Translations under genes and position numbers: made by a program
Shown: positions 1 through 31,683 of the stretch, piece by piece
Numbering within the stretch: position 1 is the stretch's first letter
Layout: each line of letters begins with the position of its first letter
DNA from: a virus
Length of the DNA: 31,683 nucleotides
Direction: 5' to 3' (one strand)
Virus record (IMG/VR): IMGVR_UViG_3300021440_000089
Coordinates: 1-31,683 of that record
The notes under the pieces: model-generated
The model's database searches: none
The model's input: the letters and a program-made list of their open reading frames with translations, nothing else
What the model was told of the DNA's origin: nothing

Positions 1-1
1 G

Positions 2-34
2 CTTGGTTATCCGTTTATTGGTGAGGGCGAGTAA
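2..34 (+). CDS. 3' end of an upstream gene (partial)
   Basis: The window opens inside a reading frame that ends LGYPFIGEGE and a TAA stop. The stop shares its last base with the ATG of the next gene (TAATG), the usual junction of translationally coupled phage genes. Only ten residues are present, so the product cannot be named. By position before ninB it may belong to the replication or ren/nin region. Confidence 0.4.
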   Translation, partial: LGYPFIGEGE

Positions 35-495
35 TGGGTGAGGCGTGGACGGTCAACGATGAGCGCAAAAAAGCCGCTTACATTGCGCACGTTAATGAAT
101 TATTTGCCGAGCACAAATATTTAACGTTTCCGGCTCCGCGAATTGGGGCTGATAGATCGCTGGATCAAAACGCTTTATTCCATGTTTGGCTAACTGAGTT
201 TTGTTGCCACCTTGCGCGCTGCCACAAAAGCCAAGTAACCGAAGGGATGCTTGAAGGCATCAAGTTAACCATGAAAGGTTTGTTTTATCGCGAGACTGAT
301 TTTTCTTGGATGCTGCTTTCGGTTGAGTGTCCGCTGACTGGAAACACAAAGCGTGGATTCACAAGCTCAAAAAGCTGGAAGCGCGGCGAAATGTTTTTAT
401 TTTTAGATTGGCTGCAAAACTTCGCAGCAACCAAAGGTTGCATTTTGGAAAGCAAAGGCGAGTTTGCGAAATTAAAACGTGATCAAAATAAATAG
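34..495 (+). CDS. ninB: NinB-like recombination mediator (Orf family)
   Basis: A 153-residue protein with the RSLDQN-x-LFHVWL pattern near residues 41-53. It resembles the R-S-L-x-QN-x-x-LW signature of lambda NinB (Orf), a DNA-binding recombination mediator that assists the phage Red pathway. Length is close to lambda NinB (146 residues). The start is ATG in a TAATG overlap with the upstream gene. It lies in the ninB-to-Q order seen in lambdoid phages, with NinG and a Q candidate downstream, and it fits with the Bet/exonuclease pair encoded on the other strand near the far end of the window. The similarity is by motif only, and the C-terminal half is not obviously NinB. Confidence 0.62.
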   Translation: MGEAWTVNDERKKAAYIAHVNELFAEHKYLTFPAPRIGADRSLDQNALFHVWLTEFCCHLARCHKSQVTEGMLEGIKLTMKGLFYRETDFSWMLLSVECPLTGNTKRGFTSSKSWKRGEMFLFLDWLQNFAATKGCILESKGEFAKLKRDQNK

Positions 496-503
496 GAATT
501 TTT

Positions 504-695
504 ATGAGCGTTAGAATCAAAACCGATTGCCACAAAATACACCCGAAGAGTCTGCGTAGCGGTAGGAATATTCTGCACTTTGACGAAAAGCGCAATTGCT
601 GGATTGGCTTGGGCAAAGAGCGGATTTACGAAGAGTCTGACGCGCACCTGTATTTTAACAAGCTTTTAAAAATGCTAGACAACAAACGGAGTTAG
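504..695 (+). CDS. Small hypothetical phage protein
   Basis: A 63-residue basic protein that I do not recognise. It has a reasonable ribosome site (AGGA about 8 bases before ATG) and sits 8 bp after the NinB-like gene and 5 bp before the next gene, so it is probably part of the same middle operon. It has no membrane segment. Its pattern (NILHFDEKRNCWIGLGKERIY) suggests a small beta-rich fold, but no function can be assigned. Confidence 0.55.
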   Translation: MSVRIKTDCHKIHPKSLRSGRNILHFDEKRNCWIGLGKERIYEESDAHLYFNKLLKMLDNKRS

Positions 696-700
696 GCAAA

Positions 701-1084
701 ATGAAAGAAATTAAAATAAGCCACAAGAAATTTATTGTTATTACTATTTTGCTTTTTTCATCCATTGAAATCGGGTTTTTTAAATTTATGCTTGATCTGT
801 ACCAAAAAAGCCTAGACGATTTTTTTATTATTTTATCGTGCCTTGGAATGGTTGCAGTGCTTAGTATTTTTTGGCTTATCTGCGAAGCAAGAAGATCGCA
901 AGACGTTGATTTTAATTTGGGCGATGAAGGTGCTGAGTCAAAACCAAGAGATTCTAAAAATGAAGAAATCACCGCTGCAAGTGACGAAAGAAAAATTAAA
1001 GATATGTCTGATTTGCAAAAACCCGTTTCCACCGAAGAGCACACTGCAAAAAGTGTGCGGCCTAGAGTGCGCGCTGAAGTTTAA
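701..1084 (+). CDS. Two-helix membrane protein overlapping ninG
   Basis: A 127-residue protein with two hydrophobic segments, about residues 9-30 and 38-60, followed by a charged tail. It is preceded by a gaGTTAGG-type site a few bases from the ATG. Its last 125 bases overlap the start of NinG in another frame, which is unusually long for this genome, where overlaps are usually 1-10 bases. Either both frames are used, or the original stop was lost and the tail is a read-out of ninG sequence. No family recognised. It is probably an inner-membrane protein of the phage middle operon. Confidence 0.5.
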   Translation: MKEIKISHKKFIVITILLFSSIEIGFFKFMLDLYQKSLDDFFIILSCLGMVAVLSIFWLICEARRSQDVDFNLGDEGAESKPRDSKNEEITAASDERKIKDMSDLQKPVSTEEHTAKSVRPRVRAEV

Positions 1085-1559
1085 AAAATATCAGGACGAA
1101 AAAGAGTTCGACAAAGAAACTCGACGAATGAAAAAAGCCAGATCAGAAAATGATGTTGGCTTGTGGGCAAAGAAAGCGCAAGCAATGTTCAATTGTTTTA
1201 TTCGTCTGCGAGATGCGCACCTTGGCTGCATTAGCTGCGATAAACCTTCCAATTGGGTCGGGCAGTGGGCAGCAGGGCACTATCGAACCGTAGGCGCGCA
1301 CCCTGAGCTTAGGTTTGATGAAGACAACGCGCACAAGCAATGCAATCGCGACTGCAACGGAATGAAGAGCGGAAATATTGTTGAGTACAGAATTCGATTA
1401 GTTATAAAAATCGGCGAGCCAAAAGTTTTACAGCTTGAAAGTGACGACAGGCCGCCAGTTCGTTATAGGCTCGAAGATTACAAACAAATTTGGGCGCATT
1501 ACAAAGCGAAAGTTGAAGAGCTTAAAACCAAAAACAAATTCAAGGTGCTGGCCGAATGA
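960..1559 (+). CDS. ninG: NinG, Rap-like Holliday-junction endonuclease
   Basis: A 199-residue protein matching lambda NinG (Rap, 204 residues), a structure-specific nuclease acting on recombination intermediates. It has an N-terminal zinc knuckle (C16, C19, C33, C37), a basic helical linker, and the diagnostic core C90-x2-C93 followed by AAGHYRT (H107), LRF, and HKQC (H125, C128, C132) then KSGN. The open frame extends upstream to 843, but those residues are not NinG-like; ATG 960 gives the family N-terminus and length. The stop overlaps the following ATG (ATGA). It probably works with the Bet/YqaJ recombination proteins of this phage. Confidence 0.88.
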   Translation: MKKSPLQVTKEKLKICLICKNPFPPKSTLQKVCGLECALKFKKYQDEKEFDKETRRMKKARSENDVGLWAKKAQAMFNCFIRLRDAHLGCISCDKPSNWVGQWAAGHYRTVGAHPELRFDEDNAHKQCNRDCNGMKSGNIVEYRIRLVIKIGEPKVLQLESDDRPPVRYRLEDYKQIWAHYKAKVEELKTKNKFKVLAE

Positions 1560-1942
1560 TTAAAAAGCGTTGTGTGACTGAATGGCTTGAGCTTTGGGGT
1601 GAGTGGGAGCGGTGCGGCAGTAATTACTTAAAACATTTGCAGCCTCACTCAAACATGCTTGCCGTTGACATGGTGGCCGTTTACGAAGATACGCCACCGC
1701 CGCCGGAATTGAATGACGATGACGCGAGAATTATTTGCGAGCAAATGGCGGCGCTGAAAAGAAAAACCCCTAGGCATTTTAGATTGTTAAAACAGTATTA
1801 CGTATTGCGTTTATCAACGACCAGAATGGCGGCATTCAATAAAACGACAAGGGATGATTTAAGGCTTAGCTTGGCCAAGGCTGAGGGTTACTGCGAAGAT
1901 TTTTTGAGTGAGTTTTTAATTCCAGAGGGGTGCGATGCATGA
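1556..1942 (+). CDS. Antiterminator Q-like protein (antitermQ/DUF1133 type)
   Basis: A 128-residue protein located exactly where lambdoid phages keep Q, after ninG and before the lysis genes. The N-terminal W-x-E-WGEWERCGS, the central DDDARIICEQMAALKRKTP and the C-terminal helix-turn-helix-like stretch (residues about 82-115) resemble the phage-21/antitermQ group rather than lambda Q. Q proteins bind near the late promoter and make RNA polymerase ignore terminators. That role fits the promoter-terminator pair at 2491-2600 and the terminators within the head genes. It overlaps ninG and the next gene by ATGA junctions. A function inferred from weak motif similarity plus position. Confidence 0.6.
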   Translation: MIKKRCVTEWLELWGEWERCGSNYLKHLQPHSNMLAVDMVAVYEDTPPPPELNDDDARIICEQMAALKRKTPRHFRLLKQYYVLRLSTTRMAAFNKTTRDDLRLSLAKAEGYCEDFLSEFLIPEGCDA

Positions 1943-2487
1943 TATTCAATGGAATTATTAAGGCTGTTATCCGCTCACTATTTCCGCCCAAATTGATAGT
2001 TGGCGATGTATTAATTTTTGATGAATTTGGGGCGGTAAATCCGTTCACCGGAAGACCGCCACACAAGGTTGTCATTAAAGGCATAAAAAACGGTTTTGTG
2101 AATTACGCATGGTTAGATTCAGCATTTCTTCAAAATGAATCGATGAGCATTGGATCGTTTTGTTTCTGCTACAAACATATTTCGCCAAAAAGCACCGAGG
2201 AACTGATGAGCAAAAAAGACGAATTAATTGAAGCCTTGACCAGCCAACTGGAAGAGAAAAAAACAGAGTGCGAAAACCTAAAGGGTTGGATGGAAGAAAT
2301 AAAAACAAAGCTTTATAGGGCTGAGTTTGATTTGAAAATTGCAAATGGTGAGATTGAAAGGCTAAGCAAACATTCAAAAGTTTACGAAAAATGTTTTACA
2401 GCAACAGAAGAAATAAAAGGTATTTTGGAAGCGATGGATTACGAAGATGGTAGACATGAGCATGAAGACGACGGTTACGCAGATTAA
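1939..2487 (+). CDS. Hypothetical protein with C-terminal coiled coil
   Basis: A 182-residue protein starting at an ATG that overlaps the Q-like stop (ATGA). Residues about 20-70 form a small beta-rich region containing VNPFTGRPPHKVVIKG. Residues about 95-165 are a long charged coiled coil. An internal ATG at 2208, preceded by GAGGA, would produce the coiled-coil part alone, so two products are possible. No family recognised. Lying between Q and the late promoter, it belongs to the middle transcript. Confidence 0.6.
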   Translation: MIFNGIIKAVIRSLFPPKLIVGDVLIFDEFGAVNPFTGRPPHKVVIKGIKNGFVNYAWLDSAFLQNESMSIGSFCFCYKHISPKSTEELMSKKDELIEALTSQLEEKKTECENLKGWMEEIKTKLYRAEFDLKIANGEIERLSKHSKVYEKCFTATEEIKGILEAMDYEDGRHEHEDDGYAD

Positions 2488-2490
2488 CTC

Positions 2491-2519
2491 TTGACTTCTG
2501 CGGCAGAGAAGCCTACTAA
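2491..2519 (+). promoter_or_regulatory. Candidate late promoter (pR'-like)
   Basis: TTGACT at 2491-2496, a 17-base spacer, then TACTAA at 2514-2519. The -35 box is good and the -10 weak. It lies just after the Q-side genes and about 50 bp before an intrinsic terminator, the same order as lambda pR' and tR'. Inferred from sequence and position only. Confidence 0.45.
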
Positions 2520-2567
2520 TTCAGGTATTGTTGGCAGAGCTACACACTAAAGCCATAAAATTAACAT

Positions 2568-2600
2568 AAACCCGCCTTGAGCAATCTCGGCGGGTTTTTT
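2568..2600 (+). terminator. Intrinsic terminator before the lysis genes (tR'-like)
   Basis: Stem AAACCCGCC (2568-2576) pairs with GGCGGGTTT (2589-2597), closing a 12-base loop, followed by a T run to 2600. It lies upstream of the holin and would stop transcription from 2491 unless antiterminated. Confidence 0.85.
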
Positions 2601-2633
2601 ATTGCCCGAAAAATCACACTGACCGCCGGAACT

Positions 2634-2945
2634 ATGAAGATGCCGACAAAAGACCCTAATTTCTGGGCGTACATCGTTTCAATTTTTCAGGGAATCGAAG
2701 TCGCTATTTACGCGAGCCTCGTTGCACTTCTGCGAGTGCTTTTTGATGCAAAAGAAAAGCGCTGGCAGCGCATAGCGCTCGAAGTGTTGCTTTCCGGCTT
2801 AATTGCCAAGGGTGCAGATCAGATCGCCATAGCGCTCGGATATTCGCATTTGGATGTAGCCATTGGTGCGGCAATAGGGCTTCTGGGTGTCGAAAATATT
2901 CGATATTTCGGCAGAAAATATTTAACCAAGAAAATCGAGAAATAA
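2634..2945 (+). CDS. Holin with lambda-S-like dual start
   Basis: A 103-residue membrane protein with three hydrophobic stretches (about 17-37, 47-68 and 73-90) and a basic C-terminus, the topology of class I lambda-type holins. It begins MKMP, as lambda S does, where initiation at Met1 gives the antiholin and at Met3 the holin; both ATGs (2634, 2640) are present here. The frame is open further upstream to a TTG at 2577, but that lies in the terminator loop, so I chose 2634. Followed after 4 bases by another lysis-type membrane protein and then lysozyme. Holins form the timed inner-membrane lesion that releases endolysin. Confidence 0.78.
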   Translation: MKMPTKDPNFWAYIVSIFQGIEVAIYASLVALLRVLFDAKEKRWQRIALEVLLSGLIAKGADQIAIALGYSHLDVAIGAAIGLLGVENIRYFGRKYLTKKIEK

Positions 2946-2949
2946 AATC

Positions 2950-3417
2950 ATGTTTTCAGCACTTTTTTCATTCCTTGGTGGTTCAGCGTTCAGAATGGTT
3001 TGGGGTGAAGTGTCCGCATGGTTTACCGCCAAGCAAGAGCACGATCAAGAATTGGCGCGAATGGCTGAGCAAGAAAAAATCAATGCCGCGCAACACGCTC
3101 GCAATCTTGAGGCAATGAAACTTCAGTGCGACCTTGGTATTAAAACCGTAAGTGCGCAGCTTGAAGGTGACCTAAGCAAAATTGAGGTGAGCGCATGGGC
3201 TTCGGCAGTTGATTCAATCGGAAAGCCTACAGGCAATAAGTTTATCGATACATGGAACGGCTCAGTGCGCCCATTGCTTGCAACTATGGCGATCGCTGCA
3301 GTCGTTTTTGAAATTGTGCGTAACGGATTTGTATTGAGCGACTGGGATAGAGAGCTATTCGCCGCAATCCTTGGTCTTTATGTCGCCGACCGGACATTGC
3401 AGCACCGTGGCAAATAA
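2950..3417 (+). CDS. 3TM-holin-family-like membrane protein
   Basis: A 155-residue protein with a hydrophobic N-terminus, a long charged coiled coil (about 25-80), and a C-terminal part with TWNGSVRPLLATMAIAA, a second hydrophobic helix, and ILGLYVADRTLQ. The W-x-x-S-x-RP-x-L motif and terminal GLY-x-x-DR resemble the phage 3TM holin family. Position between the holin and lysozyme supports a lysis role, perhaps as antiholin or second holin. No spanin (Rz/Rz1) is seen nearby. The lysozyme frame overlaps its 3' end. Confidence 0.6.
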   Translation: MFSALFSFLGGSAFRMVWGEVSAWFTAKQEHDQELARMAEQEKINAAQHARNLEAMKLQCDLGIKTVSAQLEGDLSKIEVSAWASAVDSIGKPTGNKFIDTWNGSVRPLLATMAIAAVVFEIVRNGFVLSDWDRELFAAILGLYVADRTLQHRGK

Positions 3418-3871
3418 AGAAACCGTTTTGGCAATGCTGGCAAGCTTTACGCCTGTGTTTGAAGGTTTCCGTTCGCACCCTTACTTTTGTCCGGCTGGCG
3501 TTGCCACTATCGGAATGGGCTCAACTCGTTATGCGGACGGCACCCAAGTAAGAATCGTTGACGATCCAATCTCCTATGAAGCCGCAATGAAGTTAATGCT
3601 TCATGAGTTCGAGCACGTTTACGTTCCCGCCGTTTTAACCCTGTGTCCCGTAGAGATGACCAACAACCAATTGGTCGCGCTGGCTGACTTCACTTACAAC
3701 CTTGGTGTTGATGCTCTAAGAACCTCAACACTCAGAAAAAAAGTGAACGCCGGCCAATGGTCAGAGGTTCCCGCACAGCTAATGCGTTGGGTGTATGCAG
3801 AGTCCAAAGAATTACCTGGACTAAAGGCTCGCCGTCAAGCCGAGGTCAAGCTGCTATGTGCAGACAATTGA
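3407..3871 (+). CDS. Phage lysozyme (glycoside hydrolase 24)
   Basis: An endolysin of about 154 residues that cleaves the glycan strands of peptidoglycan. The catalytic pattern is E19-x8-C28-x5-T34, around FEGFRSHPYFCPAGVATIG, the E-(D/C)-T triad of T4/P22-type lysozymes with Cys at the middle position. The central NNQLVALADFTYNLG and the C-terminal GLKARRQAEVKLL are also family-typical. The start is uncertain: I chose GTG 3407, which overlaps the previous gene; ATG 3431 would still keep the triad. No signal or SAR segment is visible, so export depends on the holin. Confidence 0.9.
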   Translation: MANKETVLAMLASFTPVFEGFRSHPYFCPAGVATIGMGSTRYADGTQVRIVDDPISYEAAMKLMLHEFEHVYVPAVLTLCPVEMTNNQLVALADFTYNLGVDALRTSTLRKKVNAGQWSEVPAQLMRWVYAESKELPGLKARRQAEVKLLCADN

Positions 3872-3887
3872 TAGCAGAGGCCAGCAA

Positions 3888-4172
3888 GTGAGTGAACAGC
3901 TAGCGGATATTAAAATCGAGTTGGTCAGCACAAAACCCCCAGTCGTGCTGAACGAAGATGTAATTCGCATTCTCCATGATGTGCTCGAAGAGGCTAAGCG
4001 CGGCGAAATAACCGATATAGGCGTTTGTTGGGTGAGACCGAATGGCGAAGCCGGAAATGACTTCGGTTACAACCGCAATAAACTTATCGCGCTGATTGGT
4101 TCTGCATCAGTTCTTTGTCGCGATTTACTTGATTCTGGTTTGACCATTAGAGAAAGCGATACTTCGAATTAG
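3888..4172 (+). CDS. Hypothetical protein after lysozyme
   Basis: A 94-residue soluble protein. The GTG at 3888 is preferred because AGAGG lies 7 bases upstream; an earlier GTG at 3858 would overlap lysozyme. The central part, ILHDVLEEAKRGEITDIGVCWVRPNG, and the C-terminal NKLIALIGSASVLCRDLLD look like a compact alpha/beta fold. It sits where Rz/Rz1 spanins usually are, but it has no membrane helix or lipobox, so it is not a spanin. Function unknown. Confidence 0.5.
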   Translation: MSEQLADIKIELVSTKPPVVLNEDVIRILHDVLEEAKRGEITDIGVCWVRPNGEAGNDFGYNRNKLIALIGSASVLCRDLLDSGLTIRESDTSN

Positions 4173-4241
4173 TTAGTTAGATAGCTGCAAAATAAATGGC
4201 CATCCCGAGGCCAAAAACCGGAGAAGCGATAAGCAATAATC

Positions 4242-4691
4242 ATGGCAAGACCTACGAAATACACAAAAGTATTGGCCGAAAAAATATGTGCACGGCTAGC
4301 TGATGGCGAAAGCTTAAGGTCTATTTGCAAAGATGATGACATGCCCGGCAAGAGCGTGGTTTTTAAGTGGCTTCTTTCCGATAGCTCTGTTTATGCTGGG
4401 TTTAGAGACCAATACGATAACGCTCGTAAGATTCAATATGAGTGCATGGTGGATGACATTGTTGATATTGCAGACGATGGGCGAAATGATTTCGTTATTA
4501 ATAACACCGAAGAGGGTGATTTAGCTCGCTTAAATGTTGAGGCTATTGGCCGCTCAAGACTGCGTGTTGATACTCGCAAATGGTTTTTATCCAAGGTGTT
4601 GCCTAAGTTTTCTGACAAAGATCCGCAAGAAAACAAAAAAGAAGATTTGGCCTCTGTTATTGCCAAGCTCATTGAAAAGCTCCCTAACTAA
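4242..4691 (+). CDS. Terminase small subunit (Sf6 gp1-like)
   Basis: A 149-residue DNA-recognition subunit of the packaging motor. The N-terminal MARPTKYTKVLAEKICARLADGESLRSICKDDDMPGKSVVFKWL is a helix-turn-helix, and WFLSKVLPKFSDK is typical of Sf6-type small terminases that form an oligomeric ring. It is followed after 2 bases by the large subunit. In pac phages the recognition site often lies within this gene. The preceding 69 bp (4173-4241) contain no gene, only a weak hairpin around TGGCC/GGCCA. Confidence 0.85.
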   Translation: MARPTKYTKVLAEKICARLADGESLRSICKDDDMPGKSVVFKWLLSDSSVYAGFRDQYDNARKIQYECMVDDIVDIADDGRNDFVINNTEEGDLARLNVEAIGRSRLRVDTRKWFLSKVLPKFSDKDPQENKKEDLASVIAKLIEKLPN

Positions 4692-4693
4692 TC

Positions 4694-6043
4694 ATGTCCG
4701 CCGATTTACCTCTTCAGCTGCAAAGACAGTTGGCGAGGTGGTATCTATTGCGCGACCACCCGGTGCAGCTCGCTTTAGTTCGTGCGGTTCCAAATGGCAT
4801 TAGATTCCCGCTAGTTCCTTCTGGTCGACGTAGCGGAAAAACAGAAAGATTCAAACGCTTTTTAGCAAAAATTGCCAACTCAAAGCCAGGTATTTATTTC
4901 GCTGCCGCGCCAACGCACGAGCAGGCGAAGAAAATATTCTGGAAGGATTTAAAAGATTTAACGCTGAGTTACTCACACTCAAAGCGACCCAGCGAAAGTG
5001 ACCGAATTATTTATCTTGATAACGGCTCAGAAATTCATGTGTTTGGTTTAGATAAGCCAGAGCGGATTGAGGGTATTCCGTGGTCTGGTGGCGGGATTGA
5101 TGAGTTCGCAAACATTAAGAGTGAAGCGTGGGAGTCAAACATACTTCCAGCGCTTAATACTGTAAGCCCGCTAGATCCAGATCATCGCGCATGGTGTTGG
5201 TTGCTTGGAGTGCCTGACGGGCTGAATCATTATTTTGATTTGTGCCAAAAAGCTGAAGCTGGCGTAGATAAAAACTTCAAAGTATTTCACTGGAAAAGCG
5301 CTGAGATTCTTCCTGCTGCCGACATCGAATTAATGCGCAGAATCATGAGCGAGAAGCAATTCCGCCAAGAGTGGGAGGCATCTTTTGAAACCGCTGGCGG
5401 AAGGATTTACGAAGATTACAGTAAAGAAAATCACACAACCGAATCCATTAAGCCGCACGAACAATTGCATTGGATGCACGACCAAAACTACACGCCACTA
5501 TCGAGCGCAATCGCTGTAATCCGCGAAGCTAAGGCTTACTTGCTTGATGAAATTGTGCTGATTAGCGCTGTGTCAAAACAGTCAGCAATTGAGTTTGTTG
5601 AGAAGTTTAAAAATCATCAAAACAAAAACGTAATTATTTATGGTGATCCCGCTGGCAAGGCTGGCGAGAAGCACGGTCACGCATCGGATTACACCGACAT
5701 CGAAGATGTGCTGCGCTCTAACGGGTGGAAGTTCGAGCGGCAAATTAGAGCTTCACACCCGGCGATTAAAGACCGGCAGAACGCAGTAAGGGCAAAGATC
5801 AAGACGGCATCTGGCGAAATTAGTTTATTCGTCAATCCACTCAAAGCCCCGTGGTGTGATAAGGGCTTATCAACCGTACAGCTTCAAAAAGGTTCTTCGT
5901 TTCAAGAGGACCAAACAAACCAGTATCAACACATCACTACAGCAATTGGCTATTTCATAGAGAGAATTTGGCCGGTTAGCGTAGTTGCGAAAAAAGTCGA
6001 ACATTCCGCAGTTAAAACAACGAATCATTTCGGTAAAAGATAA
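4694..6043 (+). CDS. Terminase large subunit, packaging ATPase/nuclease
   Basis: A 449-residue motor that drives DNA into the procapsid and cuts the concatemer. Walker A is SGRRSGKT (43-50). Walker B is SGGGIDEFA (131-139), with catalytic D136 and E137. The RNase-H-like nuclease half shows acidic residues in MHDQNYTP (D263), YGDPAG (D318) and around DYTDIED (332-338). Length and order (TerS-TerL-portal) match headful P22/Sf6-type phages. Separated by 3 bases from the portal gene, whose ATG almost touches the stop, suggesting coupling. Confidence 0.95.
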   Translation: MSADLPLQLQRQLARWYLLRDHPVQLALVRAVPNGIRFPLVPSGRRSGKTERFKRFLAKIANSKPGIYFAAAPTHEQAKKIFWKDLKDLTLSYSHSKRPSESDRIIYLDNGSEIHVFGLDKPERIEGIPWSGGGIDEFANIKSEAWESNILPALNTVSPLDPDHRAWCWLLGVPDGLNHYFDLCQKAEAGVDKNFKVFHWKSAEILPAADIELMRRIMSEKQFRQEWEASFETAGGRIYEDYSKENHTTESIKPHEQLHWMHDQNYTPLSSAIAVIREAKAYLLDEIVLISAVSKQSAIEFVEKFKNHQNKNVIIYGDPAGKAGEKHGHASDYTDIEDVLRSNGWKFERQIRASHPAIKDRQNAVRAKIKTASGEISLFVNPLKAPWCDKGLSTVQLQKGSSFQEDQTNQYQHITTAIGYFIERIWPVSVVAKKVEHSAVKTTNHFGKR

Positions 6044-6046
6044 TCA

Positions 6047-8134
6047 ATGACTGACAAAAAAAGCGAACAACAATTAATTGCTGTTCATGATGATGCTGTG
6101 CGCGATTTCGAAAGAATTCAATCTGCGCTGCGCGATGAGCGCCTGCAAAATCTACAAGATCGTCGGTTCTATTCAATTGCTGGTGCGCAGTGGGAAGGTC
6201 CGCTCGGTGATCAGTTTGAAAACAAGCCGAAGTTTGAAGTTAATAAAATACATTTGGCTGTCATTCGCATTATCAATGAATACCGAAACAATCGCGTTGA
6301 TGTCGAATTTGTTTCTAAAGATGGCAGCGGCTCCGATAAATTTGCGGATGCTTGCGCTTCATTGCTGCGTGCGGATGAGCAAGATAGTTGTGCCGAAGAA
6401 GCTTACGACAACGGTTTTGAAGAAGCTGTAGGCGGTGGGTTTGGTGCGTGGCGTTTACGAAACACTTACGAAGATGAAGAGGATGACGAGAACGATCACC
6501 AGCGCATAATCATAGAGCCAATCTTTGATGCTGACTCATCCGTGTTTTTTGATCTTGATGCAAAACGTCAAGACAAATCAGACGCAAAACGCTGTTATGT
6601 AATTTCTTCGATGACTGTCGAGGATTACAAAGACACCTATGATGATGATCCGGCGACATGGCCAAAATCAATCCACCAAAAACAATTTGATTGGCATACA
6701 CAAGATCTTGTTTATGTTTGCGAGCACTACCGCATTGAAGATGTGCCTGAAACTATACATATATTTCAGGGGCTAGATGGCACAGAAAAACGAGTAAAAG
6801 ATTCCGATTTCGAAAATGATGAATCATTAAAGGAAACGCTTGCGGCGACGGGCTTCCGTCAAATTCGCGAGCGAAAAATTAAGCGTAAGCGCGTTCATAA
6901 ATATATTTTGTCCGGTGCAAAAATATTAGAAGACTGCGGAATTATTGCTGGTCGTAATATCCCGATTGTTCCGGTGTATGGAAAGCGTTGGTTTGTTGAT
7001 AGCGTAGAGCGTTGCATGGGGCACGTTCGCTTGAGCAAAGATGCTCAGCGTCTCAAGAACATGCAGCTTTCTAAGTTGGGCGAAATCTCTGCATTGTCAT
7101 CCATCGAAAAGCCAATCTTTACACCTGAACAAATTTCCAGCCACCAGAACATGTGGGCTGATGACAATATTGAAAACTACCCTTACTTACTCATCAATCC
7201 GCTTATTGATGGGAACGGAAACACTACGGCAGTTGGCCCCGTCGCTTACACGAAAGCCCCCGATATTCCCGCCGCAATGGCTGCTCTTCTGCAGCTGACC
7301 GAGCAAGACATGCAAGACCTGCTCGGCAATCAGCAAGCGGGCGAGCAGTTAATGCCAAATGTAAGCGGCAAAGCTGTTGAGCTGATTCAAGGCAAGCTCG
7401 ACATGCAAACGTTTATTTACATTTCAAACTTTGCAAAAGCAAAAAAACGCACTGGTGAGATTTGGCTCAGTATGGCCAAAGATATTTACGTCGAGCCTGG
7501 CCGCAAAATGAAAGGCGTGGGCGCTCAATCGCAAGTTTCACAGATTCAACTGAACAAGCCCATTGCTGGCGAAGACGGCGAGATTAATTACGAAAATGAT
7601 TTCGATTCCGCCGACATGGATGTGTCGGTTTCAGTGGGACCATCATCAGAAAGTAAGCGTCAATCCACGGTGCAAAAACTCACCGGCATGATGAACATAA
7701 CGCAAGACCCTGAAACGCTTCAGATTCTCAGCTCAATGGCCATGATGAACATGGATGGCGAAGGCGTGAGCGATGTTCGCGATTATTTCCGCAAAAAATT
7801 ATTACGCCAGGGCGCAATTAAGCCGACCAACGAAGAAGCGCAAGAGCTTGCGCAAGAGCAACAAAATACGCCGCAAGATCCTAACGATTTATTCCTAAGA
7901 GCATCAGCAGAGCAAGCCGCCGCAGCCGCTAAAAAATCGCAGGCAGACACATTGCTGGCCGTTGCGAAATCGAAAGAATCAGAAGCAAAAACAGTTGAAA
8001 CATTAGCGGGTGTAGATATTGCGCACCGCGATCAAATTCTTAAAACAGTTCAAGCGCTTGGCGATCATGCTCAATCCGGCGGCGAGATGCCGCAGCAGTC
8101 ACCAGCGCAAGCGGTTTCCGATCGTCCGCTCTAA
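6047..8134 (+). CDS. Portal protein (P22 gp1-like)
   Basis: A 695-residue portal, close to P22 gp1 (725). It forms the dodecameric ring through which DNA enters and leaves the head. The N-terminal RRFYSIAGAQWEG (about 38-50) and the long acidic clip/wing regions are typical. The C-terminal 100 residues are rich in Gln/Ala/Glu helix (EEAQELAQEQQ, AAAAKKSQAD), consistent with the P22-type barrel that senses headful pressure. Flanked by TerL and scaffold in the canonical order. Confidence 0.9.
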   Translation: MTDKKSEQQLIAVHDDAVRDFERIQSALRDERLQNLQDRRFYSIAGAQWEGPLGDQFENKPKFEVNKIHLAVIRIINEYRNNRVDVEFVSKDGSGSDKFADACASLLRADEQDSCAEEAYDNGFEEAVGGGFGAWRLRNTYEDEEDDENDHQRIIIEPIFDADSSVFFDLDAKRQDKSDAKRCYVISSMTVEDYKDTYDDDPATWPKSIHQKQFDWHTQDLVYVCEHYRIEDVPETIHIFQGLDGTEKRVKDSDFENDESLKETLAATGFRQIRERKIKRKRVHKYILSGAKILEDCGIIAGRNIPIVPVYGKRWFVDSVERCMGHVRLSKDAQRLKNMQLSKLGEISALSSIEKPIFTPEQISSHQNMWADDNIENYPYLLINPLIDGNGNTTAVGPVAYTKAPDIPAAMAALLQLTEQDMQDLLGNQQAGEQLMPNVSGKAVELIQGKLDMQTFIYISNFAKAKKRTGEIWLSMAKDIYVEPGRKMKGVGAQSQVSQIQLNKPIAGEDGEINYENDFDSADMDVSVSVGPSSESKRQSTVQKLTGMMNITQDPETLQILSSMAMMNMDGEGVSDVRDYFRKKLLRQGAIKPTNEEAQELAQEQQNTPQDPNDLFLRASAEQAAAAAKKSQADTLLAVAKSKESEAKTVETLAGVDIAHRDQILKTVQALGDHAQSGGEMPQQSPAQAVSDRPL

Positions 8135-8161
8135 GCGATCGAGTGAAGAAAGGGGTTAGAA

Positions 8162-9010
8162 ATGGCAGTTGATAATGATCAAGACAATGAAGAAATTCTT
8201 TCTGATGAATTAAATCAAACTGAAGACGAAAGCGAAGAAAATTCGCAAGAATCCGAAGCTGAAGAAAATTTAGATGATGATTCTGATGTTGTTGTGACCA
8301 TTGGTGAGGAAGCGCCGCCCACCGAAGAGGAAGAGCACGCAAAAGCGCCGGAATGGGTTAAAGATCTGCGCAAAAGCCATCGTGAACAGGCTCGAAGAAT
8401 CAAAGAGCTTGAGGCGCAGGCTGAAGTTAAGCAGCAACCAAAACCCGTTGATCTTGGGCAAAAGCCAACACTCGAAAGTTGTGATTATGACGAGGATAAA
8501 TTCGAAACCGAATTAACTTCTTGGCATGAACGCAAACGAAAAGTAGATGAGCAAGCCGCACAAGAAGAAGGCAAGAAAAAATCAGAGCAAGAATCGTGGA
8601 ATAAAAAACTCGAAAACTACGGCAAGGCTAAAACAGAATTAAAAGTAAAAGATTTTGATGAGGCTGAAGCGGCAGTATTAGAGCATCTTGATACTACGAA
8701 GCAGGGGATTATTGTCAAAGTGGCAAAGAATCCTGCGCTGGTTGTTTTTGCGCTTGGCAAGAATGAAAAAAAGCTAAAAGAGCTTTCCTCAATCACTGAC
8801 CCCGTCGAATTTACTTATGAGCTTGCGCTCTTGGAGATTCAATTGAAAGTAACACGGAAAATACCGCCAGAGCCTGAAAAAACAGTGAGCAAAACGCGCA
8901 CCGGATCGGGCTCGGTAGATAGCACCTTACAGCGTTTGCGCGCCGAAGCTGAAAAAACCGGCAACTATTCAAAAGTAGCTGCTTACAACAGAGAAAAGCG
9001 CAAACGCTAA
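8162..9010 (+). CDS. Scaffolding protein
   Basis: A 282-residue, highly charged, largely helical protein with a very acidic first 60 residues and a basic C-terminus (YNREKRKR). P22 scaffold (303 residues) likewise has a basic helix-turn-helix tail that binds coat subunits during procapsid assembly. It lies between portal and coat and has a strong ribosome site (AAAGGGG before ATG). Immediately followed by an intrinsic terminator. Assignment rests on composition, size and position. Confidence 0.8.
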   Translation: MAVDNDQDNEEILSDELNQTEDESEENSQESEAEENLDDDSDVVVTIGEEAPPTEEEEHAKAPEWVKDLRKSHREQARRIKELEAQAEVKQQPKPVDLGQKPTLESCDYDEDKFETELTSWHERKRKVDEQAAQEEGKKKSEQESWNKKLENYGKAKTELKVKDFDEAEAAVLEHLDTTKQGIIVKVAKNPALVVFALGKNEKKLKELSSITDPVEFTYELALLEIQLKVTRKIPPEPEKTVSKTRTGSGSVDSTLQRLRAEAEKTGNYSKVAAYNREKRKR

Positions 9011-9027
9011 TTAGTTAACAAAACAAC

Positions 9028-9066
9028 AAAGGCCAAGACCTTCACGGGTTCTTGGCCTTTTTTTTG
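9028..9066 (+). terminator. Intrinsic terminator between scaffold and coat
   Basis: Stem AAAGGCCAAGA pairs with TCTTGGCCTTT (11 bp) across an 11-base loop, followed by a T run. Only about 20 bases separate it from the coat ATG, too little for a promoter, so coat expression must read through it. Confidence 0.9.
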
Positions 9067-9086
9067 GAAAAAATTTGGAGATTTAA

Positions 9087-10355
9087 ATGGCTAACCAATT
9101 TAACAAAGAAGAACGAATTGCGTTTGAAGATATTCTTCAAGGCTTTCAAGATGCGTTGGTTTTATCAAGCAACGTGAATGTTTATCAAACCGATTCTACC
9201 GAAATGGAGCGCGCTGCAAATATTATTTGGCGTCCACAGCCTTACGTTGCGCAATCCTTCTCAGGCACGGATCAAACCGCAAACTTCCGCGACTACATTC
9301 AGCTTTCAGTTCCAGCAACGCTTGGCTTTAGTAAGTCAGTTCCTTGGACGCTGAACGCAACAGAATTGCGCGATGCATTGCAAGAAAACCGTTTGGGTGA
9401 TGCCGCGAAACAAAAACTCGCGTCCGATATTAACGTGGCGATCATGAACGTGGCCGCAAACCAAGGCTCGCTTGTTATTAAGCGTACTGTCTCGGCAACC
9501 GGCTTCGATGACGTTGCGTTGATGGATGCGGTAATGAACGAACAGGGCGTGCAATCGTTTGATCGCTACGCTGCATTCTCCAGCCGCGATTACAACAACA
9601 TGGCGAGCAACTTGGCGGGTCGTGCCACCATGCAAGGCAAGCCAGTAACAGCTTATGAGAAAGCCTATGTCGGTAACATTTCAGGCTTCGAAACATTCAA
9701 GCTTGATTATGCGAACCGCTTGACCGCAGCGCTTGGCGTATCCGTAACGTTTAACGGCGCGAACCAATATTACACGCCGAAAGCTATTTCGGTTGCGTCA
9801 TCTGGCGAGACCGCAAACGTTGATAACCGCTTCCAAAACATTTCAATAACGGTGTCGTCTGGCACAGTTAAGGTCGGGGACTGCTTTACCTCGGCTAACG
9901 TGAACGCTGTTCATCACATTACCAAGGCGGACACTGGGCAGCTTAAAACGCACCGCATCACCGCGATCATAAGTGGTAATGGCGGAACCGGAGTTGTGCA
10001 AATCACTCCGCCAATCATTTCTGCTCAAGGCGGCACTGACGCAGAGTTGGAATATCAAAACGTCACAGCAACGCCAGCAAACGGTGCGGCGATTACGTTC
10101 TTGAATACAGCAACTGCAAACGTAAACCCATTCTGGCAAAAAGATGCGATGGAAATTTTACCGGGTCATTACGCAGTACCTACCGATACAGGAACAGCAG
10201 TAATGCGCGCAACCACTGACCAAGGTATCGAGGTTGTCTTCCAGAAGTTTTATGACATCAACACCATGAGAACAAAATATCGTTTAGATACCTTGTTCGG
10301 TGTTGTGAATAAACAGCCGGAAATGTCAGGCATTATTCTTTTCAACCAGGTGTAA
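9087..10355 (+). CDS. Major capsid (coat) protein, P22 gp5-like
   Basis: A 422-residue coat protein, close to P22 gp5 (430). The N-arm, NVYQTDSTEMERAANIIWRPQPYVA (33-57) and PATLGFSKSVPWTLNATELRD resemble the P22 coat family. Residues about 225-345 (SGETANVDNRF to AAITF) form a beta-rich insertion where P22 has its I-domain. The C-terminal YRLDTLFGVVNKQPEMSGIILFNQ closes the HK97-like fold. Strong ribosome site (TTTGGAG). Bounded on both sides by intrinsic terminators. Confidence 0.92.
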   Translation: MANQFNKEERIAFEDILQGFQDALVLSSNVNVYQTDSTEMERAANIIWRPQPYVAQSFSGTDQTANFRDYIQLSVPATLGFSKSVPWTLNATELRDALQENRLGDAAKQKLASDINVAIMNVAANQGSLVIKRTVSATGFDDVALMDAVMNEQGVQSFDRYAAFSSRDYNNMASNLAGRATMQGKPVTAYEKAYVGNISGFETFKLDYANRLTAALGVSVTFNGANQYYTPKAISVASSGETANVDNRFQNISITVSSGTVKVGDCFTSANVNAVHHITKADTGQLKTHRITAIISGNGGTGVVQITPPIISAQGGTDAELEYQNVTATPANGAAITFLNTATANVNPFWQKDAMEILPGHYAVPTDTGTAVMRATTDQGIEVVFQKFYDINTMRTKYRLDTLFGVVNKQPEMSGIILFNQV

Positions 10356-10357
10356 TC

Positions 10358-10384
10358 AATAGGGGCTTTTGCCCCTATTTTTTC
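10358..10384 (+). terminator. Intrinsic terminator after coat
   Basis: AATAGGGGC-TTTT-GCCCCTATT, a 9-bp stem with a T4 loop followed by a T run, beginning 3 bases after the coat stop. Likely limits the ratio of downstream transcripts to coat transcripts. Confidence 0.9.
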
Positions 10385-10421
10385 GCGCACTTAAAATTAA
10401 TTTTTTATAGGATTGCACATC

Positions 10422-11000
10422 ATGTCATTTATTCCTCGTTTAGGTCAGGCCGATATTGTTATCGCGTCCGGCCAATCAGTTATCGTCGGCTCTTTTGGTG
10501 CCGGTCAAACAAAAATCTATTACGGAAATAACGTGCCAAATGCGCCTGTTGTATTTGCATTGCAAGCGGTGCTTGCTCAAGGCTCTGTTGTTCTTTCGCC
10601 CGCGGCAGGAACGACAGTGCGCATTGAGGCATCACCCGCGTGCGAAGTTGAATATGACTTCGGTGCGCAGCCCGCATTAACCAACAACCCTTACGCAGCT
10701 ACAACAGGCCTAACCGCTTTTGCAGGTGGCGGCCAAGGTTCTGCAACACCGCTTACCGGCAACATTAACCGCATCACTGTGTGCGCCACCATTGCGGACT
10801 CCGTAAAACTTCCTGCTGCTTTGGTTGGTCGCCGCGTATCGGTTTACAACGCAGGCGCAACTTCAGCGAACGTTTTCCCGCAAACCGGTGAGAACATTAA
10901 CTCTGGTGCGGCCAACGCTGCATTTGCGGTTGCTACAACTAAAGGCGCGATCTTTGAGTGTGTTGCAACCGGTGTTTGGAACGCAGTTCTTAGCGCATAA
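10422..11000 (+). CDS. Putative head decoration or accessory structural protein
   Basis: A 192-residue protein, Ala/Val/Gly/Thr-rich with alternating hydrophobic residues, suggesting an all-beta fold. The last 90 residues (INRITVCATIADSVKLPAALVG and the terminal GAIFECVATGVWNAVLS) resemble capsid-decoration or fibre-like beta domains. ATG 10422 has AGGA upstream. It is enclosed by its own pair of terminators, which suggests a separately tuned, abundant virion protein. No named family recognised; the structural role is inferred from position and composition. Confidence 0.55.
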   Translation: MSFIPRLGQADIVIASGQSVIVGSFGAGQTKIYYGNNVPNAPVVFALQAVLAQGSVVLSPAAGTTVRIEASPACEVEYDFGAQPALTNNPYAATTGLTAFAGGGQGSATPLTGNINRITVCATIADSVKLPAALVGRRVSVYNAGATSANVFPQTGENINSGAANAAFAVATTKGAIFECVATGVWNAVLSA

Positions 11001-11020
11001 CAATAACGACCTCATGGTTT

Positions 11021-11045
11021 AGGAGGCTTCGGCCTCCTTTTTTAT
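11021..11045 (+). terminator. Intrinsic terminator with UUCG tetraloop
   Basis: AGGAGGC-TTCG-GCCTCCT, a 7-bp stem capped by the very stable UUCG loop, then a T run. Third terminator within 2 kb of the head genes. Confidence 0.9.
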
Positions 11046-11068
11046 TTCACCAACAAAGAGATTACGCA

Positions 11069-11332
11069 ATGAAAAACGCAACCATGCTTTATAAACACCC
11101 TGGTCGCCATGAAATACACGGTGATTTTTTTGATTTCATTATTGTCGACGAAGACGAAGTTGCAAAAACCAAAAAAGAAGGATGGTCTTTGACAACTGAC
11201 GAAGCAAAAGCAAAGGCGAAAAACAAAAAGAAAAAAGAAAGTGAAGAATTGGCTGCTGATCCAGTTGCCGAGCCCTCATCCGAAGGCGAAGACGAAGTTG
11301 CAAAAACCACTGAAGAAGCTGGCGTGAAATAA
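11069..11332 (+). CDS. Small acidic head-region protein
   Basis: An 87-residue protein. The N-terminal half (MLYKHPGRHEIHGDFFDFIIVDEDEVAKTKKEGW) looks like a short conserved domain found between coat and gp4 genes in other P22-like podoviruses. The C-terminal half is a charged, low-complexity Lys/Glu tail containing a duplicated DEVAKT motif. Two bases separate it from the gp4-like gene. Function unknown. Confidence 0.65.
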   Translation: MKNATMLYKHPGRHEIHGDFFDFIIVDEDEVAKTKKEGWSLTTDEAKAKAKNKKKKESEELAADPVAEPSSEGEDEVAKTTEEAGVK

Positions 11333-11334
11333 TC

Positions 11335-11823
11335 GTGGGCTGGTCAAAAAAGCAATACATCGAGCAAGCGTTCGAGTCGATTGGTTTGGCTGCTTATATT
11401 TATGATTTATCGACTGATCAATTAAATAGCGCCGCGATAAAGCTCGATGCAATGCTGGCTGGATGGAATTCTAATGGTGTTCGAATTGGCTGGCCTGCCG
11501 CGGCGAATCCTAAAAGTATTGATTTAGATTCCGACACAAAATCGCCGGACGTTGCTCACGAGGCAATTTATTTAAATCTCGCAATTAGAATTGCACCCGG
11601 GTTCGGAAAGCAGATTCCACCTGAAATATCGCAAGCAGCCGATACCGCCTACAGTAACTTGTTGAATCAAACCGCAGCGCCAACACCCACTAGAAAATTA
11701 CCGAACACAATGCCGCGCGGCGCAGGAAACAAACCGCATCGTTATGGCAACGGCAATCCGTTTATGAATAAACCAGATCAAACAATTGATGCTGGATCAG
11801 ACAGCGAAATTATTTTTGAGTAA
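11335..11823 (+). CDS. Tail accessory factor, P22 gp4-like
   Basis: A 162-residue protein similar in length and pattern to P22 gp4 (166), which binds below the portal ring to close the head. Shared features are the N-terminal helix with LDAMLAGWNSNG, the middle AIYLNLAIRIAPGFGKQIP, and the C-terminal PNTMPRGAGN before a Gly/Asn-rich tail. GTG start. In P22, gp4 also has muralytic activity; the residues responsible cannot be judged here. Followed by small structural genes and gp10. Confidence 0.85.
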   Translation: MGWSKKQYIEQAFESIGLAAYIYDLSTDQLNSAAIKLDAMLAGWNSNGVRIGWPAAANPKSIDLDSDTKSPDVAHEAIYLNLAIRIAPGFGKQIPPEISQAADTAYSNLLNQTAAPTPTRKLPNTMPRGAGNKPHRYGNGNPFMNKPDQTIDAGSDSEIIFE

Positions 11824-11829
11824 AAAAAC

Positions 11830-12285
11830 ATGACCACAATTAATAGTTTAACAGCTGTCGATTCGGTTTCATCATCGGACGCGGTGCCGATTTATTCGAG
11901 CGAGCAGGGTGACGCACGCAAAGCATCAATGTCAGTAATTGCAGCTTTCATCGCCTCACTGATTACTGCGAACGATGACAAGGTCTCGCAATACGCCGCG
12001 CCTTCAGCGACTGCATTTAACGTAACCGTAAATAATAGCTCATCAAGTGTGTGGCTGATATTAACGCCCACAGCAACATTTGCTGCTGGAACTATTACGC
12101 TTCCTGCGGTTGCTTCCTGCGTTGATCGGCAAGAGGTTTTGGTTAATTGCACACAAATAGTTACAGCCTTAACTGTCGCCGGAAATGGCGCAACGGTAAC
12201 AGGCGCGCCAACAACCCTAGCCGCAAACGCATTTTTCAGATTGCGTTTTGATGCAGTGGCAAAAGTTTGGTATCGAGTTGGTTAA
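11830..12285 (+). CDS. Putative virion-associated beta-domain protein
   Basis: A 151-residue protein opening INSLTAVDSVSSSDAVPIYSS and continuing DARKASMSVIAAFI, a motif common at the N-terminus of phage tail or neck proteins. The C-terminal 80 residues are beta-rich and end in FFRLRFDAVAKVWYRVG, like small fibre or head-fibre domains. It lies between gp4- and gp10-like genes, so a neck or head accessory role is likely. The ribosome site is weak. Unnamed family. Confidence 0.6.
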   Translation: MTTINSLTAVDSVSSSDAVPIYSSEQGDARKASMSVIAAFIASLITANDDKVSQYAAPSATAFNVTVNNSSSSVWLILTPTATFAAGTITLPAVASCVDRQEVLVNCTQIVTALTVAGNGATVTGAPTTLAANAFFRLRFDAVAKVWYRVG

Positions 12286-12305
12286 TTCTTTAAGAGATTA
12301 AAATT

Positions 12306-12632
12306 ATGTCAGCAGGCACACCATTTAAACCACGTCGCGGCGGGAACAAAAAAGTTACCGCAACAACAACATCCGCAACCGTCACGATTGGCGCAGGCGA
12401 GAAATCCGTTCGCATTATTAATGCAGGCGCTGTCGTTGGTTATTTTGTTATTTATAACTCAAAAACAGACACTGCGCTTACGGCTGATGCTACGCAAACG
12501 CCGATTGCTGTAGCGGGTGCCGCTGGCTCTGTTTTGGTTGTTGAAAAAGGCGTTGATGACGACACTATTGCATATGCTTCTGATTCTTCAACGGCGGTTT
12601 TGCACTTCCAAGCTGGCGAAGGCGGCAGCTAA
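12306..12632 (+). CDS. Small beta-rich structural protein
   Basis: A 108-residue protein made almost entirely of alternating hydrophobic/Thr/Ala strands (SATVTIGAGEKSVRIINAGAVVGYFVIYN) with a basic N-terminal arm (FKPRRGGNKK). Not recognised. Composition and its position before gp10 suggest a virion component. The ribosome site is poor; it begins 20 bases after the previous stop. Confidence 0.55.
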   Translation: MSAGTPFKPRRGGNKKVTATTTSATVTIGAGEKSVRIINAGAVVGYFVIYNSKTDTALTADATQTPIAVAGAAGSVLVVEKGVDDDTIAYASDSSTAVLHFQAGEGGS

Positions 12633-12636
12633 ATAA

Positions 12637-14037
12637 ATGCAGATCCCAATTCTTAACGGAATTTACTCGGATAGCGTTGCCGATTTTAGAACATCATACC
12701 CGCGCAATTTAATTCCAGTTCCAAAGCAAAATGGAATTTCGCAGGGCTATTTGCGGCCAGCAGAAGGAATTGTTTTATTCGGTACAGGTGCCGGTGTTGA
12801 TCGCGGAGCAATCAATTGGAATGGCGTTTGCTATCGAGTGATGGGCACTTCGTTAGTGTCGATTGATTCGATTGGAAATCAAACTGTTTTAGGTTCAATT
12901 GGTGGAGCTGGCCAAGTTACGTTTGATTATTCATTTGATCGGCTCGGTATTGCTGCAGATGGCAAGTTGCATTACTGGAATGGCACCACGTTAACGCAAG
13001 TCACTGATTCAGATCTTGGAACAGTTAACGACTTTATTTGGGTTGATGGCTATTTTTTAACGACTGATGGCACAAACCTTGTGCAAACAGAGTTGACCGA
13101 TCCAACTTCTGTTAATCCGCTGAAGTACGGCAGCTCAGAAGCTGACCCCGACAAAATTGTCGCGCTTTTAAAATTAAGAAATGAGCCTTACGTTCTTAAT
13201 CGCTACACCATAGAAGTTTTTCAAAATATAGGCGGTGATTTTTTTGTTTTTGAAAGAATTTCCGGCGCTCAAATGCAACGCGGTTGTATTGGCACATTTG
13301 CGTGCGCAGTATTTTTAGAGAGCATTGCTTTTGTTGGAAGTGGTAGAAATGAATCGCCCGCTGTGTGGCTTGGCAGCAATAGCAGCACAGTAAAAATATC
13401 AACACGAGAAATTGATCAAATACTTTCTGAGTATTCAGAAAGTGATCTATCAAAAATAGTCGCTGAAGTTAGGGTCACAAAAGGCCATCAGTTTCTCTAC
13501 ATTCATTTGAGTGATCAAACCTTAGTTTATGACGGTGCCTCCTCCCAAATTCTTGAGGAACCGGTTTGGCATACGCTAACAACTAGCGTTAAAGACAATG
13601 CAATTTACCGCGCAAGAAATTTTGTTTGGTGTTACGACAAATGGCTTTGCGGCGATCCAATCAGCTCGAATCATGGCTATCTTGTTGACAATATTTCCTC
13701 TCACTACAGCGCAATAAATGGCTGGGAATTTGGCACAACTATTATTTACAACGAAAGTCGCGGTGCGATATTTCATGAGCTGGAACTTGTTTGTCTTACT
13801 GGTAATGTTGTGTTAGGTGTTGACCCTACAATTTGGGCGTCTTACACAACTGACGGCGAAACGTGGAGCCAAGAAAAACCAAGAACCGCCGGAAAGCAAG
13901 GCGAGAAAAATAAAAGAATTTCTTGGTTGCAGTGCGGTCACATGAAAAATTGGCGCGCTCAGAAATTTAGAGGCACAAGTGACGCCCACATTTCAATCGC
14001 AAGGCTTGAGGCTCGCCTGGAGCCTTTAAATGTCTAA
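12637..14037 (+). CDS. Packaged DNA stabilization protein, P22 gp10-like
   Basis: A 466-residue protein, close to P22 gp10 (472), the hexameric tail-hub plug that binds gp4 and stops DNA leaking from the full head. The opening MQIPILNGIYSDSVADFRTSYPRNLIPVP and LRPAEGIVLF are typical, followed by blade-like beta repeats (DRLGIAADGKLHYW, FIWVDGYFLTTDG). Starts 4 bases after the preceding gene and overlaps the next by 8 bases. Confidence 0.9.
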   Translation: MQIPILNGIYSDSVADFRTSYPRNLIPVPKQNGISQGYLRPAEGIVLFGTGAGVDRGAINWNGVCYRVMGTSLVSIDSIGNQTVLGSIGGAGQVTFDYSFDRLGIAADGKLHYWNGTTLTQVTDSDLGTVNDFIWVDGYFLTTDGTNLVQTELTDPTSVNPLKYGSSEADPDKIVALLKLRNEPYVLNRYTIEVFQNIGGDFFVFERISGAQMQRGCIGTFACAVFLESIAFVGSGRNESPAVWLGSNSSTVKISTREIDQILSEYSESDLSKIVAEVRVTKGHQFLYIHLSDQTLVYDGASSQILEEPVWHTLTTSVKDNAIYRARNFVWCYDKWLCGDPISSNHGYLVDNISSHYSAINGWEFGTTIIYNESRGAIFHELELVCLTGNVVLGVDPTIWASYTTDGETWSQEKPRTAGKQGEKNKRISWLQCGHMKNWRAQKFRGTSDAHISIARLEARLEPLNV

Positions 14038-14689
14038 GACTCCGCCGCGCGACTTAACGCGAAATTTGCTCAAAGAATTTTTGCCAAACGAGCGAGCCAT
14101 TCGCGCTTTTGAGCAACTTTTCAAAAATACAAATACGTTATTCCCTAATGATGTTGACTTGATCAACAGCGCTATTAACGAAGTAAATGTTTCTGCAGTT
14201 TCTTCAGAGTTAAAAATAAATGCACTTTATGCGCTGATTAAAAGCCTAGCAGATGATGTAGATTTTGTTTTAACGCAACCGCAAAAACCTTCCGTTATTG
14301 ACGAAACGCAACCATGGACACCAATTTTCGGCGGAAGCACAAGCCAATCGGGTCAAGCCTATTCGACGCAAGTCGGTAAAATTTTAACGATTGGCCGATT
14401 TAATTTTGCATCGTTCGATGTGCAACTTTCTACGCTCGGCACCATCACAGGAAATTTACAAATTAAGGGCTTGCCATCTAATGCGATTGTATTTGCGGCA
14501 GCTTCAGTTGGCGCTTTTGCCAATTTAAATACGGCTTATGTGGGACTTAATTTATCCATGCAGGCCAATGCAGGCGTGATTGATGTGACTGGGTTAACTG
14601 CCGCCGCCACATCATCGGGCGCTTCATTGACTTCGGCTAACTTGACGGCGACATCTAGAATTGCCGGTAGCATTGCTTATATTTCTTAG
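14030..14689 (+). CDS. Putative tail needle or fibre protein (gp26 position)
   Basis: A 219-residue protein in the slot P22 uses for the gp26 tail needle. Residues 1-85 are predicted helical (TRNLLKEFLPNERAIRAFEQLF, then INALYALIKSLADDVDF), and residues 95-219 form a Gly/Ser/Thr-rich beta domain ending GSIAYIS, a common trimeric receptor- or fibre-type end. It lacks the long central heptad coiled coil of P22 gp26, so it may be a short needle or a head fibre. Overlaps gp10 by 8 bases. Confidence 0.55.
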   Translation: MSKTPPRDLTRNLLKEFLPNERAIRAFEQLFKNTNTLFPNDVDLINSAINEVNVSAVSSELKINALYALIKSLADDVDFVLTQPQKPSVIDETQPWTPIFGGSTSQSGQAYSTQVGKILTIGRFNFASFDVQLSTLGTITGNLQIKGLPSNAIVFAAASVGAFANLNTAYVGLNLSMQANAGVIDVTGLTAAATSSGASLTSANLTATSRIAGSIAYIS

Positions 14690-14697
14690 GTGAAAAC

Positions 14698-15027
14698 ATG
14701 ACGGCAACAACCGTAAATATTATTCCAGCGAAAACGGCTGAAATAGTCCAAACACTGCAGCACACGGCAACGATTAAAGAAAAAATATCGGAATACATTG
14801 TCACAAACACTACCGGCGCAGCCATTACATTCTCATTAAATTTAGTGAATGCAGCAGGTACTGCGGGCTCTTCAAATTTATTTATTTCTTCAAAAGTTAT
14901 TCAGCCAAATCAGACTTACGCCTGCCCTGAAATTATCGGGCAAACCTTAGAAGTTGGGCAATTTATTTCAACGATTGCTAGCGCAACAGGTTTAAGTATG
15001 CGAGCAAACGCAGTCCAATATAGTTAA
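14698..15027 (+). CDS. Small putative virion protein
   Basis: A 109-residue Thr/Ala/Ile-rich protein with an all-beta pattern (KISEYIVTNTTGAAITFSLNL), similar in character to the small proteins before gp10. Good ribosome site (AGGTGA before ATG) 8 bases after the previous stop. No family recognised. The next 69 bp (15028-15096) hold no gene. Confidence 0.55.
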   Translation: MTATTVNIIPAKTAEIVQTLQHTATIKEKISEYIVTNTTGAAITFSLNLVNAAGTAGSSNLFISSKVIQPNQTYACPEIIGQTLEVGQFISTIASATGLSMRANAVQYS

Positions 15028-15096
15028 AAAATAGTTTTAAAAAGCTGAGCAATAAGAGCGGCCAGCGGCTCATAAACCCCGACATTCGGAGATTTT

Positions 15097-15564
15097 ATGA
15101 ACGCAATAAGCCAAGATTTATCAATAAATCACAACCAAATAACCTGCGACACAGATCTACCCATCCCCTCGCTTGAACAAATAAAAAAACTACAAGAAGC
15201 ACTCATTGAATTCCAGTGCGAGCCACCCGAGCCGCAACATTTTTTTGCGCCCGGCATGTATCTGCGTTCGCTGACAATTCCAGCGGGCCAATTGCTAACA
15301 GGAAAAATTCATAGGCACGCGCATTTTATGATGGTTCTAAAAGGCAAGGCCGAAGTAATTAGTGAATTTGGTCGTGGGGTTGTCGAGGCTGGGCATATTT
15401 CTATTTCTCCTGCTGGCGCCAAGCGTGTTGTTTTAACAATTGAGGATACTCAATTCGTAACCGTTCACCTAAACGAATCTAACACGCAAGATTTAGAAAT
15501 CATTGAAAAAGAACACATAGAGCCAGAAGAAACCAATCAGTTAATCCAGAGGGCGCCGCAATGA
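15097..15564 (+). CDS. Cupin-fold protein in the gp14 position
   Basis: A 155-residue protein with a single cupin core: G69-K-I-H72-R-H74-A-H76 then MMVLKGKAEV, the histidine-cluster first cupin motif, followed by SPAGAKRVVLTIEDTQFVTVHLNES with a further histidine (H124). These could bind a metal. In P22 this slot encodes gp14, which assists assembly of ejection proteins. A role as assembly factor or as virion enzyme is possible but unproved. Strong CGGAG ribosome site; overlaps the gp7-like gene by 4 bases (ATGA). Confidence 0.65.
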   Translation: MNAISQDLSINHNQITCDTDLPIPSLEQIKKLQEALIEFQCEPPEPQHFFAPGMYLRSLTIPAGQLLTGKIHRHAHFMMVLKGKAEVISEFGRGVVEAGHISISPAGAKRVVLTIEDTQFVTVHLNESNTQDLEIIEKEHIEPEETNQLIQRAPQ

Positions 15565-16193
15565 GTTGGTGGTATGTAGGCGCAACGGCCGTATCTGTTG
15601 TTGGCGGCGCAATTAATAGTAATCAGCAAAAGAAAGCGGCGCAGGGCGCAGCCAATTCGCAAAAAAATGCATCGAACGCGTCCATTGCAGAATCTGGAAG
15701 GCAATTTGATGCAATCAGAGAATTATTAAGGCCTTACACGGATGTCGGCTCTAGCGCTGTCAATAAGCAGGGCGATTTAATGGGGCTCAATGGCGACGAA
15801 GCTCAAAAAGCTGCTGTTGATGCCATTCAAAATGGTCCGCAATTTCAGTCAATGGCGCAGCAAGGCGAAAATTCAATTTTGCAAAATGCTTCTGCTACGG
15901 GCGGATTGCGCGGTGGAAATATTCAAGCGTCTCTCGCGCAATTTAGACCCAACTTATTAGCGCAAACCATTCAACAGCAATACCAAAATCTCGGTGGACT
16001 CACCAGCGTTGGCCAAAACGCCGCAGCGGGTGTTGGTAATGCGGGGATGTGGGCTGGCAATCAAAACATAAATGCGCTTAATCAAATTGGCGCTGCTAAT
16101 GCCGGTCAGGCTTTAGCAAATGGAAATGCAAATGCAAATCTAACAAACAATATTGCGCGCGGTGCAATGATGTACATGGGGAGCAAAATGTAA
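15561..16193 (+). CDS. Ejection protein, P22 gp7-like
   Basis: A 210-residue protein clearly resembling P22 gp7, one of three proteins ejected with the DNA to form a channel through the cell envelope. Shared pattern: FDAIRELLRPYTDVGSSAVN, QNGPQFQSMAQQGENSILQNASATGGLRGGN, LAQFRPNLLAQTIQQQYQNLGGLTSVG, then Gly/Ala/Asn-rich helices. The N-terminus (WWYVGATAVSVVGGAI) is hydrophobic and could insert into the membrane. Stop and next start overlap (TAATG). Confidence 0.85.
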   Translation: MSWWYVGATAVSVVGGAINSNQQKKAAQGAANSQKNASNASIAESGRQFDAIRELLRPYTDVGSSAVNKQGDLMGLNGDEAQKAAVDAIQNGPQFQSMAQQGENSILQNASATGGLRGGNIQASLAQFRPNLLAQTIQQQYQNLGGLTSVGQNAAAGVGNAGMWAGNQNINALNQIGAANAGQALANGNANANLTNNIARGAMMYMGSKM

Positions 16194-17545
16194 TGGATCC
16201 AATTAACTACAGCTTAAATGTAAAAGATCCCTTTGATAACGCCATGCAAGGCTTGCAAACAGGTTTGGCACTTCATGATCGGGCAGATCAAAAACAACAA
16301 CAGCTCTTATTGCAACAACAAATGCACACCGACATTGGCAGCGTTATTAATAATCCTGAAGCGACCGGAAAAGATTACGCCGATCTCGTTTTAAAGCATC
16401 CGCAACTTGCAGATGCCGCAAAACAATCTTGGGCAACTTACAGTGACGCGCAAAAGCAAAATAGCCTAAACAACATTTCGCAAGTTTATGCCGCTTTAAA
16501 CAGTAATCAGCCAGAAATAGCGAAACAAATACTCGATGAGCAAGCGACTGCCGCAACCAATGCAGGCAAAACAAATGATGCTCAGGCCGCATCTCGCATG
16601 TCGCAAATGATTGATTTGGATCCTAATACTGCAAAGCAATCAATCATGTTGCACCTAGCTGCAATTCCAGACGGCCAAAAGGTTCTTGAGAGTTTAAAAG
16701 TTCCGGGGGATGTGCAGAAAGGAAATGCTGATGCGGTTAGGGCAACCTACGAGGCGCAGCACACACCAGAAAGATTTGCGATGGAGCAGTCGCAATCAAA
16801 AGCAAATATTGCAAACCTTGATAGTCAGATTCAAAACAGAGCCGATCAGATGAATCTTGATCGCGATAAATTGCAGTCTGATGTTCAGCTAAAATTGTAC
16901 GAGCTAAAACAAAAAAATGGTGAGCTTCCAGAGTATGTGCAGAAGCAAGTAAATGAATCTGCGTCCGATGCAATTTCATCACAACAATCAGCCAGCCAAA
17001 TGCTTTCGCTTGCAGACAAAATTGATTCAGCGAACATGGGCAGTGGCATATTAACAAAGGGTTGGGAAGCAATTAAAAGCGCTACTGGCGAACAGACAGA
17101 TGTTTCTCAAATTCGCGCAAAATATTCTGGTCTTGTTACGCAAGCATCAATGGCCGCATACAAAAAAGTTGCGAGCGGATCAACCTCCGACAAAGATATT
17201 GAAACCGCAATGAGAGGTGTGCCAAGCGATACGGCTGACCCTGCTTTTATGTCTTCTTATTTGCGCGGGATGGCGAAACTACAGCAATTAGATTCCATTC
17301 AAAATAATGCAAAAACAGATTGGCTTTCGCAAAATAAATTTCTCGGGAAATCAAAAAACGATATGGAAATCGATGGCGTGAAAGTGCCAGCCGGAACTTC
17401 GTTCAAGGCTTTTACAGATCAATATCTGCAGCAAAAATACAACGACATCATAAAAAGCCAAAAAGTTGAAAAGGCCAAAAATCTTGGCAATCAACAATCC
17501 AGCAACATTGACCTTTCTTCTCGTTCCTACATGCAATTTGCATAA
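16193..17545 (+). CDS. Ejection protein, P22 gp20-like
   Basis: A 450-residue, Gln/Ala/Asp-rich, mostly helical protein, close to P22 gp20 in size (471) and in the same place between gp7- and gp16-like genes. Long amphipathic helices (DRADQKQQQLLLQQQMH, and a coiled coil around 200-250) fit an ejected channel-forming protein. No enzymatic motif seen. Assignment depends mainly on order and composition. Confidence 0.75.
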   Translation: MDPINYSLNVKDPFDNAMQGLQTGLALHDRADQKQQQLLLQQQMHTDIGSVINNPEATGKDYADLVLKHPQLADAAKQSWATYSDAQKQNSLNNISQVYAALNSNQPEIAKQILDEQATAATNAGKTNDAQAASRMSQMIDLDPNTAKQSIMLHLAAIPDGQKVLESLKVPGDVQKGNADAVRATYEAQHTPERFAMEQSQSKANIANLDSQIQNRADQMNLDRDKLQSDVQLKLYELKQKNGELPEYVQKQVNESASDAISSQQSASQMLSLADKIDSANMGSGILTKGWEAIKSATGEQTDVSQIRAKYSGLVTQASMAAYKKVASGSTSDKDIETAMRGVPSDTADPAFMSSYLRGMAKLQQLDSIQNNAKTDWLSQNKFLGKSKNDMEIDGVKVPAGTSFKAFTDQYLQQKYNDIIKSQKVEKAKNLGNQQSSNIDLSSRSYMQFA

Positions 17546-17554
17546 GGTGATCTA

Positions 17555-20116
17555 GTGCAATCAACATTTGATCGTGTGATGGCTGAGCAGCAACAAGCTC
17601 CGGCCGTCGATCCTAATTCTATTGCGAATATTTATTCAGCTTACAAATCGGGAAAGATGTCTCCTGACCAGGCGGCAGAATTTGAAAGCGATGTTAATGC
17701 GGGTCACATTATGTTGCCGAAAGGCGCAGCATTAAATGCGAGCAGCACGCAGAAAGATAATGATCCAACGCTATTGCCGCAATCTGTCACTGAAGCTTAT
17801 GTTGCAGGGAAATTAACACCGCAACAAAAATCAGAGCTTGAAGATGATATTCGATCGGGATTAGTTAAGCTGCCGCCTTCTCTGAAAACACAAAGCGATC
17901 AAGCTAGTACGCAAAATGTGCGAGTGCCTAATTGGGATAGCAATGGAAATGTCACCAGCTACACCGATACGCACAGCAATGAGCAAGGCATTATTCCTGC
18001 GCCCGAGCCATCAGCAGCACAAAAGGTTTGGAATACTGTAACGGCACCCATTGCGCACCCCATTGCAACTCTTGATGCAGCTGCGGCTACCGTTTCAAAT
18101 ATGGTGCTTGGTACAGCCGGAATGGTAGCTGGCGACGTTCACTCGATTACAAAATCGATTCTTGACGGCACCTTTGGATCTTCGTCCGAGTCAGACATTG
18201 CCGCTCAACAAAAAACAGTTGAAAACGATATAAAAGCGGCCACTTCTATTGGCTGGCAACCGCACTCTGAACAAGCTCAGCAGCTAACTAATAACGTTGG
18301 CGAGGCTATGAGCGCAGTTGCACCAGCGCTACCAATGACAGCGGAAATGAACGCCATAGGCCAATCGTCCCGGCTTGCCTCTCCCGCCCTCAATGCCACA
18401 TTAAACAAAGTCACCACTCCCATTAAAAATATCGCTGCGGACGCCATTGATTCGACCGGCGGCGCAATGAATAAAGTTAAACAGGTTTTTAGTAAAGAAC
18501 AGCAAGCAAATTCAGAAGCAGCGGCAACAAGTGCAGAGGTTCAACCAATCGCTTCAGCAAATGATTTGGCAGGTGATGCAAGAAGCGCTGCAATTGGTGG
18601 CTTCGGATCTCAAAAAGCTACAGCCAATTTAGCCGAACAAGTAAAGCCAGACGCAGAAGTTTTAGCGGCAGCTGATCGCCAAGGTGTTGCAGATAGTTTG
18701 CAGCCGGATCATTACTCGACAAATTTAGCGTACAGACAATTAGCGCAGTTTTTAAAATCTCAAACGGGTTCAGAAGCGGCGGCGGCTGAGCGTAGCGGAC
18801 TCGGGAAAATTGCACAAAAAGCCAATAATGTTATCGCCGAAATTGGCGGCACAGATGATATTTCTACTCTGTCAGAAAAAGTGGGAAAAACCCTGCAAGA
18901 AACACACGACAAATTAAAAGCAACCGCAAAAGATTTGTACGGCGAGGCTGAATCGAAAATAGGGCTGCGCACAGCGGTTGATGCGGAAAACACTCTCGCG
19001 GCAATTAAAAATAACGCTGAAAACATGGGCGGTATTGAGAATGTGTCGCCCGCAGAGAAGGCGCTTATCAAACAATTAACGCCTACCGAAGACTATCAGC
19101 CAACTTACGCGCTACTCGATAAAATTCGCAAAGATATTGGCGAGGCAAAACGCGGCAAGCAAAACGTTTTTGGCTCATCAAATGCAACTGAACTGGGTAA
19201 TCTTGAAACAGCCTTGCGCGCCGATCAGAAAGTTGCGGCAGATGCTGCGGGTGTCGGTGATGTTTGGGAAAAAGCTCAAGCCACCGCAAAAATGTACAAA
19301 GGCATTCAGGAAGATTTAACGTCAATATTCGGGAAAGAGCTTGATAAAAGTCTTTCGCCGCTGCTTTCAAAATCTATCCCGCGCTTAAAGTCTGGCGATT
19401 CGTCATCTTTTATAAAATTAATTAAAAATATCCCAAAAGATATGCGGCAAGAGGTTGTTGCTTCTGGTGTTAAATCATTTTTTCAAGAAACCAATCGCGG
19501 CGGTGCGATGAATTTTAATGACTTCGCCAATTGGTTTGAAAAGTTACAGAAGCAAAAGCAAGCCTACACCGCAATCATGAGCAATTTACCGAAAGAAACT
19601 GTTGCATCGTTGCAAGATTTCGCAACCATGGCGCGCGGAATTTCTCGCTCTCAGCGTGAGTTTTTGGCAACAGGTAAAGCAGTCAACAAGGATGCTTTTG
19701 ATAAGGCTAATAGCTTTATTGGTCGCGTTTATGAGCAAGTCAAAAGCAATGGCGTCACTGGTGCTGTTGGTGAAATTGCCGGAACCGCGCACGGAATGCC
19801 TGGCGCTTTCACGGCGGTGATGTCAGCAGCAACAAAAAATAAACCGCCAATCATGCAAGCGGCTGACAGGCTAATCACGTCAAAAGAATTTGTCGATGCT
19901 GTTAAAGCGACCTCCGAAAAATCCTCGCCCATCGCAAAAAAAGCTGCCGTAAAAAAACTAGCAAACAGTAAAAAATTCAAAGAGTTTTTTGCATTCGTAA
20001 AACGAAAAAACCCAACAATCACAAAAGAAGAGTGGATTTCAAAAGCCCTGCAAGTAGAAATTCAAAACTCAAATAACCTGACAAACAAACAGGAACAGCC
20101 AAGATATGACCATTAG
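17555..20116 (+). CDS. Large ejection protein, P22 gp16-like
   Basis: An 853-residue protein in the gp16 slot, longer than P22 gp16 (609). GTG start with AAGGTGA about 5 bases upstream. The N-terminus carries two copies of a short module, about residues 25-57 and 79-109, with pattern Y-x-x-GK-(M/L)-(S/T)-P-x-Q-x-x-E-x-E-x-D, ending in LP. The body is Ala-rich helix with hydrophobic stretches (about 165-195) that may span the membrane. The C-terminus is very basic. In P22, gp16 can itself carry DNA across the inner membrane. Overlaps the tailspike by 11 bases. Confidence 0.72.
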   Translation: MQSTFDRVMAEQQQAPAVDPNSIANIYSAYKSGKMSPDQAAEFESDVNAGHIMLPKGAALNASSTQKDNDPTLLPQSVTEAYVAGKLTPQQKSELEDDIRSGLVKLPPSLKTQSDQASTQNVRVPNWDSNGNVTSYTDTHSNEQGIIPAPEPSAAQKVWNTVTAPIAHPIATLDAAAATVSNMVLGTAGMVAGDVHSITKSILDGTFGSSSESDIAAQQKTVENDIKAATSIGWQPHSEQAQQLTNNVGEAMSAVAPALPMTAEMNAIGQSSRLASPALNATLNKVTTPIKNIAADAIDSTGGAMNKVKQVFSKEQQANSEAAATSAEVQPIASANDLAGDARSAAIGGFGSQKATANLAEQVKPDAEVLAAADRQGVADSLQPDHYSTNLAYRQLAQFLKSQTGSEAAAAERSGLGKIAQKANNVIAEIGGTDDISTLSEKVGKTLQETHDKLKATAKDLYGEAESKIGLRTAVDAENTLAAIKNNAENMGGIENVSPAEKALIKQLTPTEDYQPTYALLDKIRKDIGEAKRGKQNVFGSSNATELGNLETALRADQKVAADAAGVGDVWEKAQATAKMYKGIQEDLTSIFGKELDKSLSPLLSKSIPRLKSGDSSSFIKLIKNIPKDMRQEVVASGVKSFFQETNRGGAMNFNDFANWFEKLQKQKQAYTAIMSNLPKETVASLQDFATMARGISRSQREFLATGKAVNKDAFDKANSFIGRVYEQVKSNGVTGAVGEIAGTAHGMPGAFTAVMSAATKNKPPIMQAADRLITSKEFVDAVKATSEKSSPIAKKAAVKKLANSKKFKEFFAFVKRKNPTITKEEWISKALQVEIQNSNNLTNKQEQPRYDH

Positions 20117-22103
20117 TAAAGTAATCTCTCCTTACGAATCCTTTACCGATCTTGACGGCTCGCCTCTGGATGGTGGGTACATATTTATTGGCGCGGTTAA
20201 TTTAAACCCAGAAACAAACCAGATCCAAATTTATTGGGATTCAGCGCTCACGCAGCCCGCGCCACAACCACTTAGAACTGTGAGCGGATACATCTCAAGA
20301 AATGGAACTCCGTCAGCAGTATATGCGGCATCCGATTATTCTATAACCGTCAAAAACAAAAGTTTAAGCTTAGTTTTATACGAGGCAGATGTTTTCGCTC
20401 AAACTTATTTAAGCTCTGCAATAAGCTCAATTATTGCAGCATCTTCCGTTTTGACAGTAGAAACATTTTCAGCCTTAGCAACAACACCTGCTACGTCAGC
20501 CGGTATGATTGTATTTTTAAAGCAGCATACAAGCGGTGGTATTGGCGGGGGTTTCTTTCAAGATAATCCAGGCGCAATAGCAAATGATAACGGAACAAAG
20601 ATAAATAATACTGTAACCGTTGGAAGAAATTGGAAAAGGCTTTTTGATGAGCCTGTTCATGTAAAATGGTTCGGCGCTGTTTGTGATGGTGTTACTGATG
20701 ATTCAAGTAAATTTATATTGGCGCAAGCTTCTGGATATTTAACAGTAGATGCGCGCGGATGCAATTGTTTTTTAGGTTCTACAATCAACATTGCTGCCAA
20801 CACTCAGTGGCTGTTGAGCGGAGCAACTCTTTCCTTTGTGGGCGCATCTTCAACAATGTTTTCGGCTACATTAGTTGACAACTGGTCTTTAGTTGGACCA
20901 TTTACTGTTAATGGCGATCTAGTCACGAATCCTGGAACAGGAGTGTCCTCAAAAGCTATTTCAGTAACTGATTGCGGTAATTGGAAAATTATCGATCCAA
21001 CAATCAATAACGTAAAAGGCTACGGAATTTATACAGATCCCGGCGCATCAACTAGACCAAGAGGTAATGGCGGAAGTGTAATAAACCCAAAATTAAATGG
21101 CTGCGTGTGGGGCTGGCATGATAACCCCGGATCAGGAGGGGAATATTGTACCGTCACAAATATACACGCAATTGCAAACGCTGAAGCAGCGGTTGAAAGC
21201 TCAGCAGGGAATACTATTTTTGTTGGCGGACACATCCTAGATAACATTAAAGATGGCATTAGATTATTTAATGGCGCAAACAATACTCATGGCTCGTTCA
21301 CTGGCTTAAACGTAAACCACAACGGACAATATAATCTTGTCGCCACCCAAGTGCTAAATGGTGAAACTTTTACAGGCTGTCATTTCTATGCAAACGTTGC
21401 TGGCACCTCTCCCGGGTCAATATTTTTAGATCGGTGTAAAGGAATCAATTTGGATGGCGGACATTTAGATTGCGAAGTTTACAACTACAAAGACGGATCA
21501 AGCGGCGTAAACGTTATTGAAAATATGTACATGCCTGGCGGATATGGCGTTAATAAATTAGCCGGATCTAACAATGGTCACGATCAGTTAATTTTTAGAA
21601 ATTGTTGGGGCCCGGGCGCCTATCAAATTGCTGGCGGCATAGAATCAGCAGGGGTTCCAATCAATGATCCAAGCCTGTGTTATGTTCTGGCGCAGCGCAA
21701 TGCGGCTGACACATTTAATTTAACGTCCGGCACTCCAACAACTTTACCTTTTAGCGCAACCCCACCTTTCCCGGATCGTCGAGGCGTGTTTAATTTCGGT
21801 ACAGGGACAGCAACGATTCCAGCAAATTGCGCGGGACTTTACTCCGTAGACTTTGATTTGGTTTTTAATGGGACGGCAATGAATGCTGCGTCTAGCTTTG
21901 TCGAGTTTAAAATTAACGGCGTGTCAAAGAAGGTTGCTTTCTCTAATATTTTTAGCACGACAAGACTACAAATCACATGCTCGTTTGAAATTAATCTAGC
22001 CGTTGGTGACGCACTTACACTTGTTGCCACAATAGTTGGAACAACCCCTGTGTTTGGTGATTCTGCGTGGCCGTCAAATTTCTCACTAAAAAGAATTTCG
22101 TAA
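20106..22103 (+). CDS. Tailspike, receptor-binding or depolymerase protein
   Basis: A 665-residue protein. Residues 1-98 match the P22 tailspike head-binding domain (GSPLDGGYIFIGAVNLNPET, then IQIYWDSALTQPAPQPLRT, and SLVLYEADVF). GAVCDGVTDD at 190-199 is the usual entry to a right-handed beta-helix of pectate-lyase type, which runs to about 520 and would contact surface glycan. The last 110 residues (from about RRGVFNFGTGTATIPANCAG) form a beta-sandwich of TNF/C1q type, probably a trimerisation or binding end. Catalytic residues cannot be assigned by eye. Last virion gene before attP. Confidence 0.85.
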   Translation: MTISKVISPYESFTDLDGSPLDGGYIFIGAVNLNPETNQIQIYWDSALTQPAPQPLRTVSGYISRNGTPSAVYAASDYSITVKNKSLSLVLYEADVFAQTYLSSAISSIIAASSVLTVETFSALATTPATSAGMIVFLKQHTSGGIGGGFFQDNPGAIANDNGTKINNTVTVGRNWKRLFDEPVHVKWFGAVCDGVTDDSSKFILAQASGYLTVDARGCNCFLGSTINIAANTQWLLSGATLSFVGASSTMFSATLVDNWSLVGPFTVNGDLVTNPGTGVSSKAISVTDCGNWKIIDPTINNVKGYGIYTDPGASTRPRGNGGSVINPKLNGCVWGWHDNPGSGGEYCTVTNIHAIANAEAAVESSAGNTIFVGGHILDNIKDGIRLFNGANNTHGSFTGLNVNHNGQYNLVATQVLNGETFTGCHFYANVAGTSPGSIFLDRCKGINLDGGHLDCEVYNYKDGSSGVNVIENMYMPGGYGVNKLAGSNNGHDQLIFRNCWGPGAYQIAGGIESAGVPINDPSLCYVLAQRNAADTFNLTSGTPTTLPFSATPPFPDRRGVFNFGTGTATIPANCAGLYSVDFDLVFNGTAMNAASSFVEFKINGVSKKVAFSNIFSTTRLQITCSFEINLAVGDALTLVATIVGTTPVFGDSAWPSNFSLKRIS

Positions 22104-22109
22104 AAACAG

Positions 22110-22137
22110 AAATGGCGATATAACGGCGATATACAGT
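22110..22137 (+). repeat. Candidate integrase arm-type site, copy 1
   Basis: A 28-bp element starting AAATGGCGATAT and ending ATATACAGT. It matches 22374-22401 at 24 of 28 positions in the same orientation, and each copy contains two GGC(G/A)ATAT half-units. The pair brackets the tRNA-derived core, as arm sites do for lambda-type integrases. Confidence 0.5.
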
Positions 22138-22261
22138 AAAGCGGTTTTTGTAAGTCTTTGATTTAAAAAGGTCAAAAATTGCAGAATTTCAAGTTTTTTA
22201 GCGCGAAAAAATCGGTGAATTTCCTTTGTTTTCAATAGTATGCGCGCCGTAGCGCACAATA

Positions 22262-22306
22262 TTGACATGGTGGGGGTCAGCAGTTCGAGTCTGCTTAGTC
22301 CTACCA
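22262..22306 (+). other. attP core: 3' half of tRNA-Val(GAC)
   Basis: Starts TTGACATGGTGGGGGTC, the anticodon loop (GAC), 3' anticodon stem and variable loop of gammaproteobacterial tRNA-Val(GAC). It is followed by a perfect T arm (AGCAG, loop TTCGAGT, CTGCT), the 3' acceptor strand TAGTCCT, A and CCA. The 5' half of the tRNA is absent: upstream sequence does not pair with the acceptor or anticodon stem. Integration here would restore a full tRNA gene. Located between tailspike and integrase, both phage genes, so it is attP. Confidence 0.82.
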
Positions 22307-22373
22307 AATAACTCGCTGATTTATAAAGATTTGTTGCTGCTTTCATGGCTTTCTCCTTTGGATTGTGGCAATA

Positions 22374-22401
22374 AAATGGCGATATTTTGGCAATATACAG
22401 T
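22374..22401 (+). repeat. Candidate integrase arm-type site, copy 2
   Basis: Second copy of the 28-bp element at 22110, four mismatches. The two copies lie about 125 bp left and 67 bp right of the tRNA-derived core. Confidence 0.5.
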
Positions 22402-22407
22402 GGTGCT

Positions 22408-22554
22408 CTAAACTAGGGTTTCAGCTAATTTCCTCAGCTTTTCGACGTTTTCCTTCTTCACCCAAAACTCAACTTTCATCAATCCCGCTGCGCGTCTTTC
22501 ATCCCTAAGCTTTTGCATTAAATCCTTTTTTGGAATTGGTTTTGTGTCGTTCAT
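22408..22554 (-). CDS. 48-residue basic protein next to attP
   Basis: A short gene, MNDTKPIPKKDLMQKLRDE... to ...KLAETLV, ending in TAG. The pattern RDERRAAGL-M-KVEFWV-KKENVEKLRKLA is like small phage and plasmid proteins with a short beta strand followed by two helices, a ribbon-helix-helix-like layout. A GAGG lies about 10 bases before the ATG, and a promoter with an operator-like palindrome lies upstream. A DNA-binding or autoregulatory role is inferred, not shown. No better-known family recognised. Confidence 0.55.
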   Translation of the reverse strand: MNDTKPIPKKDLMQKLRDERRAAGLMKVEFWVKKENVEKLRKLAETLV

Positions 22555-22579
22555 TTTTTATGGGCCTCACTGTTATTTT

Positions 22580-22608
22580 AATCTAGCATGGGTAACATGT
22601 TACCGCAA
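22580..22608 (-). promoter_or_regulatory. Leftward promoter with operator palindrome in the spacer
   Basis: On the minus strand, TTGCGG (-35), 17-base spacer, TAGATT (-10). The spacer and -35 edge hold GGTAACATGTTACC (22591-22604), a perfect 14-bp palindrome. A dimeric repressor bound there would block the promoter of the 48-residue gene. Motif evidence only. Confidence 0.45.
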
Positions 22609-22617
22609 GTAAATTGC

Positions 22618-22650
22618 CTAGATTTTTAATTCGGCTGCGCACTCAGTCCA
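22618..22650 (-). pseudogene. Duplicated 3' end of the integrase gene
   Basis: Minus-strand codons read WTECAAELKI-stop, repeating the integrase ending WTECAAELKL-stop at 22849-22817. Over the nine shared codons, the five base differences are all synonymous third positions, so this is the tail of a diverged integrase allele rather than a recent copy. It abuts the stop of the small gene at 22653. Confidence 0.65.
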
Positions 22651-22652
22651 AT

Positions 22653-22820
22653 TCAATCGAGCTTCCGCTGTATTCTATTCAAGACTTCGTTCTGCTTTTC
22701 GCTCAACTCGTAATCATCCGGCTTGTCGGCCAAATCATTGATAAACGTACTTTCCCATTCGCTTAGCTTGTCCTCTTGATCGAGCGCATCCATTACAAAT
22801 CGTTTTTGCACTCTGTTCAT
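22653..22820 (-). CDS. 55-residue acidic protein coupled to integrase
   Basis: Begins at an ATG overlapping the integrase stop (ATGA), so it is probably translated by re-initiation. The product is charged and helical (MNRVQKRFVMDALDQEDKLS, then LSEKQNEVLNRIQRKLD). It lies between the real integrase 3' end and a duplicate of that end, as if inserted there with a donor integrase tail. Function unknown; residues 35-55 could be a dimerisation helix. Confidence 0.55.
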   Translation of the reverse strand: MNRVQKRFVMDALDQEDKLSEWESTFINDLADKPDDYELSEKQNEVLNRIQRKLD

Positions 22821-23926
22821 AACTTCAACTCCGCTGCACACTCAGTCCACGGCATGTGCTGATCCGTGTAGCTGTCGGTCATCCGCTGTGTGGTGTGGCC
22901 CATTAATAAATTCACATACTCTTTCGAGTAACCTTGCTGCAAATACAGCGCTCCACCCAAACCGCGAATTTCGTGAAAGGTGGGTGCTTCGCCTTTCTTC
23001 CAATCCGCAAAAATCCCTGTTTTGTCTCTCGCCTTATTGAATGCCTTCGTTAGATATTGGTCTCGCACCTGAGCCCAGTGCTCTTGGCCTTCAAACGTGT
23101 TGCCGTTGCGTTCCGCTTGCCGGTGGACGATGAACGGACACACGGGCTGCACTTGTCGTGATCGAGTGATAACTGCGCTCAAATCGTTTCCTATTTTGAT
23201 TCGCAGGTAAGCGCGCTCGCCGTGCTTTTCGGTCTTTTGCTGAATAACCCTGAGCTCGCCGCTTTCAATGTCGGAGTATTTGGCCAGCACAACATCGCCG
23301 CGGCGCTGAAGTGTGATCAAACTGAAGTCCATTGCGACCTTTAGCCAGTCATCGGCTTGCTCACGAATCGCCGTGTATTGCTCAAGTGTTAATTTCCCCC
23401 TGGTCTTTTTCTCGACTTGCGCGGGCAGGGTGGCCAACGCTAGGTTCGAATAGCCATCCGGAAACATACCGGACGCAATACCAAACGCGAAAAGCTTTAT
23501 CATCACGCCCCTGTGCTTTGTGTAGCTATTCCCTTCAAAATTATTAGACAGAAAATTAGACACTAATCGCTGCGTGGTGTGGATCAATTCAATTTTTCCG
23601 ATGCCGTCAACAATATGCTGCAGCCGGTAGTTTTCTTCTTTAACCGTGCTCGCTTTTTTGTTTTCCTGCCACTGGCGCTCCGCCATGTAACGCTTAACCA
23701 ATCCGGCCCATGTGTTTGATTCATCGCCCATGATTTTTTTTACAAAATCCGTTTTGTGCATGAGCAACGCATTTGCCTGTTTCGCAGCAAGAATTGCTTT
23801 GGTTTTGTCAGTGCCAAGCCCCACATATTTTCCGCTGTCTGGTTTTTTATAGCGGTAATACTCGCCGCTTTTGTACAGATTCGGCGGAAGGTCTTGAGTG
23901 TCCTTTGTGCGATTCCGTGGAGCCAT
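22817..23926 (-). CDS. int: Tyrosine recombinase, phage integrase
   Basis: A 369-residue lambda-Int-type recombinase. The N-terminal 65 residues (YKSGEYYRYKKPDSGKYVGLGTDKTKAI) match the arm-binding domain; residues about 70-170 are the core-binding domain. Catalytic residues: R208 in TLQRRGD, a Lys in QKTEKHG (231 or 234), H318 and R321 in HEIRG, H344 in LMGHT, and nucleophile Y353 in DSYTD. It inserts the phage at the tRNA-Val(GAC) gene, whose 3' half lies about 0.5 kb away. The ATG is 2 bases from the stop of the upstream small gene. Confidence 0.95.
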   Translation of the reverse strand: MAPRNRTKDTQDLPPNLYKSGEYYRYKKPDSGKYVGLGTDKTKAILAAKQANALLMHKTDFVKKIMGDESNTWAGLVKRYMAERQWQENKKASTVKEENYRLQHIVDGIGKIELIHTTQRLVSNFLSNNFEGNSYTKHRGVMIKLFAFGIASGMFPDGYSNLALATLPAQVEKKTRGKLTLEQYTAIREQADDWLKVAMDFSLITLQRRGDVVLAKYSDIESGELRVIQQKTEKHGERAYLRIKIGNDLSAVITRSRQVQPVCPFIVHRQAERNGNTFEGQEHWAQVRDQYLTKAFNKARDKTGIFADWKKGEAPTFHEIRGLGGALYLQQGYSKEYVNLLMGHTTQRMTDSYTDQHMPWTECAAELKL

Positions 23927-23928
23927 CT

Positions 23929-24114
23929 TTAAGCCTGCAAAATTTTATTCAAAAGATTTTGTTCATTCTTAGCTTCGACAACGACAAATGATTGCCCGCC
24001 AATTTCTTTAATGACCACATCGCCGGAGTTAACCATTGCTTTGAACATTTTCTTTGGTAGGCGAGTGAAGTTTTCTCGCTTCCAATCATTTACGGGTTGC
24101 AGCATTTGCTTCAT
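23929..24114 (-). CDS. Candidate excisionase (recombination directionality factor)
   Basis: A 61-residue basic protein with a strong GAGGTG ribosome site, directly upstream of int in the same transcript, the usual xis position. The stretch W11-KRENFTRLPKKMFKAMVNSG followed by VVIKEIGGQSFVVVEA looks like a helix pair and a beta hairpin, as in winged-helix Xis proteins, though the classical W-x-RP motif is missing. Role inferred mainly from position and size. Confidence 0.45.
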   Translation of the reverse strand: MKQMLQPVNDWKRENFTRLPKKMFKAMVNSGDVVIKEIGGQSFVVVEAKNEQNLLNKILQA

Positions 24115-24126
24115 GTTACACCTCGA

Positions 24127-24291
24127 TCACTTGTTGCCGTCTTCTGCGATGACTCTCTTCATAATGCAAACTTCAATTCGATTGATGCCGAGCTTTTCGG
24201 CAACGAACCGTGTTGAATGCTTACCTTTCCTCAGAAAAGATTTTACTTGCTCAAATTTTGGGTGTTCTTTAATGGATGGTGGCTGTGTCAT
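24127..24291 (-). CDS. 54-residue helix-turn-helix protein
   Basis: A small gene starting MTQPPSIKEHPKFEQVKSFL and ending VIAEDGNK. The segment KHSTRFVAEKLGINRIEVCIMKR is a clear helix-turn-helix of the Hin/homeodomain type. Its ATG overlaps the stop of the YopX-like gene (ATGA). It could be the true directionality factor or a small regulator. It is not a repressor of cI size. Confidence 0.6.
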   Translation of the reverse strand: MTQPPSIKEHPKFEQVKSFLRKGKHSTRFVAEKLGINRIEVCIMKRVIAEDGNK

Positions 24292-24656
24292 TTTTCATCA
24301 ACCCTTTCTAGCAGATCAAGGTTTTCATAAATGTTGCCAATAACGTGAAAATCATCTGGATAATCACACAACCAGAAAAACTCATCACCAGACTTCATTT
24401 TCCACGCGAAGAAATCCATTACAATCTCGCCTTTAAGCATCTTTGAATCAAGAAATACAATATCACCTTCATAAATTTCTGTGCCGAAACAATCTTTCGT
24501 TCCAGTAAATTGCATAACCTTCCACATTGACTCTATTGTGTGAAGCTCGTAAAGAACACATCCGTCAAAAGTCAAATTCAAATATAGCTTGCTCATTTTC
24601 TTTGCATCACACATCCCAAATTTTTCGTGCCATGCTCTAAATTTAATTTCTCGCAT
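24288..24656 (-). CDS. YopX family protein
   Basis: A 122-residue protein with the YopX-family frame: MREIKFRAW at the start, MQFTGTKDCFGTEIYEGDIVF in the middle, and DFHVIGNIYENLDLLE at the end. YopX proteins are common in phages of many bacteria; their molecular role is not known. Good ribosome site (CGGAG) 8 bases before ATG. Followed by the HTH gene through an ATGA overlap. Confidence 0.88.
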   Translation of the reverse strand: MREIKFRAWHEKFGMCDAKKMSKLYLNLTFDGCVLYELHTIESMWKVMQFTGTKDCFGTEIYEGDIVFLDSKMLKGEIVMDFFAWKMKSGDEFFWLCDYPDDFHVIGNIYENLDLLERVDEK

Positions 24657-24674
24657 CTTAAATCTCCGCTACTT

Positions 24675-25175
24675 TCAATCTTGATCTCTGCGTCTTAAAC
24701 TAATTTTTGGCACTGCCCAAAAGCCTTTATCGGTACACCATGAGTGCACATCAAAATAGGTTGCGTACCCAACAATCAACTTTAATTTCCAAAACGGATA
24801 TTCGTAGTAGAAAATTCCGTCCGCTTTTTTCTGTTCTTCGCTCATGGATTTTATGTAGCCGCTGCAAGGTTTTCCAAACATCCAATTGAAACCGAAGAAA
24901 ACATTTCTAAAACTAAGCCAGCGCCATGCACAATAAAACCAGCCGTAGTCGTCGTACCATTTTTTCACCGCCGGTTCGCCTATCAAATCACCAGGCAAAA
25001 GCTGGTCTGGTGTATCGAACCAAGCAAGCCAATAGGGGAGGCGGTCAAAATTTCCGCATGGATTTGCAATCATTAGCCGAAGCAATCCAATAGCAACAAA
25101 AAACCATGCGAAGAAAAATGCAGATAAATTTATCAGCGCAAGCAAAATCACTTTTAGTAAAAAAATTGGTTTCAT
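24675..25175 (-). CDS. Membrane-anchored hypothetical protein
   Basis: A 166-residue protein with a long N-terminal hydrophobic stretch (about 5-35, perhaps a single anchor or hairpin) and a soluble part very rich in aromatic residues (WYDDYGWFYCAWRWLSFRN, FGFNWMFGKPCSGY). Similar Trp/Tyr-rich proteins occur in other temperate phages; no function is known to me. AGGA lies 5-6 bases before ATG. Could act at the envelope during lysogeny, but that is speculation. Confidence 0.6.
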   Translation of the reverse strand: MKPIFLLKVILLALINLSAFFFAWFFVAIGLLRLMIANPCGNFDRLPYWLAWFDTPDQLLPGDLIGEPAVKKWYDDYGWFYCAWRWLSFRNVFFGFNWMFGKPCSGYIKSMSEEQKKADGIFYYEYPFWKLKLIVGYATYFDVHSWCTDKGFWAVPKISLRRRDQD

Positions 25176-25183
25176 TGTGTCCT

Positions 25184-25324
25184 CTATATTTTCGAATAAA
25201 ACTCAAAGAAATCTTTCGTTAAAAAGTAAGCTAATCCGAGAAGCACAAACGCTACGATCAATAACGCAATTAAAAATGGAGCGACCCAATCAAAGAAAAA
25301 TCTTCTAAAGCTGAACTTAGTCAT
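25184..25324 (-). CDS. 46-residue single-pass membrane protein
   Basis: Opens MTKFSFRRFFFDWVAP, followed by a hydrophobic helix (FLIALLIVAFVLLGLAYFL) and a short polar tail. The basic N-terminus suggests an N-in orientation. Its ATG shares one base with the previous stop (TAATG), and AGGGG lies upstream. Small phage membrane proteins like this are often lysogeny or exclusion factors, but nothing here identifies the role. Confidence 0.55.
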   Translation of the reverse strand: MTKFSFRRFFFDWVAPFLIALLIVAFVLLGLAYFLTKDFFEFYSKI

Positions 25325-25458
25325 TAGATTCGCCCCTGAAAGGTTTTCGTGAGGCCTTTGTTGACCGCCTTTCCGCGCAATAAAATTGCGTTTGCAAGTT
25401 TCGTTCGATCGACATAACTATGACTGGCTTGCCGCATCAACCCGAAGTAACTATTCAT
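25324..25458 (-). CDS. 44-residue basic protein
   Basis: Starts at an ATG overlapping the HNH stop (ATGA) and ends in TAATG with the next gene, so both junctions are coupled. Sequence runs MNSYFGLMRQASHSYVDRTK to KAVNKGLTKTFQGRI, basic and without a membrane helix. Not recognised. The tight double coupling is the main evidence that it is translated. Confidence 0.5.
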   Translation of the reverse strand: MNSYFGLMRQASHSYVDRTKLANAILLRGKAVNKGLTKTFQGRI

Positions 25459-25943
25459 ATATGCGTCCATGTTTTTCTTGAAATAATTGCAATTATGCTT
25501 TGATGAGTTACTCCAAACCCTCTCGCAAGTGATCTTGCTCCATCAATCCTTGATCGACTTTTGAACCTTTTCCGTATTTCAATTACCTGTTCGGCGGTAA
25601 GCTTGCTTTTTTCGTTATTTTCTCCGCGCGCATGATTGGCTCTATTTTTTGCGTGCATATCCAATATGTTTTCTTTTTGGGTGCCAGCCGATAAATGATT
25701 TACATTTATACAAGATGGGTTATCGCATTTATGCATAATTACTAGCCCAAAAGGGATGCTTCCATGCATCAATTCGTAATTCACTCTGTGCGCTTTTTTC
25801 CACTTTCCATCCAATCGAATTTGTCCATAGCCGTGCACATCCTTGTAGCCAGTCCAAACAATACATTCTCCAAATGGCTGAGATTTCAGTCTAATTTTTT
25901 CTGCTAGGGTGCGTCTAAATCCAGCCATTTTCAGCAACCTCAA
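25455..25943 (-). CDS. HNH endonuclease (homing type)
   Basis: A 162-residue HNH_3-type nuclease. GYGQIRLDGKWKKAHRVNYELMHG precedes the beta-beta-alpha-metal core VIMHKCDNPSCINVNHL (H71, C73, N75, C78, H83) and GTQKENILDM. The C-terminus (LTAEQVIEIRKRF, then SLARGFGVTHQSIIAII) is a helix-turn-helix DNA-recognition tail. Such free-standing enzymes cut phage DNA at a preferred site and spread by repair. Its start overlaps the antirepressor stop (ATGA), so it sits inside a coupled operon without breaking a neighbour. Confidence 0.88.
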   Translation of the reverse strand: MRLLKMAGFRRTLAEKIRLKSQPFGECIVWTGYKDVHGYGQIRLDGKWKKAHRVNYELMHGSIPFGLVIMHKCDNPSCINVNHLSAGTQKENILDMHAKNRANHARGENNEKSKLTAEQVIEIRKRFKSRSRIDGARSLARGFGVTHQSIIAIISRKTWTHI

Positions 25944-26986
25944 TTCATTAATTTTTTCTGTGAACCGCCAAGCAGCGCGTCACTAACTTTTGCGTGATAT
26001 TCAGTTGTGAGCGTCATAACCATGTACGAGTTTCTTTCTATGTATTTCAGCTTTGTATAAAACGTGTGCGCGAGAGCGGAGCCAAGGTCTCCGTCTTTTA
26101 CAATCGCTAACGCCTTTTTTTCATTCAAAGTTCGAGGGTTGCCGCTCTCGCAGTTGAAGGCGACTTTTTTCTCAAGATGTTCTTTGCAAAGCTCGTAAGC
26201 TTCATAAGCGAGAGAAAATGCTTTTTGCTCTATGGCTTTTTTAATGCGGTCAGTGAACGCAACAGTTGGATTGCTAAGATTGTTAAGTAGCAAGTCGCGA
26301 ACATCAATCGGAGGAGTTTCAGTTTTTAATTCGTAGCTTCCGGTTTTTCGGATAGCAGGCAGCACCTCAGAAAAAACCCAATTCTGAAATTCTTTTGCTT
26401 CTGGCTTATTGCTACGGAAAATAATGCGGTAAAGGTTTGGCTCGTTGATGAAAGTTGCTTCTTGGTTGCCGCCATCGGTAGGGATTACATTTCTTGTAAC
26501 CCCTTTTTCGTCAAGCTGAAATCGTTCAGGAGATGCGACTTTTACACTCAAAACATCGCAAACGTCGCGCAAGCAAAACCAAGGCTCGCTAATAGTTAGC
26601 TGAACGCGGACATTGTGAGAGTCTTTGAATTTAAAAACAGATGGGGAAACTGAGGGTGTAGCTAGGGCGTGATTGTACATAGCATTGTCTCTTGTTAAGG
26701 TGGAGTTATCCGCCTCACTGAGACCAATCAGGGAGGGCGGAACTGTGCGGATTGGTCTACCAGTAACAAGAAACTGGCGCTGCTTGCGCAGCTCCACACA
26801 GCCCACCCATAGGTTTGCCATGCTTTTTTGGACACAAAAAAACCGCGAATTCGCGGTGTGCCCGCTTGTTACATTCGAGAGACCAATCTCGACAGCTGGA
26901 TTTACAGCTGCAAGATTAGCGTAGCTCTGCGATTGATTCATGTCAACAACCTTTTGAAATTGCCTGTTAGCTCCGTGCATTGCCAT
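25940..26986 (-). CDS. BRO-N antirepressor with in-frame regulatory leader
   Basis: The frame is 348 codons from ATG 26986, which has AAGGAG 8 bases upstream. The recognisable protein begins near ATG 26680 (246 residues). It has a BRO-N domain with VFKFKDSHNVRVQLTISEPWFCLRDVCDVL, DEKGVTRN, then EFQNWVFSEVLPAIRKTGSY at about 98-116, and a helical C-terminal domain. BRO-N/Ant proteins inactivate phage repressors and so favour lytic growth. The first ~100 codons read in frame through an intrinsic terminator and a C4-type RNA, so they may act mainly as a translated leader. C4 pairing would cover the ribosome site of 26680. Confidence 0.82.
   Translation of the reverse strand: MAMHGANRQFQKVVDMNQSQSYANLAAVNPAVEIGLSNVTSGHTANSRFFCVQKSMANLWVGCVELRKQRQFLVTGRPIRTVPPSLIGLSEADNSTLTRDNAMYNHALATPSVSPSVFKFKDSHNVRVQLTISEPWFCLRDVCDVLSVKVASPERFQLDEKGVTRNVIPTDGGNQEATFINEPNLYRIIFRSNKPEAKEFQNWVFSEVLPAIRKTGSYELKTETPPIDVRDLLLNNLSNPTVAFTDRIKKAIEQKAFSLAYEAYELCKEHLEKKVAFNCESGNPRTLNEKKALAIVKDGDLGSALAHTFYTKLKYIERNSYMVMTLTTEYHAKVSDALLGGSQKKLMN
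26691..26729 (-). promoter_or_regulatory. C4 target sites (a2/b2) over the antirepressor ribosome site
   Basis: On the minus strand, GATTGGTCTC (26729-26720) and TTAACAAG (26698-26691) are complementary to the a' and b' segments of the RNA at 26735-26808. The second overlaps AAGAG, the likely ribosome site for ATG 26680. Confidence 0.65.
26735..26808 (-). ncRNA. C4-type antisense RNA
   Basis: The minus-strand RNA folds into three stems. The outer stem is 26808-26803 with 26740-26735, continued by CUGUGUGG (26801-26794) with CCGCACAG (26750-26743). Hairpin 1 is GCUGC-GCAA-GCAGC (26792-26779). Hairpin 2 is CCAGU/ACUGG (26777-26760) with loop UUCUUGUU. The loop (b') and the following GUAGACCAAUC (a') are complementary to b/a sites both upstream (26888-26865) and downstream (26729-26691). 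The same arrangement of C4 RNA, with a1/b1 and a2/b2 sites, is known in phages P1 and P7, where C4 blocks antirepressor synthesis. Confidence 0.75.
26836..26857 (-). terminator. Intrinsic terminator inside the antirepressor leader
   Basis: The minus strand reads ACCGCG-AATT-CGCGGT followed by a T run, a 6-bp GC-rich stem. It lies within the open frame, upstream of the C4 element. Confidence 0.75.
26865..26888 (-). promoter_or_regulatory. Upstream C4 target sites (a1/b1)
   Basis: GATTGGTCTC (26888-26879) and GTAACAAG (26872-26865) on the minus strand repeat the downstream targets and are complementary to the C4 segments at 26750-26770. They precede the leader terminator. Confidence 0.55.
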
Positions 26987-27019
26987 ACGATCAACTCCTT
27001 TTAAAAGAAAATAAAAAAA

Positions 27020-27625
27020 TTAAGAAATTAACAATCTGCGGACTGGACGCACGGGACGCTCGTCGCCCTTGACGAGGCTGGCGTACTGATAGCCATCGGA
27101 AAAGTCCTGAACGTGGGCGTCGAGGGCGCTGGACTGCGTGCTCGTCCAATACCAAGCGGCTTCAAACGCTTCTGCACCGCCTTCCTTAAAAGCTTCAACG
27201 GTTGTTTGCAATGGGAACTCATCGGTGTACAAATGGCCGGCAGGAATACTTGAAGGGTTGTCGCCGTCACGATACGAACAATAATTTTCTTGTTCGGTTG
27301 GTTTTAGGTTTCGATATTGCAGCTCAACAACATCGCGACTTGGAATTGACCAGCCGCCATCAAGCGCCAAAACTTTTTGAGCAGTTTCACTTCCAGCTTC
27401 AGCCATTGCCGCAGTGTTTGCGACACAATCATTGGTGCTATTTGCGCCTTCGATTTTCTCGCCGTATTTGCCCCAAGTGCCAGTTACTTCCAAAGCTTTT
27501 GGTGCTGTGATAATTGCGAATTTTTGGCCGCCGGTTTGAATAATTCCGGTGAAAAATCCACCCTCAAATGCTTCGCCGATTTGTGGCAGTTCGGTTTCTG
27601 GTACTGCTTTTTTAACTTCTGTCAT
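27020..27625 (-). CDS. DUF1566 (Lcl-domain) protein 1, putative DGR target
   Basis: A 201-residue protein; ATG 27625 has GGAG 6 bases upstream and overlaps the preceding gene. DUF1566/Lcl features: GGWSIPSRDVVEL (about 90-103) and the C-terminal WYWTSTQSSA, VQDFSDG, RPVRPVR frame, a C-type-lectin-like ligand-binding fold. The last 40 residues are encoded by a block nearly identical to the second DUF1566 gene, except at codons of NNC/NNT form. Lcl domains are known DGR-diversified domains. No signal peptide or anchor is seen, so the protein is probably cytoplasmic or carried by the virion. Ligand unknown. Confidence 0.82.
   Translation of the reverse strand: MTEVKKAVPETELPQIGEAFEGGFFTGIIQTGGQKFAIITAPKALEVTGTWGKYGEKIEGANSTNDCVANTAAMAEAGSETAQKVLALDGGWSIPSRDVVELQYRNLKPTEQENYCSYRDGDNPSSIPAGHLYTDEFPLQTTVEAFKEGGAEAFEAAWYWTSTQSSALDAHVQDFSDGYQYASLVKGDERPVRPVRRLLIS
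27036..27156 (-). repeat. Variable repeat 1 (121 bp), DGR-like
   Basis: Minus-strand block from TTGGTATTGG to CAGTCCGCAG, shared with 31097-31214. The flanks are identical; 16 substitutions, all at first or second codon positions, and one extra codon occur in the middle. Variable codons here include CTC, GAC, CAC, TAT, TAC, GCC, AGC, CTC, GGC and GAC, as expected from mutated AAC/AAT template codons. The GC-rich 3' end (CGTCCCGTGCGTCCAGTC) resembles an initiation-of-mutagenic-homing region. Confidence 0.75.
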
Positions 27626-27919
27626 GTTGCGCTCCACTTTGTTGGTTTAAAAATCTCTGAAACATTCCAAGCCTTGAATTCAATAACTGCGCTCTTTTTT
27701 CAAGAACTTTTAACGATCCCTTTGTGCTGCCAGATAACAATCTCGTTTTTGAAACAAGATCTTTGTAATCAATCGCAGCAAGGTAATCGCCGTTAATAAC
27801 TGACTGGGGGGGCGACCCTTGCAAAATCCCATTACGCTCAAATGAAGCTGTTTAATTTGCTCTGCAATTACAGCTTTTTCTTGCGCTAACTCAGCTCTGG
27901 TTTTCTTTGCTTTGCCCAT
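27612..27919 (-). CDS. Small helical protein, split by a C7 tract (frameshift)
   Basis: The first frame (MGKAKKTRAELAQEKAVIAE to GFCKGRPP) runs from 27919 and continues as low-quality sequence to 27710. A second frame (QSVINGDYLAAIDYKDLVSK to NQQSGAQHDRS) runs to 27612 and overlaps the next ATG by 14 bases. They meet at CCCCCCC (27812-27806), placed as C-CCC-CCC relative to the first frame, the X-XXY-YYZ pattern for -1 slippage. One extra C would also join them into a protein of about 102 residues. Programmed frameshift, phase variation, mutation and sequencing error are all possible. Family unknown. Confidence 0.55.
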
Positions 27920-27934
27920 GATTCACCGCCAAGA

Positions 27935-29596
27935 TTAAGCCGCTTTCGCGGGCAATTTATTTGCCATCTTTAAGCATTCAAGCGCGACCTTAAAATCAGT
28001 TCCGTTGCGCAAACATTCTGCATAAGCGGTCTCAACTTTTTTCAAACAAGCATTGAATCCGGCGTGAAAATCGCTCATATCTACGAAGGCTTCTTGTTCA
28101 GAATCCTCCACAAAAACTTTTTGGAATGATTCTTCAAAGCTTGGAGCTTGAGCGGCAAATTGTTCGTAATCGGCGGGAACAGAAGCTAGTGCCGTTACTG
28201 GCTGCGAAACTTCCGTTTGCGTTTTTGCTTCCGCTTCCTTGCGCTCTTTTTCTAATTGCTCGTCCGCAAGTTTTTTTGCTTCACTTTGAATGCGTTCCTG
28301 CTCTGATTTTTGGTGGTCAGCAACGCGCTTTTCAGCAATTGCGCGAACGTAATCAGTTTCCTTTTCGCAAAGCTGTTGCAGGTCAGCAAAAAGAAAATCC
28401 ATTTTCGGCGCGATCATTCGCACTTGTTCGCGATTCATTTCGATGTCGCTAGCAAGTTTATTGGATTCAATTTTGGCGTTAGCAATCATGGAGCTGACAG
28501 CGCTGCGCATATTGTCGAACGAGCTTTTGCCTTTAATTGCAGCGGCAAAGTCTGCGGAAAATGCAGGCACATGAAGCGGAGAAAGTTTTGCGTTAAGTGC
28601 CGCAACATGCTCAGAAACAATCCTTTTTGCTTCAGCAATTATTTCGGCCTTAATCTCTTCGTTGCGGGTTTTGATCTGCTTGTCTTCCGCGAGACGAGCC
28701 TTTGCAATAAAGCCTTTAATTTCGGTTAAGTCTTTTGCAAAAGCATCAACATCACCCATTTCGCCCATCACGCGAGAAATTAAATTCTCGCAATTTTCCT
28801 CGGCGGTTTTGTAGGCTTTAATTCGCGCTTTAGCATCCTCGAAATCTTGATCGGTTTTTAATTGTTCTTTTGAGCGCTCGACCAATTTCAGTGCAGCCTC
28901 TTTAAAAAACGAAAGGTTGCTTGTAAGGCTTACGCCGTTGCTGAAATCAATTTTGTAATTGATTGCTGGCAATGTATCGACTGGTGCGGCGATTGCTTTT
29001 GGCGCATCGGCTTCTGGCACAGCATAATCTGCCAAATCAATTGCAAATTGTTTCCAGCCTGCGATCAGCTTTTCACGCATTTCGGGCGATCCGAAATAAT
29101 CCAAATACACAAAATTACTCTCTGTGCCATCGCTCACTACAAATGTAATTTTTTCTGCGCCGGAAACTAGAAGCTGTTGCTCAAGCTGCCAAACATAATG
29201 CAAATCTAAATTATGTTCGCGCACGCTCTTTGCCAGACTTTCATTCCAAAGCTTGTGTTCAAATCCAACATTGTCGCCAGCGGTCAGCCCGTCAAAGCTC
29301 GCCAGCAATGGCAGACCTTCAACCTCTGCAAATCCGGTGACTGGGTAAAGGTCTTCACCAATAAGCGCCTCAACAAAAGGGCGAGCTTTCGCTTCGGCTT
29401 CATGACCTTTGTTAAAAATTGCTTGTTTAAAATCGTCAATTTCGGGCGCAATTCCGGTTGCCTTTAATTTCAACAAGGCGTCGCGGCTTTGGTATTTGCT
29501 AGCGCCCATCATCGCGGGCGCTTCGCTTGCGGTGAAACATTTTGCGCGTTGTTCGTGCCACTCTTTTGAGCCTTGAATCAAATTTAAAATTTTCAT
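27935..29596 (-). CDS. YqaJ-type recombination exonuclease with long C-terminal coiled coil
   Basis: A 553-residue protein. Residues 1-190 are a lambda-Exo/YqaJ nuclease: TASEAPAMMG, E66 in GHEAE, D102 in ASFDG, E113-x-K115 in FEHKLW, and the WQLEQQLLVSG helix (Q137, Q140). It degrades one strand of double-stranded ends so the partner annealase can load. Residues about 215-480 are a helical, coiled-coil region resembling DUF1351, usually a separate phage protein near Bet/RecT, here fused. Start overlaps the bet stop (ATGA), indicating coupled synthesis with the annealase. Confidence 0.88.
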   Translation of the reverse strand: MKILNLIQGSKEWHEQRAKCFTASEAPAMMGASKYQSRDALLKLKATGIAPEIDDFKQAIFNKGHEAEAKARPFVEALIGEDLYPVTGFAEVEGLPLLASFDGLTAGDNVGFEHKLWNESLAKSVREHNLDLHYVWQLEQQLLVSGAEKITFVVSDGTESNFVYLDYFGSPEMREKLIAGWKQFAIDLADYAVPEADAPKAIAAPVDTLPAINYKIDFSNGVSLTSNLSFFKEAALKLVERSKEQLKTDQDFEDAKARIKAYKTAEENCENLISRVMGEMGDVDAFAKDLTEIKGFIAKARLAEDKQIKTRNEEIKAEIIAEAKRIVSEHVAALNAKLSPLHVPAFSADFAAAIKGKSSFDNMRSAVSSMIANAKIESNKLASDIEMNREQVRMIAPKMDFLFADLQQLCEKETDYVRAIAEKRVADHQKSEQERIQSEAKKLADEQLEKERKEAEAKTQTEVSQPVTALASVPADYEQFAAQAPSFEESFQKVFVEDSEQEAFVDMSDFHAGFNACLKKVETAYAECLRNGTDFKVALECLKMANKLPAKAA

Positions 29597-30393
29597 TGCG
29601 CCACCTCTACAGCTTCGCCTTCGATTGGCGCTGCGATTGATTTGATTGTTTTAATTTGCTCTTCGGTTAGCTGCGCCTTACTGCCGACCATTGCAATAAT
29701 TGCGTCGGAAGTTTTCTTGCCGCTCTGAATTAACTTTTCCCATGCCGGAAAATTCTTTTCAAAATCAGTCTGAGAATACTCGACAATCGCGGGGCGAATT
29801 GGCTCGACGTTGCTTTGCTTTGGCGTGATGTCCTTTTCGATAATTCTTTCCGCTTCGTCTTCGTCGTAAATCCCCGAAAATCCGAACGCTACGCGAGCAC
29901 ACTGAATTAATGCTTTGTGTCTGTGCAATCTTTTTGGGTGCGTATCCCAAGGAGTTACAAAATTTGCAGCTCTGCAAACCTCGTCAAAATATTCGCGGAT
30001 AATTGTTGGTTTTTCGCGATCCTTTCTAAAAAGAATACATTCGACCCATTCGTGCGCGGTCTTTCCTTTGTGAGAAATAATTTCAGGCGAATAATTAAAT
30101 TCGACACCGTTATATTGTGGGTGCTCATTTATAATTCGACTCCAACCATCAACACCAACAACAGGCACAATCCCGTTTTGCTTATCTGGGTAAGCGTAAA
30201 TTTCTTTTGTCCAAGGATTTAACCCGTATTGCTTTGCGACAATTAAAAGCGCACTCATTTGCGCATCGGTCACTTGCCCTTTAAACGCGGTGGCCTTTAA
30301 TGTTTCCATTAATTCCGTTCCACTAATTCCAAGCTCAAGCTTGGCTGCAAGCGCACCCGCCAAACTTGTAAGTTGTGTTGCTGGCATATTCAT
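29593..30393 (-). CDS. bet: Bet/RecT-type single-strand annealing protein
   Basis: A 266-residue recombinase of the lambda Redbeta family. Diagnostic segments: VTDAQMSALLIVAKQYGLNPWTKEIYAYPDKQNGIVPVVGVDGW (about 41-84), then EWVECILFRKDR, WDTHPKRLHRHKALIQCARVAFGFSGIYDEDEAERI (about 147-182). It anneals complementary strands made by the exonuclease next to it. Both start and stop overlap neighbours by ATGA, within the leftward early operon. Confidence 0.93.
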   Translation of the reverse strand: MNMPATQLTSLAGALAAKLELGISGTELMETLKATAFKGQVTDAQMSALLIVAKQYGLNPWTKEIYAYPDKQNGIVPVVGVDGWSRIINEHPQYNGVEFNYSPEIISHKGKTAHEWVECILFRKDREKPTIIREYFDEVCRAANFVTPWDTHPKRLHRHKALIQCARVAFGFSGIYDEDEAERIIEKDITPKQSNVEPIRPAIVEYSQTDFEKNFPAWEKLIQSGKKTSDAIIAMVGSKAQLTEEQIKTIKSIAAPIEGEAVEVAQ

Positions 30394-30596
30394 ACATCGC
30401 TCCTAAAAATTTCATGAGCCAGACCCTCTGGCACGCGCTTAAATTTTGAAACCATCATGTCGTACAGGCGAATCCTTGCTGACATAATTGTTTCTCCATC
30501 ACAAACAAATCCCATGTGAATTCCTTTCTCGGTTTTCTTAACATCCCTGTAAAAAATGCAGACTCCTTTTTCTGTTTTCGGAATCGAAACTTCCAT
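30390..30596 (-). CDS. Hypothetical 68-residue protein
   Basis: Starts at ATG 30596, two bases after the previous stop (TGAaaATG), with GGGGAG about 10 bases upstream inside that gene; a GTG at 30614 is a less likely start. Compact alpha/beta pattern (MEVSIPKTEKGVCIFYRDV, then FVCDGETIMSARIRLYDMM). Its stop overlaps the bet start by ATGA. No family recognised; an accessory to the recombination genes is possible. Confidence 0.55.
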   Translation of the reverse strand: MEVSIPKTEKGVCIFYRDVKKTEKGIHMGFVCDGETIMSARIRLYDMMVSKFKRVPEGLAHEIFRSDV

Positions 30597-30598
30597 TT

Positions 30599-30721
30599 TC
30601 AAATTGCTCCCCACACAATAAATTCAAGATTTTTCCTTGCTTGAATTCGATCAACTCCAACTGCACAAATGTTTCCAAATCTTGCAATAATTAACCCTGC
30701 GGTGGTTGAGTAAGTGACCAT
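30599..30721 (-). CDS. 40-residue protein in the leftward operon
   Basis: Begins MVTYSTTAGLIIARFGNICA and ends EFIVWGAI. AAAGGATGG precedes its ATG, and it lies 2 bases from each neighbour, so it is likely translated by coupling. Mildly hydrophobic, with no clear membrane helix. Unknown function. Confidence 0.45.
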   Translation of the reverse strand: MVTYSTTAGLIIARFGNICAVGVDRIQARKNLEFIVWGAI

Positions 30722-30723
30722 TT

Positions 30724-31047
30724 TTAATTCCATCCTTTTGCTAAATTAATCAAAGTTTTTGCTGCGTCTTCCATAATTTCTTGCATCAAAAGCAAATCAT
30801 TTGAAGTGATTGCTTCGAGCGCCTTATCGAACCTATCATCATTGATCACGCAATCTCGCAAATCTGCGAAGCTCAATTTTTTACCGTACAGCTCAACATT
30901 AATTTCTTTTCCGTATCGAAGGTCTGAGCTATGCGCAGCTAACTCAATGCGACGATTTTCAGCGCCCGCTCGCCACTCGCGAGCTGCGTGAATGTTTTCC
31001 ATATCAAAATCAATTTCAGCTCTTGAGTTTCTGCAGGGCATATTCAT
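30724..31047 (-). CDS. Hypothetical 107-residue helical protein
   Basis: A charged helical protein (MENIHAAREWRAGAENRRIE, DLRDCVINDDRFDKALEAITSNDLLLMQEIMEDA). GGTGA precedes the ATG by about 6 bases. It lies directly downstream of the second DUF1566 gene, where canonical DGRs often keep avd, but it is acidic and lacks the basic four-helix pattern expected for Avd, so I do not call it that. Unknown function. Confidence 0.55.
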   Translation of the reverse strand: MNMPCRNSRAEIDFDMENIHAAREWRAGAENRRIELAAHSSDLRYGKEINVELYGKKLSFADLRDCVINDDRFDKALEAITSNDLLLMQEIMEDAAKTLINLAKGWN

Positions 31048-31083
31048 GGCGTCACCAAAAATAAAAAGAAAATTAAAAAATAA

Positions 31084-31662
31084 TTAAATTAAAAAGCTGC
31101 GGACTGGACGCACGGGACGCTCGTAGTACTTGTCGTCGTAGAACTGAATGCCATCGGAAAAGTCCTGAACGTAGGCGCCGTAGGCGCTGGACTGCGTGCT
31201 CGTCCAATACCAAGGATCTAAATCAAATAATTCTTTTGATGCGGCTTGTAGTGCGCGCATTTCGCGGCGAGCGCCAAGAAACCAATCGCTAAAACCATTA
31301 ATGGTTAACGCTGCGCATTTTTCAGCAGCAGGGAATGTGTGGCTCGACTCAACCATCAATTTTGTATTTGTTGCACCGTCCATATCGGAGGTGTCGAGGC
31401 TTACGTTCGTTGGGCCAAACGTTGCGGTGAATTCGTGTTCTTTGTCTGCAACGATGATTGCGCGATTACGTCCGCTTGCTGCGTCCGGAAGAATTGCGCC
31501 TAGGTAGCCGCCTTGTTCTTTCCAGAGGGCGCCGATCAATGGGATCGGGCTTGCCATAACTTGGCCGAGTGTTTGGCTCATCAATTTTTGAAAGGCTTGA
31601 TCTGCTGCCTTGGCTGCGATTTCGTCAAACTGCGATTGGTCTAGCGTTAATTTGAGTTCCAT
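31084..31662 (-). CDS. DUF1566 (Lcl-domain) protein 2, putative DGR target
   Basis: A 192-residue protein; ATG preceded by CCGGAG. The N-terminal 45 residues are helical (LTLDQSQFDEIAAKAADQAF), perhaps for oligomerisation. The middle holds INGFSDWFLGARREMRALQ, and the end holds WYWTSTQSSA, VQDFSDG and RPVRPVR, the DUF1566 ligand-binding scaffold. The variable residues are mostly Tyr/Asp/Gly (YG-Y, then I-Q-FYDDKYY), a composition typical of DGR-selected binding surfaces. It shares little with protein 1 outside the C-terminal block. No signal peptide. It is the most upstream leftward gene in view. Confidence 0.82.
   Translation of the reverse strand: MELKLTLDQSQFDEIAAKAADQAFQKLMSQTLGQVMASPIPLIGALWKEQGGYLGAILPDAASGRNRAIIVADKEHEFTATFGPTNVSLDTSDMDGATNTKLMVESSHTFPAAEKCAALTINGFSDWFLGARREMRALQAASKELFDLDPWYWTSTQSSAYGAYVQDFSDGIQFYDDKYYERPVRPVRSFLI
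31097..31214 (-). repeat. Variable repeat 2 (118 bp), DGR-like
   Basis: Partner of 27036-27156. Variable codons here are TAC, GGC, TAC, ATT, TTC, TAC, GAC, GAC, TAC and TAC, all NNC or NNT, with one codon fewer than repeat 1. No third-position difference occurs between the aligned codons of the two copies. Confidence 0.75.
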
Positions 31663-31683
31663 TGTTTTGCTCCGGTGTTTTGT

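Follow-up and report, generated by a model that had tools for sequence, protein, structure and literature searches.

Two otherwise different genes in the early leftward operon of a temperate phage end in almost the same stretch of coding sequence, which raises the question of whether a retroelement of the DGR type diversifies both proteins or did so only in the past. DUF1566 is among the commonest annotations of DGR targets and Pseudomonas is rich in DGRs (PMC6642488); a survey of more than 30,000 DGRs found that phage-encoded lineages mainly diversify host attachment proteins (PMC8144416). The DNA analysed here (the window) is the whole of the linear IMG/VR record IMGVR_UViG_3300021440_000089, 31,683 bp in length. 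PHROG matches to portal, scaffolding, major head, head closure Hc3, DNA ejection and tail spike proteins, together with an integrase recognised by Pfam, mark it as a P22-like temperate podophage. An earlier note on this DNA had placed the two genes in the early leftward operon of such a phage, and rightly so; the same operon position is retained in the relatives.

Paired variable repeats in genes A and B

The two genes, referred to as A and B, their variable repeats (VRs) and the recombination genes between them are as follows.

31084..31662, minus strand: gene A, DGR target-type protein of 192 amino acids (PHROG 4245; Pfam Lcl_C E 1e-7, under the Pfam cut-off)
31097..31214, minus strand: VR of gene A, 118 bp, near-identical to the block in gene B
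29593..30393, minus strand: RecT annealing protein, operon context between A and B (Pfam RecT E 1.5e-27)
27935..29596, minus strand: YqaJ-type exonuclease, operon context between A and B (Pfam YqaJ E 3e-13)
27020..27637, minus strand: gene B, DGR target-type protein of 205 amino acids, or 201 from the ATG at 27625 (PHROG 4245; similarity to B proteins)
27036..27156, minus strand: VR of gene B, 121 bp, near-identical to the block in gene A

At full length the A and B proteins are only about 30% identical. Their genes end in the 118- and 121-bp blocks with identical flanks that had been described before: the 5' flank CTTGGTATTGGACGAGCACGCAGTCCAGCGCC and the 3' flank GAGCGTCCCGTGCGTCCAGTCCGCAG are the same in both, and divergence begins immediately outside. 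An 18-base probe from the 5' flank matches in the window, even when 3 mismatches are allowed, at VR-A and VR-B only (0.01 expected), and a search of viral contigs for the exact VR-flank pattern gave no match. Within the 32-codon core, codon alignment gives 15 substitutions, spread over 10 codons, and a codon in B that A lacks; all of the changed codons are NNC or NNT, and the third base is identical at all 32 aligned codons. The earlier count of 16 substitutions depends on a gap placed inside a codon and falls to 15, while its statement that none lies at position 3 holds. A 3' block, GTCCGCAG, is common to A, B and most of the relatives' template repeats (TRs) and VRs and is a candidate initiation-of-mutagenic-homing site.

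Gene A encodes an Lcl C-terminal (C-type-lectin-like) domain and an N-terminal helix. The AlphaFold models of A (pLDDT 89) and B (pLDDT 81.5) both have their best PDB match in the Legionella Lcl C-terminal domain 8q4e, at E 1.4e-5 for A and at a weak E of 0.04 for B, and a profile search with the A family also scores best on this domain (E 3e-8). On these models both are predicted to have the C-type-lectin fold of a DGR target, with 8q4e as the probable closest solved fold. Legionella Lcl is a bacterial adhesin domain, whereas A and B are phage early-operon proteins in which inspection by eye reveals no evident signal peptide, so that an intracellular binding partner is plausible. A putative binding function other than receptor switching is consistent with the early-operon location, and a PADLOC search for a defence role of A and B gave no match. 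In a phylogenetic tree the window's B falls inside the B clade (support 98/88); gene A is unplaced, on a branch of 2.77 with an unsupported join, and queried against viral contigs it returned a single distant match.

Intact DGRs in related phages

A query with B finds matches in 28 viral contigs, 6 bacterial genomes (Aquitalea, Pseudomonas, Limnobacter) and 29 Pseudomonas phage records, and a reverse transcriptase (RT) scores above the Pfam cut-off in 25 of the 29 IMG/VR records reached via A or B. The relatives are equipped with two or three target genes, the third often further upstream, with Avd, an accessory protein that is part of many DGRs, and with an RT-15 RNA, a TR and an RT. Like those of the window, their targets lie in the early operon beside recombination genes and away from the tail. 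Self-comparison reveals one TR per intact locus, which matches at least two VRs, and 82-100% of the mismatches fall at TR adenines. The order in Cruim01 is a hypothetical protein (in the place that ERF has in Medea1), exonuclease, SSB and, further on, an A-type gene, B, a bAvd-family protein, RT-15 RNA and RT. The Rfam match to RT-15 stops about where the TR begins, and TR and 5' end of the RT overlap. RT-15 lies immediately upstream of the TR or abuts it (L206 11010-11202; L038 11689-11877; L043 11622-11809), which suggests that the TR RNA has RT-15 as its 5' leader.

Read in the frame of the VR, the relatives' templates have AAC or AAT at nearly all of the places that vary in the window. With the adenines of these templates taken as a proxy for the window's own template, 14 of the 15 changes between A and B fall at template-adenine positions, which make up 30 of the 96 sites (hypergeometric P = 7e-8); confined to codon positions 1 and 2, the test gives P = 2e-5. 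The single exception is the first base of codon 8, a non-adenine in every template read. By the same proxy both genes carry, at their 3' ends, a VR that differs at TR-adenine sites, as is described of DGR targets. The view of the earlier note that both proteins are, or formerly were, diversified by a DGR is supported by this adenine pattern and by the TR and RT of the relatives. The template and linked RT that it had proposed to look for are present in related genomes, with adenine-restricted TR/VR mismatches, and absent from the window.

The window's B is 51-59% identical to the B proteins of most DGR-bearing phages, which include temperate phages of Pseudomonas and related prophages (Cruim01, PP179333; SC_8_H2H8_2017, MT121966; prophages L038-L043). 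These systems resemble the window in their paired Lcl-type targets, their early-operon position near recombination genes and the use of the same VR codons. They possess avd, RT-15, TR and a full RT where the window has scars only; in the window, unlike in these DGRs, A and B are 3.4 kb apart with RecT and YqaJ between them, and A is no clear orthologue of the usual neighbour. SC_8_H2H8_2017 (L205 1-24224) holds a complete DGR with two targets and an RT 91% identical to that of Cruim01, unannotated in the public record. Burkholderia phage Magia (MT701587) likewise has a lectin-fold target annotated as a potential DGR target, an Avd-like protein and an RT in an early region with RecT, but its cassette is complete and its target proteins are different. 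A draw of 400 Pseudomonas genomes yielded RT matches in 33, and 2 of the 38 matches are tails. Megablast of the right part of the window against phages gave no match. None of the relatives reached through terminase and YqaJ is close to the phage while carrying gene A, and among the stretches fetched from them a DGR is present only in L103 and L122.

Probable scars and a cassette downstream of gene B

No match to RVT_1 (Pfam) was obtained in the record, no RT-15 (Rfam) in the window up to E = 1, and no third, TR-like copy of the repeat in the window by flank probe and self-comparison. The window thus has neither a TR nor a DGR-type RT, and of Avd it has only a 12-nt match to the start of the gene. 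Downstream of B it contains the following features.

26975..26986, minus strand: putative left scar ATGGCAATGCAC, the same as the first four avd codons (MAMH) and now the start of the antirepressor ORF
26836..26911, minus strand: isrK RNA of a C4 antirepressor control region (Rfam RF01394, 55.8 bits, above the gathering score)
26729..26814, minus strand: C4 antisense RNA (Rfam RF01695, 54.3 bits, above the gathering score)
25940..26986, minus strand: Bro-N/Ant-type antirepressor ORF (Pfam Bro-N E 8.5e-20; PHROG anti-repressor E 2e-39)
25455..25943, minus strand: HNH endonuclease gene with TTG start (Pfam HNH_3 E 1.2e-11; PHROG HNH endonuclease E 3.5e-31)
25324..25470, minus strand: right scar, an ORF with the last 43 codons of a DGR RT (codons at positions 25455-25327; tblastn)

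The right-hand ORF ends NSYFGLMRQASHSYVDRTKLANAILLRGKAVNKGLTKTFQGRI and matches the extreme C-terminus of six RTs (tblastn, E 4e-11 to 8e-8), the catalytic core being absent. It lies 1.5 kb downstream of B and directly behind the HNH gene, which encodes 157 amino acids from the ATG at 25928, terminates at the RT remnant and has, by Pfam HNH_3 and PHROG HNH, the HNH domain of a homing endonuclease. In the relatives B is followed by avd, which in many of them opens with ATGGCAATGCAYAC; the ORF that follows B in the window opens with ATGGCAATGCAC. This match is probably the other scar, though at 12 nt it is short, while the evidence from the RT tail is strong. The antirepressor ORF occupies the place of avd, RT-15 and TR. 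C4 and isrK ahead of the Bro-N antirepressor (26729-26924, minus strand) form a P1/P22-type control unit at the former DGR site. VR-bearing target genes and a truncated RT at the expected place are what a DGR remnant consists of, and with its retroelement reduced to a remnant the locus does not amount to an autonomous DGR. The earlier note had left the choice between 'are' and 'were' diversified; 'were' fits this phage far better, since a replacement has removed RT and TR and left scars at both edges.

Probable loss of the retroelement and its recurrence

An HNH gene stands immediately before an RT tail of 29-43 codons in five other records, namely the isolated phages Medea1 and Aurca01, vB_PaeS-D14O (D14O), a metagenomic phage contig (L002) and a Pseudomonas genome (G039). 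Like the window, Medea1, Aurca01 and D14O retain the target gene or genes and have an RT tail, here of 29-34 codons, directly behind the HNH; unlike the window, they have no antirepressor cassette there. Aurca01 and the RT-bearing Cruim01 both come from the host Pseudomonas syringae CC1557. An HNH_3-type group comprises the genes of the window, Medea1/Aurca01 (NUMOD4-HNH_3) and G039, which are 34-54% alike, and a PHROG 374-type group those of L002 and D14O, which are 48% alike; judged from these sequences, the arrangements probably go back to at least two, and perhaps five, separate events. In L002 a 655-bp HNH segment stands where L028, which is about 95% identical to it, has 1,042 bp that include most of the TR and the RT's first 88%. 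In Aurca01 the HNH segment is 519 bp long and stands where L012 has about 1.7 kb comprising avd, RT-15, TR and most of the RT. Recombination between TR and VR was considered as the cause of the Aurca01 deletion and rejected, as the sequence after B is unlike that after the TR.

HNH genes of these types were found within 1.5 kb of none of the 82 loci with a full-length RT, a set with many near-duplicates and a count that is biased because the HNH queries came from tail loci, so that other HNH types would escape it; in Magia an HNH of another kind lies about 1 kb downstream from the RT. Searches with RT tails favour C-terminal remnants by design, whereas the cases of the window, Medea1, Aurca01 and L002 come from B-based searches or from the window itself and are free of this bias. 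One bacterial locus, G307 (L249 1495-2214), has a B-like target gene and an RT tail within about 100 bp without an HNH, and in another, G641 (L266 4414-4674), the RT C-terminal tail survives as a small ORF, with a DUF1566-type gene 3.5 kb away and no recognised HNH beside it. The idea that an HNH is required for RT loss was rejected on account of these two tails, and HNH eviction is therefore common in this sample and not obligatory. D3-like Pseudomonas phages such as PMG1 (L218 5001-5489) have a single Lcl/DUF1566-like gene beside the cI region; PMG1 is absent among the RT matches listed, and the D3-like genes may be further orphan targets.

For crAss-like phages, two papers report fragmentation or deletion of the RT (PMC11054128, PMC12386605). 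As in the window, Epsilon crAss-like phages are reported to keep the VR target gene while the RT is fragmented or deleted; unlike in the window, the target is described as receptor-binding, and the available part of that report makes no mention of HNH displacement (PMC11054128). No report of displacement of a DGR by an HNH was found in the open-licence literature, and in a paper that covers both DGRs and homing endonucleases the two are unconnected subjects.

It is proposed that A and B are the targets of a lost DGR whose RT and TR were replaced by a C4/isrK-antirepressor-HNH cassette, a reading to which a probability of about 0.8 is assigned. It builds on differences that follow the adenine pattern, on relatives in which the system is intact, on the remaining RT tail and on a record that contains neither TR nor RT core. 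The ancestor would have carried, in the early leftward operon of a P22-like temperate phage, a DGR in the order B-avd-RT15/TR-RT. Its RT would have made copies of the TR RNA that were faulty at adenines, and these would have replaced the 3' ends of A and B, leading to two lectin-like proteins on one scaffold with different random residues. Later, the stretch from the fifth avd codon to about RT codon 345 would have been exchanged for the cassette, possibly through HNH-driven double-strand-break repair; the recurrent position is consistent with an HNH enzyme that may have cut an intact RT at the insertion point and was then copied in. The loss was probably complete and, as TR and RT core are gone, A and B would now be fixed variants.

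A and B might instead still be diversified, by an intact TR and RT beyond the end of the contig or in trans from another DGR prophage in the host. The contig is fragmentary and stops 21 bp upstream of gene A, so that a relocated RT or TR could lie outside it, and A and B are alike at every silent core position. Medea1 and Aurca01, both without RT core, have identical HNH DNA and A-gene backbones about 99-100% identical, in the midst of which VR-A differs by about 17% (L204 9313-9924; L214 3183-3794); most of these differences are at first and second positions of the usual codons, and a few are silent. Two DGRs can also coexist, as 5 of the 33 positive Pseudomonas genomes have two RT matches. 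However, the relatives with an RT and enough flank have TR and RT directly downstream of B/avd, exactly where the window has its scars, and the requirement that TR and VR match in sequence limits help in trans. The contrast between Medea1 and Aurca01 may reflect either diversification without a resident RT or HNH homing into two phages that already carried different variants, which explains it equally well. Continued diversification is accordingly regarded as unlikely.

The junction between HNH and RT tail is known from the assembled record and could be an assembly chimera of a phage that in reality has a complete DGR there. This is very unlikely, as the start of avd at the left edge and the end of the RT at the right edge have the expected sequence, order and orientation, and an HNH gene is likewise followed by an RT tail in the complete genomes of the isolated Medea1 and Aurca01. 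Short blocks in paralogues can be made alike by gene conversion, which in combination with positive selection on surface residues might produce the pattern in ordinary paralogues without any reverse transcription. Zero silent differences against 15 at first and second positions, 14 of them at template adenines, make this scarcely credible, as does the RT remnant downstream of B; the homologues have TR, RT and adenine-specific mismatches, and the TR comparison contradicts it.

For the lost DGR, the third bases shared by A and B throughout the core imply that the last copying, and hence the loss, was recent relative to silent drift. The retained RT tails have no frame breaks, and those examined for selection have few changes. 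Taken with the shared silent sites, the unbroken tails mean that the loss was recent or that copying continues in trans. A wider and rather unlikely proposal is that the conserved 3' end of the DGR RT is a recurrent target of HNH homing endonucleases, which evict RT and template and so fix the targets; the RT tail may then be kept as a small protein, and a DGR prophage in the same host may diversify the orphan targets anew in trans.

What the locus adds is the structure of the replacement and the recurrence of DGR loss at the same place: a system of targeted mutation is seen here after it was lost, its two edges still recognisable and its targets intact. The paired-VR signature reveals DGR targets in genomes where RT-based searches come up empty. 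With the pairs L028/L002 and L012/Aurca01, which differ in the presence of the RT, both the gain from diversifying early, non-tail proteins and the question of whether homing endonucleases prune DGRs become directly testable.
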